NCBI GenBank assembly: GCA_020851635.1
Contig: JADZCJ010000083.1
Span: forward strand, 62,001-126,000
Length of the DNA stretch: 64,000 nucleotides
Reading direction: 5' to 3'
Source of the DNA: Anaerolineae bacterium
GTDB taxonomy: Bacteria; Chloroflexota; Anaerolineae; UBA4142; SHND01
Made by a program: the position numbers and the translations under genes. Below the pieces are notes generated by a model, which saw nothing but the letters and a program-made list of their open reading frames with translations, was not told the origin of the DNA and made no database searches. Positions 1-64,000 of this stretch are shown in pieces; position 1 is the stretch's first letter; each line of letters opens with the position of its first letter.

Positions 1-1
1 C

Positions 2-37
2 GTGGGCGACTCGTAATTGCATCGGCAAGTCGCCCAC
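2..37. other. 10-bp inverted repeat before the first gene
   Basis: GTGGGCGACT (2-11) and AGTCGCCCAC (28-37) are perfect inverted copies with a 16-nt loop, ending 16 nt before the first start codon. No T-tract follows, so it is either the end of an upstream unit or an operator or leader hairpin for the hydrolase gene. The sequence alone does not decide. Confidence 0.45.
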
Positions 38-53
38 ACTCGGAGAGTTCAAA

Positions 54-1346
54 ATGAGTACCTTGACACATTCAATTCAAATCAAGACGAACGCGCCTTC
101 GGTTCGCAGTGTTGCCGGGAAAATCGGGCGCTCGATCTTGTATGTTCTTGCCGCATTCCTGGCTGTCCTGCTGGCTGTGCCGATGTTGCTGCTGCCGTTG
201 ACAACTGCCGTGCCCGCGCCGGTTTGGATTCTGCTGCTTGCGGGAGCTGCCGCGCTCGCCTATGGCGCTTTTCATTTCTTTCAACCGCTCCTTGCATTTG
301 GAATCTTGTATGGGGGCTTGATCGTTCTTGCCGTGATTGCCGGCGTGGCTTCGCAGATTTTTGCGGCGACCCCGCCGATCACGGATGCAAACGGCAAGCC
401 ACTGCCCGGCAGCATCGCCGTGCTGGAACAAGTCGAATTGAACGGCAGTAAACAGTGGATTACGATTCGCGGCAAGGATGCGACCAAGCCCGTGCTGCTC
501 TATCTCGGCATCGGCGGACCCGGCGCAGGCGGCTTTCCCGCCACGTTCACCAGTCTGTCGCCGCTCGAAGAGCATTTCGTCGTGGTGAACTGGGACCAGC
601 CCGGCACAGCCAAATCATATGACGCGGTCCCGATTTCGACCTTGACGGTGGACCGCTTTGTTGCCGATGCCCACGCCCTCACACAGCTCTTGCGAGAACG
701 CTTTGGACAGGAAAAAATCTATGTCATGGGGCTTTCATGGGGCACGATTGTGGGCACCAAACTGGTGCATCAACATCCTGAATTGTTTCACGCCTATCTG
801 GGCACGGGGCAGATGGTAAATACGACCGAAAACGATGTGTTTGGTTACGAGTTTGCCGTCAAGCTCGCGACCGAACGCGGCGACACAGCCACCGCGGATA
901 CGCTGCGCCGCAACGGACCACCCCCATACCGGGGCGACGGCATGCAGTTCAAGTATGCGGCATACAACAATGTGCTCTTTGACTATATGGGCAATCCGCG
1001 GCTCGAAATGATCTTGCTGCTGGTGCCACAGCTGGCGCGTGAATACGGCTATTGGGACCGCGTGAATTTTGATCGGGGTCTGATCGAATCCTTTGCCCAA
1101 CTGTATCCGCAGCTGCGCGACCTGGATTTCACAACGCAGGCGAACAAGGTTGACGTGCCGATGTATTTTTTGCACGGGCGCAATGACGTAAACGCGGTTT
1201 CGGCGCTGGTCGAGCGCTACTATGACATTCTGCAAGCGCCGCACAAAGAATTGATCTGGATCGAGTCGGGACACGGCGCGACTGCGGATGAAATATTGGA
1301 TACGTTCGTCAACCGCATCCTGCCGCAGACGCTGCCCGTCAAATAG
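54..1346 (+). CDS. Membrane-anchored alpha/beta hydrolase
   Basis: Alpha/beta-hydrolase-fold enzyme, probably a peptidase or esterase of the proline-iminopeptidase-like group. Residues about 27-105 hold three hydrophobic segments, so the catalytic part (about 115-430) is likely tethered to the membrane. The nucleophile elbow is GLSWGT with Ser228. An oxyanion-type GGPGAGG lies near 154-160, a VVNWDQPGTAKSY stretch typical of the family follows, and SGHG near the C-terminus supplies the expected His. The start is supported by GGAG 9 nt upstream. The next gene follows after 9 bp, so the two are probably cotranscribed. Substrate unknown; its C-terminal end resembles the broken hydrolase piece at 2109-2252, so a paralogue once lay nearby. 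Confidence 0.8.
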   Translation: MSTLTHSIQIKTNAPSVRSVAGKIGRSILYVLAAFLAVLLAVPMLLLPLTTAVPAPVWILLLAGAAALAYGAFHFFQPLLAFGILYGGLIVLAVIAGVASQIFAATPPITDANGKPLPGSIAVLEQVELNGSKQWITIRGKDATKPVLLYLGIGGPGAGGFPATFTSLSPLEEHFVVVNWDQPGTAKSYDAVPISTLTVDRFVADAHALTQLLRERFGQEKIYVMGLSWGTIVGTKLVHQHPELFHAYLGTGQMVNTTENDVFGYEFAVKLATERGDTATADTLRRNGPPPYRGDGMQFKYAAYNNVLFDYMGNPRLEMILLLVPQLAREYGYWDRVNFDRGLIESFAQLYPQLRDLDFTTQANKVDVPMYFLHGRNDVNAVSALVERYYDILQAPHKELIWIESGHGATADEILDTFVNRILPQTLPVK

Positions 1347-1355
1347 GAGATTGCC

Positions 1356-1772
1356 ATGAACATTCCACTTGTGCTTGTCGCGTTGTTTCTCATCGCTCAC
1401 GGTTTGATACACGTCTATTTTGTGACGCCCGCGCCGCCGCCGGGTCCGGTCAAATGGCCCTTTCAACTTGATCACTCCCGGCTGCTCGCGGCGCTTGGGC
1501 TAGACCGGTTCGCGCGCCCCATTGGCATCGGGTTGCTGATTCTGACGGTCGGAGGCTTTGCGACGACCGCGCTCGGTTTGCTCGGCGTACCGCTGTTCCA
1601 TGAATGGTGGGAGATTCTGGCGTTGGCTTCAGCAGCCGTGTCATTTCTCATGCTCGTGCTCTTTTGGAATCTAATGCTCGTATTTGGCATTGTGATCGAC
1701 GCGGTCATTGTGGTGGCGGTTTTGTGGAATCCATCGCCTTTGCAAACGTGGGGGTTGGCTGTCACGCGCTGA
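1356..1772 (+). CDS. Small integral membrane protein, unknown function
   Basis: A 138-residue protein with about four hydrophobic segments (roughly 1-22, 50-72, 82-103 and 106-128) and a short proline-rich loop near residue 30 (APPPGPVKWPF). GGAG sits 6 nt before the ATG. It follows the hydrolase by 9 bp, so it is probably in the same transcript. I do not recognise a characterised family, and nothing in it points to an enzymatic role. Confidence 0.7.
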   Translation: MNIPLVLVALFLIAHGLIHVYFVTPAPPPGPVKWPFQLDHSRLLAALGLDRFARPIGIGLLILTVGGFATTALGLLGVPLFHEWWEILALASAAVSFLMLVLFWNLMLVFGIVIDAVIVVAVLWNPSPLQTWGLAVTR

Positions 1773-1876
1773 GTGTGTCCAAGACACCGAAAATCCGCTC
1801 ACGCAGAGCCGCAGAGCCAAGTAAAACACAACTCGCTGTGGACTTGGCTTGAATACAACCGTTAGAGGGAAATGCT

Positions 1877-2113
1877 ATGACAAACGGACAGCCCGGAAAC
1901 CCCGGGGGCTCGATACAGCATGAAATCGTTATTTCCGGTTTTGGCGGACAGGGCGTTTTGTTTGCGGGGCAATTGTTGGCATACGCGGGCATGGCGGAGG
2001 GTCGTCAGGTGACGTGGATTCCTTCGTATGGTCCCGAGATGCGCGGGGGCACCGCTCACTGCACCGTAATCATTTCCGATGAGGAAATCGGCTCGCCCCT
2101 CGCGCATTCCTGA
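1877..2113 (+). pseudogene. Truncated second copy of the 2-oxoacid oxidoreductase gamma subunit
   Basis: The reading frame encodes the N-terminal [18 protein letters not shown] region of a 2-oxoacid:ferredoxin oxidoreductase gamma subunit and stops after 78 residues. Bases 1931-2094 match 3661-3824 of the intact gene with five differences and no gaps. All five differences are synonymous. After 2100 the similarity ends abruptly and the sequence becomes the tail of a different gene (an alpha/beta hydrolase). Its first 14 residues ([11 protein letters not shown]...) have no counterpart in the intact copy. It cannot make a complete subunit. A short translated peptide remains possible, because the frame itself is undamaged up to the junction. 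Confidence 0.8.
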
Positions 2114-2252
2114 AGAATACTTTCGCCTGCTCAAAGCGCCGAAAAAGGAATTGATTTTCTTTGAAGACTCTGGGCACGGCATGATTTGGGAGCAAGCCGA
2201 CCTGTTTCATCGACTGATGGTGGCGACCATCCTCCCTGAAACCTATAAATAG
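2109..2252 (+). pseudogene. C-terminal remnant of an alpha/beta hydrolase
   Basis: A frame without its own start codon encodes 47 residues ([20 protein letters not shown]... ending LPETYK) before TAG at 2250. The pattern YFRLLKAPKKELIFFEDSGH is the terminal His segment of an alpha/beta hydrolase, and it parallels YYDILQAPHKELIWIESGHG at the end of the hydrolase at 54-1346. It joins the truncated gamma-subunit copy within a few bases, which suggests a deletion or recombination that fused the front of one gene to the back of another. Confidence 0.7.
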
Positions 2253-2294
2253 AAATAATGAAAATTACTGTGGGGCAAACCAGAGGTGCGGCAC

Positions 2295-3140
2295 GTGAAT
2301 GACACGATAAAAATTTCTGTCGCGAGAGCCACAGGGTTGTCCTTCCTGACTGCCTGTGTGGGATTTGTGCTTTTGGGACAGCTCGTTATGTTTGCTTTGG
2401 TGCCAGTTGGAGCGCTGATGGGGTTTGGAGCAGGTTATTTTCTGGAAAGAAATCCATCCGCATTACATTGGATTCAGGCAAAGATGAATTCCAAAAGGGT
2501 TGGGCATGCCGGAACGATTTGGCTAGTAGACGCGCTACTGCATCCCAAATTACTCATTCGTCTCATCAGTCTGACCATTTTCGGGTTGTGCTTGCTAGTG
2601 ATTGCCTGGAGCTTTGGCTACTATTTGCTGCCAGAAGGTATCTTGCACGGCGGGGCTGAGACCCACATGGTTAGCGGCGCGTTGAACACCTCTTCAAGCA
2701 GTGTGCTTGAAGAATGGTTCAAAATATCTAGAGCGAATTTGCTGCCGGTTCTATTGATTCTGGGGAGCAGTTTGCTTATTCGCGTCAACCGCGTTTCTTT
2801 TGGTTATCTCATTGCGCTCTATAACATTATCGGATACGGGTTGTTTCTTGGGACAAACTCTTTTGCCATTCCGATGCCTATGCGCATGGCGCCGTCGCTG
2901 GCAGTCTTGGAACGCAGTGGTCCGTACGAAATGTTCGCGCTGATCATGCTGGCTGTCGCATCGTATGGGTGGTCGCATTTTGAGATCAAGCGCCTGTTTC
3001 GCACCAATCCTGAACGGGTCGTTCCTTCACCAAAGGTCAAAATGGCAGAGATTGTTGTCTCCCTGCTTGGAATTGGGATCCTAGCTGCCGCAAACTGGAG
3101 AGAAGCTATGATGGTGATCCAGGCGGCGCTGCCGAAATAA
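2295..3140 (+). CDS. Integral membrane protein, SpoIIM-like topology, function unknown
   Basis: About 281 residues with six or so hydrophobic segments. A polar loop around 115-150 follows the second or third segment. The late part (IIGYGLFLGTNSF, then ERSGPYEMFALIMLAVASYG) vaguely recalls the SpoIIM/DUF95 membrane family (a YG-x-FLG-x-N segment followed by a P-x-E segment), but I would not assert membership. There is no ATG at the 5' end; GTG at 2295 has AGAGG 9 nt upstream and is preferred over GTG at 2286. The next membrane protein starts 24 bp downstream. Confidence 0.65.
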   Translation: MNDTIKISVARATGLSFLTACVGFVLLGQLVMFALVPVGALMGFGAGYFLERNPSALHWIQAKMNSKRVGHAGTIWLVDALLHPKLLIRLISLTIFGLCLLVIAWSFGYYLLPEGILHGGAETHMVSGALNTSSSSVLEEWFKISRANLLPVLLILGSSLLIRVNRVSFGYLIALYNIIGYGLFLGTNSFAIPMPMRMAPSLAVLERSGPYEMFALIMLAVASYGWSHFEIKRLFRTNPERVVPSPKVKMAEIVVSLLGIGILAAANWREAMMVIQAALPK

Positions 3141-3164
3141 TTGGAGGCGAAATGAGGAGGGATT

Positions 3165-3563
3165 ATGAATCAATTAAAGCTGCAAGACCTACAATTGCAT
3201 ATTCCCATCGTCGGCTGGCTGTTTATCATTAGCAGTGCGTTGATGCTGGCGCTTGGGATAATTGCGTTTTTCATGTTATCGAGCGTTGGCGTGGTCTCGG
3301 GTGACGCGCAAGCGGCGTTGATTTTGGGCACTGTCGGCACATGGGGCGGCATTTTCTTGTTGATTTTGTCGCTGCCCGGTTTTCTCGCGGGGTACGGCTT
3401 GCTCAAACACAAGGAATGGGGGCGCATCCTCGCCATCGTCGTCGCATTCTTGAATTTACTCAACTTTCCGCTTGGCACCCTATTCGCTTTTTATACGCTG
3501 TGGGTGCTTTTGCAAACGAGCGCGAATGAATACTTTAGCTATGCGCAGCCCGCGCCTGCGTGA
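3165..3563 (+). CDS. Small four-helix membrane protein, unknown function
   Basis: 132 residues with four hydrophobic segments (about 14-40, 50-77, 87-105, 107-120) and the loop GLLKHKEWGRILAIV between the second and third. That layout (GLLKxKEWGR followed by NFPLGT) is common in uncharacterised bacterial membrane proteins. AGGAGGG lies directly before the ATG at good spacing, one of the strongest ribosome-binding sites in this region. Likely cotranscribed with the preceding membrane protein. Confidence 0.7.
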   Translation: MNQLKLQDLQLHIPIVGWLFIISSALMLALGIIAFFMLSSVGVVSGDAQAALILGTVGTWGGIFLLILSLPGFLAGYGLLKHKEWGRILAIVVAFLNLLNFPLGTLFAFYTLWVLLQTSANEYFSYAQPAPA

Positions 3564-3574
3564 CTCGAGCGCGC

Positions 3575-3634
3575 GACTCTTGGGGTTTTGAGCCATCGCG
3601 TCAATTCAGCAGACGCGCCAAAACCTCAAAAGTC
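3575..3634. other. Long two-part hairpin ahead of the gamma-subunit gene
   Basis: The outer arms 3575-3590 and 3619-3634 pair over 16 positions with one mismatch and one G-U pair. The inner arms CGCGTC (3597-3602) and GACGCG (3612-3617) pair perfectly. The stem ends 8 nt before the ATG at 3643 and no T-run follows. It therefore fits a leader or translational control element better than an intrinsic terminator. Confidence 0.5.
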
Positions 3635-3642
3635 TTGAAATC

Positions 3643-4206
3643 ATGCACCACGAAACTATCATTTCCGGTTTTGGCGGACAGGGCGTTTTGTTTGCGGGCC
3701 AATTGCTGGCATACGCGGGCATGGCGGAGGGTCGCCAGGTGACGTGGATTCCTTCGTATGGTCCCGAGATGCGCGGGGGGACGGCTCACTGCACCGTAAT
3801 CATTTCCGATGAGGAAATCGGCTCACCGCTGGTGCAACATCCCACCGCCGCGCTGGTCATGAACCCGCCGTCTCTGGAGAAATATGCGCCGTTGGTCAAA
3901 CCGCACGGCGTATTGATCGCAGATGCAACGCTCATCGAACAACATGCCGACCGCAGCGATATTTGCGAGCTGCGTATTCCGGCGCGGGCGATTGCCGATG
4001 AATTGGGGACGCCGCAGAGCGCGAATGTGGTCCTGCTTGGCGCGCTCGCTGCAGCGACAGGGGTCGTGACGCTCGAAACTCTGGGGCGCGTGCTGGCGGA
4101 ACATCTGAGCGCGCGCCGGCGCGACACGCTGGATGCCAATCTGACAGCGCTGCGGCGCGGCGCAGAATTGGGGCGCGAGACCTTTGAGATGTCTCGCGAG
4201 GCATAA
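3643..4206 (+). CDS. 2-oxoacid:ferredoxin oxidoreductase, gamma subunit (orphan)
   Basis: Gamma (C-type) subunit of a 2-oxoacid:acceptor oxidoreductase, the KorC/VorC/IorB-like domain that helps bind CoA and shape the active site of enzymes oxidising 2-oxoacids with ferredoxin. The N-terminal signature [20 protein letters not shown] and the following [13 protein letters not shown] are typical. At 187 residues it is full length. No alpha or beta subunit gene is adjacent; instead a PLP aminotransferase follows after 41 bp, which suggests supply of a 2-oxoacid by transamination. The alpha and beta subunits may lie elsewhere, or the protein may act with another partner. A truncated copy lies at 1877-2113. 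The start codon lacks a clear Shine-Dalgarno and is preceded by a strong hairpin. Confidence 0.85.
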   Translation: MHHETIISGFGGQGVLFAGQLLAYAGMAEGRQVTWIPSYGPEMRGGTAHCTVIISDEEIGSPLVQHPTAALVMNPPSLEKYAPLVKPHGVLIADATLIEQHADRSDICELRIPARAIADELGTPQSANVVLLGALAAATGVVTLETLGRVLAEHLSARRRDTLDANLTALRRGAELGRETFEMSREA

Positions 4207-4247
4207 CATCGCACACATCACAAAAGGTCTCGTTGGAGTTCAAGGAT

Positions 4248-5483
4248 ATGCATACTTTATGGGAACAACGGTACGCCCAGCGTACCCAACGCATGACAAG
4301 TTCGACCATCCGTGAGCTGCTCAAGTTCGCGGAACAACGCGAGGTCATTTCTTTTGCAGGCGGATTTCCCGCCCCGGAATCGTTCCCCCTGCGAGAATTT
4401 CAAGCGGCGATGGAGCGAGTCATCACCGAGAGGGGCGCGGGCGCGTTTCAATACAGTTCGACGGATGGGTTTTTGCCCCTGCGCGAGATGATTGCGCGGC
4501 ACACGACGCGTTTTGGTCTGGACATTACATCAGAGAATATTCTGATCACGTCCGGTTCACAGCAGGGGCTTGACCTGCTCGGCAGAATATTTATCAATCC
4601 GGGTGACCGCATCCTGGTCGAAGAACCGACCTATCTGGGCGCGCTACAGGCGTGGAATGCCTATGGCGCCGAGTATGTGAGCGTGCCGGTGGATGAGGAT
4701 GGGATGCAGATGGACGCGCTGGAAGAGGCGCTGCGCACGGGTCCGAAATTTATCTATGCGCTGCCCAATTTCCAAAATCCTGCCGGGGTGACGCTTTCGC
4801 TCGAACGGCGGCGCCGTCTTGTCGAACTGGCAGACCATTATGGCGTGCCCATCATTGAAGACGACCCCTACGGACAGCTCCGCTATGAGGGCAAGCACAT
4901 TCCCGCGATCGCTGTTATGGACAGACGCGGGCGAGATGACTGTGAGACCTGTTACCGGGGCAATGTGATCTACCTCAGCACCTTTTCCAAGTTGCTCGCG
5001 CCCGGGCTGCGCGTTGCCTGGGTGGTGGCTGCGCCCGAGGTCATTCGAAAATTGGTTCAGGCAAAACAGGGCGCCGATCTGCAAACGTCGTCGTTGACCC
5101 AGATGTTGGTGTATCAGGTCGCGCGCAAGGGTTTTTTGGACCGGCATATCCAATCGCTGCGCGTCATGTATCGCGAACGACGCAATGTCATGCTGGACGC
5201 GCTGGAACGGTATTTCCCTCCTGATGTTCACTGGACGCACCCGCAGGGCGGGCTTTTTTTGTGGGTTACCTTGCCCGAGGAGATTGACTCGGCGGAACTG
5301 CTAAAGGATGCTCTCGAGCATAACGTAGCATTTGTGCCCGGCGCGTCTTTTTATGCCAATGGCGGCGGCGCCAATACCATGCGTTTGAACTTTTCCAACA
5401 CCAACCCCGAGAAAATTGAACAGGGCATCCGGCGGTTGGGGGAGGTTATCAAGAACAAAATAAGGGTGCCGGTTCCGGCATAA
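4248..5483 (+). CDS. PLP-dependent aminotransferase (2-aminoadipate/aromatic type)
   Basis: Fold-type I class I/II aminotransferase close to LysN/2-aminoadipate transaminases and the catalytic half of MocR regulators, but without the GntR DNA-binding domain. FAGGFPAPESFP marks the N-terminal substrate loop, NFQNPAGVTLS the cofactor-binding Asn region, EDDPYGQLRYEG the Asp/Tyr that contact pyridoxal phosphate, and STFSKLLAPGLRVAW carries the Schiff-base Lys. ATG at 4248 with GGAG 9 nt before it is preferred; an in-frame TTG at 4233 would add five residues. It follows the gamma subunit gene and is closed by a terminator, so the pair probably forms one unit that interconverts an amino acid and its 2-oxoacid. 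Confidence 0.85.
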   Translation: MHTLWEQRYAQRTQRMTSSTIRELLKFAEQREVISFAGGFPAPESFPLREFQAAMERVITERGAGAFQYSSTDGFLPLREMIARHTTRFGLDITSENILITSGSQQGLDLLGRIFINPGDRILVEEPTYLGALQAWNAYGAEYVSVPVDEDGMQMDALEEALRTGPKFIYALPNFQNPAGVTLSLERRRRLVELADHYGVPIIEDDPYGQLRYEGKHIPAIAVMDRRGRDDCETCYRGNVIYLSTFSKLLAPGLRVAWVVAAPEVIRKLVQAKQGADLQTSSLTQMLVYQVARKGFLDRHIQSLRVMYRERRNVMLDALERYFPPDVHWTHPQGGLFLWVTLPEEIDSAELLKDALEHNVAFVPGASFYANGGGANTMRLNFSNTNPEKIEQGIRRLGEVIKNKIRVPVPA

Positions 5484-5518
5484 AAACGCTTGCACGGTCA
5501 CGTCAGGAGCTTTCCCGT

Positions 5519-5563
5519 CCTGCGCAATTGGAAAATATCCCAAATTGCGCAGGATTTTTTGTT
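5519..5563 (+). terminator. Rho-independent terminator after the aminotransferase gene
   Basis: CCTGCGCAATT (5519-5529) pairs perfectly with AATTGCGCAGG (5543-5553) around a 13-nt loop, followed by ATTTTTTGTT. Confidence 0.85.
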
Positions 5564-5730
5564 GTGATTTTCGCACAAGAGCGGAACAGCATTTTGACCG
5601 CCTTTTGACTTGGATGCCCGAAACTATCATATAGGTCGGATTTGTGTAATACACCGGCTGCAACTCTATCGGGGAGACGGTCTTGCCGGGTCGAGTTACA
5701 GTCGGCGGGGGAGAAAGGACAGGAGCTGCC

Positions 5731-7074
5731 ATGTTAAATCGAATAACGGGCAAGTGGCTTTATATCCTGATGTTCCTCTTGATCGGAGTGCTTGTCCTGA
5801 GCAGCGCCGGGACTGCTTTTGCCACTGACATTCGCAGCGGCGAATCCGTAATCGTCGCGCAGGGAGAGGTCATTGACGATGACCTTGTCGTCTTCGCCGA
5901 GACGATTATGATCAATGGGACCATCAACGGTGATTTGGTTGCGTTTGGCACCACGGTTAGCGTAAACGGGACTGTGAACGGCAGCGCAATGCTTGCCGGG
6001 CAGACCATTCGCGTCAACGGGGAAATCAATGGCACGGTGTATAGCGGTGGCGCGGAAATCATTCTCGGTCCAAATGCCCTGATCGAACGCAACGTAATGA
6101 TTGGCGGGTACAGTCTGCAAGCTCAACCCGGCAGCGTGATTGCTCGCGATCTGACGATGGGCGGCATGCAGGCGGTGCTGGCGGGCAAGATCGGACGGGA
6201 TGTGCAATTTGCCGGACAGGCGCTTGAACTGAATGGTCAGGTGGGTCGCAATGTGCTAGCCGAGATCGCAGACCCGGACCAGACCCCCTTTGTCATGAAC
6301 CTGGGACCCAATATGCCTGCCGCAATTGCATCGGGGCTGCGCGTCGGTAGAGAGGCGCAAATCAACGGACAATTGTCGTATTTCAGCGGCGTTGATCAGT
6401 CGAATGAAATCCTGGCAACACCCGGTGGGGGAGTTGTCTTTCAGGCACAGCCGGTTGAGGTAATGACTGCGGTCGAGCAGCCGAGCGTAACGAACGCAAT
6501 GTACGAATGGCTCCTGCGTCGCATTCGCGATTTCATCACTGTGCTGGTCATTGGTTTGGCTGGGCTGTGGCTTGCGCGCCCGTGGATGATGCAAGCGGTA
6601 TCACATGCCCGGACCAAACCGTTAGCTATGACAGGGTGGGGTTTTCTCATGTTGTGCGCGGGCTATGCGCTTGCGTTCGTTGTGTTTGTGGGGCTGCTGC
6701 TGTTTGGGTTCTTGTTGGGCGCGTCAACTCTCGGCGGACTGGCTGCCGCATCGGCAGCCCTGGGCGTAACGGGTTCTGCTCTGTTTGTAACCCTCTTTAC
6801 CGCTGTGGCGCTGTGGGGCACCAAGGTGATCGTCTCGCTGCTCGTTGGCAAACTCTTGTTGGAGCGGTTTGCCAAACAGTATGCCGAGAATCCCATCATA
6901 GCTTTCTTGCTGGGTTTGACGCTGTTTGAGATCGTCGCCTTTGTCCCGGTGCTTGGTTGGATCGTTACGATCGTGACCGTGCTTTTGGGATTGGGCGCGA
7001 TCTGGTATGTGTTTTATGACAGGCGCAGAACGCAGTCGGTCGGCATGTCGCGTCCTGCGCCAATGCCTGCCTGA
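5731..7074 (+). CDS. Bactofilin-like polymer-forming protein with membrane C-terminus
   Basis: Envelope protein of about 447 residues. A signal or anchor segment (about 9-30, ending AFA) precedes a beta-helical region (about 35-215) built from short repeats of the type INGTINGDLVAFG, VNGTVNGSAMLAG and VNGEINGTVYSGG, the pattern of bactofilin-like polymer-forming domains. Residues about 260-430 contain four to five hydrophobic helices. The outward repeats and inward helices suggest a membrane-tethered scaffold, not an enzyme. ATG at 5731 has AGGAG 6 nt upstream, while the longer frame from 5683 lacks one. TTGACT at 5605 with a poorer -10 (CATATA, 5628) could be its promoter. It stands alone between two terminators. 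Confidence 0.75.
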   Translation: MLNRITGKWLYILMFLLIGVLVLSSAGTAFATDIRSGESVIVAQGEVIDDDLVVFAETIMINGTINGDLVAFGTTVSVNGTVNGSAMLAGQTIRVNGEINGTVYSGGAEIILGPNALIERNVMIGGYSLQAQPGSVIARDLTMGGMQAVLAGKIGRDVQFAGQALELNGQVGRNVLAEIADPDQTPFVMNLGPNMPAAIASGLRVGREAQINGQLSYFSGVDQSNEILATPGGGVVFQAQPVEVMTAVEQPSVTNAMYEWLLRRIRDFITVLVIGLAGLWLARPWMMQAVSHARTKPLAMTGWGFLMLCAGYALAFVVFVGLLLFGFLLGASTLGGLAAASAALGVTGSALFVTLFTAVALWGTKVIVSLLVGKLLLERFAKQYAENPIIAFLLGLTLFEIVAFVPVLGWIVTIVTVLLGLGAIWYVFYDRRRTQSVGMSRPAPMPA

Positions 7075-7090
7075 GCGCGGGCGCAAATGC

Positions 7091-7130
7091 GAGAGAGAGG
7101 CAACTCAATTGCCTCTCTCTCTTTTTTTTT
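7091..7130 (+). terminator. Rho-independent terminator
   Basis: A perfect 13-bp stem (7091-7103 with 7109-7121) has loop CTCAA and is followed by nine T. It closes the bactofilin-like gene and faces the convergent VIT1-family gene. Confidence 0.9.
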
Positions 7131-7149
7131 ATGCGCGCATTCCGGATGG

Positions 7150-7881
7150 TCAGGGCACCACCGGCGCGCGAAAAAGCAAACCGACCGCATAGCCGACCAG
7201 CGCCGAGGCGATTCCGATCACTGCCATTTCAAGCCCGCTCCGGTGCACGTTGCCGGTGGTCGCATGGGCGTTGTACGCGCCGACCACAAAAAGGGTGAAT
7301 GCGGCAATCACAATCGAAAGCCACATCGCCGTCTGGACGGGCAGGACGATAAAGGGCGCCAGCGGAATCAAAGAACCGATGATGGCAGAGACGCCGACCA
7401 CGATCGCCGAACGCCACGCCGCTCCGGGAGGAATGGGCGCCAGTTTCAATTCTTCCGCCATCATTTCATTTGCCCACACATCCGGGTTCCGCGTAATGTG
7501 GTCCACGATTTGCTCGAGCAGTGGTCCCTCAAACCCCTTTTTTTGATAGATCTCGTAGACCTCTTGACGCTCCAGCCGGGGCACCTTTTCGATGTGGCGC
7601 AATTCGCGAAGTTTCTCGCTGTCATACAACGTTCGTTGCGCGTGGGTAGAGGTATAAGCGACCGCACCCATCGAAACAGACTCGGCAAACGCGGCGGCGA
7701 ACCCTGCCGCAAGCACGATGCGCGCGTCACTGGTCGCCGCCGCCACTCCCAGAATCACCCCCAAAACGTTAACCAGTCCATCCTGTCCCCCCAAAATGAT
7801 ATCGCTCAGGCGTGAAGCGCGATGATGCGGGTCAACCTGCTCGTGAAACCGGATATCATCTGCAAACGGTGTTGTCTCCAT
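7150..7881 (-). CDS. VIT1/CCC1-family membrane transporter
   Basis: 243-residue member of the vacuolar iron transporter/CCC1 family, which exports Fe2+ or Mn2+ across membranes. The first helix region contains the family pattern LSDIILGGQDGLVNVLGVIL, followed by a second helix with AAAFAESVSMGAVAY. A cytoplasmic Glu-rich stretch about 85-135 (EVYEIYQKKGFEGPL, then EEL) matches the metal-binding hydrophilic domain of the family, and three more helices end the protein. It is divergent from the ArsR-family regulator gene across a 230-bp gap containing an inverted repeat. Metal specificity cannot be read from the sequence. Confidence 0.85.
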   Translation of the reverse strand: METTPFADDIRFHEQVDPHHRASRLSDIILGGQDGLVNVLGVILGVAAATSDARIVLAAGFAAAFAESVSMGAVAYTSTHAQRTLYDSEKLRELRHIEKVPRLERQEVYEIYQKKGFEGPLLEQIVDHITRNPDVWANEMMAEELKLAPIPPGAAWRSAIVVGVSAIIGSLIPLAPFIVLPVQTAMWLSIVIAAFTLFVVGAYNAHATTGNVHRSGLEMAVIGIASALVGYAVGLLFRAPVVP

Positions 7882-7914
7882 ATGGGGATTGTCGCCCCGT
7901 CCCGTCTCATTTCA

Positions 7915-8031
7915 GTCAGAATCAGGTGCCGTTCTCGTCCCCAACGCGCCGGAAACAACCGCGGGTTTTCGATACGAGAGGGGCGTCGTTGGACTCGCCA
8001 AACCAAGACGAATTCAGTATCTGATTCTGAC
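7915..8031. promoter_or_regulatory. Inverted repeat pair in the VIT1/ArsR divergent region
   Basis: GTCAGAATCAG (7915-7925) and CTGATTCTGAC (8021-8031) are exact 11-bp reverse complements, separated by 95 bp, between divergently transcribed genes. Paired sites of this sort can bind a regulator dimer or support looping. The ArsR-family protein encoded next door is the obvious candidate, but that is inference. Confidence 0.4.
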
Positions 8032-8111
8032 CGAATCGTAACCTTTGATGCTTATAGATAGAATTGAATATCGCAATATGCGCAAACGCGCACAAGTTAT
8101 CAGGGTATGCA

Positions 8112-8447
8112 ATGAACTCACAACTCTTGGTAGAAATTGACCTCTTGCATGCAGAGATCTGCGATGCGCTCGCGGACCCAAAACGCATCGCGATCTTGTA
8201 TGCCCTGCGCGAGGGCACGGCGACGGTGAATCAACTGTCAGAGCTGGTTGACTTGCCGCAAGCCGCCACCTCGCGTCATCTCAAGGTCTTGCGCGAACGC
8301 CGCCTCGTGCGGGGGCGGCGGGCTGGAATGAACGTTCATTATACACTCAACAATCCCAAAGTGACGGAGGCGCTCGATTTGCTGCGGCAGGTTGTGAATG
8401 AAAACCTGGTCTATGATGCCAAATTGGCTCAAGCATTGGGCGCATAG
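8112..8447 (+). CDS. ArsR-family winged-helix transcriptional regulator
   Basis: 111-residue ArsR/SmtB-type repressor. The core reads DALADPKRIAILYALREG, then LSELVDLPQAATSRHLKVLR as the recognition helix-turn-helix, then a beta wing (RRAGMNVHYTLN). There is no ELCVC-type metal site and only one residue resembles one (Cys17, in AEICDAL), so it may sense persulfide or another signal instead of metals. ATG at 8112 has AGGG 6 nt upstream; a TTG-initiated form from 8064 would add 16 residues. It leads the operon with the SQR-like, TusE-like and DsrE2-like genes, which it probably controls. Confidence 0.8.
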   Translation: MNSQLLVEIDLLHAEICDALADPKRIAILYALREGTATVNQLSELVDLPQAATSRHLKVLRERRLVRGRRAGMNVHYTLNNPKVTEALDLLRQVVNENLVYDAKLAQALGA

Positions 8448-8471
8448 CGGCGGCAGAGTGAGGAAACGAGC

Positions 8472-9716
8472 ATGAAAAAACTAGTCGTACTGGGAGCAGG
8501 GACGGCGGGAACGATGGTTGTGAATCGTCTGCGCAAGCTGCTGGATGCAAACGAATGGCAAGTCACCATTGTTGATCAGGACGAAACACACTATTACCAG
8601 CCCGGTTTCTTGTTCCTTCCCTTTGGCACGTATCAGGGCAAGGACGTCATCAAGCCCAAGCGCGATTTTATCCCGTCGGGCGTCGAACTGATTGTCTCGC
8701 CGATTGACGTGATTGACGCTGAAAACAATAGCGTTACGCTGGTCAAGGACCAACGTGTGCTCACCTATGATTTCCTGGTCATAGCCACAGGCGCACAGAT
8801 CCGCCCCGACCAGACGCCCGGGCTGCTGGAGCACGAATGGCACAAAACCATTCACGATTTCTATACGTTTGACGGCGCGCTCACGCTGGCGCGGCATTTG
8901 GAGCAGTGGCAGGGTGGGCGGCTGGTGGTGAATGTAGTCGAGAACCCGATCAAATGCCCTGTTGCTCCGCTCGAATTTCTGATGTTGGCGGATTTCTATT
9001 TTCAGGACCGCGGCATCCGCGACCGTGTAGAACTGGTGTATACCACACCGCTCCCCGGCGCGTTCACCAAACCGGTCTGTAACCGGGAACTGTCCGGAAT
9101 GCTGCAGGCAAAAGGGATTCAGGTTGTGCCCGAATTTCAAATCGAGCGTGTTGACCCCGATGCGAAAAAAATCGTTGCGTACGACGAAACCGCGATTGGC
9201 TATGATCTGTTGGTCACTGTGCCAATGAACATGGGCGACGAGTGTATCGCGCGTTCGGGGTTGGGTGATGAATCAAACTTTATTCCGGTGGACAAGCACA
9301 CTTTTGTTTCGCCCAAACACGCAAACATCTTTGTCCTGGGTGATGCGGCCGCGCTGCCTACTTCCAAAGCCGGTTCGGTCGCGCACTTTGCAGTCGAATG
9401 TTTTGCTGAAAACTTTGTGCGCTATATCCAGGGTTCGGAATTGGACCCGAGTTTTGACGGGCATACCAACTGTTTTATCGAGTCGGGATTTGGCAAGGGG
9501 CTGTTGATTGATTTCAACTATGACACCGAACCACTGCCCGGTCGTTTTCCACTGCCCGGCATCGGGCCCTTTGCCCTGCTTCAAGAGTCGCGATTGAATC
9601 ACCTGGGCAAACTGGCGTTCCGCTGGATGTACTGGAATATTCTGCTCAAGGGGCGCAACACTCTGCTGCCCGCGCGCATGTCTATGGCAGGCAAAATGAC
9701 GCCGCACCAAAATTGA
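8472..9716 (+). CDS. Sulfide:quinone oxidoreductase-like flavoprotein
   Basis: FAD-dependent pyridine-nucleotide-disulfide-family protein of 414 residues, most like sulfide:quinone oxidoreductases that oxidise sulfide to sulfane sulfur at the membrane. VVLGAGTAGTMVVNRL is the FAD-binding GxGxxG, a TGA segment follows at 106-108, and FVLGDAAALPTSKAG is the second FAD motif. Cys162 (IKCPVAP) and Cys334 (TNCFIESG) occupy the places of the redox-active pair of SQRs, while the third SQR cysteine has no equivalent. The C-terminal tail (about 365-400) is amphipathic and could contact membrane. AGGA lies 7 nt before the ATG. It is 24 bp after the regulator gene and 34 bp before the TusE-like gene. 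Confidence 0.8.
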   Translation: MKKLVVLGAGTAGTMVVNRLRKLLDANEWQVTIVDQDETHYYQPGFLFLPFGTYQGKDVIKPKRDFIPSGVELIVSPIDVIDAENNSVTLVKDQRVLTYDFLVIATGAQIRPDQTPGLLEHEWHKTIHDFYTFDGALTLARHLEQWQGGRLVVNVVENPIKCPVAPLEFLMLADFYFQDRGIRDRVELVYTTPLPGAFTKPVCNRELSGMLQAKGIQVVPEFQIERVDPDAKKIVAYDETAIGYDLLVTVPMNMGDECIARSGLGDESNFIPVDKHTFVSPKHANIFVLGDAAALPTSKAGSVAHFAVECFAENFVRYIQGSELDPSFDGHTNCFIESGFGKGLLIDFNYDTEPLPGRFPLPGIGPFALLQESRLNHLGKLAFRWMYWNILLKGRNTLLPARMSMAGKMTPHQN

Positions 9717-9750
9717 GCGATTCAAAAAAAAAGATTCAGGAGATGTCGAA

Positions 9751-10068
9751 ATGAGCACACGTGAGATTGCCGGCAAAACGGTCCGGGTCAATGAAGAGGG
9801 CTTTATGACCGATCCAAATGAATGGTCGCAGGACATTGCCAAGATCATTGCGCGCGAAGAGGGAATCGCCGAACTATCGCTCGCGCATTGGCGGGTGATT
9901 GATTTTTGCCGCAAGGACGGCATCAGCGCCGGCAAAGCGCCTACCCTGCGCCGCATCACCACGCACACCGGGATTTCTACCAAAGAAATGTTTTCGCTTT
10001 TCCCCAAAGGACCTGCCAAAAAAGTCGCCAAGATTTCCGGGCTTGGCAAACCTGAGGGTTGTGTTTAA
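9751..10068 (+). CDS. TusE/DsrC-family sulfur carrier protein
   Basis: 105-residue DsrC/TusE-like protein that relays persulfide sulfur on its C-terminal arm. The family pattern GFMTDPNEWSQDIA and the flexible end GLGKPEGCV are clear. The penultimate Cys104 (CysB) is present. The CysA position 11 residues earlier is Ala93, so it cannot form the intramolecular disulfide of dissimilatory DsrC and resembles TusE-type single-cysteine carriers. An extra Cys53 lies in the body. AGGAG 8 nt before the ATG. Gene order suggests it accepts sulfur from the SQR-like or DsrE2-like neighbour. Confidence 0.85.
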   Translation: MSTREIAGKTVRVNEEGFMTDPNEWSQDIAKIIAREEGIAELSLAHWRVIDFCRKDGISAGKAPTLRRITTHTGISTKEMFSLFPKGPAKKVAKISGLGKPEGCV

Positions 10069-10082
10069 CAAGGAGAACTGCC

Positions 10083-10667
10083 GTGGCTACAACAATGACA
10101 CCCATACTGCCCCCAATGGTGGTGGCGGAAGAGAACAATACGTTGCCGCAGCCGGCGGTGACGCCGGAAAAAGAAACTCGCAAGATCGCCTTCATCTGCT
10201 CCAAAGGCACGCTCGATATGGCATATCCCGCGCTAGTCATGGGTTGGGCCGCGCTCGGCAACGGGATTGACGTGACGATCTTTTTCACTTTTTGGGGACT
10301 CGACCTGATCAACAAAACGCGGGTGGACCATCTCGAAATCGCGCTCGTTGGCAACACCAGCATGAAAATGACCATGATGGGCGTGGACACCGGCAACCTG
10401 GGCATCCCTCAACTTGCGGGCATCTTGCCGGGCATGACTGCCGTGGCGACCAAACTGATGAAAGACAAGATGGCGAAACTCGAGGTCCCGACCGTGCGCG
10501 AATATCTCCAGATGCTCGTGGACGCCGGCGCGAAACTCTATGCCTGCAAAATGTCCGTAGACATGATGGGACTCGGCAAAGAGGATTTTGTCAACGGCGT
10601 CGAGGACATTGTCACAGCCGGGGACTTTATGGACATGACCGAAGGGGCGCAAATCGTCTTTATATAG
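10083..10667 (+). CDS. DsrE2-like sulfurtransferase protein
   Basis: 194-residue DsrE/DsrF-like protein of the DsrE2 type, known from sulfur-oxidation and persulfide-trafficking clusters. The core KIAFICSKGTLDMAYPAL carries conserved Cys39, and ACKMSVDMMG carries Cys155, both usual for the family. Hydrophobic stretches around 45-75 and 105-125 could associate with membrane. The likely start is GTG at 10083 with AGGAG 7 nt upstream; ATG codons just downstream lack a site. It ends the ArsR-SQR-TusE-DsrE2 operon, 14 bp after the carrier gene. Confidence 0.8.
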   Translation: MATTMTPILPPMVVAEENNTLPQPAVTPEKETRKIAFICSKGTLDMAYPALVMGWAALGNGIDVTIFFTFWGLDLINKTRVDHLEIALVGNTSMKMTMMGVDTGNLGIPQLAGILPGMTAVATKLMKDKMAKLEVPTVREYLQMLVDAGAKLYACKMSVDMMGLGKEDFVNGVEDIVTAGDFMDMTEGAQIVFI

Positions 10668-10935
10668 CCAATTATCACCGCGTCGGAACGCAAATTTGAC
10701 CGCAATCTGACCGTCTCCCGTTACCTTGAAAGGGACCGGCAAGAACAGACCCTCACAAGCAGGCGCGCATGTTCCACTTCCGGGACATGCGCGTTCCGGT
10801 TTGTGACCCGGTACGACCGATACCATCGAGAACTCGAGTTCTTGGACGCTGCGCCGGAGAAAAAGATGGTGACGGTCCTGCTTGACACGCGGGTGGACAA
10901 GATGCGGTCACAGAGGATGTGTTGGAGGTATCTTG
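10668..10935. other. Intergenic region with hairpin and perfect palindrome
   Basis: No gene seen. CGCGCATGT (10764-10772) pairs with ACATGCGCG (10785-10793) but has no T-run, so it is at best a weak terminator for the sulfur operon. AGAACTCGAGTTCT (10829-10842) is a perfect 14-bp palindrome, about 95 bp upstream of the next start codon. Confidence 0.5.
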
Positions 10936-11727
10936 ATGAATAGACAAACAAACACGCGGCTCGTTGTTCCGCTGGTGATCGGCGGCGCTGCCGCTGCCAT
11001 CGGCGCGGTCATTGCCGCATACCCGCGGATGATTCGTCCTCGCCTGATGCGTTGGGGCGCGACCCGACAAGAAGTCTTGCGTTTGCTTCCGGGCGATAAT
11101 TTGGTGGTGACACCGCGCGTCAACTCGACGCGCGCGATTACGATCAGCGCGCCCGCCGCCCAGGTCTGGCAATGGATTGTCCAAATCGGACAGTACCGCG
11201 GCGGGCTGTATGTGCGGGAATGGCTGGAGAGTCTATTTGGCGCGGATATTCATAATGCCGAGCGAATCATTCCCGAGTTTCAAAACATCCGACCGGGCGA
11301 TTATGTGCTCTTGTATCCAAACAATCCCGGCTATGCAATCGCCGGGATGCAGGCGCCGCAGTATCTGGTCCTGCAGACCGTCAATACCAATACGGGAGAA
11401 TTCACGCGGTCGGTGGCGCAGGACGAGCTGCACGGCACACTCACATTTTTCCTCGAACCGCGCCTCGACAACACCACTCGCCTCATTCTGCGCACGCGCC
11501 TCGATTACGAACCGGGACATCTCGCGCGCGCAGCATGGAGCATGGTTGAGCCCGTAACGTTTGTGATGGAGCGCCAAATGCTGCGCGGCATCAAAGCACG
11601 CGCCGAATCACACCGCGTTGACAATGAAATGCTTGAAAGGGAATCTTCCCTGCCCGTTTTGTCGAATCCCGTACAAGGACCCTTTCTCCGGGACTCGGCG
11701 CCCAAACCGGCGCCGACTGCAGTGTGA
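10936..11727 (+). CDS. SRPBCC-family protein with N-terminal membrane anchor
   Basis: 263-residue protein with one hydrophobic segment (about 9-31) followed by a START/SRPBCC-like beta-grasp domain. STRAITISAPAAQVWQWIVQ is the typical entry strand and helix, and GLYVREWLESLFG follows. Such domains bind hydrophobic ligands or lipids, and no catalytic residue can be named. GGAGG lies 7 nt before the ATG at 10936. A 49-residue membrane peptide gene follows after 37 bp. The polar Pro-rich tail is probably disordered. Confidence 0.7.
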   Translation: MNRQTNTRLVVPLVIGGAAAAIGAVIAAYPRMIRPRLMRWGATRQEVLRLLPGDNLVVTPRVNSTRAITISAPAAQVWQWIVQIGQYRGGLYVREWLESLFGADIHNAERIIPEFQNIRPGDYVLLYPNNPGYAIAGMQAPQYLVLQTVNTNTGEFTRSVAQDELHGTLTFFLEPRLDNTTRLILRTRLDYEPGHLARAAWSMVEPVTFVMERQMLRGIKARAESHRVDNEMLERESSLPVLSNPVQGPFLRDSAPKPAPTAV

Positions 11728-11764
11728 GGACTGCCCGGATGAGCTGCACTCGAAAGGAGGTCCC

Positions 11765-11914
11765 ATGAACAATCAAAGCCAAGCTGCGCTTGCCACGATT
11801 GCCGCATTCCTTGTGCTGTTCAGCGCAATGATTGACCCGCGCGCGTCCGTGGTCCTCGCGTTGGTCGGGTTGCTCTCGTTCAGTGTCTATAAATTGCTCT
11901 GGGCGCCGCGATGA
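11765..11914 (+). CDS. Small membrane protein (49 aa)
   Basis: Short frame MNNQSQAALATIAAF... with two hydrophobic helices (about 7-22 and 27-45) separated by a DPRAS turn, ending LLWAPR. A full AAAGGAGG ribosome-binding site 5 nt before the ATG argues that it is translated. It follows the SRPBCC gene by 37 bp. Function unknown. Confidence 0.6.
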   Translation: MNNQSQAALATIAAFLVLFSAMIDPRASVVLALVGLLSFSVYKLLWAPR

Positions 11915-12051
11915 ATCTGGGCAATTTCCTGTGGTTGGTTGGGACCGCGCTCTGATGATCGAACTGCCGGACGCGCGCAGCGAGACCGTGCGCCAGCTCG
12001 CCCAAACGTCAAGGCGATGCAGGCGCAAACGGGTCTCGTGGTGCGCGTCCC

Positions 12052-13062
12052 CTACCACCTCATTCTCTGCGGCTCGTATGAGCGCAGGACCTGCGCATAA
12101 TTTGCGCGCTCGAATGCGGCAGGATGCGCGATATTCTTGGAGCTCATACTGCCGCGCATCTGCGCGATAGACTCGTATTCGTGTTCGAGCATCCATGTTT
12201 CCACATCGCGCAGCAGTCCGGGCAGGTAATCAATGCCGGATGCGAGCAGGACCGACGTCATCATGGCAACGTTGGCGCCTGCCATCATCGCCTTTAATAC
12301 ATCTTCTGCCGTATGCACTCCGCCCGTAACGGCAAGGTCGCAATTCATTCTGCCGTACAACAGTCCCACCCAGCGCAAGCGCAAACTGAGTTCAGCGGAC
12401 GAACTCAGGTGCACGCTGGGCACCACTTCCAGCGCTTCCAGATCGAGATCGGGTTGATAAAACCGATTGAATAGGACCAACCCGTTGGCGCCCGCCGCAA
12501 CGGCGCGCCTGGCAAAATTCGCAAATGCCGTAAAGTGCGCGCTCAATTTCACCGCAATCGGGATCGTGACGACCTGTCGGATTTCGTTCACCAGTTCCAG
12601 ATACATTTCTTCGAGGGCTGCGCTGTCCTGGTCTGCGTCCGCCGCAATGTAATACATGTTGAGTTCGAGCGCGTCCGCGCCGGCTTGCTGCATTTGGCGC
12701 GCATACTCGATCCACCCGCCGCGCGAAAAACCGTTGAGCGATGCAATTATGGGAATGGCAACCGCGGCCTTGGCGCGGCGAATGTGTTCGAGATAGCCGT
12801 CGGGTCCCAGATTGTACGAACGAATGTCCGGAAAATACGACAGCGCCTCGGGGAACGAGTCCACGCCGTAACTCAGAATGAAATCGAGTTTTTGCGACTC
12901 GGAAATGATCTGTTCTTCAAAGAGCGAATGCAGCACGATGGCTGCGGCGCCCGCGTCCTCCATCCGTCGAAGCTTGTCGAGGTGTCGCATCAAGGGCGAT
13001 GACGACGGGACCAGTGGGTTCTTGAGTTCAAGCCCCAGGTATGTGGTAGAGAGGTCCAACAT
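12052..13062 (-). CDS. Dihydroorotate-dehydrogenase-like FMN protein
   Basis: 336-residue TIM-barrel flavoprotein of the dihydroorotate dehydrogenase superfamily. LSTTYLGLELKNPLVPSSSP is the entry, PIIASLNGFSRGGWIEYARQ and ADALELNMYY follow, and NGLVLFNRF and AVTGGVHTAEDVLKAMMAGA are FMN-phosphate motifs. It begins 12 bp after nifJ. This pairing with nifJ is recurrent in anaerobes, so a redox role beside pyruvate:ferredoxin oxidoreductase is more likely than pyrimidine synthesis; none of the other pyr genes is near. AGGAG 6 nt before ATG 13062 decides the start over ATG 13068. Confidence 0.8.
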   Translation of the reverse strand: MLDLSTTYLGLELKNPLVPSSSPLMRHLDKLRRMEDAGAAAIVLHSLFEEQIISESQKLDFILSYGVDSFPEALSYFPDIRSYNLGPDGYLEHIRRAKAAVAIPIIASLNGFSRGGWIEYARQMQQAGADALELNMYYIAADADQDSAALEEMYLELVNEIRQVVTIPIAVKLSAHFTAFANFARRAVAAGANGLVLFNRFYQPDLDLEALEVVPSVHLSSSAELSLRLRWVGLLYGRMNCDLAVTGGVHTAEDVLKAMMAGANVAMMTSVLLASGIDYLPGLLRDVETWMLEHEYESIAQMRGSMSSKNIAHPAAFERANYAQVLRSYEPQRMRW

Positions 13063-13074
13063 ATACATCTCCTA

Positions 13075-16000
13075 TTAGTCCTTGCCCTGATGACCCTTGA
13101 GCGATAGCTGCGCAAGCCCTTCGTACATTTTCCACCGCGCCATCACATCTTGCTGCGCGAGCTCGAGCAGCTCTGCCGCGCCCTCCGGGTTTTGCTGCGC
13201 CAACATCGAAAAGCGGCCCTCACCCTCGCGGAATTTTTCGAGCCGGACCGATGGCGCTTTGGAATCGAGTTGCAGCGCCGCTTTGCCTTCTGCCGCCAGC
13301 CGCGGGTCATACCGGAACAGCGGGAAATAACCCGATGCGACGGCAGCTTTTTGCTGGTCAAGACCGTGAACCAGGTCATACCCGTGCATCAAGCAGTGCG
13401 AATAGGCAATAATGAGCGACGGACCATCATACGCTTCGGCTTCGAGAAATGCCTTGACCGTTTGCGAATCGTTTGCGCCAAAAGCGACGCGCGCCACATA
13501 CACATTGCCATAGGTCATTGCCAGGAGCGCCAGGTCTTTTTTCGAGTTCGGCTTGCCTCCGGCGGCGAATTTGGCGACCGCGCCGCGCGAGGTGGCTTTG
13601 GACATTTGTCCCCCGGTATTGGAATACACTTCGGTATCCAGCACCAGCACATTTACTTTGCGCCCCGACGCGAGAACGTGATCCAGACCGCCATAGCCAA
13701 TGTCATACGCCCAACCATCTCCGCCGACGATCCATACGCTCTTTTTGACCAGCACATCCGCCACGCTCAACAATTCACGCGCGCGATTCTGCAGAGGCGC
13801 ATTCGAATCACCGTTCACCGCCTCCCCTGCCAACCACGCTTCGAGGCGTTCCTTGAGCGCTTGTACGCGCCCGCGTTGTCGCAAAATTTCTGCTTCGTCG
13901 GATTGATCGCCGTTGAGCAAACCGTGCACGAGCTCCTCGCCCAGAACAGAAGCAAAGTGCGGCACGAGTTCGCGCGCATATTCAAGGCGTTTGTCGAGCG
14001 TCAGACGAAAGCCCAGACCAAATTCGGCATTATCCTCAAAGAGCGAGTTTGACCACGCAGGACCGCGACCTTCGGCATTAAAGGTCCACGGTGTCGTCGG
14101 CAAATTCCCCCCATAGATCGAAGAGCAGCCCGTCGCGTTTGCAATCAGCGCGCGGTCGCCATAGAGTTGACTCAATAATTTCAAATACGGCGTTTCGCCG
14201 CAGCCCGTGCACGCGCCCGAAAATTCAAACAAGGGCTCGAGCAGTTGGTCATCCTTGACCAGATGCGTATTGATTTTTGTGCGGTCCATCTCGGGCAGGG
14301 TTTGGAAAAACTCCCAGTTTGTCTTTTCTTGTTCGCGCAGCGGCGGCTGCGGCGCCATGTTGATCGCCCTGAGCCGCGTCTCGCTTTTGTTTTTCACCGG
14401 GCAGACCTGCACGCACAGGGCACAGCCCGTGCAGTCTTCCGGCGACACTTGCAGGGAATAACTGAGGTGCTCAAATTCCTTCCAGCGCGCCGGCACGCTC
14501 TTGAACGTTTCAGGTGTATCGGCAAGATATTTTGGGTCATACACTTTGGCGCGAATGACCGTATGTGGGCACACAAATACGCATTTGCCGCACTGGATGC
14601 AAATGTCCTCGTCCCACACCGGAATTTCCAGCGTAATGTTGCGCTTTTCCCATTGTGCCGTGCCGCTCGGGTAAGTGCCGTCAATTGGCATGGCGCTCAC
14701 CGGCAAATCATCGCCGCGCCCCGCCATCATGGGCGCCGTCAATTTTTGCACAAATTCGGGGGCATTGGCGGCGACGACCGCGCGCATGTCAAACGCGCTT
14801 GTCGCCTTTTCGGGGACCCGGACCTGGTGCAAATTCGCCAGCGTCTGGTCCACGGCGGCATAGTTCTTTTGCACAATGGTAGGTCCGCGCTTGCCGTAGG
14901 TCTTGGCAATCGAATGCTTGATCGCCGCAATTGCCTGCTCACGCGGCAGGACACCACTGATGGCAAAAAAGCAGGTCTGCATGACCGTATTGATGCGCCC
15001 GCCCATCCCCGTCTCGCGCGCGACGCTGTAGCCATCCACCACATAGAATTTGAGACGCTTGGCGATGATGGTTTCCTGCACACTCCGCGGCAGCTTGTCC
15101 CAGACCTCGTCGGGTCCGTATGGGCTGTTGAGTAAAAAGGTTGCGCCGTCCTCTGCCGCTTCGAGCATGTCAAATCGGTCGAGAAACGAGAACTGGTGAC
15201 ATGCCACAAAATTCGCGCGGCGAATGAGATACGCGGAATGGATCGTGCGCGGACCAAACCGCAGGTGTGAAATGGTCATCGAGCCGGATTTTTTCGAGTC
15301 GTATACAAAATAGCCCTGTGCCTGCAAATCGGTCTCGTCACCAATGATTTTGATCGAATTTTTGTTTGCGCCCACCGTGCCGTCGGCGCCCAGCCCGTAA
15401 AATAGGCCGCGAATTGTGGCGGGGTCTTCGGCCGAAAGGTCGGGATCAAATTCCAGCGAGGTGTGAGACACATCGTCGTTGATGCCGATGGTGAAATGGT
15501 TCTTGGGCTGCGCTTGCTGCAGCTCTTGGAAAATCGAAATGACCATCGCGGGGGTAAATTCTTTGGACGAAAGCCCATAGCGCCCGCCGATCACGCGCGG
15601 GAACGCCGCGAGCTGACCCGCGGCGACTCCTTCCGCCAGCGCGGTCACAATATCCACATACAGCGGTTCACCGGCGCTGCCCGGTTCTTTGGTGCGGTCC
15701 AGCACGGCAATTGATTTGATCTCGCGGGGCAGTGTCTTGATGAATTGTTCGACTGCGAACGGGCGATAGAGACGCACCTTCAAGACGCCGACCTTTTCAC
15801 CGCGCGCATTCAGATACTCGACCGCTTCCTGCGCCACTTCGGCGCCCGACCCCATCAACACAATCACACGGTCTGCGTCGGGTGCGCCCACATAATCAAA
15901 CAGGTGATACTGCCGTCCAAGCCGCGCCGCGAATTGGTCCATGGTCTCCTGGACGAGCTGCGGCATGCGCGCATAAAACGGGTTCACCGTTTCGCGCGCC

Positions 16001-16677
16001 TGGAAATAAACGTCGGGGTTCTGCGCGGTGCCGCGAATAAAAGGATTGTCCGGCGACAGCCCGCGCGCCCGATGTGCGCGCACCAGCTCGTCGTCAATCA
16101 TGGCGCGAATGTCCTCGACCTCGACCCGTTCGATCTTCATGACTTCATGTGAAGTGCGAAACCCGTCAAAAAAGTGGAGAATTGGCACGCGCGCCTTGAG
16201 CGTCGCCGCGTGCGCAACAAGCGCGAGGTCCATCACCTCCTGGACGCTGTTGGAGCAAAGCATTGCCCAGCCGGTCGCGCGCGCAGCCATCACATCCTGG
16301 TGATCGCCAAAAATGGAAAGCGCCTGTGCCGCCAGCGAACGCGCGCTCACATGAAAGACGGTAGAAGTGAGTTCGCCCGCAATCTTGTACATGTTCGGCA
16401 GCATCAACATCAGCCCCTGGCTCGCGGTGAACGTGGTGGTCAGCGAACCGGTTTGCAGCGCGCCGTGCACCGCGCCGGCTGCGCCGGCTTCGCTTTGCAT
16501 CTCGACAACCAGCGGCGTGGTGCCCCAAATATTCTGCCTGCCTTCGGACGACCATTGGTCTGCCCATTCTCCCATTGCCGAAGAGGGCGTGATGGGATAG
16601 ATCGCAATGACGTCGCTGACTTGGTGAGCGATCCAGGCCGCCGCTTCATTTGCATCCAGCGTGATTTTAGAGCGCAT
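13075..16677 (-). CDS. nifJ: Pyruvate:ferredoxin (flavodoxin) oxidoreductase
   Basis: Complete single-chain 1200-residue enzyme: pyruvate + CoA + oxidised ferredoxin to acetyl-CoA + CO2 + reduced ferredoxin. Domain order is standard: alpha-like pyrimidine domain (VIAIYPITPSSAMGEWADQ near 25-40), then the beta/gamma-like domains (GADGTVGANKNSIKIIGD), the two-cluster ferredoxin domain (CIQCGKCVFVCP and CTGCALCVQVCP), then CTGCGETPYLKLL for the third cluster and the thiamine-diphosphate domain (GDGWAYDIGYGGLDHVL, then SNTGGQMSKAT). All three [4Fe-4S] ligand sets appear intact. The enzyme is oxygen-sensitive and cytoplasmic, and points to fermentative or anaerobic metabolism. It is cotranscribed with the DHOD-like gene. 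A perfect palindrome lies 33-60 bp upstream of the start. Confidence 0.95.
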   Translation of the reverse strand: MRSKITLDANEAAAWIAHQVSDVIAIYPITPSSAMGEWADQWSSEGRQNIWGTTPLVVEMQSEAGAAGAVHGALQTGSLTTTFTASQGLMLMLPNMYKIAGELTSTVFHVSARSLAAQALSIFGDHQDVMAARATGWAMLCSNSVQEVMDLALVAHAATLKARVPILHFFDGFRTSHEVMKIERVEVEDIRAMIDDELVRAHRARGLSPDNPFIRGTAQNPDVYFQARETVNPFYARMPQLVQETMDQFAARLGRQYHLFDYVGAPDADRVIVLMGSGAEVAQEAVEYLNARGEKVGVLKVRLYRPFAVEQFIKTLPREIKSIAVLDRTKEPGSAGEPLYVDIVTALAEGVAAGQLAAFPRVIGGRYGLSSKEFTPAMVISIFQELQQAQPKNHFTIGINDDVSHTSLEFDPDLSAEDPATIRGLFYGLGADGTVGANKNSIKIIGDETDLQAQGYFVYDSKKSGSMTISHLRFGPRTIHSAYLIRRANFVACHQFSFLDRFDMLEAAEDGATFLLNSPYGPDEVWDKLPRSVQETIIAKRLKFYVVDGYSVARETGMGGRINTVMQTCFFAISGVLPREQAIAAIKHSIAKTYGKRGPTIVQKNYAAVDQTLANLHQVRVPEKATSAFDMRAVVAANAPEFVQKLTAPMMAGRGDDLPVSAMPIDGTYPSGTAQWEKRNITLEIPVWDEDICIQCGKCVFVCPHTVIRAKVYDPKYLADTPETFKSVPARWKEFEHLSYSLQVSPEDCTGCALCVQVCPVKNKSETRLRAINMAPQPPLREQEKTNWEFFQTLPEMDRTKINTHLVKDDQLLEPLFEFSGACTGCGETPYLKLLSQLYGDRALIANATGCSSIYGGNLPTTPWTFNAEGRGPAWSNSLFEDNAEFGLGFRLTLDKRLEYARELVPHFASVLGEELVHGLLNGDQSDEAEILRQRGRVQALKERLEAWLAGEAVNGDSNAPLQNRARELLSVADVLVKKSVWIVGGDGWAYDIGYGGLDHVLASGRKVNVLVLDTEVYSNTGGQMSKATSRGAVAKFAAGGKPNSKKDLALLAMTYGNVYVARVAFGANDSQTVKAFLEAEAYDGPSLIIAYSHCLMHGYDLVHGLDQQKAAVASGYFPLFRYDPRLAAEGKAALQLDSKAPSVRLEKFREGEGRFSMLAQQNPEGAAELLELAQQDVMARWKMYEGLAQLSLKGHQGKD

Positions 16678-16709
16678 GATATATAAACCTCAACGATTCA
16701 GATTTTGTG

Positions 16710-16737
16710 CGCCCCCATTTTGACGCAAATGGGGGCG
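16710..16737. promoter_or_regulatory. Perfect 11-bp inverted repeat upstream of nifJ
   Basis: CGCCCCCATTT (16710-16720), 6-nt spacer TGACGC, AAATGGGGGCG (16727-16737). It lies 33 bp upstream of the nifJ start on the minus strand, where an operator or leader hairpin would sit. No T-run follows on either strand. A TTGACA on the minus strand just upstream (16750-16755) could be a -35 element. Confidence 0.5.
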
Positions 16738-16832
16738 AATTAAAAGTGTCAAATGACCCGCAAAGCGTCAGGCGTCTGTCAGCCCCGTCTGGAACGCTTT
16801 TGCCTATCCTATTCGAGAAATGCAGCCGGAAC

Positions 16833-16869
16833 AAAAAGAGAGGAACGAGATCTCTGCTCGCCCCTCTCT
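16833..16869 (-). terminator. Rho-independent terminator of the universal stress protein gene
   Basis: On the minus strand AGAGAGG/CCTCTCT (16863-16869 with 16837-16843) and an inner CGAG/CTCG pair form a two-part stem followed by five T (16837-16833). It is 30 bp past the stop codon at 16899. Confidence 0.7.
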
Positions 16870-16898
16870 GCCCTGTCAGATCGCGGTCCCGTTTATGT

Positions 16899-17396
16899 TC
16901 AATGCGCGGGATGCGAAGGTTGCGCGTTTTCAAAGCGAATCGAGTTACCGTTGCGCGCCGGCTGCGGTCGCACCAAAAGCACGGGCAAATCGGCGTGGCG
17001 GACGACATCGTCTGCCACACTGCCCATAACCAGGCGCGCCAGCCCGCTGCGCCCGTGCGTGGACATTGCAATCAAGTCCGCGCCCAACTCTCGAGCGGTG
17101 TTTAGAATCGTGGCATAGATTGCGCCCTCTTGCGCAATCACCGTTTGCGTCTGCAGACCGCGCGCGCGCAGCTGCTCGCCCATGCGGGCGAGATATTCGC
17201 GCGCCTCTTGATCTGCCTGCTCACGAACCTGAATATTCAGGTCAGGAACGTTCATCATGGTTTCATAAATCGCAACATCCGGGACCCTCAGGAGGATGAT
17301 CTGGGTGTCGGCGTGTGATGCCAACTCGATCACCAACGGCAGCACTTGCTCTGCGAGTTCTGAACCATCCAACGGGACGAGGATTTTTTTATACAT
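16899..17396 (-). CDS. Universal stress protein (UspA family)
   Basis: 165-residue single-domain Usp. The N-terminal strand MYKKILVPLDGSELAEQVLP holds the Asp that contacts adenine in ATP-binding members, and STHGRSGLARLVMGSVADDV is the glycine-rich nucleotide loop, with Ser in place of the first Gly. DLPVLLVRP ends the domain, followed by about 20 disordered residues. ATG 17396 is preferred over an upstream GTG-type extension. It is monocistronic, with its own terminator. Confidence 0.85.
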   Translation of the reverse strand: MYKKILVPLDGSELAEQVLPLVIELASHADTQIILLRVPDVAIYETMMNVPDLNIQVREQADQEAREYLARMGEQLRARGLQTQTVIAQEGAIYATILNTARELGADLIAMSTHGRSGLARLVMGSVADDVVRHADLPVLLVRPQPARNGNSIRFENAQPSHPAH

Positions 17397-17590
17397 GACC
17401 GTGACTCGGGACAACAGAATACAGTTTCAACAGAGGTAGGTTCACCCTTTGTTGCTCCCTGACACCGCTGCCGGTGGTCTGCCCATGCGACAGCAAACGC
17501 CGGATGCATTCTGACTATCTCACCTCTTGCGCCCGGTTTGAATGGTCAGAGGTCATTCCGCACACGGGACATTTGAACTGTCTTGTGGGA

Positions 17591-18196
17591 TCAAAGGGAC
17601 TTGCCCATAATCACCAGCTCTTCGCGCCCCTTGCGCGGCTTGACCGAACTCGCCGGAAATTCGCGCCGCAACAGACGCATCCCCCGCGCTCGCAGGCGGG
17701 CGAGCAATTCATCCGTGTTGACCGCGAATGGCGGTCCGCCCGCGTGATTGCCCAGGGGAAACACCAAAGCAATATATATCCCGCCCTCTTTTAGCAGCTC
17801 TACCACCTTGTCCGCATACTCGTCGCGCCGCGCGGGGTCAATCGCACAGTAACAGGTGTATTCCAACACATAATCGAATGTGCCGATGTCGGCGGGCGTG
17901 AGCGCAAAGAAATCGTGATGCACAACCTCGTGCGCGCTCTCCTCATCCATGGCCTCGCGCATCGCCTGTGCCGCGTGATGGGCAAAATCCACGGCAACGA
18001 CCTTGAACCCGTGCCGCGCAAATTCGCGCGCATCGTGTCCGCGCCCCGCGCCGGGAACGAGCATCCGCCCGGGCGAAAAACGGTCTTCCGCCAGCAGCTC
18101 GACAAATACGGGCGTCGGCGTGCCCATGTCCCAGCCCGCCGTCCCGCGCTGATAGTCCGCCTCCCATTTGGCGGGAGAGTTTACGTCGTTAGTCAT
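17591..18196 (-). CDS. TPMT-family SAM-dependent methyltransferase
   Basis: 201-residue class I methyltransferase of the thiopurine S-methyltransferase family. KWEADYQRGTAGWDMGTPTP is the family's N-terminal signature, MLVPGAGRGHDAREFARHGF is the SAM-binding motif I, and VVAVDFAHHA holds the ribose-binding acidic residue. LEYTCYCAIDPARRDEYADK is also characteristic (bacterial members methylate small thiol, selenium or tellurium substrates). It starts 9 bp after dprA and probably shares its transcript. Substrate not deducible. Confidence 0.8.
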   Translation of the reverse strand: MTNDVNSPAKWEADYQRGTAGWDMGTPTPVFVELLAEDRFSPGRMLVPGAGRGHDAREFARHGFKVVAVDFAHHAAQAMREAMDEESAHEVVHHDFFALTPADIGTFDYVLEYTCYCAIDPARRDEYADKVVELLKEGGIYIALVFPLGNHAGGPPFAVNTDELLARLRARGMRLLRREFPASSVKPRKGREELVIMGKSL

Positions 18197-18205
18197 GGGC
18201 GTGTC

Positions 18206-19117
18206 TCAAAATAACGTCCCTTGCTGCGGCGCAGGCGGTTTGTCTTGCGCTCCGGTATGGGTGTAAATCGCGTCTGCGAGCGCGTCAAAATCTACATCCT
18301 CACCGTCCAACCGCGCTGCGCCACCTTTCAACAACCCTTCTGTGCCCTCACTCCCCGGCACGGCATACACCAATCGTCCCTGTTTGCGCGCACGTTCCGC
18401 CGTGTCCAGACTGCCGCTTTTTTGGCTCGCCTCAACCACAATCACGGCGCGGCTCAGCCCGCTGACCAGACGGTCGCGCGCCATCAATTGCGGACCGCGC
18501 GGCGGCGTATTTGGCATCAACTCGGACAACAGCGCGCCGTGCGAGACAATCCGTTCGGCGAGCTCTGCGTTTTCGCGCGGGTGAATTACGCGGACCCCGG
18601 AACCCAGCACCGCGATCGTGCGCCCGTCTTCGGCATCCAGTGCGCCCGTGTGCCCTGCCGTATCAATCCCCAACGCCAGACCGCTGACCACGCACAACCC
18701 GCGCAGCGCCAGTTCACGCGCCAGGATCGTGGCAAGTTGTAAACCCCCTTCTGAAGCGGTGCGCGTCCCCACAATCGCCACGGCGTTTTCGTCAGCTTTA
18801 TTGAGCGAGCCACGCATAAACAGGATGACGGGCGCGTCCTTGAGCGCGCGCAGAGCCGGAGGAAAACGCGCATCGTCCCACGTCAGCAGATCAATGTCCT
18901 CTTCCGCCAGCGCATAGATTTCGTCATCAAATTTTTCGGGACGCAGCGCGCGCAGCCCTTCCACCATCGTTTCGGTGACGCGCGGGACCTCCAGCAGTTG
19001 TTCGTCGGTCGCATCAAACACTGCTTCCACATCGCCGAATTGTTCGATCAGTTTACGCGCCGTCGCGCCGCCGAGTCCGGAGAGTGAGGCAAGCGCGAGC
19101 CAATGAACTTTGGACAT
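18206..19117 (-). CDS. dprA: DNA-processing protein DprA
   Basis: 303-residue DprA/Smf, the RecA loader of natural transformation. An N-terminal helix-hairpin-helix-like part (LSGLGGATARKLIEQFG) precedes the Rossmann core: VAIVGTRTASEGG, VVSGLALGIDTAGHTGALDA, TIAVLGSGVRVIHPREN, then VVEASQKSGSLDTAERARKQ. The C-terminal winged helix is reduced to a short remnant. ATG 19117 is 2 bp beyond the recQ stop codon, and the longer GTG start would overlap it. Its place behind a RecQ-ComF fusion joins two competence-related functions in one transcript. Confidence 0.93.
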   Translation of the reverse strand: MSKVHWLALASLSGLGGATARKLIEQFGDVEAVFDATDEQLLEVPRVTETMVEGLRALRPEKFDDEIYALAEEDIDLLTWDDARFPPALRALKDAPVILFMRGSLNKADENAVAIVGTRTASEGGLQLATILARELALRGLCVVSGLALGIDTAGHTGALDAEDGRTIAVLGSGVRVIHPRENAELAERIVSHGALLSELMPNTPPRGPQLMARDRLVSGLSRAVIVVEASQKSGSLDTAERARKQGRLVYAVPGSEGTEGLLKGGAARLDGEDVDFDALADAIYTHTGAQDKPPAPQQGTLF

Positions 19118-19119
19118 GA

Positions 19120-22100
19120 TCACCTGTCGGTATGGATGGTCTTGGTAAGCGTAAGCACAACAATGCTCGCCGCGCCTCCGCGCTGTAATACGCGTGCCGC
19201 TTCCTGCAAGGTCGCGCCGGAATCGTACAGATCATCCACCAGCAAAATGTGCTTGCCGCGCACATCGCCTTGTAATGCGAACGCCCCGCGCACGTTCGCT
19301 TGTTTTTGCGCGAGCGCACTCATTTCCTTTTGTTGTTTCGTCGCGCGTGTTTTGACCAATACTCCAAACGACGCGGGAATCTTTAACTCTTTTGCCAACG
19401 CGCGCGCCAAATTTCCAACGGGGTCAAACTCGCGCGGCGCAGAAGGCGGCACCGGAATCACCCCGTAAAAACTTGGCAACTCGGGATGTTGACGCACGAG
19501 ATCCGCCCAACGTGCAGCAAGCTCGCGCGCCAGATTCTGTTCGCCGCGATATTTATAGCGAAAGACCAGGTCGCCAATGACGCCGCGATTTTGGGTCTCT
19601 CCATCAAAACGCGAATGGAAATCCAGCGCCCAACCTGCGCGCCATGGACCCGTCAACAGTCGCGCGTGGGGTTTGGCGAGAAAATCGTCCACTGAAACGG
19701 AGTCAGGCGGAACAGAAACCGTTGGGGCGGTAGAACCGGGCTTGAGTGACTGCTCAATCACCTCCAACACCTGCACCCCATATTTTTCCACTTTGTTTGG
19801 TCCGATCCCTTTGATGTCGAGCAGCGCCTGCCGCGTGGTCGGCTTGTATGTCGCCAGCTCATGCAGCACCGCGTCCAAAAAAACCATATACGGCGCGACT
19901 TGTTCGCGCCGCGCTTGTTCTGTCCGCCACGCTCGCAATTTTTGAAATAACGCCGCGTCTTCGGGCGGACGTTCGGCGATGGGCTTTGCCCCAGGCGTTA
20001 TCGTCAGACTAGGTTGTCCCCGTTCGCGCAGCCACGCATTCGCCACACATCGAATCACCGCATAATCCAAATCAGCGGGCAAGCGCGCCTTGATGGGGGC
20101 GAGATATTGCGCGGAACCAACTTGCTCAATCGCCTCGCGAATTTGATTTTGCAATTCTTGCGGCACGACGCGATTGATGTCCACTTGGCCTTGCGAAATC
20201 AGTTGCGCAAGGTGCGAATAAATGGTGCCAATCGTCAAGCCGCGCAGCGCGGCGATTTGTTCGGGCGTCAGTCCTTGCGCCAAGAGTTGTCCGCTCAAGG
20301 CAATGGTGCCGCCCGCCTGGCGTTCGGCGTATGCGCGCGCGAGTTGACTTGGCTGCGGAGGGCGAATGTTTGTTTGGATTCTCGCGCGCGTTTTCAAGGC
20401 GTGTTCGCCGCGCGGAGTGAGTTGGAGCGTTGGATATTCGCCGCCGACCTGTTTCAAGTAACTGTCATCAATCAACTGTTGAATCAAATTTTCCAGATCG
20501 TTTCTGCGTAACGCCATCAATTTTCCGTAATGCGGCGATTTCACAAAATACTGCACATCTTTGGCTTTTGACCCTTTTAAAATATCCGCGAGTTTGCCCT
20601 TGCCGATTTTGCGTTGAAAGGTTTGCGCGGCTTCCAATACAGTCAGCGGAATTTGCTCCGCTTCCGTCGTCGCCGCGCGCATGGTTTCTTGTTCGTCGCC
20701 CATTTCCGCGCGCGCAACATCGTTATCGCAGCACAACGGCGCGCCGGCATCGCCGCTGTCGCCAAAATAGTCAAGAATGGTGCGGCGGCGGCACGCGTTC
20801 GTTTCCGCATAGGAAACAATTTTTCCCAACAAGTGGCGTTTATGATTTTTGCGCGTCTCGACTTGGGCTGCAATCTCGCGCAGAATTTTTTCATCCAACG
20901 GTTCGACCTGCACGCGCATCACGCCAAATTCATCATACGGTTCGCGTCGAATCAGACCGCCCGCTTCCAATTGCTCCAACGCGACTTTGACCGTCGTTTC
21001 GCGCAAACCCAAAATTTGCTCGACGTTCACCAAACTAATCTGCCGATATTTTGCCAGATATTGATGCACGGCGCGCAAATTGTTTTCTGTGGGTGAATCA
21101 TTTGCGATAAACGATTCGTGCAGCGCAGTATCTTTGGGCGAATAGATCAACGCCGCATGTGCGGGCAACCCATCCCGCCCGGCTCGTCCCGCCTCTTGAT
21201 AATACGCTTCAAGCGTGCCGGGCATCGTGTAATGCAATACAAAACGCACGTCGGGTCGGTCAATCCCCATCCCAAACGCATTCGTCGCGACCACCAGCGA
21301 CAAATCTCCCGCGAGAAATTTGTCCTGCGTTGCCGCCCGCAGCTCATTGTCCAGACCCGCGTGGTAATGTGCCGCGGGCAGCTTGCACACCTCTCGCACA
21401 AACTCGGCAACCTCTTCCGCATCACGCCGGGTGCCCGCATAAATAATCCCGGCGCCTCTTTGCTCTGCCAGAAATTCACGCGTCTGCCGCAGTTTTGCTC
21501 TTGCATCTGCGGCATTCAAGACTTGCAAATACAGATTGGGGCGATTAAAACCAGTAACCAACCGCGCCGCATGTTCCATCTCCAGCAGCCGCACGATATC
21601 ATCCTGCACGCGCGTCGTCGCGGTCGCCGTCAGCGCGAGCGTCACCGGCGGCTCAAAATTGCGGCGCGCCTCTGCCAGGCGCAGATAGTCGGGACGAAAA
21701 TCATGCCCCCACTGCGAAAGACAGTGCGCCTCGTCAATCGCGAGCAGACTCAGCTCGACCCGCTTGAGCGCGCCGCGAAACGCGCCACTGCGCAGACGTT
21801 CGGGCGCGACCAGAACGATTCTATATTCCCCTCGCGCCATCTGCGCGAGCCGCCGGTCTTGTTCGGCGACGGTCAACGTAGAATTGATAAACGCGGCAGC
21901 AATCCCGCGGCGCGTGAGCGAGTCCGTCTGGTCTTTCATCAGCGCGACGAGCGGCGAGATCACCAACGCGGTGCCCGGCTGGACGAGCGCCGCCATCTGG
22001 TAGATCAACGACTTGCCCGACCCCGTCGGCATCACGACAAGTGTATCGCGTTTGGCAAGAATGTGATGCAGCGCCTCCAGCTGCCCCGGTCGAAATGCAG

Positions 22101-22167
22101 AGTAACCAAAGTATTTCTCGAGCGCGGCGTAGAGTTTGAAATCATCCATCAAGGGTGGTGCGGACAT
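19120..22167 (-). CDS. recQ: RecQ helicase fused to a ComF-like phosphoribosyltransferase domain
   Basis: About 1015 residues. Residues 1-345 form the SF2 RecQ helicase (Walker A MPTGSGKS 46-53, DEAH 145-148). The zinc-binding subdomain follows, but its motif is degenerate: CRRRTILDYFGD, then PLCCDND where the usual CxxCxxC would be, so the last ligand is lost. A winged-helix region leads to an HTH_40-like segment (LTIGTIYSHLAQLISQGQVD) and an HRDC domain (GIGPNKVEKYGVQVLEVIE). The last 190 or so residues match ComF-type phosphoribosyltransferases, with the PRPP loop LLVDDLYDSGATL near 975. 3'-5' DNA unwinding is expected; the role of the PRTase part is unknown. ATG 22167 is preferred over an upstream extension of low-complexity translated intergenic DNA. 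Confidence 0.88.
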   Translation of the reverse strand: MSAPPLMDDFKLYAALEKYFGYSAFRPGQLEALHHILAKRDTLVVMPTGSGKSLIYQMAALVQPGTALVISPLVALMKDQTDSLTRRGIAAAFINSTLTVAEQDRRLAQMARGEYRIVLVAPERLRSGAFRGALKRVELSLLAIDEAHCLSQWGHDFRPDYLRLAEARRNFEPPVTLALTATATTRVQDDIVRLLEMEHAARLVTGFNRPNLYLQVLNAADARAKLRQTREFLAEQRGAGIIYAGTRRDAEEVAEFVREVCKLPAAHYHAGLDNELRAATQDKFLAGDLSLVVATNAFGMGIDRPDVRFVLHYTMPGTLEAYYQEAGRAGRDGLPAHAALIYSPKDTALHESFIANDSPTENNLRAVHQYLAKYRQISLVNVEQILGLRETTVKVALEQLEAGGLIRREPYDEFGVMRVQVEPLDEKILREIAAQVETRKNHKRHLLGKIVSYAETNACRRRTILDYFGDSGDAGAPLCCDNDVARAEMGDEQETMRAATTEAEQIPLTVLEAAQTFQRKIGKGKLADILKGSKAKDVQYFVKSPHYGKLMALRRNDLENLIQQLIDDSYLKQVGGEYPTLQLTPRGEHALKTRARIQTNIRPPQPSQLARAYAERQAGGTIALSGQLLAQGLTPEQIAALRGLTIGTIYSHLAQLISQGQVDINRVVPQELQNQIREAIEQVGSAQYLAPIKARLPADLDYAVIRCVANAWLRERGQPSLTITPGAKPIAERPPEDAALFQKLRAWRTEQARREQVAPYMVFLDAVLHELATYKPTTRQALLDIKGIGPNKVEKYGVQVLEVIEQSLKPGSTAPTVSVPPDSVSVDDFLAKPHARLLTGPWRAGWALDFHSRFDGETQNRGVIGDLVFRYKYRGEQNLARELAARWADLVRQHPELPSFYGVIPVPPSAPREFDPVGNLARALAKELKIPASFGVLVKTRATKQQKEMSALAQKQANVRGAFALQGDVRGKHILLVDDLYDSGATLQEAARVLQRGGAASIVVLTLTKTIHTDR

Positions 22168-22515
22168 GCGCGATATTGTCGCCCAAAGCGCGCAGATTTT
22201 CAAGCGGTCTCGCAAAAAAACAGTCACAGCGCGCGCAAACATTTCGATATTGTGACAAGCGCCCGGACACGTGGCAGCGCGCGCAAACTTGCAAAATGAT
22301 GACAAGAATTGCGTACCGCAGTTCAACTTGTACGATTTGCGTATAGACAAATTTTGCCGCGCGCGCAAATAACGCGCAAAAATGGGCATATTTTTCAGGT
22401 TGGTCCGTTACTATTTCTATACGCAACAATAGTAGACGGTCTGCGCGCGCATCCATATTTGAATTGTGCTTGCCGCGCGCGCGGCATCGTATAGTAATCT
22501 CGCACGCAAATTCTA

Positions 22516-22544
22516 TTGAAATCCGCGCGCGCCGATGTTATACT
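22516..22544 (+). promoter_or_regulatory. Sigma-70-type promoter of the LysM gene
   Basis: TTGAAA (22516-22521), 17-bp spacer, TATACT (22539-22544). A transcript starting near 22551 would have a leader of about 115 nt containing the hairpin at 22592-22620 (TTCCAC + AACCC pairing with GGGTTGTGGAA). Confidence 0.7.
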
Positions 22545-22591
22545 CTTTTTACCTGCAAAATCTAGCAGAGTTCACGAACGCATTGTGACGG

Positions 22592-22620
22592 TTCCACGCA
22601 AACCCACTCGGGTTGTGGAA
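22592..22620 (+). other. Leader hairpin of the LysM gene
   Basis: TTCCAC (22592-22597) and AACCC (22601-22605) pair with GGGTT (22610-22614) and GTGGAA (22615-22620), leaving a 3-nt bulge and a 4-nt loop. It lies 46 nt before the start codon, so it does not cover the ribosome-binding site. It may stabilise the mRNA. Confidence 0.5.
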
Positions 22621-22666
22621 GACAACACAATCCTGTGAAACTGTAACAATCCAGAAGGAGGCGCCA

Positions 22667-23149
22667 ATGAAGATTTTCACGTCGCGCTATGCGCAGATCG
22701 GTCTCGCCCTTATTATCGCAGTTCTCCTGCTTATTGGTGTAAGCACCTCTGCCAATGCGGCGGGTCCGACCTATCACACCGTACAACCGGGGCAAACCCT
22801 GTTCAGCATCGCCCAGTGGTATGGTACGTCCGTTTGGGCAATCTCGTGTGCCAATGGTCTGTTCAACCCGAACTATGTGTATGCTGGTCAGGTCCTTGTA
22901 ATTCCGCAAGGTGGTTGGGGCGGTGGGTGTCAACCCGCTCACAAACCTATGCCGCAGCCGCATCCCATGCCACAGCCACACCCTCAACCCCAACCGAGCT
23001 GCTACTATACGGTTCGCTGGGGCGATCATCTGTTCCGCATCGCACTTCGCTACGGTGTCCCGTGGACGGTCATTGCGCAGGCGAATGGCTTGCATAACGG
23101 CAATTACATCTATGCCGGTCAGGTCCTGCGTGTGCCGTGCGTTTGGTAA
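22667..23149 (+). CDS. Secreted protein with two LysM domains
   Basis: 160-residue cell-envelope protein. A signal peptide covers residues about 1-31 (positive start, hydrophobic core, NAA end). Two LysM modules that bind glycan chains such as peptidoglycan follow: YHTVQPGQTLFSIAQWYGTS at about 36-79, and YYTVRWGDHLFRIALRYGVP at about 114-157. A histidine/proline/glutamine-rich linker with MPQPHPMPQPHPQPQP joins them. Each module has a Cys pair position, possibly disulfide-bonded outside the cell. There is no catalytic domain, so it probably acts as a wall-binding or adaptor protein. AGAAGGAGG 5 nt before the ATG and a strong promoter suggest high expression. Confidence 0.88.
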   Translation: MKIFTSRYAQIGLALIIAVLLLIGVSTSANAAGPTYHTVQPGQTLFSIAQWYGTSVWAISCANGLFNPNYVYAGQVLVIPQGGWGGGCQPAHKPMPQPHPMPQPHPQPQPSCYYTVRWGDHLFRIALRYGVPWTVIAQANGLHNGNYIYAGQVLRVPCVW

Positions 23150-23164
23150 CGTCTGCTCGAATCC

Positions 23165-23406
23165 AGTATAACCTCGTCAACAATACCGACGGGGCAACTG
23201 CGTCGTCAAGCACTGTAGGTCCATGGTTGCGACTGTGTGCGCAACATCCTCAGTGAGGACATCAAGTGGACCTGCAACTTGCAAATGTAGCGCAGCCGTT
23301 CCCAACCACGAGGTTAATCGAGTCGGTCCATGGAACGACTCGATTGAATTGAAATTACGCGCAAAGCAAAAGAGGCGGGTGTCTCACCCGCCTCTTTCCT
23401 TTTTTC
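23165..23406 (+). ncRNA. Candidate structured RNA (or structured 3' UTR) downstream of LysM
   Basis: About 240 nt without a plausible gene fold into a consistent set of helices. CCTCGTC/GACGGGG (23172-23178, 23188-23194) makes one hairpin. A branched element follows with outer helices CAAG/CTTG (23207-23210, 23278-23281) and AGGTCCA/TGGACCT (23217-23223, 23267-23273). These enclose hairpins GTTGCG/CGCAAC (23226-23231, 23240-23245) and TCCTC/GAGGA (23247-23251, 23255-23259). A 10-bp hairpin AATCGAGTCG/CGACTCGATT (23316-23345) and an intrinsic terminator end it. I see no good promoter inside, so it may be the 3' end of the lysM mRNA or a processed sRNA. It does not match 6S, tmRNA, SRP or RNase P RNA as I know them. 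Confidence 0.45.
23369..23406 (+). terminator. Rho-independent terminator
   Basis: AAAGAGGCGGGT (23369-23380) pairs with ACCCGCCTCTTT (23386-23397), loop GTCTC, followed by CCTTTTTTCC. It ends the lysM transcript and its structured downstream region. Confidence 0.9.
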
Positions 23407-23415
23407 CGCGATGAA

Positions 23416-23529
23416 CTATAGCCTGTTTTCAAGGGTTGGTGAAATTTAAGTTATATTTCTCAGGTTTGCCTTACACTGGCAACGCGAAAATAACTTAAAA
23501 ACTGCGTAACCCTTGAATACAGGCTATAG
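23416..23529. repeat. 114-bp palindromic MITE-like element
   Basis: The two ends are near-perfect inverted repeats: CTATAGCCTGTTTTCAAGGG at 23416 and its complement ending at 23529 (one mismatch in the outer 22 bp). Pairing continues inward with TTTAAGTTAT/ATAACTTAAA and finally TTGCC/GGCAA around a 7-nt centre. The whole unit is one interrupted palindrome with no coding capacity, as in miniature inverted-repeat or REP-like elements. An obvious target-site duplication is not visible at the edges. Confidence 0.65.
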
Positions 23530-23534
23530 GACGT

Positions 23535-24056
23535 TCAATTGGATGCCCCTGCAGCTCGTCGTTTCAAAATCTCCTGCGTATGCATCTTGTCATGCAGCGC
23601 CAGAATTTTCAACATTCCCTTGACGCTTTGCTCGCCCCACGCCGCGTGCACGCCGATCATGTCCAGCTGTTCAGGCGTCAGCGTTTCAACCCAGGCGAGA
23701 GTTGCGGCGCGGACCTCTGTCAATGACCCCAGCGCCGCGTCCAACGGCACATCGCGCAGTTTCTCAAAGGTAAAAGCGTTGAAACGGTCCAAATCAAACG
23801 CGCCGATATAGTCGGGATAATCCGCAGCAAGCGCCTCCAATTGGACCGGCTTGGACGTTTCGACCATCAGACGCACAAATTTCACATTCAGTTTCTCGGC
23901 GTTGGCAACGTGCATCACAATATCCTTGACCGACCAGCCGCCGTCGTCGGCATGTGTCAATTCCGCAGGCGAAAACATCTCCAGCGCCGCCAACATTTTG
24001 TTCCGCTCGCTTGCCAGTCTGTCGCGCAGCGACACGATTTCAGGTTCAAGTGACAT
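23535..24056 (-). CDS. DinB/DUF1572-like protein
   Basis: 173-residue helical protein of the DinB/YfiT-like (four-helix bundle) superfamily. The first helix is SLRDRLASERNKMLAALEMF, followed by DDGGWSVKDIVMHVANAEKL, where the His is a candidate metal ligand. The closing segment ILALHDKMHTQEILKRR supplies HxxxH-spaced His residues typical of the family. These proteins are often thiol-dependent transferases, but no substrate can be inferred. The palindromic element lies just past its stop codon. ATG 24056 (MSLEPE) fits the alignment with the first helix better than an upstream ATG adding five residues. Confidence 0.7.
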   Translation of the reverse strand: MSLEPEIVSLRDRLASERNKMLAALEMFSPAELTHADDGGWSVKDIVMHVANAEKLNVKFVRLMVETSKPVQLEALAADYPDYIGAFDLDRFNAFTFEKLRDVPLDAALGSLTEVRAATLAWVETLTPEQLDMIGVHAAWGEQSVKGMLKILALHDKMHTQEILKRRAAGASN

Positions 24057-24178
24057 GCGCCGATTATACACGAAACACGTCCGAATTTGCCCCCCCGCCG
24101 CTTGCCGCTATAATTGAAATGCAATCGAGCGTCGCGGCTCTCGTTCCGTAGCCCTCGCCGCTTTTTTTGCGAATCCGA

Positions 24179-26227
24179 ATGTTGTTGACTCTGCGGTCCG
24201 TTCGCTGGCTTGGTCTCTCTCTGTTTGCGTTCGTCCTCGTCACGCTCGCACACCAACCCCTCTACGCCCAATCCGGCTCCGAACTTTATTACTATTATCA
24301 AGGCGCCCGCGTCCCCCTGACCGTGAATCCCGGGTGGGTGGCGGTGCGTTTTGACGCGTCCCTTTCACGCACCACCCGGCGGTCCATCGCCGAGACGACG
24401 GGCGACGTCGCCAATTTTGACGCAAGCGCCGAAATGCCCGTCGGCGGGCTGGTGTTTGTGCCTCTCCGCGCGGGACGCGACCCACTTGCGGCAGCCGCGC
24501 GGTTTGACGAACGGGCGGGCGTGCAGTTTGCCTCACCCGTCTATGATTTCAAGAGCGCCCAGCTCGCCGAGACCGATGAATTTCTCGCGCGGTTCCCCGT
24601 CGGCATGACAGACGCAGAAATCGCTCAAATCAATCGCGCCAACAATGTCGCGCTCGTCGGCGCCCTGCCCCACTCTGACCGCGTCCTCATCCTGAAACCG
24701 AACGCGGGCGAACCTCGCTCGGCGCGCGAACTGGCAAACGCCTATATCGAACAGGGGCTTGCCGAGTTTGCCGAGCCGAATTTCGTCGTGCGCGCCGCGC
24801 GACCCGTTTCACCTCCGCCCATCGCTTCCGAAACGATGGAACGCACGACCAACGACCCCGCTTTTCATTTGCAGTGGAGCTTGCGCAACACCCAACAGTT
24901 TCTCGGCGCTATCAGCGGCGCAGATATCAAAGCGACCGAAGCATGGAACCTAAACCAGGGCGCGCTGGGCATCAAGATCGCCGTCATTGACGAAGGCATT
25001 TTGGCGTCGCATCCCGAATTATCGGGCAAGGTGCAGACGGGTTACAACGCGCTCAACGGGGGCAGCAACACCTCACCCAAAACGAACGATCATCACGGCA
25101 CGGCGATGGCGGGCATCATCGCCGCGCACACTGACAACGGCGCGGGCATTGCAGGCATCTGCTGGTTCTGTCAGATCCTCCCCGTCAAAGTCGCGGAAAC
25201 CGACGCGTATGGCAATTGGGTCACAACCTTTTCGACGCTTGCTTCGGGCATTGATTGGGCATGGCAAAACGGCGCGGATGTGTTGAACAACAGTTGGACC
25301 ACCGTTGCGCCGAGCGATGCGGTCCAGTTGGCAATCATCAACGCGCGCTTTGGCGGACGCGGCGGCAAGGGCAGCACCATTGTCTTTGCGTCGGGGAATG
25401 AGAATGCAAGCGCCGTTTCATTTCCCGCTTCGCTCAATTCGTATGTGATTGCTGTCGGCGCGTCCAACTGGTGCGACCAGCGAAAAGCGCCCATCAACAA
25501 TCCCTGTAACAACAACGACAGCTCCTGGGGCTCGAATTATGGCGCTGCGCTCGACCTGGTCGCGCCGGGCGAAGCGATCTATACGACCTGCAACGGCAGT
25601 CAGTGCACCGCCGGTTTGTACTCGTATCTTTCGGGCACCTCGCTCGCGACGCCAATGGTGAGCGGCGCCGCCGCGCTGCTGTATGCCGCCAACGGCAATC
25701 TCACGCCCGATCAGGTCCAAACTCTGCTGCAGAATGGCGCGCGCGATCTGAGCATCGCGGGACGCGACAATGAGACGGGCTATGGGCGTCTTGACCTCTA
25801 TCGTTCGCTGCTGGCATTGTATAACCTCAAAGTCAAAATCAAGTTTGTCAAAAAACTTTTCCGTCCCGGCGAAATCATCGAATACAAAATAAAATATTTC
25901 AACACGGGCAGCAGCGCCATGCCCAACACAGAGCTTTATGTGACCGTGCCCGCCCGCACAACCTATGTGAGCTCGTCACCGTCGTTTGCGTTTCAGGGCG
26001 GCAGCACCTATCGGCTCAGTCTCGGCGCCTTGGGCGCCAATGCGACCGGCACCGTATTCTTTCGCGTACAGGTGCAGCCCTCGGCGGCGGGACAGGCAGT
26101 AACGCTCAACACCAACATCACCGGCGCGTTTCCCGAATCCAATACCGGCGACAACGCGGCGAGCAAAACCGCGTTGGGCATCAAACGCGATGTATTTCTG
26201 CCGCGCTTGGTAAATACCTCACCATAA
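24179..26227 (+). CDS. Secreted subtilisin-like serine protease (S8)
   Basis: About 682 residues. A signal peptide ends near 30 (PLYA/QSG). A propeptide-like region (about 45-210, with ALPHSDRVLILKP and ANAYIEQGLAEFAEPNF resembling fervidolysin-type prodomains) precedes the S8 catalytic domain (about 240-530). The triad is Asp271 (AVIDEGI), His306 (DHHGTAMAG) and Ser488 (SGTSLATPMVSG), with oxyanion Asn407 (FASGNENA). The domain contains six Cys in pairs that could form disulfides. Residues about 550-660 form a DUF11-like beta-sandwich. The end VFLPRLV resembles the LPxxV-like C-terminal end common in Chloroflexota secreted proteins, possibly a sorting tag. No clear Shine-Dalgarno; ATG 24179 gives a normal signal peptide. 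Confidence 0.88.
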   Translation: MLLTLRSVRWLGLSLFAFVLVTLAHQPLYAQSGSELYYYYQGARVPLTVNPGWVAVRFDASLSRTTRRSIAETTGDVANFDASAEMPVGGLVFVPLRAGRDPLAAAARFDERAGVQFASPVYDFKSAQLAETDEFLARFPVGMTDAEIAQINRANNVALVGALPHSDRVLILKPNAGEPRSARELANAYIEQGLAEFAEPNFVVRAARPVSPPPIASETMERTTNDPAFHLQWSLRNTQQFLGAISGADIKATEAWNLNQGALGIKIAVIDEGILASHPELSGKVQTGYNALNGGSNTSPKTNDHHGTAMAGIIAAHTDNGAGIAGICWFCQILPVKVAETDAYGNWVTTFSTLASGIDWAWQNGADVLNNSWTTVAPSDAVQLAIINARFGGRGGKGSTIVFASGNENASAVSFPASLNSYVIAVGASNWCDQRKAPINNPCNNNDSSWGSNYGAALDLVAPGEAIYTTCNGSQCTAGLYSYLSGTSLATPMVSGAAALLYAANGNLTPDQVQTLLQNGARDLSIAGRDNETGYGRLDLYRSLLALYNLKVKIKFVKKLFRPGEIIEYKIKYFNTGSSAMPNTELYVTVPARTTYVSSSPSFAFQGGSTYRLSLGALGANATGTVFFRVQVQPSAAGQAVTLNTNITGAFPESNTGDNAASKTALGIKRDVFLPRLVNTSP

Positions 26228-26529
26228 CCCGCAAATCTGATGCATGTGGGCAGCGACGCGCCGCCCACATGCTCGACCAATCCGCCAACTCGCCCCCCCC
26301 CTTCTTGTCAAACATCCGCTCCTGAGCGGGTTCGGGACAATCCGACTCGCAAGAGCTTGATTAACGCGAGGTTGAGCATCGAGTTTTGCAACTCGCGTGC
26401 CATCACTTGATTCGGCAATTTCATCATGTTGTTGCACTGGAGCAAATTCCACTTGGGTTCAAGAGACAGATCTTCGAGGTTTCCGAAAACCTCGAAGGTC
26501 TTGTACCTTGGATTGAATAGGAATACGCT
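26228..26529. other. Intergenic region with two strong hairpins
   Basis: No gene seen in about 300 bp. GCATGTGGGC (26242-26251) pairs with GCCCACATGC (26263-26272), 15 bp past the protease stop, without a T-run. CTTCGAGGTTT (26472-26482) pairs with AAACCTCGAAG (26487-26497), a compact 11-bp stem just past the end of the convergent DUF4097 gene. Either may act in 3'-end formation; the second has the look of a dispersed palindromic repeat. A run of nine C lies at about 26293. Confidence 0.5.
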
Positions 26530-27909
26530 CTAGTTCAGACTGCGCAGCAGCATCTCTGCTTCGGCGACCGTAATCTCGCCCGCTTGCAGAGCCTGCAAAA
26601 TCGCGAGATGCGAGTCATAGACCTGCGCTGTCCCCGGTTCTTTTGGCGCGGCGCGCGGCTCTGCCGCCTCTGTAACGCCGACGGGTCCGCGTTCAGCGAC
26701 GACCGGTGTTGGTGATTCGCTCGCTCCGCGCCGGGCGCCGGGCGCTTGCTCCGACGCCTGCCCCTGAAAGCGCGAGGGACGGCGTTCGACCTCGATTTGG
26801 ATATCACCGTGCTGAGATTCGAGATGAATATCCGCCGGCTCACCCTGCCCTGCGCCGATCGTGCCGACCATGCGCCCGCCATGTCTTGACTCGGGACCGG
26901 GACGACCCACCCGCACGAGCGGAGGTTCGCATTCAATATCCCCGTGCCGCGTCGCCGCGTCAACGCGCGCAAATGCATCGCCCGGCAAGATCAGCCGCAC
27001 ATCACCGTGCCGCGTGACCAGTTCCCATGCATTCGCCGGCAGGACGCCTTCGATTTGAATGTCACCGCGACTGTTTTCGACATCCAATTCCGCGATCCGC
27101 CCCTGCTCGATTTGAACGTCGCCACTGCCCACACGGGCGCTCACAACCAGCGCATCAACCTCTTCCAACTGCACATCCCCACTGCCCAGCCGGACATGGA
27201 AACCATCGCCGCGCGGTTCCTCCTCCGAACCGAGTTTGAACCCGAACGCAAAGCTGCGAGTCATATTTTCCGCCCAGTGCGACACTTGCTCGCCAAACCG
27301 TTCGCCCCACTCTTCCCATTCGCGTCCGTAATCTTGCCAATCGTCGGGATGCATGGCTCGACGCCGTCCCATTCGCAGATTGACATCGAGGGGAGGGCTG
27401 GGCGGTATGGGGGGGATTCCGGGAATGGGCGGCATCGGCGGGACACCCGGAGGCAGATCGCGCATTTCGGCTTGCTCCTCGCCGGTCGGCTGAGGGGGCG
27501 CGGCAGGGGTTTCCGACTGGACACAATTCTCTATTGTCACGTCGCCGCTGCCTGCGCGCACATTGAACGTGCCGCGACAATTCTCGAGATTCACATCACC
27601 ACTGCCAAGCTGGACGCCGATGCGCGCGTGCACGTTCTCGATTTCCACGTCGCCGCTCGCGCAAGCCACCTCGATCGTCCATGCCTTTGATTTGGGCAAC
27701 TCGATTGTCCACTGGCTCCCTCCGCCGAACGGGTTCAGATAGAGCCAGCGCCCGACAATCTTTGGCTCGGCGCCAAAACTGTGCCGATTGCGTTCGATAC
27801 CTTCCACTTGTACCTGGCTGCTGTCGGCGCCGATTATTTCAAATTCGCCGTTGGCGGCGACGATGCGGATAGCATCAAAGGCGTCAAGATTCCAACTGTA
27901 TTCAGACAT
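26530..27909 (-). CDS. DUF4097-type beta-solenoid protein with SHOCT-like C-terminal helix
   Basis: 459 residues, no signal peptide. Two blocks of short beta-repeats (about 60-150 and 235-385) contain SGDVEIENVHARIGVQLGSG, GSGDVNLENC, RHGDVRLILPG and SQHGDIQIEVE, the pattern of DUF4097/LiaX-type domains. Between them lies a Pro-rich insert (PPGVPPMPPIPGIPPIPPSP) and a Trp/Glu-rich stretch. The last helix, LAILQALQAGEITVAEAEML, matches the end of the DUF2089 protein from the same operon. Members of this group are linked to envelope-stress responses, so a role in sensing or relaying envelope state is a reasonable inference. GGAG 9 nt before the ATG fixes the start. Confidence 0.75.
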   Translation of the reverse strand: MSEYSWNLDAFDAIRIVAANGEFEIIGADSSQVQVEGIERNRHSFGAEPKIVGRWLYLNPFGGGSQWTIELPKSKAWTIEVACASGDVEIENVHARIGVQLGSGDVNLENCRGTFNVRAGSGDVTIENCVQSETPAAPPQPTGEEQAEMRDLPPGVPPMPPIPGIPPIPPSPPLDVNLRMGRRRAMHPDDWQDYGREWEEWGERFGEQVSHWAENMTRSFAFGFKLGSEEEPRGDGFHVRLGSGDVQLEEVDALVVSARVGSGDVQIEQGRIAELDVENSRGDIQIEGVLPANAWELVTRHGDVRLILPGDAFARVDAATRHGDIECEPPLVRVGRPGPESRHGGRMVGTIGAGQGEPADIHLESQHGDIQIEVERRPSRFQGQASEQAPGARRGASESPTPVVAERGPVGVTEAAEPRAAPKEPGTAQVYDSHLAILQALQAGEITVAEAEMLLRSLN

Positions 27910-27959
27910 TTTGGGTACTCCGATTTTGATTCCTATAGCATCGCCCTTTGCGGGCGTTC

Positions 27960-28190
27960 TCAGATTTCCGCGGTCAATGGGTTGCGGGCGCCGCCATCTT
28001 GCAGCTGCTCGCCCCACTCGATCAATTTGCTGCCGAGCGCGCGTCGGACCTTTTTGTCATCCGGTTTGTTCTTGTTTTGATTCTTGTCCTCGTCTTGCGC
28101 GAGGAGCATCCGGAACTTGGCGACGCGCTGTGCCTCGCGCAACTCGTCGGCGCGGCGTTCACGTTCGTATTGTTCGACAAGCCAGTTCAT
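27960..28190 (-). CDS. Small charged protein between DUF2089 and DUF4097 genes
   Basis: 76 residues, soluble, highly charged: MNWLVEQYERERRADELREA followed by a Lys/Asp/Asn-rich segment (DEDKNQNKNKPDDKK) and an amphipathic end. GGAGG lies 6 nt before the ATG, and the gene sits 56 bp after DUF2089 and 50 bp before DUF4097 in the same direction, so it is probably translated. A coiled-coil-like first half suggests a binding partner. No family recognised. Confidence 0.6.
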   Translation of the reverse strand: MNWLVEQYERERRADELREAQRVAKFRMLLAQDEDKNQNKNKPDDKKVRRALGSKLIEWGEQLQDGGARNPLTAEI

Positions 28191-28246
28191 GGGATTCCTC
28201 CGTGGGCTTGGTCACACGGCGACACCTGTCGCGGCGGACCATTCTT

Positions 28247-28627
28247 CTATTTGAGCGCTTTGAGCAGTTCGAGCGCCTCCGCCACATCCAACTCGCCGCT
28301 CGCGACCTTGCTCAAGATCGCGCTGCGTTCGTTGCCTGGAGCCAGAGTGATGACAGGGGTCTGCTCGCCGCGTTCGAGCGTCTGGTTGATTTCTTCCAGT
28401 TTGTTACGAATGGTGGGATACGAAACGCCCAGCACCTTTTCCATCTCGGACAGGTTGCCGCGCACGCGCAAAAACGCGCGCACAAAGGTCAACTGGTCGT
28501 CGGACAGGGTCGAAAACAGCCCGGGTTTGAATTCGCCCTGCATTTTGAGATGACAATTCGAGCATTGTATTTCTGTAATTACAAGCGATCCACCGCAAGC
28601 GGGACATTGTTCAAAGAGTCTAAGCAT
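28247..28627 (-). CDS. DUF2089 family regulator-like protein
   Basis: 126 residues. A zinc ribbon (CPACGG at 8-13 and CSNC at 22-25) is followed by a helix-turn-helix-like region (LTFVRAFLRVRGNLSEMEKV, then LGVSYPTIRNKLEEI), which looks like a sigma-factor or transposase-type DNA-binding fold. The C-terminal helix SAILSKVASGELDVAEALEL equals that of the DUF4097 protein two genes downstream. This arrangement suggests a regulator of the operon that interacts with the DUF4097 protein through like helices. GGAGG before ATG 28627 selects the start. The upstream DNA (28640-28700) is AT-rich and should hold the promoter. Confidence 0.75.
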   Translation of the reverse strand: MLRLFEQCPACGGSLVITEIQCSNCHLKMQGEFKPGLFSTLSDDQLTFVRAFLRVRGNLSEMEKVLGVSYPTIRNKLEEINQTLERGEQTPVITLAPGNERSAILSKVASGELDVAEALELLKALK

Positions 28628-28957
28628 TTGGTATCCTCCGCAGACAGTTATACTATAATTAATAAGAAAAGTCAATACATAAATAAGAGATATTTAACAA
28701 CTGATTCAAGATTCTGACTAATTCATTTTCGCCTATTTTTGTGGGTCTTGAGCGCTCTACTCGTTCGACCCAAGAACCAGATCAAAACTACAAAAAGCCA
28801 TCAGAAAAACAACAGGCGACCCTGAGGTCGCCCGTTACTCGATGCGTTTCAATTTCTGTCTTGATGTTTCTCAATGGATTTCAAACGCCTTGCAGCTCAA
28901 ATTTCCGTTGAAACCGGGACAAGCGCGTACCGATCAAGGCATTGAGATATTTTCCCC
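28628..28957. other. Intergenic region, AT-rich promoter zone plus terminator
   Basis: About 330 bp with no gene seen. The left half (28640-28740) is much more AT-rich than its surroundings and is presumably the promoter region of the DUF2089 operon. The right half contains the terminator of the alpha/beta hydrolase gene at 28804-28832. Confidence 0.5.
28804..28832 (-). terminator. Terminator of the alpha/beta hydrolase gene
   Basis: GGCGACC (28815-28821) pairs with GGTCGCC (28826-28832). Read on the minus strand, the stem is followed by TGTTGTTTTTCTG. It lies 126 bp past the stop codon at 28958. Confidence 0.55.
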
Positions 28958-29761
28958 TCACCCGGCATCCGGCATCGGCGCATCGAGAAATGCTGTGATC
29001 ATGGGAACCAGCAGCTCGGCGCGGTCCGTCATGCCCACGTGCGATGTGCCAGGCAGAATCGCCAGCTGTGATTTTGGCATGGGCATCATGTCGCCAAAGA
29101 CGCCGCCGCCGACCAGTCGGAAAAACTCGACGGCGTGTTCGGGGCGAATGAGGTCGGAATCCCCGATGAGATACAGGACCGGCATTTTCAGGGCGCGAAT
29201 CGTTTCATCCGGCACATCCTGATTTGCCTTGTCCATCTCTGTCTTTTTGGCAAACAGCGTGTTGAAATCTTCCGGGCGCGGCGCGATCCGCATATATTCC
29301 TCGTGCCACGGCGAACCGTACATCATTTCGGGCTGCATCTCTCCCATTCCTTCCATGAGCCCCGGATGAATGCCGCTCAGCTTGTAACCGGCGGACATGA
29401 TCACAAGTTTGCGGACCAGCTCCGGATGTCGAATGGCGACATTGAGCGCGACGAACCCTCCCATGCTATAACCCAGAACATCTGCCCGCCCGATCTCGAG
29501 ATATCGCAGCAGCGCGGCAATATCATCCGCGAAATTCTCTGTCGTCAACGGGCGGTCAATGTCGGCAGTGTGTCCGTGCGCCTGCAGTTCGACGCCGATC
29601 ACTTGTCGCGATTTTGCCAGCTCGGGCAACAGCTTGCCAAACGAGCTGCCGATCGCGGAAAAGGCGCCGTGCACCAGCACCAGCGGTTTGCCTTCGCCGT
29701 GAATCTCGTAATACATGTTCAGCCCATTCACGGGCGCATAGTCGCCGCTATTTTTTGTCAT
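28958..29761 (-). CDS. Soluble alpha/beta hydrolase
   Basis: 267-residue alpha/beta hydrolase. VLVHGAFSAIGSSFG is the oxyanion region, GYSMGGFVAL the nucleophile elbow (Ser in G-x-S-x-G), IGDSDLIRPEH the acidic residue and GTSHVGM the catalytic His. The long Met/Glu-rich cap (GLMEGMGEMQPEMMYGSPWH) would shape the substrate pocket. Cytoplasmic, because no signal peptide is present. GGAG 8 nt before ATG 29761 sets the start. It is divergent from the LacI gene; substrate unknown, and the family spans esterases, lactonases and haloperoxidase-like enzymes. Confidence 0.8.
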   Translation of the reverse strand: MTKNSGDYAPVNGLNMYYEIHGEGKPLVLVHGAFSAIGSSFGKLLPELAKSRQVIGVELQAHGHTADIDRPLTTENFADDIAALLRYLEIGRADVLGYSMGGFVALNVAIRHPELVRKLVIMSAGYKLSGIHPGLMEGMGEMQPEMMYGSPWHEEYMRIAPRPEDFNTLFAKKTEMDKANQDVPDETIRALKMPVLYLIGDSDLIRPEHAVEFFRLVGGGVFGDMMPMPKSQLAILPGTSHVGMTDRAELLVPMITAFLDAPMPDAG

Positions 29762-29954
29762 GTTAAACTCCTCGAGGTCGCGAAATGAATATCGTTCCAA
29801 TCCGCAGCCGATTATATCACCGCGCCTTTTTTCCGCTCGATTTGTTCTGGCTTACACCATCGAACGTTTCTTTACCACCGTACAAGGCACGACTCTCGTC
29901 AGTCCCGGTCCAAAGGACAATAGATTGCCAAAGGATGCGGCAGTCAAAAATCTA

Positions 29955-29983
29955 TTGACTACCAAAACGTTTTGGATTATTAT
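29955..29983 (+). promoter_or_regulatory. Sigma-70-type promoter of the LacI gene
   Basis: TTGACT (29955-29960), 17-bp spacer, TATTAT (29978-29983). Its spacer contains operator O1. Transcription would start near 29990, inside or beside operator O2. Confidence 0.75.
29962..29975. promoter_or_regulatory. LacI-type operator O1
   Basis: Perfect 14-bp palindrome CCAAAACGTTTTGG with the central CG typical of LacI/PurR-family operators, lying entirely in the spacer between the -35 and -10 elements. It is identical to O2, 31 bp further on. Confidence 0.85.
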
Positions 29984-29992
29984 GGCATGTAT

Positions 29993-30006
29993 CCAAAACG
30001 TTTTGG
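29993..30006. promoter_or_regulatory. LacI-type operator O2
   Basis: Second exact copy of CCAAAACGTTTTGG, 31 bp (about three helical turns) from O1 and ending 4 bp before the regulator's ATG. It covers the expected transcription start and the ribosome-binding area, so a bound repressor would block the gene tightly. Confidence 0.85.
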
Positions 30007-30010
30007 AAAA

Positions 30011-31030
30011 ATGACCATGGCGGTCACAATTCGTGACGTTGCAAAACACCTCAACCTCTCGATAACAACCGTCTCGCGTGCGCTCGATGGCTATGAAGAT
30101 GTCGCTCCGGAGACACGCGAGCGCGTTCGCGCGGCTGCCCGCGAGCTGGGTTATGTTCCAAGCAGCGCCGCCCGCAATCTGCGTCGCCAACGCGCCAATA
30201 TCATCGGGTATGTCATCCCCGCCAGCGGCACCCGTTTTACAGACCCCTTTTTTTCCGAATTCATTTCCGGGCTTGGCGACCAGGCCGTCTCGCAAGATTT
30301 CGATTTGCTAATCTCGACCGCCACACCGGATACGCCGGCCGAACAGCAAGTGTATTCGCGCTGGATTTCCAGTCGTCTCGTTGACGGCGTCATCCTCAGT
30401 CGTATGCGCCTTGAGGATTGGCGCGCAAATCATCTTCTTGACAAAAAATTCCCTTTCGCCGTGCACGGTCGCACCGGGGGCCAAGCGGACTATCCGTTTA
30501 TTGAAATTGATTCACGATCGGGGCTGACGCAGCTGGTCAAACATCTTGCCTCGCTCGGACATCGTCGGATCGCTTATATCGGCGCGCCCGCCAAATTCAC
30601 CCTCCAGCGCGACCGCTTTGCGGGATACTGCGATGGGCTGATCGCCGAAAACATCCCCTTTGATGCATCGCTCGTGGCGGAAGGAGACCTGACGCGCGCG
30701 GGTGGATTTCGCGCGGCGCAGGCGCTGTTTGATGCGCCACATCCGCCCACCGCCATCATCGGCGCAAACGACTTGACCGCCGACGGCGTCATTCGCGCCG
30801 CACACAAGCGCGGGATTGTGGTGGGACGGGAACTTGCGGTGGCGGGCTATGACGGCACCGAAGAGTCGGAACACACCCAGCCGCCTCTCACAACCCTTCG
30901 CCAACCCGTCTATGAGACTGCGCGCAACCTGGTCATAATGTTGATCTCGCTGATCAAAGGCGATCCCCTGCTCCAATCGCAAATTATTTTGCAGCCCGAG
31001 CTGGTTATTCGCGAGTCCACGGGCAGGTAA
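30011..31030 (+). CDS. LacI-family transcriptional repressor
   Basis: 339-residue LacI/GalR-type regulator. The N-terminal HTH and hinge helix read TIRDVAKHLNLSITTVSRAL then RVRAAARELGYVPSSAARNL. The periplasmic-binding-protein-like sensor domain starts with IIGYVIPASGTRFTDPFFSE and carries GHRRIAYIGAPAKFTLQRDR and VAGYDGTEESEHTQPPLTTL. Two exact operators lie in its promoter, so it represses itself and, because the ABC transporter genes follow 111 bp downstream in the same direction, probably the uptake operon. The effector is likely the transported glycoside or its product. ATG 30011 or 30017 both keep the HTH intact. Confidence 0.9.
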   Translation: MTMAVTIRDVAKHLNLSITTVSRALDGYEDVAPETRERVRAAARELGYVPSSAARNLRRQRANIIGYVIPASGTRFTDPFFSEFISGLGDQAVSQDFDLLISTATPDTPAEQQVYSRWISSRLVDGVILSRMRLEDWRANHLLDKKFPFAVHGRTGGQADYPFIEIDSRSGLTQLVKHLASLGHRRIAYIGAPAKFTLQRDRFAGYCDGLIAENIPFDASLVAEGDLTRAGGFRAAQALFDAPHPPTAIIGANDLTADGVIRAAHKRGIVVGRELAVAGYDGTEESEHTQPPLTTLRQPVYETARNLVIMLISLIKGDPLLQSQIILQPELVIRESTGR

Positions 31031-31141
31031 CACCGCACGAATTTTATTGTCCTGCGCCCGTTCGCAGGAAGAAAAGGAGGAACAAATCCAGCTTGATCCG
31101 GCCGAAATGTATTGACAACAGATTCTCATGGAGGAGACAAG

Positions 31142-32530
31142 ATGAACAAATTGAATTCCCGCCCGTTGTGGGCGCTGCTTGGAACGATCCTTGTGGTGTC
31201 ATTGGCGCTCGCGGGCTGCGCGGCGCCCGGGACTGTGCCGACACTGACGCCGCCCACCGCCGCCCCCGCCGCCCAACCCGCCGGAGCCACCGCCACGCTG
31301 CCACCTCCTACTCCAAACGGAGGCATCATTTTCCACTCGTCGCAGTTCGCGCCTGTGAATGAGGCGGAGACCATGCGCAACGTGATCCTAAAAGGCGCGC
31401 CGATGCTCGTTGACTTTCAACCGCAGGCGACAGGTCCCTATGTGGACATTCCGCTCGCCCAGCAAAAAGCCGGCAAGATAACCATCGCCGTTATCGGCGG
31501 ACAGCACGGTGATTTCCCTGCGTTTGTCAATGCGGGACTTTTGGACGATCTCACACCTCTCCTGGAAAAATTGTCCGACCGCGGTTTCCCCGAAACCTAT
31601 CTCACCCTTGGCAAGATGGGCACGGACAAACAATACTATATCCCCTGGGCACAAGCCACCTATATCATGGCGGCCAATAAAGATGCCCTGCAATACCTGC
31701 CGGAAGGGGCGGACATCAATGCGCTCACCTATGAACAACTGACTGAATGGGCAAAAGCGGCGCAGGAGGGCACCGGACAGCGTGTCCTCGGTCTCCCTGT
31801 CGGACCTCAGGGTTTGATTCACCGGTTTTGGCAAGGGTATCTATATCCTTCCTACACCGGCACACAGGTCGGCGGATTCAAAAGCCCCGAAGCGGTAAAA
31901 ATGTGGACTGACTTTAAAGAACTGTGGAAGTATGTCAATCCCGCCTCGACCAACTATAACAACATGTCAGAGCCGCTTCAAACCGGCGAAGTCCTGATCG
32001 CCTGGGACCACATCGCGCGGTTAAAGGCGGCGCTCGAAGCAAATCCCGACCAGTATGTTACATTCCCTGCGCCCGCCGGACCGGCAGGCCGCGGCTACAT
32101 GCCCGTTCTCACAGGACTTGCCATTCCCGTCGGCGGACCGAACCGCGCCGAAGCGGAACAGTTGATCACCTACTTGACTGATCCCAAAACGCAAACGCTC
32201 GTCGCGCAAAATCTCGGGTTCTTTCCCGTCGTCGCTTCCGCTGACACGAGCGATCTGCCCCCGGGAGTGAAACTCGAAGCTGATGCGATTGCGACCCTTC
32301 AAGGTTCCGCTGATGCGCTGCCCGCGCTTCTTCCGGTCGGGCTTGGCGCCAAAGGCGGCGATTGGAACAAGGTCTACAACGACACGTTCCAGCGCATCGT
32401 CATCAAGGGCGAAGACATTCAAACGGTCTTGAACGAGCAGGGCGCGGTTATGCAAAGCATTCTGGACGAGGTCAAGGCAGCTTGTTGGCCCCCTGACGCG
32501 CCCAGCGAAGGTCCCTGTCAGGTGAAATAG
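31142..32530 (+). CDS. ABC transporter substrate-binding lipoprotein (carbohydrate)
   Basis: 462-residue extracytoplasmic solute-binding protein of the family 1 (MalE-like) group. The lipobox LALAGC places the lipidated Cys at residue 26. A Thr/Pro/Ala-rich linker (about 30-60) joins it to the binding domain, which includes AGLLDDLTPLLEKLSDRG and the late AWDHIARLKAALEANPDQYV with the conserved Trp region. Two Cys near the end (AACWPPDAPSEGPCQ) may form a disulfide. GGAG 8 nt before ATG 31142. Two permease genes and an ATPase follow. The GH63-like enzyme at the end of the operon suggests a small glycoside ligand. Confidence 0.88.
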   Translation: MNKLNSRPLWALLGTILVVSLALAGCAAPGTVPTLTPPTAAPAAQPAGATATLPPPTPNGGIIFHSSQFAPVNEAETMRNVILKGAPMLVDFQPQATGPYVDIPLAQQKAGKITIAVIGGQHGDFPAFVNAGLLDDLTPLLEKLSDRGFPETYLTLGKMGTDKQYYIPWAQATYIMAANKDALQYLPEGADINALTYEQLTEWAKAAQEGTGQRVLGLPVGPQGLIHRFWQGYLYPSYTGTQVGGFKSPEAVKMWTDFKELWKYVNPASTNYNNMSEPLQTGEVLIAWDHIARLKAALEANPDQYVTFPAPAGPAGRGYMPVLTGLAIPVGGPNRAEAEQLITYLTDPKTQTLVAQNLGFFPVVASADTSDLPPGVKLEADAIATLQGSADALPALLPVGLGAKGGDWNKVYNDTFQRIVIKGEDIQTVLNEQGAVMQSILDEVKAACWPPDAPSEGPCQVK

Positions 32531-32543
32531 ACAAATGAATCCG

Positions 32544-32588
32544 GACGAAGGACGGACGGTAAAATCGTGTTGGGGTTCGTCCTTCGTC
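32544..32588 (+). other. Intercistronic hairpin after the binding-protein gene
   Basis: GACGAAGGACG (32544-32554) and CGTCCTTCGTC (32578-32588) are exact inverted copies in the 78-bp gap before the first permease gene. Hairpins here commonly protect the abundant binding-protein mRNA and lower permease expression. No T-run, so not a full terminator. Confidence 0.5.
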
Positions 32589-32608
32589 GTTCGTCGCAGC
32601 GAGGTCCT

Positions 32609-33538
32609 ATGGCAACACCGCAAGTGACGGGCGACGCGCTCGCCTCCAATATGCTTGCTCCACCCGCCGCAAATCGTTCCTTTGCGCGTTCGAGGGAACG
32701 CGCGCTCCCTTTTCTCTTGCTTGTGCCTTCCGCGCTCTTTTTGGTCATCTTTTTCGCCGTGCCGATGGTGCAGGCGTTGATCCTGTCCATTCACTCGCCC
32801 GACGGCGCGTGGACGCTGCAATACTTTGAACGGATGGTGCGCGATGTCAACTTTACCGATGCCGTTCGCAACACCTTTCTCATTATTCTCGTCGCCATCC
32901 CCCTGCAATTCCTCTTTGCCATCGTCATGGGGCTGCTGCTGCAAAACAAACTTCGCGGCTCCAGTCTCTTTTTATATTTTTGGGCGATTCCGCTCGCGGT
33001 TTCTGACCTGGCGGCAGGTCTGGTCTGGCTCGCCATTTTTGGCGATCGCGGCTTTGTCAATTCGTTTCTTCGAACCACGGGGATTGCCCCCATTGCGTTT
33101 TCGTGGTTGAGTTATGAAAACTATGGCACTCTGCTCATGGCTGTAGTCATTGCCGAGGTTTGGCGCGCGACCGCCATCGTGATGGTCATTGTCGTCGCCG
33201 GTTTGCAGTTGATTCCGCCCGATTACATGGAAGCTGCCGAGGTCTTTGGGGCGAGCCGCTGGCAGCGCATCTGGCACGTCCAACTGCCGCTGATTCGCCC
33301 CAGTCTTCAGGTCGCGCTCATTTTGCGAACGATCCTTGCTTTTCAGGTCTTTGCCGTTGTCATCGCCCTGGCCGGACGCGCCATGCCGGTGCTTGCCAGC
33401 GAGGCATACAACCGTTATGGGGAACTAAATCCGAACGGCGCTGCTGCCTATGCCTTTTTGATTCTGACTATTTCTTTGATCACCACGATTGTGTATCTGA
33501 TCGTCCTGCGCACCAGCGAAGAGGAGATGGGCCAATGA
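32609..33538 (+). CDS. ABC transporter permease (MalF/UgpA type)
   Basis: 309 residues, six transmembrane helices after a roughly 35-residue cytoplasmic N-terminus. The first helix starts PFLLLVPSALFLVIFFAVP. The EAA loop that contacts the ATPase reads EAAEVFGASRWQRIWHVQLP near 225. ATG 32609 fits a MATPQ start; the extension to 32567 has no ribosome-binding site. Its stop overlaps the next permease start by four bases (ATGA), implying translational coupling. Confidence 0.88.
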   Translation: MATPQVTGDALASNMLAPPAANRSFARSRERALPFLLLVPSALFLVIFFAVPMVQALILSIHSPDGAWTLQYFERMVRDVNFTDAVRNTFLIILVAIPLQFLFAIVMGLLLQNKLRGSSLFLYFWAIPLAVSDLAAGLVWLAIFGDRGFVNSFLRTTGIAPIAFSWLSYENYGTLLMAVVIAEVWRATAIVMVIVVAGLQLIPPDYMEAAEVFGASRWQRIWHVQLPLIRPSLQVALILRTILAFQVFAVVIALAGRAMPVLASEAYNRYGELNPNGAAAYAFLILTISLITTIVYLIVLRTSEEEMGQ

Positions 33539-34434
33539 GCGCCAAGACCGGGACAATCAATCCCCCGCGTTCGACGGTGGATGTGCCGCCGCTGAATACG
33601 GCTGCCAACAAGCCGACGCTTGCCAAGACGCTCGGCAGACTGGGGCTTTATGTCGCCGCGATCGCAATCTCTATGTTCTTTCTTTGTCCTATCTATCTCA
33701 TCACGATTTCGGCATTCAGTCCCCAGAAAGAGATCTTTGCGTATCCCAAAGCTCTGATTCCGCAGTCGCTGACGGCTGAAACGGTGCTATTTTTTTGGAA
33801 CGCGACGGGCGTTCAAGCGTCGCTTGTAAACAGCGTCATTGTCGGCACGCTCACGGTCATCTTTGCGCTGTTGGTGGGCGCGCCCGCCGGCTATTCGCTG
33901 GCGCGTTTCATCTTTCGCGGGCGTGATTCCTACAAACTGCTCATCCTCACCACGCGCGCTTTTCCCATCGTCATCCTTTCGATTCCCCTTGCCGTAAACT
34001 ATATTTCGTGGAACATGTACGATACGCTGTGGGGCGTCGCCTTTGCGCATACGGCAATGGCGCTGCCAACGACGATTCTGGTGACCGCCAGCATCTTTAT
34101 CGGCGTCCCGCGCGAACTCGAAGAAGCGGCGCAAACGCTCGGCTGTAATCGGGCGCTGGCATTTATCAAGGTTGCCATGCCACTCGCGCTCCCCGGTCTT
34201 GCCGCCGCCGCCATCTTTACCTTTGCGCTCTCGTGGAACGAGACATTTGCGGCGACCATTCTTACCCAGCGCAATCGGACCCTGCCCGCGCTGATCCTTT
34301 CGCAAATTGCCGACGTGGGCGCGCCGCTCCCATACCGCTTTGCCGCCGGCTTTTTTTTGATCGCCCCTTCGCTGCTCTTTATCTTTATCATGCGCCGCTA
34401 TTTGTTTGGGATGTGGGGACAGGTTGTCAAGTGA
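33535..34434 (+). CDS. ABC transporter permease (MalG/UgpE type)
   Basis: 299 residues, six helices; LFLCPIYLITISAFSPQKE-like entry (here FFLCPIYLITISAFSPQKE) and EAA loop EEAAQTLGCNRALAFIKVAM near residue 200. It is the second half of the membrane channel. ATG 33535 lies in the ATGA overlap with the first permease stop, and a much longer open frame upstream is only read-through of the neighbouring gene in another phase. The ATPase gene follows after 31 bp. Confidence 0.88.
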   Translation: MSAKTGTINPPRSTVDVPPLNTAANKPTLAKTLGRLGLYVAAIAISMFFLCPIYLITISAFSPQKEIFAYPKALIPQSLTAETVLFFWNATGVQASLVNSVIVGTLTVIFALLVGAPAGYSLARFIFRGRDSYKLLILTTRAFPIVILSIPLAVNYISWNMYDTLWGVAFAHTAMALPTTILVTASIFIGVPRELEEAAQTLGCNRALAFIKVAMPLALPGLAAAAIFTFALSWNETFAATILTQRNRTLPALILSQIADVGAPLPYRFAAGFFLIAPSLLFIFIMRRYLFGMWGQVVK

Positions 34435-34465
34435 CGAACGACCAACGATAAAGGACGAATAATCA

Positions 34466-35566
34466 ATGGGCGAAATACGTATTCAAAATGTCTGGAAATA
34501 TTTTGGCAAAGCCAAGGTCCCCGCGCTCAAGGACGTGACCCTCACGATTCAGGACCGCGAGTTCATGGTCCTCCTCGGTCCCAGCGGCTGCGGCAAGACG
34601 ACCCTTTTGCGCTGTATCGCCGGTCTCGAATATCCCGAACGCGGGCGCATCTTTATCGGCGGGCGCGATGTGACGGACGAACCGCCGCGCAAACGCACCA
34701 TCGCCATGGTTTTTCAGAGCTATGCGGTTTTTCCCCATCTGACGGTATTTGAAAATATTGCGTTTGGTTTACGCATGCAAAAACGTCCAAATGAAGAGGT
34801 GAAACAACGCGTCATCAAGGCGGCGGACTTGATGCGAATTGGAGCATATCTGGAGCGCTACCCGGCACAATTGTCAGGCGGACAACGCCAGCGTGTCGCG
34901 GTCGCGCGCGGGCTTGTGATGGAGCCACAGGTGCTGCTCATGGACGAACCGCTGTCCAACCTCGACGCTTTGCTGCGTTTGCAGGCGCGCGCGGAATTGA
35001 AACGTTTGCTCCAGGAGGTGCAGACGACGACCGTCTATGTCACCCACGATCAAATCGAAGCATTGAGCATGGGCGACCGGATTGCCGTGATGGAGAACGG
35101 GGCAATCATCCAGGCGGATATTCCATCTCAGGTTTACGAGCATCCGAGCTCTCATTTTGTCGGCGGGTTTATCGGCACACCGCCCATGAATTTTATGCGC
35201 GGCACGATCAGCCGCACCAACGGGACCGCCGCGCTCGCGGTCGGCAATCAATTCATTCATGCCGCTTTGCCCGCCAATGCGCCTGCCGGGCAAGAGCTGT
35301 TGATGGGCATTCGCGCAGAAAACATAGAAGCAAGTCTGCAACCTGTCCCCGATGCGATCCCGGGTCAGGTGCTCGTGGTCGAGCCGCTGGGGTCTCATCT
35401 TTTGTTGACGGTGGAGGTGGGCGAGACCCCCCTCAAGGTGCAAACGCGCGTGGATTTTGCCGTCCAGCCCAACCAAACCGTATATCTCAGATTGGACCCA
35501 AAGCAGCTGCGTTGGTTCGACCCCGAAACAGGTCTGCGCTACGAACCCGAACCGAGTCCTCTATGA
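34466..35566 (+). CDS. ABC transporter ATP-binding protein (MalK/UgpC type)
   Basis: 366 residues. The nucleotide-binding domain (1-235) has Walker A GPSGCGKTT, Q-loop VFQSYAVFPHLT, signature LSGGQRQRVAVARGLV, Walker B VLLMDEPLSNLD and switch His VTHDQ. The C-terminal TOBE/OB part (about 240-366) is the regulatory domain of sugar importers. It shares an ATGA overlap with the glycosidase gene. An ATPase dedicated to one operon-encoded importer is plausible here, although such proteins can serve several transporters. Confidence 0.92.
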   Translation: MGEIRIQNVWKYFGKAKVPALKDVTLTIQDREFMVLLGPSGCGKTTLLRCIAGLEYPERGRIFIGGRDVTDEPPRKRTIAMVFQSYAVFPHLTVFENIAFGLRMQKRPNEEVKQRVIKAADLMRIGAYLERYPAQLSGGQRQRVAVARGLVMEPQVLLMDEPLSNLDALLRLQARAELKRLLQEVQTTTVYVTHDQIEALSMGDRIAVMENGAIIQADIPSQVYEHPSSHFVGGFIGTPPMNFMRGTISRTNGTAALAVGNQFIHAALPANAPAGQELLMGIRAENIEASLQPVPDAIPGQVLVVEPLGSHLLLTVEVGETPLKVQTRVDFAVQPNQTVYLRLDPKQLRWFDPETGLRYEPEPSPL

Positions 35567-36879
35567 CAAGTCTCGAGTCGCACGCTGCACTGCGCGCGAT
35601 GGCGCTCCGGACATTGCAGCGGAACGATCGCGGCGTGTTTACGACCCCTTCGCCGTATCAATATCCACATCAATGGAATTGGGATGCTGCATTTATCGCG
35701 CTGGGCTGGGCGCAGTTTGATCTGACTCGCGCCCACACCGAAATACGCTCTCTGTTGAGCGCGCAGTGGCATTCGGGAATGGTGCCCCACATCATTTATC
35801 ATGAGGGCGCCTCCGACTATTTTCCACCTCCCGAATTTTGGCAGACGCGCGGTCTGCCGCACGGCGGGGCGGTCCTTTCCTCCGGCTTGACGCAGCCGCC
35901 GGTCCTCGCCAGCATCGTGCGGCGCATTCACGAACAATTTCGCGGCAAGCCCGTCCAGGACTCGTTTCTGCGCGAGGTCTTTCCCAAAATCCGCGCATGG
36001 CATCAATGGCTGCATACGGCGCGCGACATTGACGGAACGGGTCTCCCCTGTTTGATTCATCCGTGGGAATCGGGCACCGACAATTCGCCGCGCTGGCTCG
36101 CCGTGCTGGATGCAATCACCCCCTACGACGTGCCCGCGTACACGCGCCGCGACATGACGCATGTGCAGCCCGATCAGCGCCCCAGAACCCGGGACTATGA
36201 ACGGTTTGTCTTTTTGATTGACCGGGGCCGACGGGTGCAATGGCAGGATGCGTCTCTCTTGCAAACCCATCCATTCCTGGTTCAGGACGTCATGTTCTGC
36301 TCCATCCTGCATCGCGCAGACCGCGATTTGTGCGCCCTTGGAGGCGAGATCGGCGCCGACACCACCGACATCGAGCGTTGGATCGCGCGCACCGAGGAGG
36401 TTTTTGACAGGCGTTTCTGGAATCAAGCGCAGGGCTTGTATCTCGATTATGACGTTCGCGCCGGCGCTTACATTCCCGTCAACACCTGCGCGACCTTCGC
36501 CCCGCTGTATGCCGAGCTCGCATCACCGGCACAGACGCAGCGCCTTGTACACGAGCACTATAACAACCCGCGCGAATACGCGCCCGGTGAGGACACAAAA
36601 TATCGCGTGCCCTCGACGAGCAAGAGCGAACCCGCCTATGCGCCGCGCCGGTATTGGTGCGGACCCGTCTGGATGATGACGAATTGGTTGACACTCTACG
36701 GTCTAAAAGAGAACGGCTTTGCGGCGCTGGCGGATGAGCTGCTTGACCAGAGTCTCCGGCTTTTGGAAACGCAAGGCATACGCGAATACTATGACCCGCG
36801 TGATGGCACAGGACTTGGGGGCACCGAATTTGCGTGGACGGCAGGACTGGCGCTCGATTTGTTGAATCTGGCGCTATAG
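35563..36879 (+). CDS. GH63-type (alpha/alpha)6-barrel glycosidase, glucosylglycerate/mannosylglycerate hydrolase-like
   Basis: 438-residue soluble glycosidase. YQYPHQWNWDAAFIALGW at 32-49, HPWESGTDNSPRWL with Asp173, RRYWCGPVWMMTNWL and GGTEFAWTAGLALDLL with Glu422 match the small GH63 group of glucosylglycerate and mannosylglycerate hydrolases (catalytic Asp/Glu pair at nearly these positions). The expected reaction is hydrolysis of an alpha-glycosidic bond in a compatible solute to sugar and glycerate. No signal peptide, so it acts on imported substrate, consistent with the ABC importer upstream, whose ATPase gene it overlaps by four bases. Trehalase-like or other GH63 specificities remain possible. 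Confidence 0.8.
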   Translation: MTSLESHAALRAMALRTLQRNDRGVFTTPSPYQYPHQWNWDAAFIALGWAQFDLTRAHTEIRSLLSAQWHSGMVPHIIYHEGASDYFPPPEFWQTRGLPHGGAVLSSGLTQPPVLASIVRRIHEQFRGKPVQDSFLREVFPKIRAWHQWLHTARDIDGTGLPCLIHPWESGTDNSPRWLAVLDAITPYDVPAYTRRDMTHVQPDQRPRTRDYERFVFLIDRGRRVQWQDASLLQTHPFLVQDVMFCSILHRADRDLCALGGEIGADTTDIERWIARTEEVFDRRFWNQAQGLYLDYDVRAGAYIPVNTCATFAPLYAELASPAQTQRLVHEHYNNPREYAPGEDTKYRVPSTSKSEPAYAPRRYWCGPVWMMTNWLTLYGLKENGFAALADELLDQSLRLLETQGIREYYDPRDGTGLGGTEFAWTAGLALDLLNLAL

Positions 36880-36942
36880 TTCTCTAGAAAACGATTTGGG
36901 CTCGGAGTGACGACTTGTTGGCAAGAAACCAGCCACAACCCA

Positions 36943-36971
36943 TTGACTAAATTGCAACGTTACTGTAAAAT
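36943..36971 (+). promoter_or_regulatory. Sigma-70-type promoter of the 19-kb catabolic operon
   Basis: TTGACT (36943-36948), exactly 17 bp, TAAAAT (36966-36971), about 90 bp before the first start codon at 37062. It is the only convincing promoter I find ahead of the fourteen-gene block. Confidence 0.7.
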
Positions 36972-37011
36972 GCCTACAATAATTTCATTGCATCATAAAT
37001 ATTTTGATATT

Positions 37012-37026
37012 TGTGAAATTTTCACA
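37012..37026. promoter_or_regulatory. Candidate operator of the catabolic operon
   Basis: TGTGAAATTTTCACA is a palindrome (TGTGAAA and TTTCACA about a central T) 41-55 bp downstream of the -10 box, inside the predicted leader. It is placed so that a bound regulator would block elongation or initiation. The XRE-cupin protein encoded at the other end of the cluster is a candidate binder. Confidence 0.5.
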
Positions 37027-37061
37027 GATCTCACACCACCTCCTCCCGCGTCGAGCGTACG

Positions 37062-38327
37062 ATGCATCAACCCGAACTTGAAACCCTCTCCCCGGACAGA
37101 TTACAGGGTCTTCAGCTCGAGCGCCTCGAGCAGACGATTGAGCGAATTCGCGCCCAGAACCCCGATTATGCGGCGCGGATTGGCGGACCCGCGCGCATTC
37201 GCTCACTGGATGACCTCCGCAGTTTTGGCTTTTTGACCAAAGAGGATTTGCGCCAGGCATACCCCTTTGCCCTCACCTGCGCCCCGCGCGAATCGTTTGT
37301 CCGCATTCAAACCAGTTCCGGCACCACCGGCACCCCCGTTCTCAACGCCTATACGCGCGATGACGTGGCACAATGGAGCGAGATCATGGCGCGCTGTCTC
37401 GCGACCGCGGGGGTTACGTCCGACGACGTCTTTCAGATCATGCCATCGTTTGGGCTTTTCAACGGCGGATTTGGATTTCACTTTGGCGCGTCTGCCATTG
37501 GCGCCATGATCATTCCCATCGGCGCAGGGCGCACCGAACTCCAACTGCGGTTGATGCAGGAACTCGGCACCACAGCGATTGGAGCCATTGCTTCGTATCC
37601 GCTGCGCCTGATGGAGGTGGCACAAGCCCAGGGGCTTGATTTTGCGCGTGACACGAAACTGCGGATTGGAATTTTTGGCGCCGAATTGTGGAGCGACGAA
37701 ATGCGCGCCCGCATCGAAGCGGGGATGAATATTCGCGCCTATGACATTATCGGCATGACCGAGACAGGCGGCGTCGGTCTCGGCATAGATTGTCCCGCCC
37801 GCGCGGGCACCCATGTCTGGCAAGACCACTATCTCCTCGAAATCCTCGACCCCAAGACGCAGGAACCTCTGCCCGACGGCGAACGCGGCGAGATGGTCAT
37901 CACAACCCTGACCCGCCAGGGGCTGCCGCTCGTGCGCTTTCGCACCGGGGATTTCAATGCAATCCTCTCTCGCGACAAATGCGCCTGCGGTCGAACGCAC
38001 CTGCGCGTTGATAGGTTGACCGGACGCATTGACGATATGGTCAAAGTCAAGGGCGTAAATTTCTATCCCAAACAGATTGAATCCATCCTGCTCAAACACC
38101 CGGGCGTCGGCAACGACTATCGGATCATCCTCACACGCGAGCGAGGCAAGGACGAGTGTCAGATTGTCGTCGAGGTGCAGCCCGGTTACCGGGACCTCGA
38201 CCAGGAGCTGCGTAGCGATATTTACGAACGGCTCGGTTTTCATGCCAACGTGCAAACAGTTGCAATCGGCTCACTCGAACGTCCCATGGGCAAAGCGCTC
38301 CGCATCATTGACCGTCGCACACATTAA
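37062..38327 (+). CDS. Phenylacetate-CoA ligase-like AMP-forming acyl-CoA ligase
   Basis: 421-residue adenylate-forming ligase of the PaaK group: acid + ATP + CoA to acyl-CoA + AMP + PPi. The phosphate loop is QTSSGTTGTP, the aromatic/adenine region GMTETGGVGLG, the hinge GRIDDMVKVKGVNFYP, and the C-terminal catalytic Lys is in MGKALR. CACGRTHLRVDRL carries the two Cys usual in the family. As the first gene of the operon it probably activates the pathway's entry substrate. PaaK-like enzymes prefer aromatic acids, but other acids occur, so the substrate is open. Confidence 0.85.
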   Translation: MHQPELETLSPDRLQGLQLERLEQTIERIRAQNPDYAARIGGPARIRSLDDLRSFGFLTKEDLRQAYPFALTCAPRESFVRIQTSSGTTGTPVLNAYTRDDVAQWSEIMARCLATAGVTSDDVFQIMPSFGLFNGGFGFHFGASAIGAMIIPIGAGRTELQLRLMQELGTTAIGAIASYPLRLMEVAQAQGLDFARDTKLRIGIFGAELWSDEMRARIEAGMNIRAYDIIGMTETGGVGLGIDCPARAGTHVWQDHYLLEILDPKTQEPLPDGERGEMVITTLTRQGLPLVRFRTGDFNAILSRDKCACGRTHLRVDRLTGRIDDMVKVKGVNFYPKQIESILLKHPGVGNDYRIILTRERGKDECQIVVEVQPGYRDLDQELRSDIYERLGFHANVQTVAIGSLERPMGKALRIIDRRTH

Positions 38328-38356
38328 ACAGACATCCCAAACCCGGCTCTCGAGAA

Positions 38357-39232
38357 ATGATTGATCCCCTGCAGTATTTCGCGCCCACGACTCTGCAACA
38401 GGCAAGCTCACTCCTGGTCCAATGGGGTCCGCGTGCGCGCATGCTTTCCGGGGGCACGGCTCTGCTGCCCGCGTTGGAACGCGCGCAATGGTCCGCCACA
38501 GCTATCGTCAATCTCAAAACTATTCCCGGACTACGCGAACTGGAATTTGACCCATCCGACGGATTACACGTTGGGGCATTGGTCACGTTGGCAGAATTGC
38601 AGCGCTCGCCCATTGTTCGCGCCCACTACCCTGTCCTTCAAGAAACTATCGCGTACGTCGCCACGCCGCAGGTCCGCAATCTCGCCACGCTCGGCGGAAA
38701 TCTGTGTGTCGCGACGCCCACTGCCGACCTCGCCATCATCCTGCTCGCTCTCGATGCCCGGGTCACGGTCCACCGAGTCGGCGGCAAAGACACCCTGTCG
38801 CTTGACCGGTTTTATCCGACATGGGGCGGCACGCAGCTGGCACAGGGCGAAATATTGACAGGTATTTCGATCCCCCCGCCGCGCGGGAGCGCGCGCTACC
38901 AACGCTTTATGGTGCGTCAAGCAGTGGACGTGCCGCTCGTCAATTTTGCCATCGCGCTCGAACAACAGGAGGGTCAGATTTCGCACGCGCGCATCGTGTT
39001 GGGTGGCAGTGGTCCGCGTCCCTTGCGCATGATTCGAGCGGAACGCGCCTTGCTCGGTCAACTTGCGGGACGTGAAACCTTTGCGCGAGCAATAGACCTC
39101 GTCATTGCTGATGCCTATCCGCCCGACGACCTGCGCGCCTCACGCGCCTATCGCCATGAGCTGCTGCGCGTGTTGCTGCGTCGAACGTTTTCCACATTCA
39201 CCACAACTGACAGGGCAAATGCCTCTTTTTGA
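38357..39232 (+). CDS. Molybdenum hydroxylase FAD subunit (CoxM-like)
   Basis: 291-residue medium subunit of a xanthine-dehydrogenase-family enzyme. FAD loops are LSGGTALLPAL near 31-41 (the ARxLSGGT type) and the TLGGNLCVATPTADLA segment near 112-128. A C-terminal CO_deh_flav_C part follows. Only one Cys is present, so it lacks the extra [4Fe-4S] insertion of 4-hydroxybenzoyl-CoA reductase beta subunits. It lies 29 bp after the ligase gene and its end overlaps the [2Fe-2S] subunit gene by 14 bp, giving medium-small-large order. Confidence 0.9.
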   Translation: MIDPLQYFAPTTLQQASSLLVQWGPRARMLSGGTALLPALERAQWSATAIVNLKTIPGLRELEFDPSDGLHVGALVTLAELQRSPIVRAHYPVLQETIAYVATPQVRNLATLGGNLCVATPTADLAIILLALDARVTVHRVGGKDTLSLDRFYPTWGGTQLAQGEILTGISIPPPRGSARYQRFMVRQAVDVPLVNFAIALEQQEGQISHARIVLGGSGPRPLRMIRAERALLGQLAGRETFARAIDLVIADAYPPDDLRASRAYRHELLRVLLRRTFSTFTTTDRANASF

Positions 39233-39686
39233 CATTCATCTCACGGTCAATAACATCCCGACCAAAGTTGCAGTGCGCCCGCAAGCCACCCTGCTGGATG
39301 TCCTGCGTGACGCGCTCGGTCTCATGGGCACACACGAGGGTTGTCGGGTCGGGGAATGTGGTTCCTGTACCGTCTTGCTCGACGGCAAGGCGGTCAACGC
39401 GTGTCTGGTGCTCGCCCCCGACGCCGACGGGCGGACGATCACCACCGTCGAAGGTCTTGAGCAGGACGGCACTTTGAACGCGCTACAACAATCGTTTGTC
39501 AAGCACGGCGCGCTCCAATGCGGCTATTGCACGTCGGGCATGCTCATGACCGCCACTGCGTTCTTGGGCGAACAAAACAATGCCGTGGCGGAAATGCAGG
39601 TGCGCGAGGCGCTGGCAGGAAACTTGTGCCGCTGCACGGGATACACCAAAATTGTAAAAGCGATTCTGGCGGCGGGAAATGAATGA
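39219..39686 (+). CDS. Molybdenum hydroxylase [2Fe-2S] subunit (CoxS-like)
   Basis: 155-residue small subunit with two [2Fe-2S] clusters. The plant-type ferredoxin site is CRVGECGSC with a following NACL Cys, and the helical-domain site is QCGYCTSGM with LCRCTGYTKI. All eight ligands are present. It passes electrons from molybdenum to FAD. ATG 39219 is inside the end of the FAD subunit gene, and its own stop overlaps the large subunit gene by eight bases. Confidence 0.95.
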   Translation: MPLFDIHLTVNNIPTKVAVRPQATLLDVLRDALGLMGTHEGCRVGECGSCTVLLDGKAVNACLVLAPDADGRTITTVEGLEQDGTLNALQQSFVKHGALQCGYCTSGMLMTATAFLGEQNNAVAEMQVREALAGNLCRCTGYTKIVKAILAAGNE

Positions 39687-41946
39687 TACGCTGATTGGCG
39701 CGCGCGCCCCCAAACTCGATGCTCCCGCCAAGGTGAGCGGACGCGCCGTATATGGGCATGATTTGGTGCGCCCGCGCATGTTGTACGGGAAAATCGTTCG
39801 CAGCTCCTTTGCCAGCGCGCGCATTGTCTCGATAGACACCTCTCGCGCCGAAAAACTGCCGGGTGTCCGCGCTATCATTACCGGCGCTGATGCGCCGGCG
39901 CGCTCGTTTGGTTACGGCGACGACAACCAAATTCTCAAAGCTGAACGCGTGCGCCGTGTGGGGGATGAAATCGCCGCCGTCGCCGCCGCCGACCCATTTG
40001 TCGCCCACGAAGCCGCGCAGCTCGTGCGCGTCGAGTACGAACCCCTTCCCGCGGTCTTTGACACGGATGACGCGCTTTGCCTCAACGCGCCCCTCTTGCA
40101 TCCTCAACACGGCTCGAACCTCTTTCGGCATCAACAATATCAACACGGCGACCCCGATGCCGCGTTTGCAGAGGCGGATGTGGTCGTCCAAGATGAATTC
40201 GAGCTCGGTTATGTCGCCAACATGCCGATGGAGCCGTGTTTTTGCCTGGCGGAATATGACGCGGGCGGCGACTTGAACCTGTATAGCACGACCCAGGTCC
40301 CCTACCTGCTCCAACGCGACCTTGCCGAGGCATTGGACATTCCCGCAGGACGCGTCCGCATCATCCAGACCGTGATTGGCGGCTCGTTTGGGCGCGGGCT
40401 GGACATGTATCCCTTTGAACCGATCGCGGCGCTGCTGGCGCACAAGACCGGGCGCCCCGTCCGCATCGCTTTTGACCGTCGCGAGGAATTTCTCGCCGCG
40501 CCGGTGCGTCAGCCCATGCGCGTCAAGATGCGCTCTGCCGCCAAGCGGGACGGCACGCTGTGGGCGCGTGATGCGCACGCCGTGTTGAATATCGGCGCGT
40601 ACGCGTCGTGGGGCGCCCAGACGACGTTGGTGATGGCACAGACGGTCGGCTCGCTCTACCGCGTCCCGCACGCGCGCTTTATTGCCGATTTGGTTTATAC
40701 TAACAGTCCTGTCACGGGCGCGATGCGCGGCTTTGGCAACCCCCAGTCCACTTTTTTTGTCGAAACACAGATGGACCGTCTCGCAGAGGCATTGGGCATG
40801 GACCCGCTTGAATTTCGCCTGCGTAATGCCAACCGTCCGAATGAGATCACGCTCCAGGGGCTCGAGATTACTTCGTGTGGCATGAGCGAGTGTTTACAAG
40901 CCGTCGGCGCGATGACCGACCGCGCGGCAGATGACGCATCACCCCCCCCCTCTGTCTCTTTGCGGCGCGGCGTCGGCTTTGCCGCCACGATGAATGTCGG
41001 CGGCGGCGCGCGCATTTATCGCAGCGACGGCTGCGGGGCGACCGTCAAGGTTGATGACTTTGGGCGCGTCACTCTGATCACCGGCGCGTCGGAAATCGGG
41101 CAGGGTTCGGATATCGTGCTCGCGCAAATTGTCGCCGAGACCCTGGGCGTCCCACTGGAAACAGTGCGCGTGATCAACGGCGACACAGCGCTTGGTTTGT
41201 GGGACGTGGGTGTACATGCGAGCCGCACCACCTTTATCGCGGGCAATGCCGCGCGGCTCGCCGCGTTGGATGCGCGCGCGCAGATTCTCGAGACCGCCGC
41301 GGAACAACTCCGCGTAGCAACAGGCGCGCTGGATATTCGCGGCGGAACAATTTTTGTGACCGATGACCCGGCGCAGCGCGTCGCGCTGGATAAAGTGGTG
41401 CGGGCGCGGCATTTCCGCCAACAGGGCACGGCGGTGATTGGCAGAGGGTGGTACGACCCGCCCAGCCAAATGGCGGATGCCAACATGCGCGGCAATCTCT
41501 CTGCCGCCTATAGTTTTGGCGCACATGCTGTCGAGGTCGAGGTTGACGTCGAGACGGGACATGTCCGTGTGGTCCATATTGACGCGGCGCATGATGTCGG
41601 GCGAGCTATAAACCCCATGCTCATCGAAGGACAGGTCGAGGGCGGTATCCACATGGGCATCGGTTATGCGCTCACCGAGCAGCTCCTGGTCGAGAATGGG
41701 CGTGTGTTGAATGACAGTTTGCGCGAATACGGCGTCCCCACTGCGCTGGATATGCCGTCCATTGACATTCAACTCGTCGAAACAAACGACCCCCAAGGAC
41801 CATTCGGCGCCAAAGGTGTTGGCGAGTTGGGTGTGACTCCCGTCGCAGCCGCTATTGCCAATGCAATTTATACTGCGGTCGGCGTCCGCATCACGAGTCT
41901 GCCAATCACGCCCGAAAAGGTGTTGTGCGCCATTCAGGCAAAATAA
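39679..41946 (+). CDS. Molybdenum hydroxylase large (Mo-pterin) subunit
   Basis: 755-residue catalytic subunit. The N-terminal KVSGRAVYGHDLVRPRMLYG and the later IGGSFGRG, GAMRGFGNPQ and GASEIGQGSD motifs bind the molybdopterin cytosine dinucleotide. The catalytic Glu lies in GVGELGVTPVAAA. The loop equivalent to AYRCSFR of form I CO dehydrogenase reads GAMRGFG, so this is a hydroxylase and not a CO oxidiser. Expected chemistry is insertion of water-derived OH into an aromatic, N-heterocyclic or CoA-linked substrate (or the reverse reduction). A run of nine C (40942-40950) encodes PPP and is a potential slippage site. Confidence 0.9.
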   Translation: MNDTLIGARAPKLDAPAKVSGRAVYGHDLVRPRMLYGKIVRSSFASARIVSIDTSRAEKLPGVRAIITGADAPARSFGYGDDNQILKAERVRRVGDEIAAVAAADPFVAHEAAQLVRVEYEPLPAVFDTDDALCLNAPLLHPQHGSNLFRHQQYQHGDPDAAFAEADVVVQDEFELGYVANMPMEPCFCLAEYDAGGDLNLYSTTQVPYLLQRDLAEALDIPAGRVRIIQTVIGGSFGRGLDMYPFEPIAALLAHKTGRPVRIAFDRREEFLAAPVRQPMRVKMRSAAKRDGTLWARDAHAVLNIGAYASWGAQTTLVMAQTVGSLYRVPHARFIADLVYTNSPVTGAMRGFGNPQSTFFVETQMDRLAEALGMDPLEFRLRNANRPNEITLQGLEITSCGMSECLQAVGAMTDRAADDASPPPSVSLRRGVGFAATMNVGGGARIYRSDGCGATVKVDDFGRVTLITGASEIGQGSDIVLAQIVAETLGVPLETVRVINGDTALGLWDVGVHASRTTFIAGNAARLAALDARAQILETAAEQLRVATGALDIRGGTIFVTDDPAQRVALDKVVRARHFRQQGTAVIGRGWYDPPSQMADANMRGNLSAAYSFGAHAVEVEVDVETGHVRVVHIDAAHDVGRAINPMLIEGQVEGGIHMGIGYALTEQLLVENGRVLNDSLREYGVPTALDMPSIDIQLVETNDPQGPFGAKGVGELGVTPVAAAIANAIYTAVGVRITSLPITPEKVLCAIQAK

Positions 41947-41953
41947 AAGACCT

Positions 41954-43093
41954 ATGGATTTTTCACTCTCGGAAGAACACAATCTCTTTCGCTCCGCCGT
42001 CGCCAATTTTGTAGACCGCGAGGTGGTCCCCGCCGCCGCCGAGTTGGACACACGCGCCGAGTTTCCCGAAGCATTATTCAACCGCTGCGGCGAGTTGGGC
42101 TATTTCGGCATCCGCTATCCGGAATCCGTCGGAGGCAGCGGCGGCGACATGTTGATGTTTAATTTGATGATCGAAGAGTTGGCGCGCGGCTCGCTCTCAC
42201 TCGCCGCGTGTGTGGCAATGCAGTGTCTGATGGGCACCGATTTTGTCTATCGCTTTGGCACGCCCGCGCACAAGGAACGCCTGCTCAAGCCCGCGCTGCG
42301 CGGCGAGAAAATGGGCGGGATCGCCATGACCGAGCCGAACTTTGGTTCGGATCTGGCGGGCATCCAGACCACCGCCGTGCGCGAGGGGGATGGCTGGGTC
42401 ATCAACGGACAAAAAATGTGGATTACCAGCGCTTCGCGCGCCGATTTTTTCACGGTCGCCGCCAAAACCGACCCGAACGCGGGATTCAAGGGGATTGACA
42501 TGTTCCTCGTCGAGCGCGGCACGCCCGGTCTGCACGTGGGCAAACCCATCCACAAACTGGGCACCCGCGCATCCGAGACCGCCGAGCTCGCGCTCGACAA
42601 TGTGCGCGTGCCCGCCGAAAACCTGCTCGGTCCACAGGGGAGCGGATTCAGGAATCTCGGCGCCATCCTGGCGCAGATTCGCGTCATGACGGGCGCGCTG
42701 AGTCTGGGGGTCGGACGCGCGGCGCTCGATGCGGGCAAAAAATACGCCAACGAGCGCGTCCAGTTCGGCAAACCCATCGCCCAGTTTCAAGCCATTCAAC
42801 ACAAACTCGCCGACATGGCGACACAGCTCCAAGCCGCGCGTTGGCTGGTCATGCATGCGACATGGCAGATTGATCAAGGCAAACCCGACAATACCGCCGC
42901 TGCCATGGCAAAGCTCTTTGCCTCTGAAATGGCAAACAAACTGGCGGATGAGACGACGCGCATTTTCGGCAGTTACGGCTTTGCCATGGAATACGAGGCA
43001 CAACGCTATTTTCGCGACGCCCGCTTTTTGCTTTACGGCGGCGGCACCAGCGAAATCCTGCGCAATGTGATTGCCAAAGAGATAACAGGATGA
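41954..43093 (+). CDS. Acyl-CoA dehydrogenase-family flavoprotein with unusual active site
   Basis: 379-residue FAD enzyme of the acyl-CoA dehydrogenase fold. MTEPNFGSD and the WITSAS segment bind FAD, and YGGGTSEILRN closes the C-terminal domain. The usual catalytic Glu is missing from both known places: the medium-chain position is Gly363, and the isovaleryl-CoA position (helix LDLERL) aligns with Ile242 in LAQIRVM. Asp96 (GTDFVYRFG) lies close to the place of the Asp bases of cyclohexane-type acyl-CoA dehydrogenases, a hypothesis only. ATG 41954 follows the Mo subunit by 7 bp. Its end overlaps the B12 subunit gene by four bases. It could be a dehydrogenase with another base, or another acyl-CoA chemistry. 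Confidence 0.85.
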   Translation: MDFSLSEEHNLFRSAVANFVDREVVPAAAELDTRAEFPEALFNRCGELGYFGIRYPESVGGSGGDMLMFNLMIEELARGSLSLAACVAMQCLMGTDFVYRFGTPAHKERLLKPALRGEKMGGIAMTEPNFGSDLAGIQTTAVREGDGWVINGQKMWITSASRADFFTVAAKTDPNAGFKGIDMFLVERGTPGLHVGKPIHKLGTRASETAELALDNVRVPAENLLGPQGSGFRNLGAILAQIRVMTGALSLGVGRAALDAGKKYANERVQFGKPIAQFQAIQHKLADMATQLQAARWLVMHATWQIDQGKPDNTAAAMAKLFASEMANKLADETTRIFGSYGFAMEYEAQRYFRDARFLLYGGGTSEILRNVIAKEITG

Positions 43094-43497
43094 GTGATCC
43101 GATTCGCGTTCTCGTTGCCAAACCTGGACTCGACGGGCACGATCGCGGCGCCAAGGTGGTTGCGATTGCGTTCAAAGAGGCGGGGATGGAAGTGATTTAT
43201 ACCGGTCTGCATCAGACCACGGATGCCATTGCCGAAGCGGCGCTGCAGGAAGATGTTGACGTCATCGGCTTGTCAGTCCTCTCGGGCGCGCATCTTGCCA
43301 TCACCCGTTCGCTCGTCGAAAAATTGCGCGCGCGGGGCAAGACCGATGCTTTGCTCGTCGTTGGCGGCAACATTCCAAAGCAAGACCGCGACGTCTTGAT
43401 CGAACTCGGAGCGGATGGGGTATTCCCCACGGGTTCGCGGCTCGATGATATCGTCTCGTTTGTTCGCGCCAAAATGGAGGAACGCGCGCATGAGTAA
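43090..43497 (+). CDS. B12-binding small subunit of an acyl-CoA mutase
   Basis: 135-residue cobalamin-binding domain of the methylmalonyl-CoA mutase family. KPGLDGHDRGAKVVA has the DxHxxG lower-ligand His motif, and LSGAHLAITRSL and VVGGNIPKQD complete the nucleotide-tail pocket. It pairs with the catalytic subunit encoded with an 8-bp overlap. The start ATGA overlaps the dehydrogenase stop. Split mutases of this kind are known for methylmalonyl-, isobutyryl- and 2-hydroxyisobutyryl-CoA. Confidence 0.92.
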   Translation: MSDPIRVLVAKPGLDGHDRGAKVVAIAFKEAGMEVIYTGLHQTTDAIAEAALQEDVDVIGLSVLSGAHLAITRSLVEKLRARGKTDALLVVGGNIPKQDRDVLIELGADGVFPTGSRLDDIVSFVRAKMEERAHE

Positions 43498-45091
43498 ACC
43501 TGTTCGCCCTGTGGTGCTCGAATCGGGAATCGAGGTCAAACCCGTCTATGGTCCCGAGGACCTGGCAGGCATCGAATTTGCGAATGATATTGGCGAGCCG
43601 GGACAGTTCCCCTACACTCGCGGCATCCATCCCCTGATGTATCGCGCCCGTCCCTTTACCATGCGCCAATACACGGGCTTTGGTACGCCCGCCGAGACAA
43701 ACGAGCGTTTCAAGTATTTGATTTCCAATGGACAGAACGCGTTGAACGTGGCGTTCGATTTGCCGACGCAGATGGGACTGGACAGCGATGACCCGCTCGC
43801 CGAGGGCGAAGTGGGTCGCGTCGGCATGGCGGTGGACACCTTGAAAGACATCGAGGTCGCGTTCGACGGCGTGCCGATTGACCGGATCAGCGTCTCGCTC
43901 ACGATCAATGCACCCACCGTGATTCTGCTCGCCATGTATCTGGCGATGGCTGACAAGCGCGGCGTGCCGATGAACGAGGTGCGCGGCACCACACAAAACG
44001 ACATCTTGAAAGAATATGTCGGGCGCGGCGCGTGGATTTTTCCCGTCGAACCCGCCATGCGTTTGATCGGCGACACGATCGAATTTTGCTCCCAACACGC
44101 GCCCAAATACTATCCCGTCAGCGTGTGCGGTTATCACATGCGCGAATCGGGCGCGACGCCGGTCCAGGAAATTGCGTGGGCATACAGCATCGCCAAAGCG
44201 TATATCCAACACGGCATCGCACGCGGTCTGGACGTGGACGATTTCGCGGGGCGCATTTCATTCAATTTCAATATCTTTGGCAACCTGTGGGAACAGATTT
44301 GCAAATTCCGCGCGGCGCGGCGGCTCTGGGCGCGCCTGATGCGCGACGAATTTGGCGCGCAAAAACCGGAAACGATGCAAATGAAAATGCTGGCAGGCGG
44401 CGGCGGCGCGGGGCTGACCATCGAGGAACCCGAAAACAATATCGTGCGCGGGTCCTATTACGCGCTCATCTCGGCGTTGGGCGGCGCGCAGACGATGGCG
44501 CTGTGTTGTTACGACGAAGCATATACCATTCCCACGCCCAGGGCGCAGCTGATTTCTCTTCGCACCATGCAAATCGTCGCCGACGAGATTGGCTTGTCCG
44601 ACACGGTGGACCCGCTCGCTGGTTCGTACTATATCGAATCCTTGACCGCCGAAATGGAAAAACGAATGGTGGACGAGATGCGCCGCGTGGATGAAATGGG
44701 CGGAATGGTGCAAGCAGTCGCCACGGGACAGATTCAAACCATCGCGGCGCGACAGGCGTACGAATTTGAACGGGCGGTCGAATCCGGCGAGCTCGTCAAA
44801 ATCGGCGTCAACAAGTACCGCTCGGAAAATCCCGAATCGGGTGAGGTCGAACTGCACCCGTATCGCCAGGCAGCGGTGGACGAACAAATCGCGCGGCTCG
44901 CGCAGGTGCGCCGCGAACGCGATACAGAGCTGGTTGCGCGCACATTGCGCGCCGTCCGTGATGCCGCCGAGAAAAAACAAAATGTCATGCCCGCCGTGTT
45001 GGATGCGGTCAAGGCGTATGCGACGACAGGCGAAATTACAAAAATATTCAAGGATGTTTACGGCGTCTTTCGTGAACCCGTGATTCTGTAA
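43490..45091 (+). CDS. B12-dependent acyl-CoA mutase, catalytic large subunit
   Basis: 533-residue TIM-barrel subunit that rearranges a branched acyl-CoA with adenosylcobalamin. Substrate-contact residues of methylmalonyl-CoA mutase are kept: Tyr61 (FTMRQYTGFG), Gln169 and Arg179 (TTQNDILKEYVGR) and His216 (GYHMRESGAT). That favours a carboxylated acyl group over isobutyryl- or hydroxyisobutyryl-CoA, where Arg is Gln. However the normally invariant R-x-H-x-Q-T-x-G loop reads KMLAGGGGAGLT (residues 299-310), and the later SLHTN is TMALC. The pocket is therefore altered and the substrate may be unusual. ATG 43490 is decided by the coupling overlap with the small subunit gene. Confidence 0.9.
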   Translation: MSKPVRPVVLESGIEVKPVYGPEDLAGIEFANDIGEPGQFPYTRGIHPLMYRARPFTMRQYTGFGTPAETNERFKYLISNGQNALNVAFDLPTQMGLDSDDPLAEGEVGRVGMAVDTLKDIEVAFDGVPIDRISVSLTINAPTVILLAMYLAMADKRGVPMNEVRGTTQNDILKEYVGRGAWIFPVEPAMRLIGDTIEFCSQHAPKYYPVSVCGYHMRESGATPVQEIAWAYSIAKAYIQHGIARGLDVDDFAGRISFNFNIFGNLWEQICKFRAARRLWARLMRDEFGAQKPETMQMKMLAGGGGAGLTIEEPENNIVRGSYYALISALGGAQTMALCCYDEAYTIPTPRAQLISLRTMQIVADEIGLSDTVDPLAGSYYIESLTAEMEKRMVDEMRRVDEMGGMVQAVATGQIQTIAARQAYEFERAVESGELVKIGVNKYRSENPESGEVELHPYRQAAVDEQIARLAQVRRERDTELVARTLRAVRDAAEKKQNVMPAVLDAVKAYATTGEITKIFKDVYGVFREPVIL

Positions 45092-45094
45092 CCC

Positions 45095-46270
45095 ATGTCT
45101 CTCTTTTCCTCCATCACCGTCCTGTCGCTCGAACAGGCGACGGCTCTGCCTTTTCTCACCCAAAGACTGGCGCGCGAGGGGATGCGCGTCATTCGGGTGG
45201 AACCTCCCGGGCGCGGCGACCCGAACCGTTATATCGGGCGCCCGACGGGCGAAGAGGGCATGAACGTCTATCTCTTGCCCAACAACTGCGGCAAACAGGC
45301 GATTACGCTCAACCTGGCAGAGGAAAAGGGGCGCGCGCTCTTACGCGAACTGGTCGCCAAACTGCCCATAGATATTTTTGCCACCAACAATCGTCCCGGC
45401 AGCTATGCCAAGCTCGGGATTGCGTATGAAAAGCTGCAGGAAATCCGCCCCGACCTGATCTGGCTCGGCATCACCGGCTTTGGTCCGCAATACGACCGGG
45501 GCGCGTATGACCCCGTCATCCAGGCGCGCGCCGGTTGGATGGAATTGACGGGCGAGCCGGACGGCGCGCCGCAGGTCTTTGGCTTGCCCATGGTGGACCT
45601 CGGCGCGGCAGAGCACGGATACGGCGCGATTATGAAGGCGCTCTACAAACGCGCCGTGACCGGGCAAGGTTCGCGCATTGACATTTCCATGTTTCACTCG
45701 GCAGCAGCATGGATGGCAAACCCGCTGATGCTCACCAAATTGGGCGAACACATTACACGGCGCGGCAATACGCACCAATATTTTGGACCCGTCGCGGTCT
45801 TGCACACGCGCGATGGCTATGTCTATATCGCCATGGGCAACGACCGCCAGTGGGCTGCATTCAGTCAACTGCCCGCCTTTCAATCCCTTGCGCTGCCCGA
45901 ATACGAACGCAATGCGGGACGCCTGGCAGACCTGACGCGGCTCCATCACCGCATCGGCGAGATCACCCAAACGCTCGACACCGCCGAATTGATGCGCTTG
46001 CTCGAAAGCATCGGCGTTCCCGTCGCGCGCGTCAATTCGCTCGCGCAGGTGCTGGACGAACCGCCGCTCCAAAATTCGTTCGCACATGCCCACGACGCCA
46101 GGACCGGACAGGAATTGCTTTTGGCGCCGACCCCCGATGTGAATGACCCCGGTGAGCGGGAAATTTCCTTTCCCCCGCGTCTCGGAGAACACAATGCGCT
46201 CATTTATGGCGAGACCCTGGGATACAACCCTCCACAAATCGCGCAACTGCAAACAGAGGGAATCATCTAA
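45095..46270 (+). CDS. Family III CoA transferase
   Basis: 391-residue CaiB/BaiF-type transferase that moves CoA between acids through an aspartyl-CoA intermediate. GRGDPNRY, TLNLAEEKGRALLRELV and ITGFGPQYDRGAYDP are typical, and the nucleophile is Asp168 in GLPMVDLGAA, the usual position in formyl-CoA transferase relatives. It starts 3 bp after the mutase gene. It may recycle CoA from a product thioester onto incoming substrate. Also related racemases share the fold, so the exact reaction is open. Confidence 0.88.
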   Translation: MSLFSSITVLSLEQATALPFLTQRLAREGMRVIRVEPPGRGDPNRYIGRPTGEEGMNVYLLPNNCGKQAITLNLAEEKGRALLRELVAKLPIDIFATNNRPGSYAKLGIAYEKLQEIRPDLIWLGITGFGPQYDRGAYDPVIQARAGWMELTGEPDGAPQVFGLPMVDLGAAEHGYGAIMKALYKRAVTGQGSRIDISMFHSAAAWMANPLMLTKLGEHITRRGNTHQYFGPVAVLHTRDGYVYIAMGNDRQWAAFSQLPAFQSLALPEYERNAGRLADLTRLHHRIGEITQTLDTAELMRLLESIGVPVARVNSLAQVLDEPPLQNSFAHAHDARTGQELLLAPTPDVNDPGEREISFPPRLGEHNALIYGETLGYNPPQIAQLQTEGII

Positions 46271-46272
46271 TC

Positions 46273-48402
46273 ATGGCACCCCACATGCGGCTCGGCATTG
46301 ACGTGGGCGGCACCTTTACGGACCTTGTCCTGATTGACGACCGCTCCGGCAAAATTCATTACACCAAAACATTCACGACGCCCGGGAACCCCGCGCAGGG
46401 CGTCTTGACGGGCATCGAAAAAATCCTGCGTATCGCCAATGCCGCGCCGGGTGATCTCGAATACATTGCCCACGGCACCACCATCGGGACCAACGCCTTG
46501 ATCGAACGCCAGGGCGCGCGGGTCGGATTGATTACGACGGCGGGCTTTCGTGACGTGCTGGAAATCGCGCGCATCGAGCGTCCAGATGCGGGACTCTATG
46601 ACATTAACGTTGACCTGCCCGCGCCCCTTGTGCCGCGCTATTTGCGATTAGAAGCAGACGAGCGCATGGGCGCGGACGGTTCGATTGTGCGCCCTCTGGA
46701 TACCGCCTCTGTCGTGCAAGCGATCGAGAAATTTCAAACCGAACACGTGCAAGCTATCGCCATCTGTCTGTTGTTTGGGTTTCGCAATCCGGTGCACGAA
46801 CATCTGATCCGCGAAATGTGTCAGGAAATACTGCCCGATGTCCCGGTCACGCTCGCCGGAGAGATCGCCCCCGAATTCCGCGAGTTCGAGCGCACCTCGA
46901 CCACTGTCATCAATGCGTATCTGACCCCCATCACCGAGCGTTATCTGGATTCGCTCCAAGCCAAACTGCAAGCGAGCTTTGGCGCGATAGACCTCCGCAT
47001 CATGCAGACCTCGGGCGGCGCCATGACCGCGCAAGCCGCGCGCTCGCGTGCGGTGAATATGGTCAATTCGGGACCTGCGGGCGGCGCGCTAGCCACCGCG
47101 TTGTTTGGCAGACTGACGGGCGACACGCGCATCATTGGCTGCGACATGGGCGGCACAAGTTTTGACATTGGCTTGATTGTGGACGCCCACCCGCGCGTCA
47201 AATCCGAAGGCGAGTTCGAGGGTTATCCCGTCAAAATTCCAATGATTGATGTCGAAGGCATTGGCGCGGGCGGCGGCTCGATCGCCTGGGTGGATGCCGG
47301 AGGCGGGCTGAATGTGGGACCCCGTTCCGCCGGTTCGGACCCCGGTCCCGCGTGTTACGGGCAGGGCGGCATCTATCCCACCGTGACCGATGCGAACCTG
47401 GCGTTGGGACGCTTGAACCCCGATTACTTTCTCGGCTCTGAAATTCAACTGCATCCCGACAGGGCACAGGCAGCCATTCAGGAGTACGTGGCATCCCCAC
47501 TCAAAATGTCGGTGGCGGAGGCGGCGGCGGGCATTCTGCGAGTGGTCAATGCCAACATGGTGCGCGGCATCAGCGTCAATTCCACCCAAAAGGGCTATGA
47601 CACGCGCGAATTTTCGCTGTTGGCTTTTGGCGGCGCGGGTCCCCTGCACGCGGTGGAACTGGCGCAGGAATTGGGGATGCGCCGCGTCATTGTGCCGCCG
47701 TTCTGCTCGGTCTTTTCCGCGTTTGGCGCGGTGACTGCCGACCTGCGGCATGATTACGTGCGGACGGTGGCGCTGTCGCAAGCGGAAGCGACCGCCGAAA
47801 GACTGGAACCTGTTTTTCGGGATATGGAAACGCACGCCCGCGCCCAATTGGCGCAGGAAAATGTTTCGCCCGAGGCGGTCGTTGTCCAGTGGGCTGCCGA
47901 TTTGCGCTACGAGGGGCAGTCATACGAGTTGACCATCCCTGTGGCGAATGACGAGCCGCGCCTGACCGACCCGCACATCGCGGAAACGATTCAACTCTTT
48001 CACGACACCCACAGCCGCGTTTATGCCTATGGCGATCCCGGCGAACGCGTCGAATGTGTGAGTTTGCGTCTCACCGCGATCGGGCGCGCCCCCGCATTAA
48101 AACTCGCCCGCCAAAAGAAAACCGCGCGCCCCGCCAAGCCAAAATCAAAACGCAAGGTCTATTTTTTCGAGCGTGGTTTTGTCATGACGGCAATCTATGA
48201 GCGCAGTGAATTGCGCCCCGGGCACAAGTTGACGGGACCCAGTTTGATTGAGGAAACCACCAGCACCACCGTCGTGCCGCCGCGCTTTATCTGCTCGGTG
48301 GATGTCTATGGCAATCTGTTGATCGAACCCGCGCTCCGTTCAAAAGCCGCGCGCTCCAGCTCTAAACGCGCCCCGAAAGCAAAACAGGCGGAGAGAAAAT
48401 AA
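46273..48402 (+). CDS. hyuA: Hydantoinase/oxoprolinase-type subunit A
   Basis: 709-residue HyuA, the ATP-binding subunit of the N-methylhydantoinase/5-oxoprolinase/acetone-carboxylase superfamily. LGIDVGGTFTDLVLIDD at the N-terminus and GCDMGGTSFDIGL are the actin-like phosphate loops, and AHGTTIGTNALIERQGARVG and the Ser/Gly-rich GAGGGSIAWVDAGG follow. Members couple ATP hydrolysis to opening cyclic amides or to carboxylating ketones, aromatic or aliphatic. The gene starts 2 bp after the CoA transferase and abuts hyuB. The C-terminal Lys/Arg-rich tail is unusual in charge. Start at 46273 or 46285 (MRLG). Confidence 0.88.
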   Translation: MAPHMRLGIDVGGTFTDLVLIDDRSGKIHYTKTFTTPGNPAQGVLTGIEKILRIANAAPGDLEYIAHGTTIGTNALIERQGARVGLITTAGFRDVLEIARIERPDAGLYDINVDLPAPLVPRYLRLEADERMGADGSIVRPLDTASVVQAIEKFQTEHVQAIAICLLFGFRNPVHEHLIREMCQEILPDVPVTLAGEIAPEFREFERTSTTVINAYLTPITERYLDSLQAKLQASFGAIDLRIMQTSGGAMTAQAARSRAVNMVNSGPAGGALATALFGRLTGDTRIIGCDMGGTSFDIGLIVDAHPRVKSEGEFEGYPVKIPMIDVEGIGAGGGSIAWVDAGGGLNVGPRSAGSDPGPACYGQGGIYPTVTDANLALGRLNPDYFLGSEIQLHPDRAQAAIQEYVASPLKMSVAEAAAGILRVVNANMVRGISVNSTQKGYDTREFSLLAFGGAGPLHAVELAQELGMRRVIVPPFCSVFSAFGAVTADLRHDYVRTVALSQAEATAERLEPVFRDMETHARAQLAQENVSPEAVVVQWAADLRYEGQSYELTIPVANDEPRLTDPHIAETIQLFHDTHSRVYAYGDPGERVECVSLRLTAIGRAPALKLARQKKTARPAKPKSKRKVYFFERGFVMTAIYERSELRPGHKLTGPSLIEETTSTTVVPPRFICSVDVYGNLLIEPALRSKAARSSSKRAPKAKQAERK

Positions 48403-50091
48403 ATGAAATACCGCGCCGACGCCGTCACCATGCAGGTCATCCGTTACGCGATGGAACAAGTCGCGGACGAAATGGGCTATACCCTGGTCCGCACCGCGCG
48501 TTCGACGGTCATCAAAGAAATCAAAGATATCTCGTGCGCCGTTTTTGACCGCGCCGGGAACACGATCGCACAAGCGCATCACGCGCCGATGCTGCTCACC
48601 GGTTTTGAGCTCGGGATGCGCGCCCTGCGCCGTCACTATTCCGACGACGAGCTGGATGACGGGGATGTGATTATTTTCAATGATCCCTACGCGGGCGGGC
48701 AGCATGTGATGGACCTGGTCACGTTTGCGCCCGTCAAACTCAAGGGCAAGCTCGTCGGCTTTGTCGGCAGTATCGCCCATCACACCGATATGGGCGGCGC
48801 GGCGCCGGGCGGCACGGCGGGCGGTCTCACCGAGATCTATCTCGAAGGTCTGCGGATGCCCTTTATCAAATTGTACAAACGCGGGCAAGAGGACCGCGAG
48901 TTATTTGGCATCATTGCCAACAATATTCGTGTCCCCGACAAGACGCTCGGCGATATTCGCGCGCAGGCGTCCGCAAATTTTGTGGGCGTGCGTCGAGTAA
49001 AAGAGATTGTCACCAAATACACGCCCGCGGTCACGCATGCCTGTCTCGAAAAATTGTTGAATGTGTCCGAAGGACGCGTGCGCGCAGGGCTTGTAGCTCT
49101 GCCCGACGGGGATTACACCGGCGAAGACTGGGTGGACGACGATGGCGTGACGGACGACCCGATTCATTTGCAGGTCAACATTCACAAACGCGGCGACAGC
49201 GCAACGATTGATTTTGACGGCACCGCCAAACAGGTGCGCGGCAACGTCAACGCGCCGCTCGCCACAGTCTATGCAGCCGTCTATTACGCGCTCATCGCCA
49301 TCGTTGACCCGCACGTCCCGCCCAATTCCGGGTGCTATCGCCCGTTCACTATTCGCGCAGAAGAAGGCACGATCGTCAATCCAAACATGCCCGGCGCGGT
49401 GGGCGCGCGAACAAATACCGTTCAAAAAATCACCGAAGCGGTTTTTCGCGCCCTCGCCCCGGCTGTTCCCAAACGCGTGATGGCCGGTTCGCACGGTAAC
49501 ATTACCAACTGTGGTTTTTCGGGCTATCACCCCGTCACCGGCAAGCGGTTTGTCTATATAGACATTCAGGGCGGCGGCGCAGGCGCTCGCCCCACCAAAG
49601 ACGGGCGCGATGGGCAGGACTCGCATCTCGCGCGGTTCAAAAATACGCCGGTCGAGGCGGTGGAATTAGAGTATCCCGTGCGGATCGAACGCTACGAACT
49701 GATTCCCGACTCCGGCGGCGCCGGAAAATATCGCGGCGCGCTCGCCCTCCGCCGCGACATTCGCGTGCTCATTGATGATGTCAGTTGGGCGCGCTATGGC
49801 GACCGCCAGCGTTTTGCTCCCTTTGGCGTCTTTGGCGGACACAACGGCGCCAAAGGACAATTTGTGTTGAATCCCGGCACCTCGCAAGAGCGCGTCATGA
49901 AATCCAAAGGACTGGACAAGCTCAAGGCGGGTGATGTGGTCTCACTGCGTCTTCCCGGCGCGGGCGGATACGGGAACCCGCAGGACCGCGATCCTGAGGC
50001 GGTGCGGCGGGACGTGCGCGACGGCAAGGTCTCGCGCGTGCAAGCATTACGCGATTATGGCATCGAGATTACGGATGATGAATCGGTTTGA
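48403..50091 (+). CDS. hyuB: Hydantoinase/oxoprolinase-type subunit B
   Basis: 562-residue HyuB, partner of HyuA. DEMGYTLVRTARSTVIKEIK, FNDPYAGGQHVMDLVTFAPV and GFVGSIAHHTDMGG (with the His/Asp metal ligands expected of the family) are clear. GGAGARPTKDGRDGQDSHLA, PVRIERYELIPDSGGAG and GGHNGAKG follow in the C-terminal half. It starts immediately after the hyuA stop, so a 1:1 complex is likely. The pair's substrate in this pathway is unknown; ring opening of a lactam or ATP-driven carboxylation are the precedents. Confidence 0.9.
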   Translation: MKYRADAVTMQVIRYAMEQVADEMGYTLVRTARSTVIKEIKDISCAVFDRAGNTIAQAHHAPMLLTGFELGMRALRRHYSDDELDDGDVIIFNDPYAGGQHVMDLVTFAPVKLKGKLVGFVGSIAHHTDMGGAAPGGTAGGLTEIYLEGLRMPFIKLYKRGQEDRELFGIIANNIRVPDKTLGDIRAQASANFVGVRRVKEIVTKYTPAVTHACLEKLLNVSEGRVRAGLVALPDGDYTGEDWVDDDGVTDDPIHLQVNIHKRGDSATIDFDGTAKQVRGNVNAPLATVYAAVYYALIAIVDPHVPPNSGCYRPFTIRAEEGTIVNPNMPGAVGARTNTVQKITEAVFRALAPAVPKRVMAGSHGNITNCGFSGYHPVTGKRFVYIDIQGGGAGARPTKDGRDGQDSHLARFKNTPVEAVELEYPVRIERYELIPDSGGAGKYRGALALRRDIRVLIDDVSWARYGDRQRFAPFGVFGGHNGAKGQFVLNPGTSQERVMKSKGLDKLKAGDVVSLRLPGAGGYGNPQDRDPEAVRRDVRDGKVSRVQALRDYGIEITDDESV

Positions 50092-50129
50092 TTCAAAGTG
50101 AACCGTTTGCACAAAAGAGAACTGGGCCC

Positions 50130-52172
50130 ATGTCCACTACTGATCCGCTTCTCCAACCGTTCCGGTTAAAACATCTCACGCTCAAAAATCGCATTCTGAG
50201 CACGAGCCATGAACCGTCCTATGCCGAGGACGCAAAACCCAAACTGCGTTATCAGCTCTATCACGAAGAAAAGGCAAAAGGCGGGGTGGCGCTCACCATG
50301 TTTGGCGGTTCAGCCAACATTGCCCCGGATTCCCCCGCCGCGTTTGGGCAAATCTATGTTGGGGATGATGAAATCCTTCCGTATTTTGGCGAAATGGCAG
50401 AACGGATTCATCGTCACGGCGCGGCGTTGATGTGTCAAATCACGCACCTGGGACGCCGGACATACTGGGACACGGACCATTGGCTCCCTGTGATCGCGCC
50501 GTCGCCTGTCCGCGAACCCGCTCATCGGTCCATTCCAAAAGAGATGGAACACGCTGACATTCAACGCGTCATCCAACAATACGGGGCGGCCGCGCGACGC
50601 TGCAAACAAGGAGGTCTCGACGGCGTAGAGATTGAAGCGTACGGGCATTTGTTTGACAGCTTTTGGACGCCGCTGGTGAATCGGCGCGTGGATGAATACG
50701 GCGGCGATTTCGAACGGCGGATGCGGTTCAGTTTAGAAACGCTCGCCGAGATTCGCAAACAGGTCGGCGATGATTTTATCGTGGGCATTCGAATGTCGGG
50801 CGATGAGAGCACACCGGGCGGATTGACGCAGCGCGATTGCATCGAAATTATGCGCCGTCTCGCCGCGACCGGCATGTTGGATTTTATCAATCTCATCAAA
50901 GGGTGGATTGCAACGGATGAAGCCCTGTCGCACGTCATTCCGAACATGGGCACGCCGGGAGGACCTCACCTTTCGCTCGCGGCGGAAATCCGCCGGGAGA
51001 TTGATTTGCCTCTGTTTCACGCCGCGCGCATCGCCGATGTCGCGACCGCGCGCTATGCCATCCGCGAAAATATTCTCGACATGGTCGGCATGACACGCGC
51101 GCTGATGGCGGACCCTCACCTCGTACAAAAAATTGAACGAGGCCAAGAGGACCAAATTCGTCCTTGTGTGGGCATGGGCTATTGCATTGATCGCATCTAT
51201 GTCGGGCGCGAAGCGTTGTGCATACACAATCCGGCGACGGGACGCGAAGCCACAATTCCGCACATCCTTGCAAAAACCACCGCCGCGCCGCGTAAAATCG
51301 TCGTCGTCGGCGCAGGACCCGCGGGTCTCGAAGCGGCGCGCGTGTGCGCGGAACGCGGACATCACGTTGTCTTGATGGAAGCAAACAGTCAGGTCGGCGG
51401 ACAGGTCCAAATTGCCGCGCGCGCCCCGCGTCGCGCAGACATTATCGGCATCACCGATTGGCTGTATGCTCAGGTGAAACGGTTGGGCGTGGTGGTGCGT
51501 TTGAATCTTTATGCCGAAGCGGGGGATGTGCTGGCAGAAAATCCGAATGTGGTCATTCTGGCTACCGGCGGACTGCCAAACACCGAATTTTTGCAAACGG
51601 GCGCCGATTTGGTCACAAGCGCGTGGGATATTTTGAGCGGCGAGGTCAAGCCCGCGGCGCGCGTCTTGTTTTTTGACGATCAGGGCAATCATGCGGGCTA
51701 TTCTTGCGTCGAGTTCATGGCAGAGCATGGTTCGCGCGTCGAACTCGTCACGCCCGATCGCGCGGTGGCGCAAGAAATCGGCGGTACGAGTTATCCCGCC
51801 TATCTGAAATCCTTTTATGACCACGACGTCACAATTACGTTGAATCAGCGGCTCGTCGCCGTGTCGCGCCGCAATGGAAATTTGTGCGCGACGCTGTATA
51901 ACGAATACAACAAAGCAAACACCGAGCGCGTGGTTGACCAGGTCGTCGTCGAAAACGGCACGCTGCCCGTCACCGATTTGTATTCCGCCCTGCAGCCCGG
52001 GTCGTCCAACTATGGAGAGCTCGACCATGTCGCGTTGATAGCTTGCCAACCACAAACGCTCGTCCGGAACGCGCGAGGCGCATATCAACTCTTTCGGATT
52101 GGCGATGCGATCACGGGACGCAACATTCACGCGGCGATCTATGATGCGCGCCGCGTGTGCATGACGCTATAG
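50130..52172 (+). CDS. 2,4-dienoyl-CoA-reductase/N-demethylase-like FMN-FAD enzyme
   Basis: 680-residue two-part flavoprotein. Residues 1-365 form an Old-Yellow-Enzyme TIM barrel (FMN), and 385-680 a FAD/NAD(P) domain (KIVVVGAGPAGLEAARVCAE). Between them lies an iron-sulfur site reading RPCVGMGYCIDRIYVGREAL then C: three Cys remain, and the usual second Cys of CIGCNxxC is Met. This variant resembles stachydrine/N-methylproline demethylase-type proteins more than FadH. It could remove an N-methyl group or reduce a C=C bond. ATG 50130 (MSTTDP) is 38 bp past hyuB. Confidence 0.85.
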   Translation: MSTTDPLLQPFRLKHLTLKNRILSTSHEPSYAEDAKPKLRYQLYHEEKAKGGVALTMFGGSANIAPDSPAAFGQIYVGDDEILPYFGEMAERIHRHGAALMCQITHLGRRTYWDTDHWLPVIAPSPVREPAHRSIPKEMEHADIQRVIQQYGAAARRCKQGGLDGVEIEAYGHLFDSFWTPLVNRRVDEYGGDFERRMRFSLETLAEIRKQVGDDFIVGIRMSGDESTPGGLTQRDCIEIMRRLAATGMLDFINLIKGWIATDEALSHVIPNMGTPGGPHLSLAAEIRREIDLPLFHAARIADVATARYAIRENILDMVGMTRALMADPHLVQKIERGQEDQIRPCVGMGYCIDRIYVGREALCIHNPATGREATIPHILAKTTAAPRKIVVVGAGPAGLEAARVCAERGHHVVLMEANSQVGGQVQIAARAPRRADIIGITDWLYAQVKRLGVVVRLNLYAEAGDVLAENPNVVILATGGLPNTEFLQTGADLVTSAWDILSGEVKPAARVLFFDDQGNHAGYSCVEFMAEHGSRVELVTPDRAVAQEIGGTSYPAYLKSFYDHDVTITLNQRLVAVSRRNGNLCATLYNEYNKANTERVVDQVVVENGTLPVTDLYSALQPGSSNYGELDHVALIACQPQTLVRNARGAYQLFRIGDAITGRNIHAAIYDARRVCMTL

Positions 52173-52202
52173 CTTTTGTTGACATCCGGTTTTTGACCCG
52201 TC

Positions 52203-52721
52203 ATGGAAAATTCTGTCCTCACCCAACTCGAATGGAACGCCGACGACGGCGCGCTCTGGTTCAAAGGCGTCCGCTACCTGCTCATCCGTCCCGAGACACT
52301 GTATGGCATCGTCACGGCTGCAACAGAGGAATTGGGACAAGAGCGCGCGGGCGAATTATTGTATCGCGGCGGATTTGTCGGCGGACAATTGTCAGGCAAG
52401 AAATATCGCGAGGCATTGAACCTCGACCCGCGCGGCGCGGTCGAATTCATGTGCAACATGGGCGCAGAAATCGGCTGGGGTCGTTTTGAACTCGTCTCGT
52501 ATGAGCATGATGCCGCAAACCTTGTCGTCCACATTCATCGCTCTGCGTTCGCGCATGGGCTGGATGCAAACGAGCTCCGGATCGAAACAGGTGTCTGCCA
52601 TTTGATTCGCGGGGTGATGGGCGGTCTGGTGTCGGGATTGACCGGAAAACATGTGACGACGCGCGAGACCCAATGCATCGCACGGGGACATGCTTTTTGT
52701 CGCATCGAGACCACGAGTTAG
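52203..52721 (+). CDS. Stand-alone V4R (4-vinyl reductase) domain protein
   Basis: 172-residue small-molecule-binding protein. The C-terminal half (about 110-170) has the V4R pattern CHLIRGVMGGLVSGLTG, then ETQCIARGHAFCRIE, where the conserved Cys residues near 131, 159 and 166 may bind metal. V4R domains occur in aromatic-compound sensors and in BchJ-type proteins. With 3 bp to the following AOR gene, it probably assists or senses the AOR reaction or delivers a ligand. Whether it is sensor, chaperone or enzyme is not visible. Confidence 0.8.
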   Translation: MENSVLTQLEWNADDGALWFKGVRYLLIRPETLYGIVTAATEELGQERAGELLYRGGFVGGQLSGKKYREALNLDPRGAVEFMCNMGAEIGWGRFELVSYEHDAANLVVHIHRSAFAHGLDANELRIETGVCHLIRGVMGGLVSGLTGKHVTTRETQCIARGHAFCRIETTS

Positions 52722-52724
52722 CGA

Positions 52725-54536
52725 ATGGCATACGCCTGGAATGAACAATATCTGGATGTTGACCTGACGCGCGGCGCGATCGAACGCAAGCCGCTCGCGC
52801 GCGAATTGTTGATACGCACCATCGGCGGCATCGGACTGAACGCGCACCTGATCTATAAAAGCGTTCCCGCGGCGGCGCATCCGCTTGGACCGGAAAATGT
52901 CCTTGCGCTGGCGGCGGGTCCGCTGGGAGGAACCACGTGGCCCGGCACCGGGCGTATTTCGCTGGCGGCGCGCTCTCCATTTACCGGACTGTGGGGCGAA
53001 GCATCCCTCGGCGGCTATTTTGGCACGCAGCTCAAGCGCGCGGGCTATGATGCGGTCCTCGTGCGCGGAATTTCAGCACATCCGGTGATCCTGCTCATTG
53101 ATGATGACCGGGTGACGCTCGAACCGGCGGATGACTTGTGGGGACGCGAGACCTACGACACGGAACAAATCCTGCGGGAGCGTTACCCCAACAGTCGCGT
53201 CATTACAATCGGACCCGCGGGCGAACACTGTGTGCCGATGGCGTCCCTGGTGCATCAAAAAGGCAACGATGTGGCTGCGCGCTGTGGGCTGGGCGCGGTC
53301 GCGGGCAGCAAAAAGCTAAAAGCAATCGTTGCGCGGGGCACAAAAAATATCCCACTCGCAGACGAAAAGGAATTTAATGCGCTGCGACTACAGGCGCTCA
53401 AGTTGTTTCAGCAGAGCGGTTTCCTGATGGGGATTCGGCACGGACGCGGCACGGCAGGAATGACCTCGTCCTCGATCGAAATGGGCGACATGCCCGCGCG
53501 GAATTGGCAGCTGCATCCGAGCGAATGGCTCGAACACGCCGAAAAAATCACCGGCGATGCCATGCACGAGCAATGGATTCCCGAAAAGGATACGTGCTAT
53601 GCCTGCCCGATTGCCTGCAAGTGGGGCATCAATGCGCCGCGCCTGGATGCCACACAGGGACATTTGGCAGGCGTCGAGTTCGAGACTCTTGCCGGACTGG
53701 GCGCCCAAAGCCAAAGCAGTGACCCGCTGGCGATCATCCAGACCGGCGACCTGTGCAACCGGCTCGGCATTGACACCATCAGCGCAGGGGCGACGATTTC
53801 GTGGGCGCTCGAGGCGTATGAACTCGGTTTATTGAACGACGCGCTCACCGACGGCTTGAAACTCGAATGGGGCAACCCTGCGCTCGTCCTCGAACTGGTC
53901 AAGCGCATGAGCGGAAATTGTCCGGGCATTGGCGCGCTGCTCGCGCAAGGTTCAAAACGCGCCGCCGAACAAGTTGGGGGCGGCACAGAATTTGCGATTC
54001 AGGTCAAGGGGCTGGAATTGCCCTTTCATCACCCGCGCGCCATGCGCGGGCTTGAGGTCGCCTACGCCACTCTCCCGCGCGGCGCAACCCACAATGAAGA
54101 AGGGGTTGTGATGGACGGCGAGCACACCTACGAGACGTGGGTCGGCGAAATCATTCATCATATGGACCTGTCGGGCGCCAACAGCTCGATGGTGTATTGC
54201 CAATTTCTCGCGGGCGCAGTCACCGGCGAATATACCGCGCAGTTGTTGAGCGCGGCGACGGGGCATCCATTCACCGAACAAGACTTGGTCCGCATCGGGG
54301 AACGCACCTGGTATCTGCGCCGCGCTTTTAATTTGCGGCTGGGGGTCGGTCGCGAAGCAGATACCCTGCCGCCGCGCGTCGTCGAACAGATCGCCGGAAG
54401 CGGCGCGCCGCTCTCTGATGTGGGTCGCGCCTTGAATGAATTTTTCCGCCAGCGGCAGCTGGATGCGCGCGGCGCGCCGGATACCGTGAAAATGCAAGAA
54501 CTGGGTCTCGATTCGGACATGGAGTCCAAGATATGA
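52725..54536 (+). CDS. Aldehyde:ferredoxin oxidoreductase (tungsten/molybdenum)
   Basis: 603-residue AOR-family enzyme: aldehyde + 2 oxidised ferredoxin + water to carboxylate + 2 reduced ferredoxin. Bis-pterin motifs include GGIGLNAHLIYKSVP and RISLAARSPFTGLWGEASLGG. The [4Fe-4S] ligands are Cys291, Cys294, Cys298 (CYACPIACK) and Cys492 (MVYCQFL), the same spacing as archaeal AOR. It is cytoplasmic and oxygen-sensitive. Its last four bases overlap the thiamine-diphosphate enzyme gene, which suggests that the latter supplies the aldehyde. Related benzoyl-CoA-reductase BamB proteins share the fold, but no Bam partner genes are present. Confidence 0.9.
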   Translation: MAYAWNEQYLDVDLTRGAIERKPLARELLIRTIGGIGLNAHLIYKSVPAAAHPLGPENVLALAAGPLGGTTWPGTGRISLAARSPFTGLWGEASLGGYFGTQLKRAGYDAVLVRGISAHPVILLIDDDRVTLEPADDLWGRETYDTEQILRERYPNSRVITIGPAGEHCVPMASLVHQKGNDVAARCGLGAVAGSKKLKAIVARGTKNIPLADEKEFNALRLQALKLFQQSGFLMGIRHGRGTAGMTSSSIEMGDMPARNWQLHPSEWLEHAEKITGDAMHEQWIPEKDTCYACPIACKWGINAPRLDATQGHLAGVEFETLAGLGAQSQSSDPLAIIQTGDLCNRLGIDTISAGATISWALEAYELGLLNDALTDGLKLEWGNPALVLELVKRMSGNCPGIGALLAQGSKRAAEQVGGGTEFAIQVKGLELPFHHPRAMRGLEVAYATLPRGATHNEEGVVMDGEHTYETWVGEIIHHMDLSGANSSMVYCQFLAGAVTGEYTAQLLSAATGHPFTEQDLVRIGERTWYLRRAFNLRLGVGREADTLPPRVVEQIAGSGAPLSDVGRALNEFFRQRQLDARGAPDTVKMQELGLDSDMESKI

Positions 54537-56155
54537 AAATCAGCGGCGCGCAGGCGATCGTTCAGGCGCTCGACGAGCAGGGAATAGAGGTCGTCTTTGG
54601 CATTCCGGGGGCATATAGTATGCCCCTGTTTGACGCGTTGTATCATCATCCGCGCATTCGTGTGATTACCGTGCGTCACGAACAAGCCGCGTCGTTCATG
54701 GCGGATGGCTATGCGCGCGCGAGCGGCAAAATTGCGGCGGCGATTCTTTTGCCGGGTCCGGGTGTGACGAACGCCTACACGGGACTGGGTGAAGCATTTG
54801 CCGATTCTTCGCCGGTCTTGCTCTTGGCGACCCAGATCAATCGCGAATTCATCAATCAAGACCGCGGTCTCTTGCACGAACTGACCGGGCAAATGGAAAT
54901 CCTTGCGCCCGTCACAAAATTCAGCGTGCGGTTGAATGAACCGCACGCAAGCGCCCAAGCTATTCGGGATGCCTTTCAAGCCATGCGTAACGGGCGACCG
55001 CGTCCCGCCCAAATCGAAATTCCCCGCGACGTACAGGTAGAAACCTTTGAACCCAACGGTTCCAAACCACCACCTCGCGCGGTGCGCGAACGGACCTTGC
55101 CCCCTCCCACACAAATCGAGACCGCGGCGCGCCAGCTGGCAGCATCTTCAAGCCCGTTGATCTTTGCGGGCGGCGGGGTAATCAGCAGCGACGCGAGCGA
55201 CGTTCTCGTGCGTATCGCCGAACGTCTCGGCGCACCCGTGTTGACGACGGGCATGGGCGCGGGCTGCATTCCGGCGGACCACCCCCTGTGGTGCGGGACA
55301 GCGTGGATGGCAACCGCCGATATTCGTCCGCTCGCGGGCGCAGCGGATGCGCTGCTCGCCGTCGGCACACGCTTTAACCAGGCGATGACGCATGATTGGA
55401 ACATACCCCTGCCCGGCGTGACGATTCGGATTGACGCAGACCCGAACGAGATCGAACGCAACCTACCCATGCAGCTCAAACTCGTCGGCGATGCGCGCGC
55501 GACGCTGGAAGCGATTGAAGCGTGTTTGAGCGAGTGGGATGTAGATCGCGGCGGACGGGTCGAACGCGGAATGCATCAAGCCCAAACCGCATTTCGGGCT
55601 GCCCTGCTCGAACGCGTCGGCTCGTCAACCCCGTGGATGCGCGCCCTGCGCCAGACGCTGCCGCGAGACGCGATCATCAGCGCCGACATGACCGTCTTTT
55701 GGGCGGATATGCTCGCGGCTTTTCCGGTCTATGAACCGCGGACGATGCTCTTTCCGTGGGGCTATGGCACGCTCGGATTCGGCATTCCCGAAGCGTTGGG
55801 CGCAAAAATCGCCTGTCCTGAAAAACCGGTCATTGCGATTGTCGGCGACGGCGCGTTTCTCTTTACCGGCATGGACCTGGCGACCGCGATCCAGTACAAA
55901 TTGAATGTGCCGATCCTGATTCCCAACAACAATACCTACGGCATGATCAAAAAGCAGCAAGGCGAAATGTTTGACGAACAGTATATCGCCGTAGACCTGG
56001 TCAACCCCGATTTCGTGGAATTGGCGCGCTCGTTTGGGGCATATGGCGAGCGCATCCAGACCCCGCAGCAATTGTCCGATGCCCTCACCCGCGCCCTGTT
56101 GGCGGACAAACCGACAGTAATCGAATTTGAATGGGGCTGGAAGTTTTCGGCGTAA
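54533..56155 (+). CDS. Thiamine-diphosphate-dependent decarboxylase/synthase
   Basis: 540-residue member of the acetolactate-synthase-like TPP family (N-terminal PYR, central, C-terminal PP domain). Glu50 in RHEQAASFMADGYA activates the cofactor; GDGAFLFTGMDLATAIQYKL with NNNTYG binds the diphosphate and Mg. The central FAD/ADP-like domain is about 195-330. Candidates are 2-oxoacid decarboxylase, acetolactate-type carboligase or sulfoacetaldehyde-type lyase; no specificity residue decides. ATG overlaps the AOR stop, so AOR and TPP enzyme probably act in sequence. A bidirectional terminator follows the stop. Confidence 0.85.
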   Translation: MKISGAQAIVQALDEQGIEVVFGIPGAYSMPLFDALYHHPRIRVITVRHEQAASFMADGYARASGKIAAAILLPGPGVTNAYTGLGEAFADSSPVLLLATQINREFINQDRGLLHELTGQMEILAPVTKFSVRLNEPHASAQAIRDAFQAMRNGRPRPAQIEIPRDVQVETFEPNGSKPPPRAVRERTLPPPTQIETAARQLAASSSPLIFAGGGVISSDASDVLVRIAERLGAPVLTTGMGAGCIPADHPLWCGTAWMATADIRPLAGAADALLAVGTRFNQAMTHDWNIPLPGVTIRIDADPNEIERNLPMQLKLVGDARATLEAIEACLSEWDVDRGGRVERGMHQAQTAFRAALLERVGSSTPWMRALRQTLPRDAIISADMTVFWADMLAAFPVYEPRTMLFPWGYGTLGFGIPEALGAKIACPEKPVIAIVGDGAFLFTGMDLATAIQYKLNVPILIPNNNTYGMIKKQQGEMFDEQYIAVDLVNPDFVELARSFGAYGERIQTPQQLSDALTRALLADKPTVIEFEWGWKFSA

Positions 56156-56188
56156 AAAATCGGCGACCTTTGGTCGCCGATTTTTTTT
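56154..56188. terminator. Bidirectional intrinsic terminator
   Basis: CGGCGACC (56161-56168) and GGTCGCCG (56172-56179) pair around loop TTT, extended by A-rich left and T-rich right flanks (AAAAAT/ATTTTTTTT). It separates the end of the catabolic operon from the convergent regulator gene and has a T-run in both directions. Confidence 0.9.
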
Positions 56189-56191
56189 ATT

Positions 56192-56800
56192 TCAGAAGGA
56201 GGGGGGGGTGATCGCCACCACCACAATTGCATCCGTATCTCCCAAATTCTGGCTGCGGTGCGGGATCGTGCTCTTTTGATAGATTGCGTCTCCCGGACCC
56301 AACTCGTAATATTCGTCCCCCACCCAAACGCCCACGCGCCCCTGAATGACCAGACCACATTCCTCGCCGTCATGCACGAGGGGCACATCGCCTGTCGTCT
56401 CGCCCGGAGGCAGGACCGTCCACATCATTTGAATGGATCGCTGCAGATCGGGCGAAACCAGTTCGTTGCGAATCCCCGAATTGGGATAGACCAGCGCTTT
56501 GCGCTGATTCCCCCGCACGATCTGTGCGGGCGGCTCGGTCTGTTTGCCCGCGCCGTTCTCGGACCTCCCATCCGCATCCTCGAAAAATTCGCCCAGCTTG
56601 ACGCCGAGTTTGTCCGCAATCGCATGGAGCGTGCCGACGGACGGTTTCGCCTGGTCGCGCTCGATTTGAGAAAGGAATGACGGCGAGATATTGCATTCAC
56701 GCGACAATTCGGTCAAAGTCATTTTTCTCGTCTTGCGGCGTTGACGAATTTTTCCACCCAGCGTTAACCCAACATCTGTTATAGTTTGAGAATTCTTCAT
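56192..56800 (-). CDS. XRE-family regulator with cupin sensor domain
   Basis: 202 residues. The N-terminal HTH (about 17-72) has GKIRQRRKTRKMTLTELSRE, NISPSFLSQIERDQAKPSVG and TLHAIADKLGV. The C-terminal cupin (about 130-200) has LPPGETTGDVPLVHDGEECG and YYELGPGDAIYQKSTIPHR, a small-ligand pocket as in PuuR-type regulators. It is convergent with the catabolic operon and shares the terminator, so it is the natural candidate for that operon's control (candidate site at 37012). Near its own promoter CAATTCAAT and ATTGAAATTG (56860-56889) form an imperfect inverted repeat. Confidence 0.85.
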   Translation of the reverse strand: MKNSQTITDVGLTLGGKIRQRRKTRKMTLTELSRECNISPSFLSQIERDQAKPSVGTLHAIADKLGVKLGEFFEDADGRSENGAGKQTEPPAQIVRGNQRKALVYPNSGIRNELVSPDLQRSIQMMWTVLPPGETTGDVPLVHDGEECGLVIQGRVGVWVGDEYYELGPGDAIYQKSTIPHRSQNLGDTDAIVVVAITPPSF

Positions 56801-56962
56801 TTTTCCTACCTTCTCACAAGGTCAATACCCGGTGATACGCAATTCAATCTCTCGAACCATTGAAATTGCGCCAATTCTTGTCTCGCGTTGCATCTCGGCG
56901 TCAGGGGTCGCATCACACGAACGCCCAACAGGGGGCGAGCCGTATCATGTGACACAAACCGT

Positions 56963-57868
56963 CTATAACAGCGGTCGCAAAAAATCGCGCGCGGCGAGCA
57001 GCCCCGCCTGCACACTCGTGCTGCTCCCCCACCAATCAGGGTCCTCCATCTCGATGCTCAGCGCGCCATCGTATCCGCCTGCGCGCAGCGCCGCAAGGAA
57101 CGCGCCCGTGTCCAGCGCGCCGCGCCCGGGATTGCGGTAAATGCGCCAACCGTTGCTGCCCGGGTCCATAATCCCCCGACGGTATTTCTGCTCCGGCACC
57201 AACTCGGTATCTTTGGCGTGCGCGTACAAAGTCCTCGACGCATATTCGCGCGCCGCGCGGATGGGGTCAATCTCTAGCCAAATCAGGTGCGAAGGGTCCA
57301 GGTTCAGCCCAAAGTTCTCGTCGGGAATCGCCCGAAACAACGCGTCCCACACCTCCGGCGTGTGCGCCACATTTCCCACCAGTCCTTCAAACTGCCATCC
57401 CGGCATGGGACAGTTCTCGATGGCGATCCGCACATTTTTTTCGCGCGCGTATCTCACCGTCGGCGTGAGGATTTGCGCGGCAAGTTGAATATTGTCCGCG
57501 ATGGTCTTGGTTTCATCGCGCCCGACAAAGGCGCAGACCGTATCTACTCTCAATAACGCGGCAGCGTCAATCACCTTGCCCAAGTGTTCCAGATTCGCCT
57601 TGCGCCTGACAGGATCGCTGGCAAGATTATTGTCACAGTACGAGAGACACGAGATGGCAAGCCCGACCTCTGCCGCCAGCGCGCGAATTTCCTGCGCCCG
57701 CGCGGGCGTGAGCGTCGTAACATCCAACTGCATCCCATCAAACGCGCGTTTGTGCGCGGGGGGCCAGCAGCCGATTTCCACCGTCTCAAAACCATTCGTC
57801 GCGCCCCAACGCAAAATCTCGTCGAGCGAAAGTGGACTCAACCCGACCGTGAGAAAACCAAGTTTCAT
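56963..57868 (-). CDS. Sugar phosphate isomerase/epimerase-like TIM-barrel protein
   Basis: 301-residue AP-endonuclease-2/xylose-isomerase-like protein, a group that includes hydroxypyruvate isomerases, inosose dehydratases and sugar epimerases. GATNGFETVEIGCWPPAHKR, CLSYCDNNLA, IAIENCPMPGW with the metal-binding Glu, and GLNLDPSHLIWL follow the family pattern. ATG 57868 with GGAG 7 nt upstream. It overlaps the dehydrogenase gene by four bases (ATGA) and ends the operon. Specificity unknown. Confidence 0.8.
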   Translation of the reverse strand: MKLGFLTVGLSPLSLDEILRWGATNGFETVEIGCWPPAHKRAFDGMQLDVTTLTPARAQEIRALAAEVGLAISCLSYCDNNLASDPVRRKANLEHLGKVIDAAALLRVDTVCAFVGRDETKTIADNIQLAAQILTPTVRYAREKNVRIAIENCPMPGWQFEGLVGNVAHTPEVWDALFRAIPDENFGLNLDPSHLIWLEIDPIRAAREYASRTLYAHAKDTELVPEQKYRRGIMDPGSNGWRIYRNPGRGALDTGAFLAALRAGGYDGALSIEMEDPDWWGSSTSVQAGLLAARDFLRPLL

Positions 57869-58851
57869 CGCAAACTCCAGCGGGATTTCACATCCCGATT
57901 TACTACGGAACGCGGCATCCGACCACGCGTCAGATCGAGCGCCGTCTCCAGCGACATGCGCCACGCAATTTCGAGCGAGTTGTCGGAATACCCGCCGATA
58001 TGCGGCGTGACGACGACGTTGGGCAGATGCAAGAGCGGATTGTTCATCGCGGGAGGTTCGGGATCAAATACATCCAGCCCTGCCCCCGCGATTTTTGATT
58101 CACACAGTGCGTTATACAACGCCGGTTCGTTTACAATCGGACCGCGCGCCGTATTGACCAGGACCGCGTTCGCTTTCATCAACGCCAGTTCGCGTGCGCC
58201 GATGAGATGATGCGTTTCCGGCGTCAGCGCGCTGTGAATCGAGATGAAATCCGACTCGCGTAGCAGCGTGTTCAGATTCACAGCGCGCACATTATGAGCC
58301 GCAAATGTTTCATCGCTCACGTATGGGTCAAACACCAACCGCCGCAAACCAAACCCGGACAATTTGCGGGCGACGTTTTGCGCAATGTTGCCAAATCCGA
58401 TCAGCCCAAGCGTTTGCCCCGTCAGATGCCATCGGAGCGCGGGCAAATTGCGGTCCCAAATCCCCGCCCGAATCTCGCGGTCGCGCGCCGCAATCTGGCG
58501 TGTGACGGCAAACAACAGCGCAATCGCATGGTCGCTCACCGCATCGGCGACGGCGGCGGGAGTGTTGACGACAAGAATGCCCTGCGCCGTCGCCGCATCT
58601 ATCGGAATCCGGTCCACACCGCTGCCCGAACGAATGAGCGCGCCGCAATTTTTCAGGACGGTCAGATTCTCAGCCGACAGTGCGGCGCAATCGCCAAAAG
58701 ACCAGACAATCTCGGCATCGTCCGCGCACTCTGCCAGGTCCTCGCGCGTCACGCACTCGCGGACGACCAGCGAGATGTTTTCGCGTTCCAGCGTTTCGGT
58801 CACAAATTCAGGGACGCGCTGCTCGTTCAACGCGACGAGCGCAATTTTCAC
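57865..58851 (-). CDS. D-isomer-specific 2-hydroxyacid dehydrogenase
   Basis: 328 residues of the phosphoglycerate/hydroxypyruvate dehydrogenase family. The NAD site is LGLIGFGNIAQNVARKLSGF, and the catalytic trio is Arg in GALIRSGSGVDRI, Glu in the GLDVFDPEPPAM region and His in VVTPHIGGYS. Substrates range from D-lactate to hydroxypyruvate and C-terminal tails differ; this short form has none of the ACT extensions of serine-pathway enzymes. It overlaps both neighbours (LLM gene 4 bp, epimerase 4 bp), so it is part of the same translational unit. Confidence 0.85.
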   Translation of the reverse strand: MKIALVALNEQRVPEFVTETLERENISLVVRECVTREDLAECADDAEIVWSFGDCAALSAENLTVLKNCGALIRSGSGVDRIPIDAATAQGILVVNTPAAVADAVSDHAIALLFAVTRQIAARDREIRAGIWDRNLPALRWHLTGQTLGLIGFGNIAQNVARKLSGFGLRRLVFDPYVSDETFAAHNVRAVNLNTLLRESDFISIHSALTPETHHLIGARELALMKANAVLVNTARGPIVNEPALYNALCESKIAGAGLDVFDPEPPAMNNPLLHLPNVVVTPHIGGYSDNSLEIAWRMSLETALDLTRGRMPRSVVNRDVKSRWSLR

Positions 58852-59798
58852 GCGAGCGCCTGCGCCTGTGGCAAAACGCTCCGGCTAAAATATTCCAGCC
58901 CGTCCAGGTCCTCGAGGTCCGCCCACTGAATCATCACTTGCTGCATCCCCGCCTCGCTCAACTCGCCCAGTTGGTCAACAATCTCGTCAGGCGTCCCAAT
59001 CAACATGCCCCACGCCAGCAACTCTTGTTTGGTTCGCGAGTCCGTCTGTTGACGCGCCGCCAATTGGCGTTCCACCGCCGCATCGTCACGCCCAAAAAGC
59101 ATCCCCTTCATCTGCGAGCGTTGAATCTTTTTGGGGTCGCGTCCCTGCGCCCGCGCCAGCGTATCGAGCTCTGCATTCAGTTCGCGGAATTGGGCGGGCG
59201 AGCGAAAGATTGCGTTCCATTCATCGCCATATTTTGCCGCGACCTCCAGGACTTTGTGGGGACCGTTGCCGCCGATCAAAATGTCCGGACCGCGCGGGCG
59301 CTGCGGGCGCGGGTACAAGACCGCATCGCGCAGCTGGAAATATTTGCCCTCGAAATTCACCGGACCGGGTTCGCGCAGCAAGCGCGTAATCACTTCCAAT
59401 CCCTCCTGCCAGCGCAGAAACCTTTCGCGCGTGTCCAACAGGTCAAAACCAAACATCGAGTGCTCGCGCACCCCGCCGCCCCAACCGGCGCCGACCCCAA
59501 GCGTGAGCCGTCCGCCGCTCAAGTCGTCCACATCCTTTGCCATCCGCGCGGTATGCACAGGATGCCGAAACGAGACCGGCGACACAAGCGAGCCGATGCG
59601 CATGCGTTTGGTGTTGCATGCCGCCCAGGTGAGCGAGACCCACATTTCGAGCGAGTCGCGGTCGGGGGGATTGTTTTCGACAAAGTGGTCGGAACGAAAC
59701 AGCCCGTCAAATCCCATTGCTTCGACCGCCGGAACAAATTTCTGCCAACGCGTCCAATTTAGCCCGCGCTGTCCTTCAACCTGTAAATTGAGTTTCAT
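58848..59798 (-). CDS. LLM-class flavin- or F420-dependent oxidoreductase
   Basis: 316-residue luciferase-like TIM barrel. GFDGLFRSDHFVENNPPDRD is the N-terminal signature, and RIGSLVSPVSFRHPVHTARM, LTLGVGAGWGGGVREHSMFG and ILIGGNGPHKVLEVAAKYGD build the flavin/F420 phosphate pocket. LLM enzymes use FMN or coenzyme F420; no residue here decides. The ATG lies in an ATGA overlap with the aminotransferase stop. Role in the surrounding operon unclear. Confidence 0.85.
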   Translation of the reverse strand: MKLNLQVEGQRGLNWTRWQKFVPAVEAMGFDGLFRSDHFVENNPPDRDSLEMWVSLTWAACNTKRMRIGSLVSPVSFRHPVHTARMAKDVDDLSGGRLTLGVGAGWGGGVREHSMFGFDLLDTRERFLRWQEGLEVITRLLREPGPVNFEGKYFQLRDAVLYPRPQRPRGPDILIGGNGPHKVLEVAAKYGDEWNAIFRSPAQFRELNAELDTLARAQGRDPKKIQRSQMKGMLFGRDDAAVERQLAARQQTDSRTKQELLAWGMLIGTPDEIVDQLGELSEAGMQQVMIQWADLEDLDGLEYFSRSVLPQAQALA

Positions 59799-60922
59799 TC
59801 CTTTTCCAGTTCTGCCAATACCTGGCGTAACGCGCGAATCATGCGTTGGTTGATTTCGGGCGGCGCAATCGTGATGCGCAGCGCGTCGGGCAAGCCAAAT
59901 GGATCGCACGGGCGGATGATGACCCCGTGCTTGTGCATGGCATGTTCGATGCGCGTCACCGGGAACGGCAGGTTCACAAGCATGATAAAGTTCGCTTCGG
60001 TGGGCAAATACTCTAGCCCCAACGCATCAAACTCGTGATACAAATACGCTTTGCCGTCGTGATTCACCTGCAGCGCGCGCTGCACATGTTCGTGGTCGGT
60101 CAGCGCCGCCGACGCCGCCAAAAGCGGCAGCGTTCCCACATGAAACGCGGTTTGCGTCCGCAAGAGCGCATCAATAATGTCATGGCGCGCAATGCCGTAA
60201 CCGACGCGTACTCCCGCCAGCCCATAGAGTTTCGAAAAAGTGCGCGTGGCAATGACATTACGTCCCTCGCGCACATATTCGAGCGCGCCCGGAAAATCGT
60301 CTGCCTCGGCAAAATCTGCGTATGCTTCGTCCAACACCACGATCACATGCGGCGGCAAGCGGTCGAGAAACCCGGTTAGCGCCGCATGATTCACATACAA
60401 CCCGGTCGGATTGTTGGGATTGTTGAAAAACAAGAGTCGCGTTCTCGGCGTAACGTGCGCGCAGATTTCGTCGAGGTCATACGCATAGTTATGCGTCTGC
60501 TTGAGCACAACCGAGCGCCCGCCGTACATGTCAGTCAAAATCTCGTACATCTGAAACGCAGGCATCTGGATAATGTTCTCGACGCGGTCAAACACAAATG
60601 TCTGGGCGACGGCGCGCAGCACATCGGCAGACCCGTTGCCGACGATGATGTTGTTGGCGGTCAGGTCGTGACCGAGATGCGCGGCGAGCTGTTCCCGCAA
60701 GTCATGCGCTTCGACTCCCGGATAATAATGCGCTTCCGCCGCCGCGTCGCGCAGCGCTTGAAGCGCCTTGGGGGAAGGACCGAAGAGGTTCTCGTTCGAG
60801 CCGAGCTTGATGATTTCGCTGACCCCGAGCGCGTCCCGGACCTCTTGAATAGACTTGCCCCGAATATAGCGCGGCAGATTGAGTAAATGCGGATTGATCG
60901 GCAGATCGTGAGCGTGTGGCAT
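59795..60922 (-). CDS. hisC: Histidinol-phosphate-aminotransferase-like enzyme
   Basis: 375-residue class I/II PLP aminotransferase of the HisC group. KLGSNENLFGPSPKALQAL is the N-terminal motif, NNPNNPTGLYV binds the cofactor ring, VVLDEAYADFAE carries Asp and Tyr, and RTFSKLYGLAGVRVGYG carries the Schiff-base Lys. No other his genes are near, and it sits in an operon of sugar-type dehydrogenases, so its real substrate may be an amino sugar or amino acid other than histidinol phosphate. It starts 14 bp after the preceding oxidoreductase gene. Confidence 0.85.
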   Translation of the reverse strand: MPHAHDLPINPHLLNLPRYIRGKSIQEVRDALGVSEIIKLGSNENLFGPSPKALQALRDAAAEAHYYPGVEAHDLREQLAAHLGHDLTANNIIVGNGSADVLRAVAQTFVFDRVENIIQMPAFQMYEILTDMYGGRSVVLKQTHNYAYDLDEICAHVTPRTRLLFFNNPNNPTGLYVNHAALTGFLDRLPPHVIVVLDEAYADFAEADDFPGALEYVREGRNVIATRTFSKLYGLAGVRVGYGIARHDIIDALLRTQTAFHVGTLPLLAASAALTDHEHVQRALQVNHDGKAYLYHEFDALGLEYLPTEANFIMLVNLPFPVTRIEHAMHKHGVIIRPCDPFGLPDALRITIAPPEINQRMIRALRQVLAELEKE

Positions 60923-60936
60923 AGTCCGTATCTCGG

Positions 60937-61953
60937 CTAAAGATGTCTGATGATTTCAAAAGCAAGTTCCAGATCGCGCTGCGCATCCTGCACTGTGGTG
61001 TGCGGCGCCGCCAGTCCGCGAATGCACTGTAAAAAATGGACCAGTTCCTGGACAAACGATTCCTGATACGTCAGCGAAGGGTAACTCACGCTTGCGGGTG
61101 TTGTGATTTTGATTTGACTGCGCTGACGAAACGCGAGCGGCGGAGCAAAATCAAGGTCAATCCGTCCCTGATCGCAATGCAAGGCAATCGTGCAGTCAAA
61201 CACACTGCCCGGCGGGTTCATCAACCCCACTTCAAACAATCCGCGCGCCTTTTCAAATTCGACGAGCGCCAGGCGCGGCATTTCGTTGGTCGCAAAAATG
61301 ACCTGTTTGGCTTCGCCAAACAAACTGCGCGCCATATTGATCTCGTGAATCCAGCCCTCGACCCATTCCACCTCGGCAGGAAATTTCTTGGCATCGCGCG
61401 CTTGCGCCTGCGGCGGCGCCGTCGCCGCGCGCGTCTCGTCCGGTGAAATGCCGCCCAGCGCCTCGGCGCCTGCCATCCATGCGCCGCCAAAACTGTGAAT
61501 CACGCCATAGCGCAGCGCGCCCAATTCGTTCGCCCCCAGCATCTTGTGCGCCATGACAAAGGCCGGGTCATAGCGATTGTGATAGCCGATGACCATGACC
61601 GCGCCGCTGCGGACCTGTGCCTCGACAATCGCGCGCCCCTTGTCGAGAGAAACTTCGAGGGGCTTTTCGAGAAAGACGGGAATGCCGCGTTCGAGCACCG
61701 GCAGACAGGCGTCCGCATGAAACATGCGCGGCGTGACCACAAGCACACCGTCCAATTTGTCCTCGCCCGCAAGGAGTTCCAAGCTGTCACGATAAACGCG
61801 CGGAATGTTATAGCGCGCGGCGACACGCTCCGCCAGCGCCGTTTCAATGTCCGCGAGCGCGGCGATCTCTACGCCGCGAATTTGAAGCAGACTCGGAATG
61901 TGCGCGATTTGGGTCATGCGCCCCGCGCCGACGATTGCAAGGTTTAGTGACAT
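60937..61953 (-). CDS. Gfo/Idh/MocA-family oxidoreductase
   Basis: 338 residues. The NAD(P) site is LAIVGAGRMTQIAHIPSLLQ, FLEKPLEVSLDKG contains the catalytic Lys of the family's EKP motif, and the C-terminal beta-sheet domain includes WVEGWIHEINMARSLFGEA with the active-site His. Typical substrates are sugars, inositols and their derivatives. Paired with a second, different Gfo/Idh/MocA gene 12 bp upstream, which suggests successive oxidation and reduction steps. Confidence 0.85.
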   Translation of the reverse strand: MSLNLAIVGAGRMTQIAHIPSLLQIRGVEIAALADIETALAERVAARYNIPRVYRDSLELLAGEDKLDGVLVVTPRMFHADACLPVLERGIPVFLEKPLEVSLDKGRAIVEAQVRSGAVMVIGYHNRYDPAFVMAHKMLGANELGALRYGVIHSFGGAWMAGAEALGGISPDETRAATAPPQAQARDAKKFPAEVEWVEGWIHEINMARSLFGEAKQVIFATNEMPRLALVEFEKARGLFEVGLMNPPGSVFDCTIALHCDQGRIDLDFAPPLAFRQRSQIKITTPASVSYPSLTYQESFVQELVHFLQCIRGLAAPHTTVQDAQRDLELAFEIIRHL

Positions 61954-61965
61954 GCCGGACAGACC

Positions 61966-62952
61966 CTATTCGAACGGATATTTGAAATTCCACATGGCGC
62001 GAATGCGGTCCAGCGTTTGCATCAACGCCAGCGTTTCGTCGAGAGGCATCACCTCACTCTCGAGCTTGCCTGCCCGCAGACAATCCCCGACCGCGACCGC
62101 CTGATAATTCCATCCGTTACCCGTCAGCGGCATTTCGATCTCCTGGTCCGGCTCGCCGATGCGCGTGAGTGTGAGATTGGTCGGACGAAACAACGGCGGA
62201 TGCACGCGGACCCGTCCCTCACTGCCGTAAATCGCAAATTCGGGCGGAATCTGCGTCTTGATGGTCAGGTGCATGGTCGCCATCCCACCGCCGTCGTATT
62301 CGAGCGTCAGCGCATCCTGCACATCCACGCCGTGTTGAAATTCCGCAAGCCCTGCGATGCGGTCGGGCTGTTTGTGAAAAATCATGGACGCAAGGGAGAG
62401 CGGATAAATGCCCGCATCGAGCAAAATTCCTCCACCCAGCTCGGCTTGCAAAATATAATGCGTCGGCGGCAGATGATGCGGCGTCATGCCCAGTCCCGCC
62501 GTAAACATTTCCACCGCCCCAATGGCGCCCTCTGCCAGCAAACGGCGCAGGCGCGCGATCAGTGGGATATAGCGCGTCCACATGGCTTCCATCAAAAATA
62601 GTTTTTTTGCGCGGGCCGTCGCAATCACGCGTTCTGCTTGAGCGGCATTGATGGTGAACGGCTTTTCGCACAGCACATGCTTGCCCGCTTCGAGACACAT
62701 CAAACAATTTTCAAGATGCAGGGCGTGGGGCGTCGCCACATAGATAATGTCAACCTCTGCATCCTGCGCCAACGCTTCATAGCTCGCATACGCATTTGGA
62801 ATTTGAAATTTCGCGGCAAACGTCCGCGCCGTATCTGCCGAGCGCGAACCGACCGCCTTTATTTCAGCGCCGTTAACAAAACCCAGTCCGGTCGCAAACG
62901 AACCGGCAATTTTTCCCGTGCCCAGAATGCCCCAACGAATGTTTTCTGCCAT
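61966..62952 (-). CDS. Gfo/Idh/MocA-family oxidoreductase (second)
   Basis: 328 residues. GILGTGKIAGSFATGLGFVN is the nucleotide site, LCEKPFTINAAQAERVIATA contains the catalytic Lys, and GGGILLDAGIYPLSLASMIF the conserved Asp/Tyr region of trans-dihydrodiol-dehydrogenase-like members. The start overlaps the SDR stop by one base. The substrate is probably a cyclic polyol or sugar. Confidence 0.85.
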   Translation of the reverse strand: MAENIRWGILGTGKIAGSFATGLGFVNGAEIKAVGSRSADTARTFAAKFQIPNAYASYEALAQDAEVDIIYVATPHALHLENCLMCLEAGKHVLCEKPFTINAAQAERVIATARAKKLFLMEAMWTRYIPLIARLRRLLAEGAIGAVEMFTAGLGMTPHHLPPTHYILQAELGGGILLDAGIYPLSLASMIFHKQPDRIAGLAEFQHGVDVQDALTLEYDGGGMATMHLTIKTQIPPEFAIYGSEGRVRVHPPLFRPTNLTLTRIGEPDQEIEMPLTGNGWNYQAVAVGDCLRAGKLESEVMPLDETLALMQTLDRIRAMWNFKYPFE

Positions 62953-63722
62953 TATTTACCCACCGTCAACGAAGCTCCGCCGTCAACCAACAAGAATTGT
63001 CCGGTCACATTCGAAGCATCCTTGCTCGCCAGAAAATAGACGACCGCTGCAATTTCTTCCGGTTCTGCGGCGCGCCCCAACAGCCCATAGCCCTGTGTTT
63101 TGGCGCGCAAATCATCCGCCGTCATGCCGCCTTCTGCGGCGCGACGAAGATGAAAATCCGAAAGGGTCGCGCCCGGACCGACGGCGTTCACGCGAATCCC
63201 TTCTTTACCATATGCAATCGCAAGACTCCGCATCAACCCCAGCACGCCCGCTTTGCTCGCATCATAAATCGGCATGTGCGCCACACCCACAGCAGCATTC
63301 AGCGAGGAAATGATCACAATCGCGCCCGCGTGCTGCGCGATCATTGCCGGGAGCGCCGCGCGGCACGAATAACCGACCCCCCGCAGATTCACGCCGAGAA
63401 TCTTGTCCCAATCACTCTCGCTTGCGTCGAGCAGCGAGCCGGAGATTTGCACCCCTGCATTCGCCACGAGCGCATCAATCCGTCCCCACGCATCCAGCGC
63501 GGCTTGCGCGAACGCCGCGCAGTCCGTTTCCCGCGAAACATCCGCGCGGCAAAAGACCGCTTCCCCGCCATTCTCTCGAATCAACGCGCAAGCGCGTTCG
63601 CCATCCTCGCGCGAAATATCGCTAACAACCACGCGCCAGCCCTCTTGCGCGAAACGCGCCGCGCACGCTTTGCCGATGCCCGCGCCGCCGCCCGTTACAA
63701 TTGCCACCGGTTGATTTGTCAC
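62952..63722 (-). CDS. Short-chain dehydrogenase/reductase
   Basis: 256 residues when started at GTG 63722, which overlaps the amidohydrolase stop (GTGA). VTGGGAGIGKACAARFAQEG is the NAD(P) loop, LVANAGVQISGSLL the NAG motif, and IISSLNAAVGVAHMPIYDAS and KAGV supply the Ser-Tyr-Lys triad. RVNAVGPGATLSDF is the standard post-catalytic segment. A cytoplasmic alcohol/ketone oxidoreductase; its operon partners suggest a polyol or sugar acid. Confidence 0.9.
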   Translation of the reverse strand: MTNQPVAIVTGGGAGIGKACAARFAQEGWRVVVSDISREDGERACALIRENGGEAVFCRADVSRETDCAAFAQAALDAWGRIDALVANAGVQISGSLLDASESDWDKILGVNLRGVGYSCRAALPAMIAQHAGAIVIISSLNAAVGVAHMPIYDASKAGVLGLMRSLAIAYGKEGIRVNAVGPGATLSDFHLRRAAEGGMTADDLRAKTQGYGLLGRAAEPEEIAAVVYFLASKDASNVTGQFLLVDGGASLTVGK

Positions 63723-64000
63723 GATTTGTAAATCACCCGCCCACCGCGCATGACCCACACGATGCGCCGCAGAGCGGTAATGTCGTCCAATGGATTTCCT
63801 TTGACCGCCACAATATCAGCGTTTTTTCCGATTTCAAGCGAGCCGATTTCACTTGCAACTCCGAGCGTCTCGGCAGCGGTCCGTGTGCAGGCAGAGATTG
63901 CCTGTTCGGGCGTCATGCCCAGCTCGCTGACCATCAATTCGGGAATCAGCGCATAATCGTCGCAAAACATGTCGGTCACGCCCGCATCGCTGCTCGCGGC
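63719..64000 (-). CDS. Amidohydrolase-superfamily protein, C-terminal part (cut by window edge)
   Basis: Only the last 93 residues or so are in the window; the reading frame stays open to the edge at 64000. SDAG starts the visible part, where the Asp is the last metal-binding residue of the amidohydrolase barrel. It is followed by MVSELGMTPEQAISACTRTA, AAETLGVASEIGSLEIGKNA and DIVAVKGNPLDDITAL, the imidazolonepropionase/dipeptidase-like C-terminal end. It is the first visible gene of the minus-strand operon. Function beyond hydrolysis of an amide or lactone cannot be said. Confidence 0.85.
   Translation of the reverse strand, partial: AASSDAGVTDMFCDDYALIPELMVSELGMTPEQAISACTRTAAETLGVASEIGSLEIGKNADIVAVKGNPLDDITALRRIVWVMRGGRVIYKS

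Follow-up and report, generated by a model that had tools for sequence, protein, structure and literature searches.

A conserved structured RNA behind a LysM gene in one Anaerolineae genus, a probable 3'-UTR domain

In six genomes of one Anaerolineae genus, an RNA is located between the stop codon and the terminator of a conserved LysM gene, on the same strand in all six orthologues, and its compensatory base changes exceed those of the controls, which argues for a conserved structured RNA. We think that it may well be a genus-specific structured domain in the 3' UTR of the LysM mRNA that acts mainly in cis, a function predicted from comparative sequence analysis. The window, that is, the whole stretch of DNA analysed (64,000 nt), is part of contig C83 of the 5.8-Mb draft genome G000 (estimated completeness 97.7%). 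The genus sample consists of six genomes (G000-G005), G002 and G004 being the two relatives given by the contig scan, and the named relatives are Anaerolineae MAGs. The features of the locus are as follows.

22516-22544, plus strand: predicted LysM promoter, -35 TTGAAA (22516-22521), 17-bp spacer, -10 TATACT (22539-22544) (top-scoring promoter-like pair; alignment)
22667-23149, plus strand: secreted LysM protein of 160 aa with two LysM domains, whose mRNA hosts the RNA (Pfam PF01476, two stretches)
23172-23194, plus strand: P0 hairpin CCUCGUC/GACGGGG (fold; six-orthologue comparison)
23196-23297, plus strand: core RNA, model R1, three-way junction P1-P5 (covariance-model match; double-sided changes)
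23198-23203, plus strand: 5' strand of P1, CUGCGU, partner GCGCAG at 23290-23295 (alignment count)
23207-23210, plus strand: 5' strand of P2, CAAG, partner CUUG at 23278-23281 (alignment count)
23214-23224, plus strand: 5' strand of P3, partner at 23266-23276, 11 bp (alignment count)
23226-23245, plus strand: P4 hairpin GUUGCG/CGCAAC (alignment count; blind scan)
23247-23259, plus strand: P5 hairpin UCCUC-AGU-GAGGA (alignment count; model-fitted alignment)
23316-23345, plus strand: 10-bp hairpin AATCGAGTCG/CGACTCGATT (folds; genome-specific, unaligned in the other five)
23369-23405, plus strand: intrinsic terminator, 13-bp stem and T-rich tail (fold)

In the region 23150-23405, behind the LysM gene, the P0 hairpin is followed by a branched element, then by another hairpin and a strong intrinsic terminator, and within this region positions 23172-23297 comprise P0 followed by the ~100-nt three-way-junction RNA (P1-P5). 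The preliminary description, made from the window alone, had proposed a structured RNA at this place, and each helix that it named was recovered at its position, namely CCTCGTC/GACGGGG, CAAG/CTTG and AGGTCCA/TGGACCT (11 bp in full) enclosing two hairpins, as well as the 10-bp hairpin and the terminator. The outer helix P1 (CUGCGU/GCGCAG), which closes the branched element, is additional to these. Across the species, P0, P1-P5 and the terminator are kept, while the 10-bp hairpin is not. The layout behind the stop codon is the same in all six genomes: CCAGT, P0, the invariant CTGCGTCG, the junction and the terminator. At the P0 site, every orthologue has a hairpin between CCAGT and CTGCGTCG, the sequence of which differs from genome to genome, and a strong terminator-like hairpin is found at the equivalent place in the other five genomes. 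In addition, GGTCCATGG occurs twice, in P3 (23218-23226) and in the loop region of the 10-bp hairpin (23325-23333), and this loop could compete for the 3' strand of P3, in the window's genome only.

The core alignment (A1, ~100 nt) was made from the six genomes with MAFFT, using sequence only and blind to structure. On this alignment, 91.5% of the cells in the structure were paired, and 17 of the 32 pairs had double-sided compensatory changes (30 such cells). In the shuffle control the corresponding values were 8.7 ± 1.8 pairs and 11.2 cells, with none of 500 shuffles matching 17/32, and when the partners were moved by 1-3 columns there were 4-7 pairs with double changes. Moreover, RNAalifold predicted the same helices unaided, and a blind helix scan found P4 with 10 extra pair types, against a maximum of 7 in 200 column-shuffled alignments. 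The covariation check of homologues that had been suggested beforehand thus turned out in favour of a structured RNA. P3 is the clearest helix in this comparison, with double-sided changes in 8 of its 11 pairs (GGUCCA/UGGACC in the window's genome, CGUUUCA/UGAAACG in G001 and CCCUUUA/UAAAGGG in G004). Such changes are present in five of six pairs in P4, which is 97% paired, and in three of five pairs in P5 (4/5 on the model-fitted alignment), and P2 (CAAG/CUUG) is 100% paired in all six genomes with one A-U to G-C double change. P1 appears to be the least certain helix, conserved in sequence and not covarying: its 5' strand is invariant, 86% of the cells are paired, there are no double-sided changes in the six sequences, and its pairing in G004 requires a 5-nt insertion. 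The core has a mean column identity of about 70%, against a pairwise identity of 0.51 for the fourfold sites in the ORF.

The folding energy is also better than that of shuffled sequence, a comparison that the preliminary description had called for. The stretch 23165-23406 folds with -95.8 kcal/mol, whereas 200 dinucleotide-shuffled sequences averaged -68 ± 4.55 and none of them reached its energy (z = -6.1), a value that is due partly to the inclusion of the terminator; the z score is -4.0 without it (23165-23350, 0/200 shuffles) and -2.2 for P0 and the core only (23165-23310, 5/200 shuffles). In the single-sequence folds, all six orthologues have the P3/P4/P5 junction in common. The strand is undecided by energy alone because the reverse strand of 23165-23350 folds equally well (z = -4.1), but G-U cells outnumber A-C cells in the aligned core (19 versus 6) and therefore the plus strand is favoured. 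That the stretch is an ordinary spacer with chance or transposon-derived hairpins is extremely improbable. An insertion-sequence-like inverted repeat (23416-23529) does adjoin it in the window's genome, but this repeat comes after the terminator and is present at this site only there, and each of the six genomes has a single copy of the RNA, with compensatory changes, so that the covariation refutes such an origin. The repeat itself, directly behind the terminator, measures ~114 bp (TATAGCCTGTTTTCAAGGGTT ... AACCCTTGAATACAGGCTATA), and its ends agree with AGCCTGTATTCAAGGGTTG, the terminal repeat of an insertion sequence that occurs at about nine other places in the genome, mostly contig ends; it looks like a MITE-type non-autonomous derivative. 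A small protein gene was rejected, as none of the frames stays open with a similar sequence in all six genomes.

An orthologue of the LysM gene is present in all six genomes, the other five being 75-84% identical. Its promoter-like pair has the form TTGAAA-17-TATACT/TAAAAT, lies at -148 to -154 from the ATG within a strongly conserved upstream region, and is the best-scoring one in each genome. Since the position of the LysM promoter is so strict in all six genomes, the RNA most probably constitutes the 3' UTR of the LysM mRNA. No conserved promoter-like site was found between the middle of the ORF and the RNA in the six genomes, and the interval between ORF and RNA has no terminator. From this layout of promoter and terminator we infer co-transcription with LysM, and the simplest reading would be one ~850-nt transcript from the LysM promoter with a 3' UTR of ~250 nt. 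An independent RNA, which had been offered as one option, is disfavoured by the invariant LysM promoter upstream and by the lack of a conserved promoter between the ORF and the RNA; we regard it as improbable that an RNA gene with its own promoter stands behind LysM by chance. A promoter-like TTGGTA-18-TATAAC does overlap the LysM stop codon in the window's genome, but it is absent in the other five, where the top scores are elsewhere, and there is no clear increase in fourfold-site identity towards the end of the ORF. Several other elements were observed upstream. The block 22480-22545, including and upstream of the LysM promoter (ATCGNATAGTCATNTCGCACGCAA..TCTATTGAAATC), is strongly conserved, which suggests a site for an activator or regulator. 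A short CTGC..GCAG hairpin (22553-22568), close to where the LysM mRNA is predicted to start, occurs in all six genomes and may be a 5' stabiliser. Directly before the Shine-Dalgarno sequence, the LysM 5' UTR has a conserved inverted repeat, TTGT..GTTYCAC ... GTGAAAC..ACAA (22582-22650), which is kept in sequence, covaries hardly at all and could act either as a hairpin in the RNA or as an operator. Further upstream, on the minus strand, an ORF of 1089 aa (19120-22389) would encode, judged by its translation only, a RecQ-like helicase with a ComF-like phosphoribosyltransferase domain.

The covariance model R1 gave a single match in the window's genome (105.5 bits, E 2.9e-21) and exactly one strong copy in each of the six genus genomes (E 1e-15 to 3e-21), directly behind the orthologous LysM gene. 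No credible copy was detected in 292 other genomes of the class, and with laxer filters none was found in 14 sister-family genomes, where two matches of ~20 bits were chance-sized, as were weak matches of 17-21 bits in G001, G016 and G014; a plasmid collection gave no DNA match. In six sister-family genomes, LysM is followed by a convergent DinB-like gene 45-72 nt away, with a bare terminator only. In the genus, LysM and DinB are separated by 232-259 nt in four genomes and by 385 nt in the window's genome, owing to the extra inverted repeat behind the terminator; in G001 the stretch examined contained no DinB gene. The difference between 232-259 and 45-72 nt indicates that the RNA is a discrete, lineage-specific module, which on this comparison was apparently gained in the genus or lost in the sister family.

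The RNA had been described as possibly new, and this is borne out by Rfam 15, in which the window matches no family at the gathering cut-off. The six orthologous RNAs have no match either, the search returning only two unrelated tRNAs, and under relaxed thresholds the matches are far below the cut-off, mostly over the terminator, and none is credible. A tRNA/tmRNA search found none, and literature searches on noncoding RNAs of Anaerolineae and of LysM 3' UTRs yielded nothing bearing on the element. It represents a candidate family of RNAs that, to judge by Rfam and the literature searched, is new but belongs to a known general kind. The closest precedent is the L17 downstream element, a structured RNA that is conserved in what is presumably the 3' UTR of a single gene and frequently has no gene after it; G-U pairs argue its orientation, and cis feedback was proposed (Weinberg et al. 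2010, PMC2864571). Both are structured RNAs in putative 3' UTRs and oriented by G-U pairs, but the host gene there is that for ribosomal protein L17 instead of LysM, and the two have no match in sequence or structure according to Rfam, which holds many curated motifs of such kind. Chloroflexi-1 RNA (RF01698), a candidate structured RNA of the same phylum (PMC2864571), matches the LysM RNA neither at the gathering score nor among the relaxed hits.

A stability element and an sRNA, both of which the preliminary description allowed, are each compatible with the sequence. Enterobacterial 3'-UTR-derived sRNAs such as CpxQ, MicL and SroC are Hfq-dependent, mostly require RNase E and conserve an unpaired seed. 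Like them, the LysM RNA is structured, ends in a terminator and would form part of the 3' UTR of a message that encodes an envelope or secreted protein, but it keeps a compact junction in place of the seed. Neither Hfq (PF17209) nor RNase E/G (PF10150) was found in the draft genome, while the control searches were positive (for Hfq in E. coli and B. subtilis); this absence is not absolute, since completeness of the draft is estimated at 97.7%. The searches did find PNPase and an RNase J-type protein. Because Hfq and RNase E/G are undetected, a cis-acting 3'-UTR domain is favoured over an sRNA dependent on them. The main rival, possible if on the unlikely side, is that cleavage of the LysM mRNA upstream of P0 releases a terminated fragment of ~230 nt, which regulates other mRNAs in trans. 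The strong terminator, the invariant 8-nt CTGCGTCG and other conserved unpaired stretches, possible seeds or binding sites, would fit it; besides the missing proteins, however, the hairpin loops are variable, the predicted fold places the best-conserved strand in the P1 helix, and the conserved CCAGT before P0 is the sole candidate signal for a cut site. Antisense action over a long range, in which the conserved CUUCAUGG of P3 would pair with the LysM start codon region (CCAUGAAG) and repress translation, is very unlikely. Some orthologues have complementarity of 8-9 nt, for example CUUCAUGGG with CCCAUGAAG in G002, but it is lost in the window's genome (GGUCCAUGG) and in G005 (CUUCGCGG), which instead keep the P3 pairing by compensatory change, and cognate duplexes of the 5' UTR with the 3' region (-73.9 kcal/mol) are no better than mismatched ones (-73.4 kcal/mol).

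For the domain acting in cis, we assume that the LysM promoter would give a transcript including P0, the P1-P5 junction and the intrinsic terminator as its 3' UTR, in which the conserved junction nucleotides CUGCGUCGCC, GCNCUG and CAACUUGCA would make up a putative protein site. A candidate partner, either the exonuclease machinery or a feedback regulator, would then set the lifetime or output of the LysM mRNA, and processing may leave a 3' fragment that survives as a stable RNA. Conservation of the junction bases hints that a partner recognises them and that the structure does not serve as bulk only. Against this reading, a pure stability role would not require conserved junction bases, and the 3' end is already guarded by the terminator. 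It is rather doubtful that the three-way junction serves as a dedicated receptor in the 3' UTR, binding a protein or small molecule and giving feedback on expression of the LysM envelope protein; control through a structured 3'-UTR domain has been described as highly unusual in bacteria (PMC2864571), and if this reading were true, such control would operate in a phylum with little-studied riboregulation. In any case, a well-supported RNA motif with no Rfam match is added to the Chloroflexota, a phylum whose RNA biology is little studied, and the two sister families, which share the LysM/DinB gene pair but differ in the presence of this domain, offer a natural comparison for the role of a structured bacterial 3' UTR.
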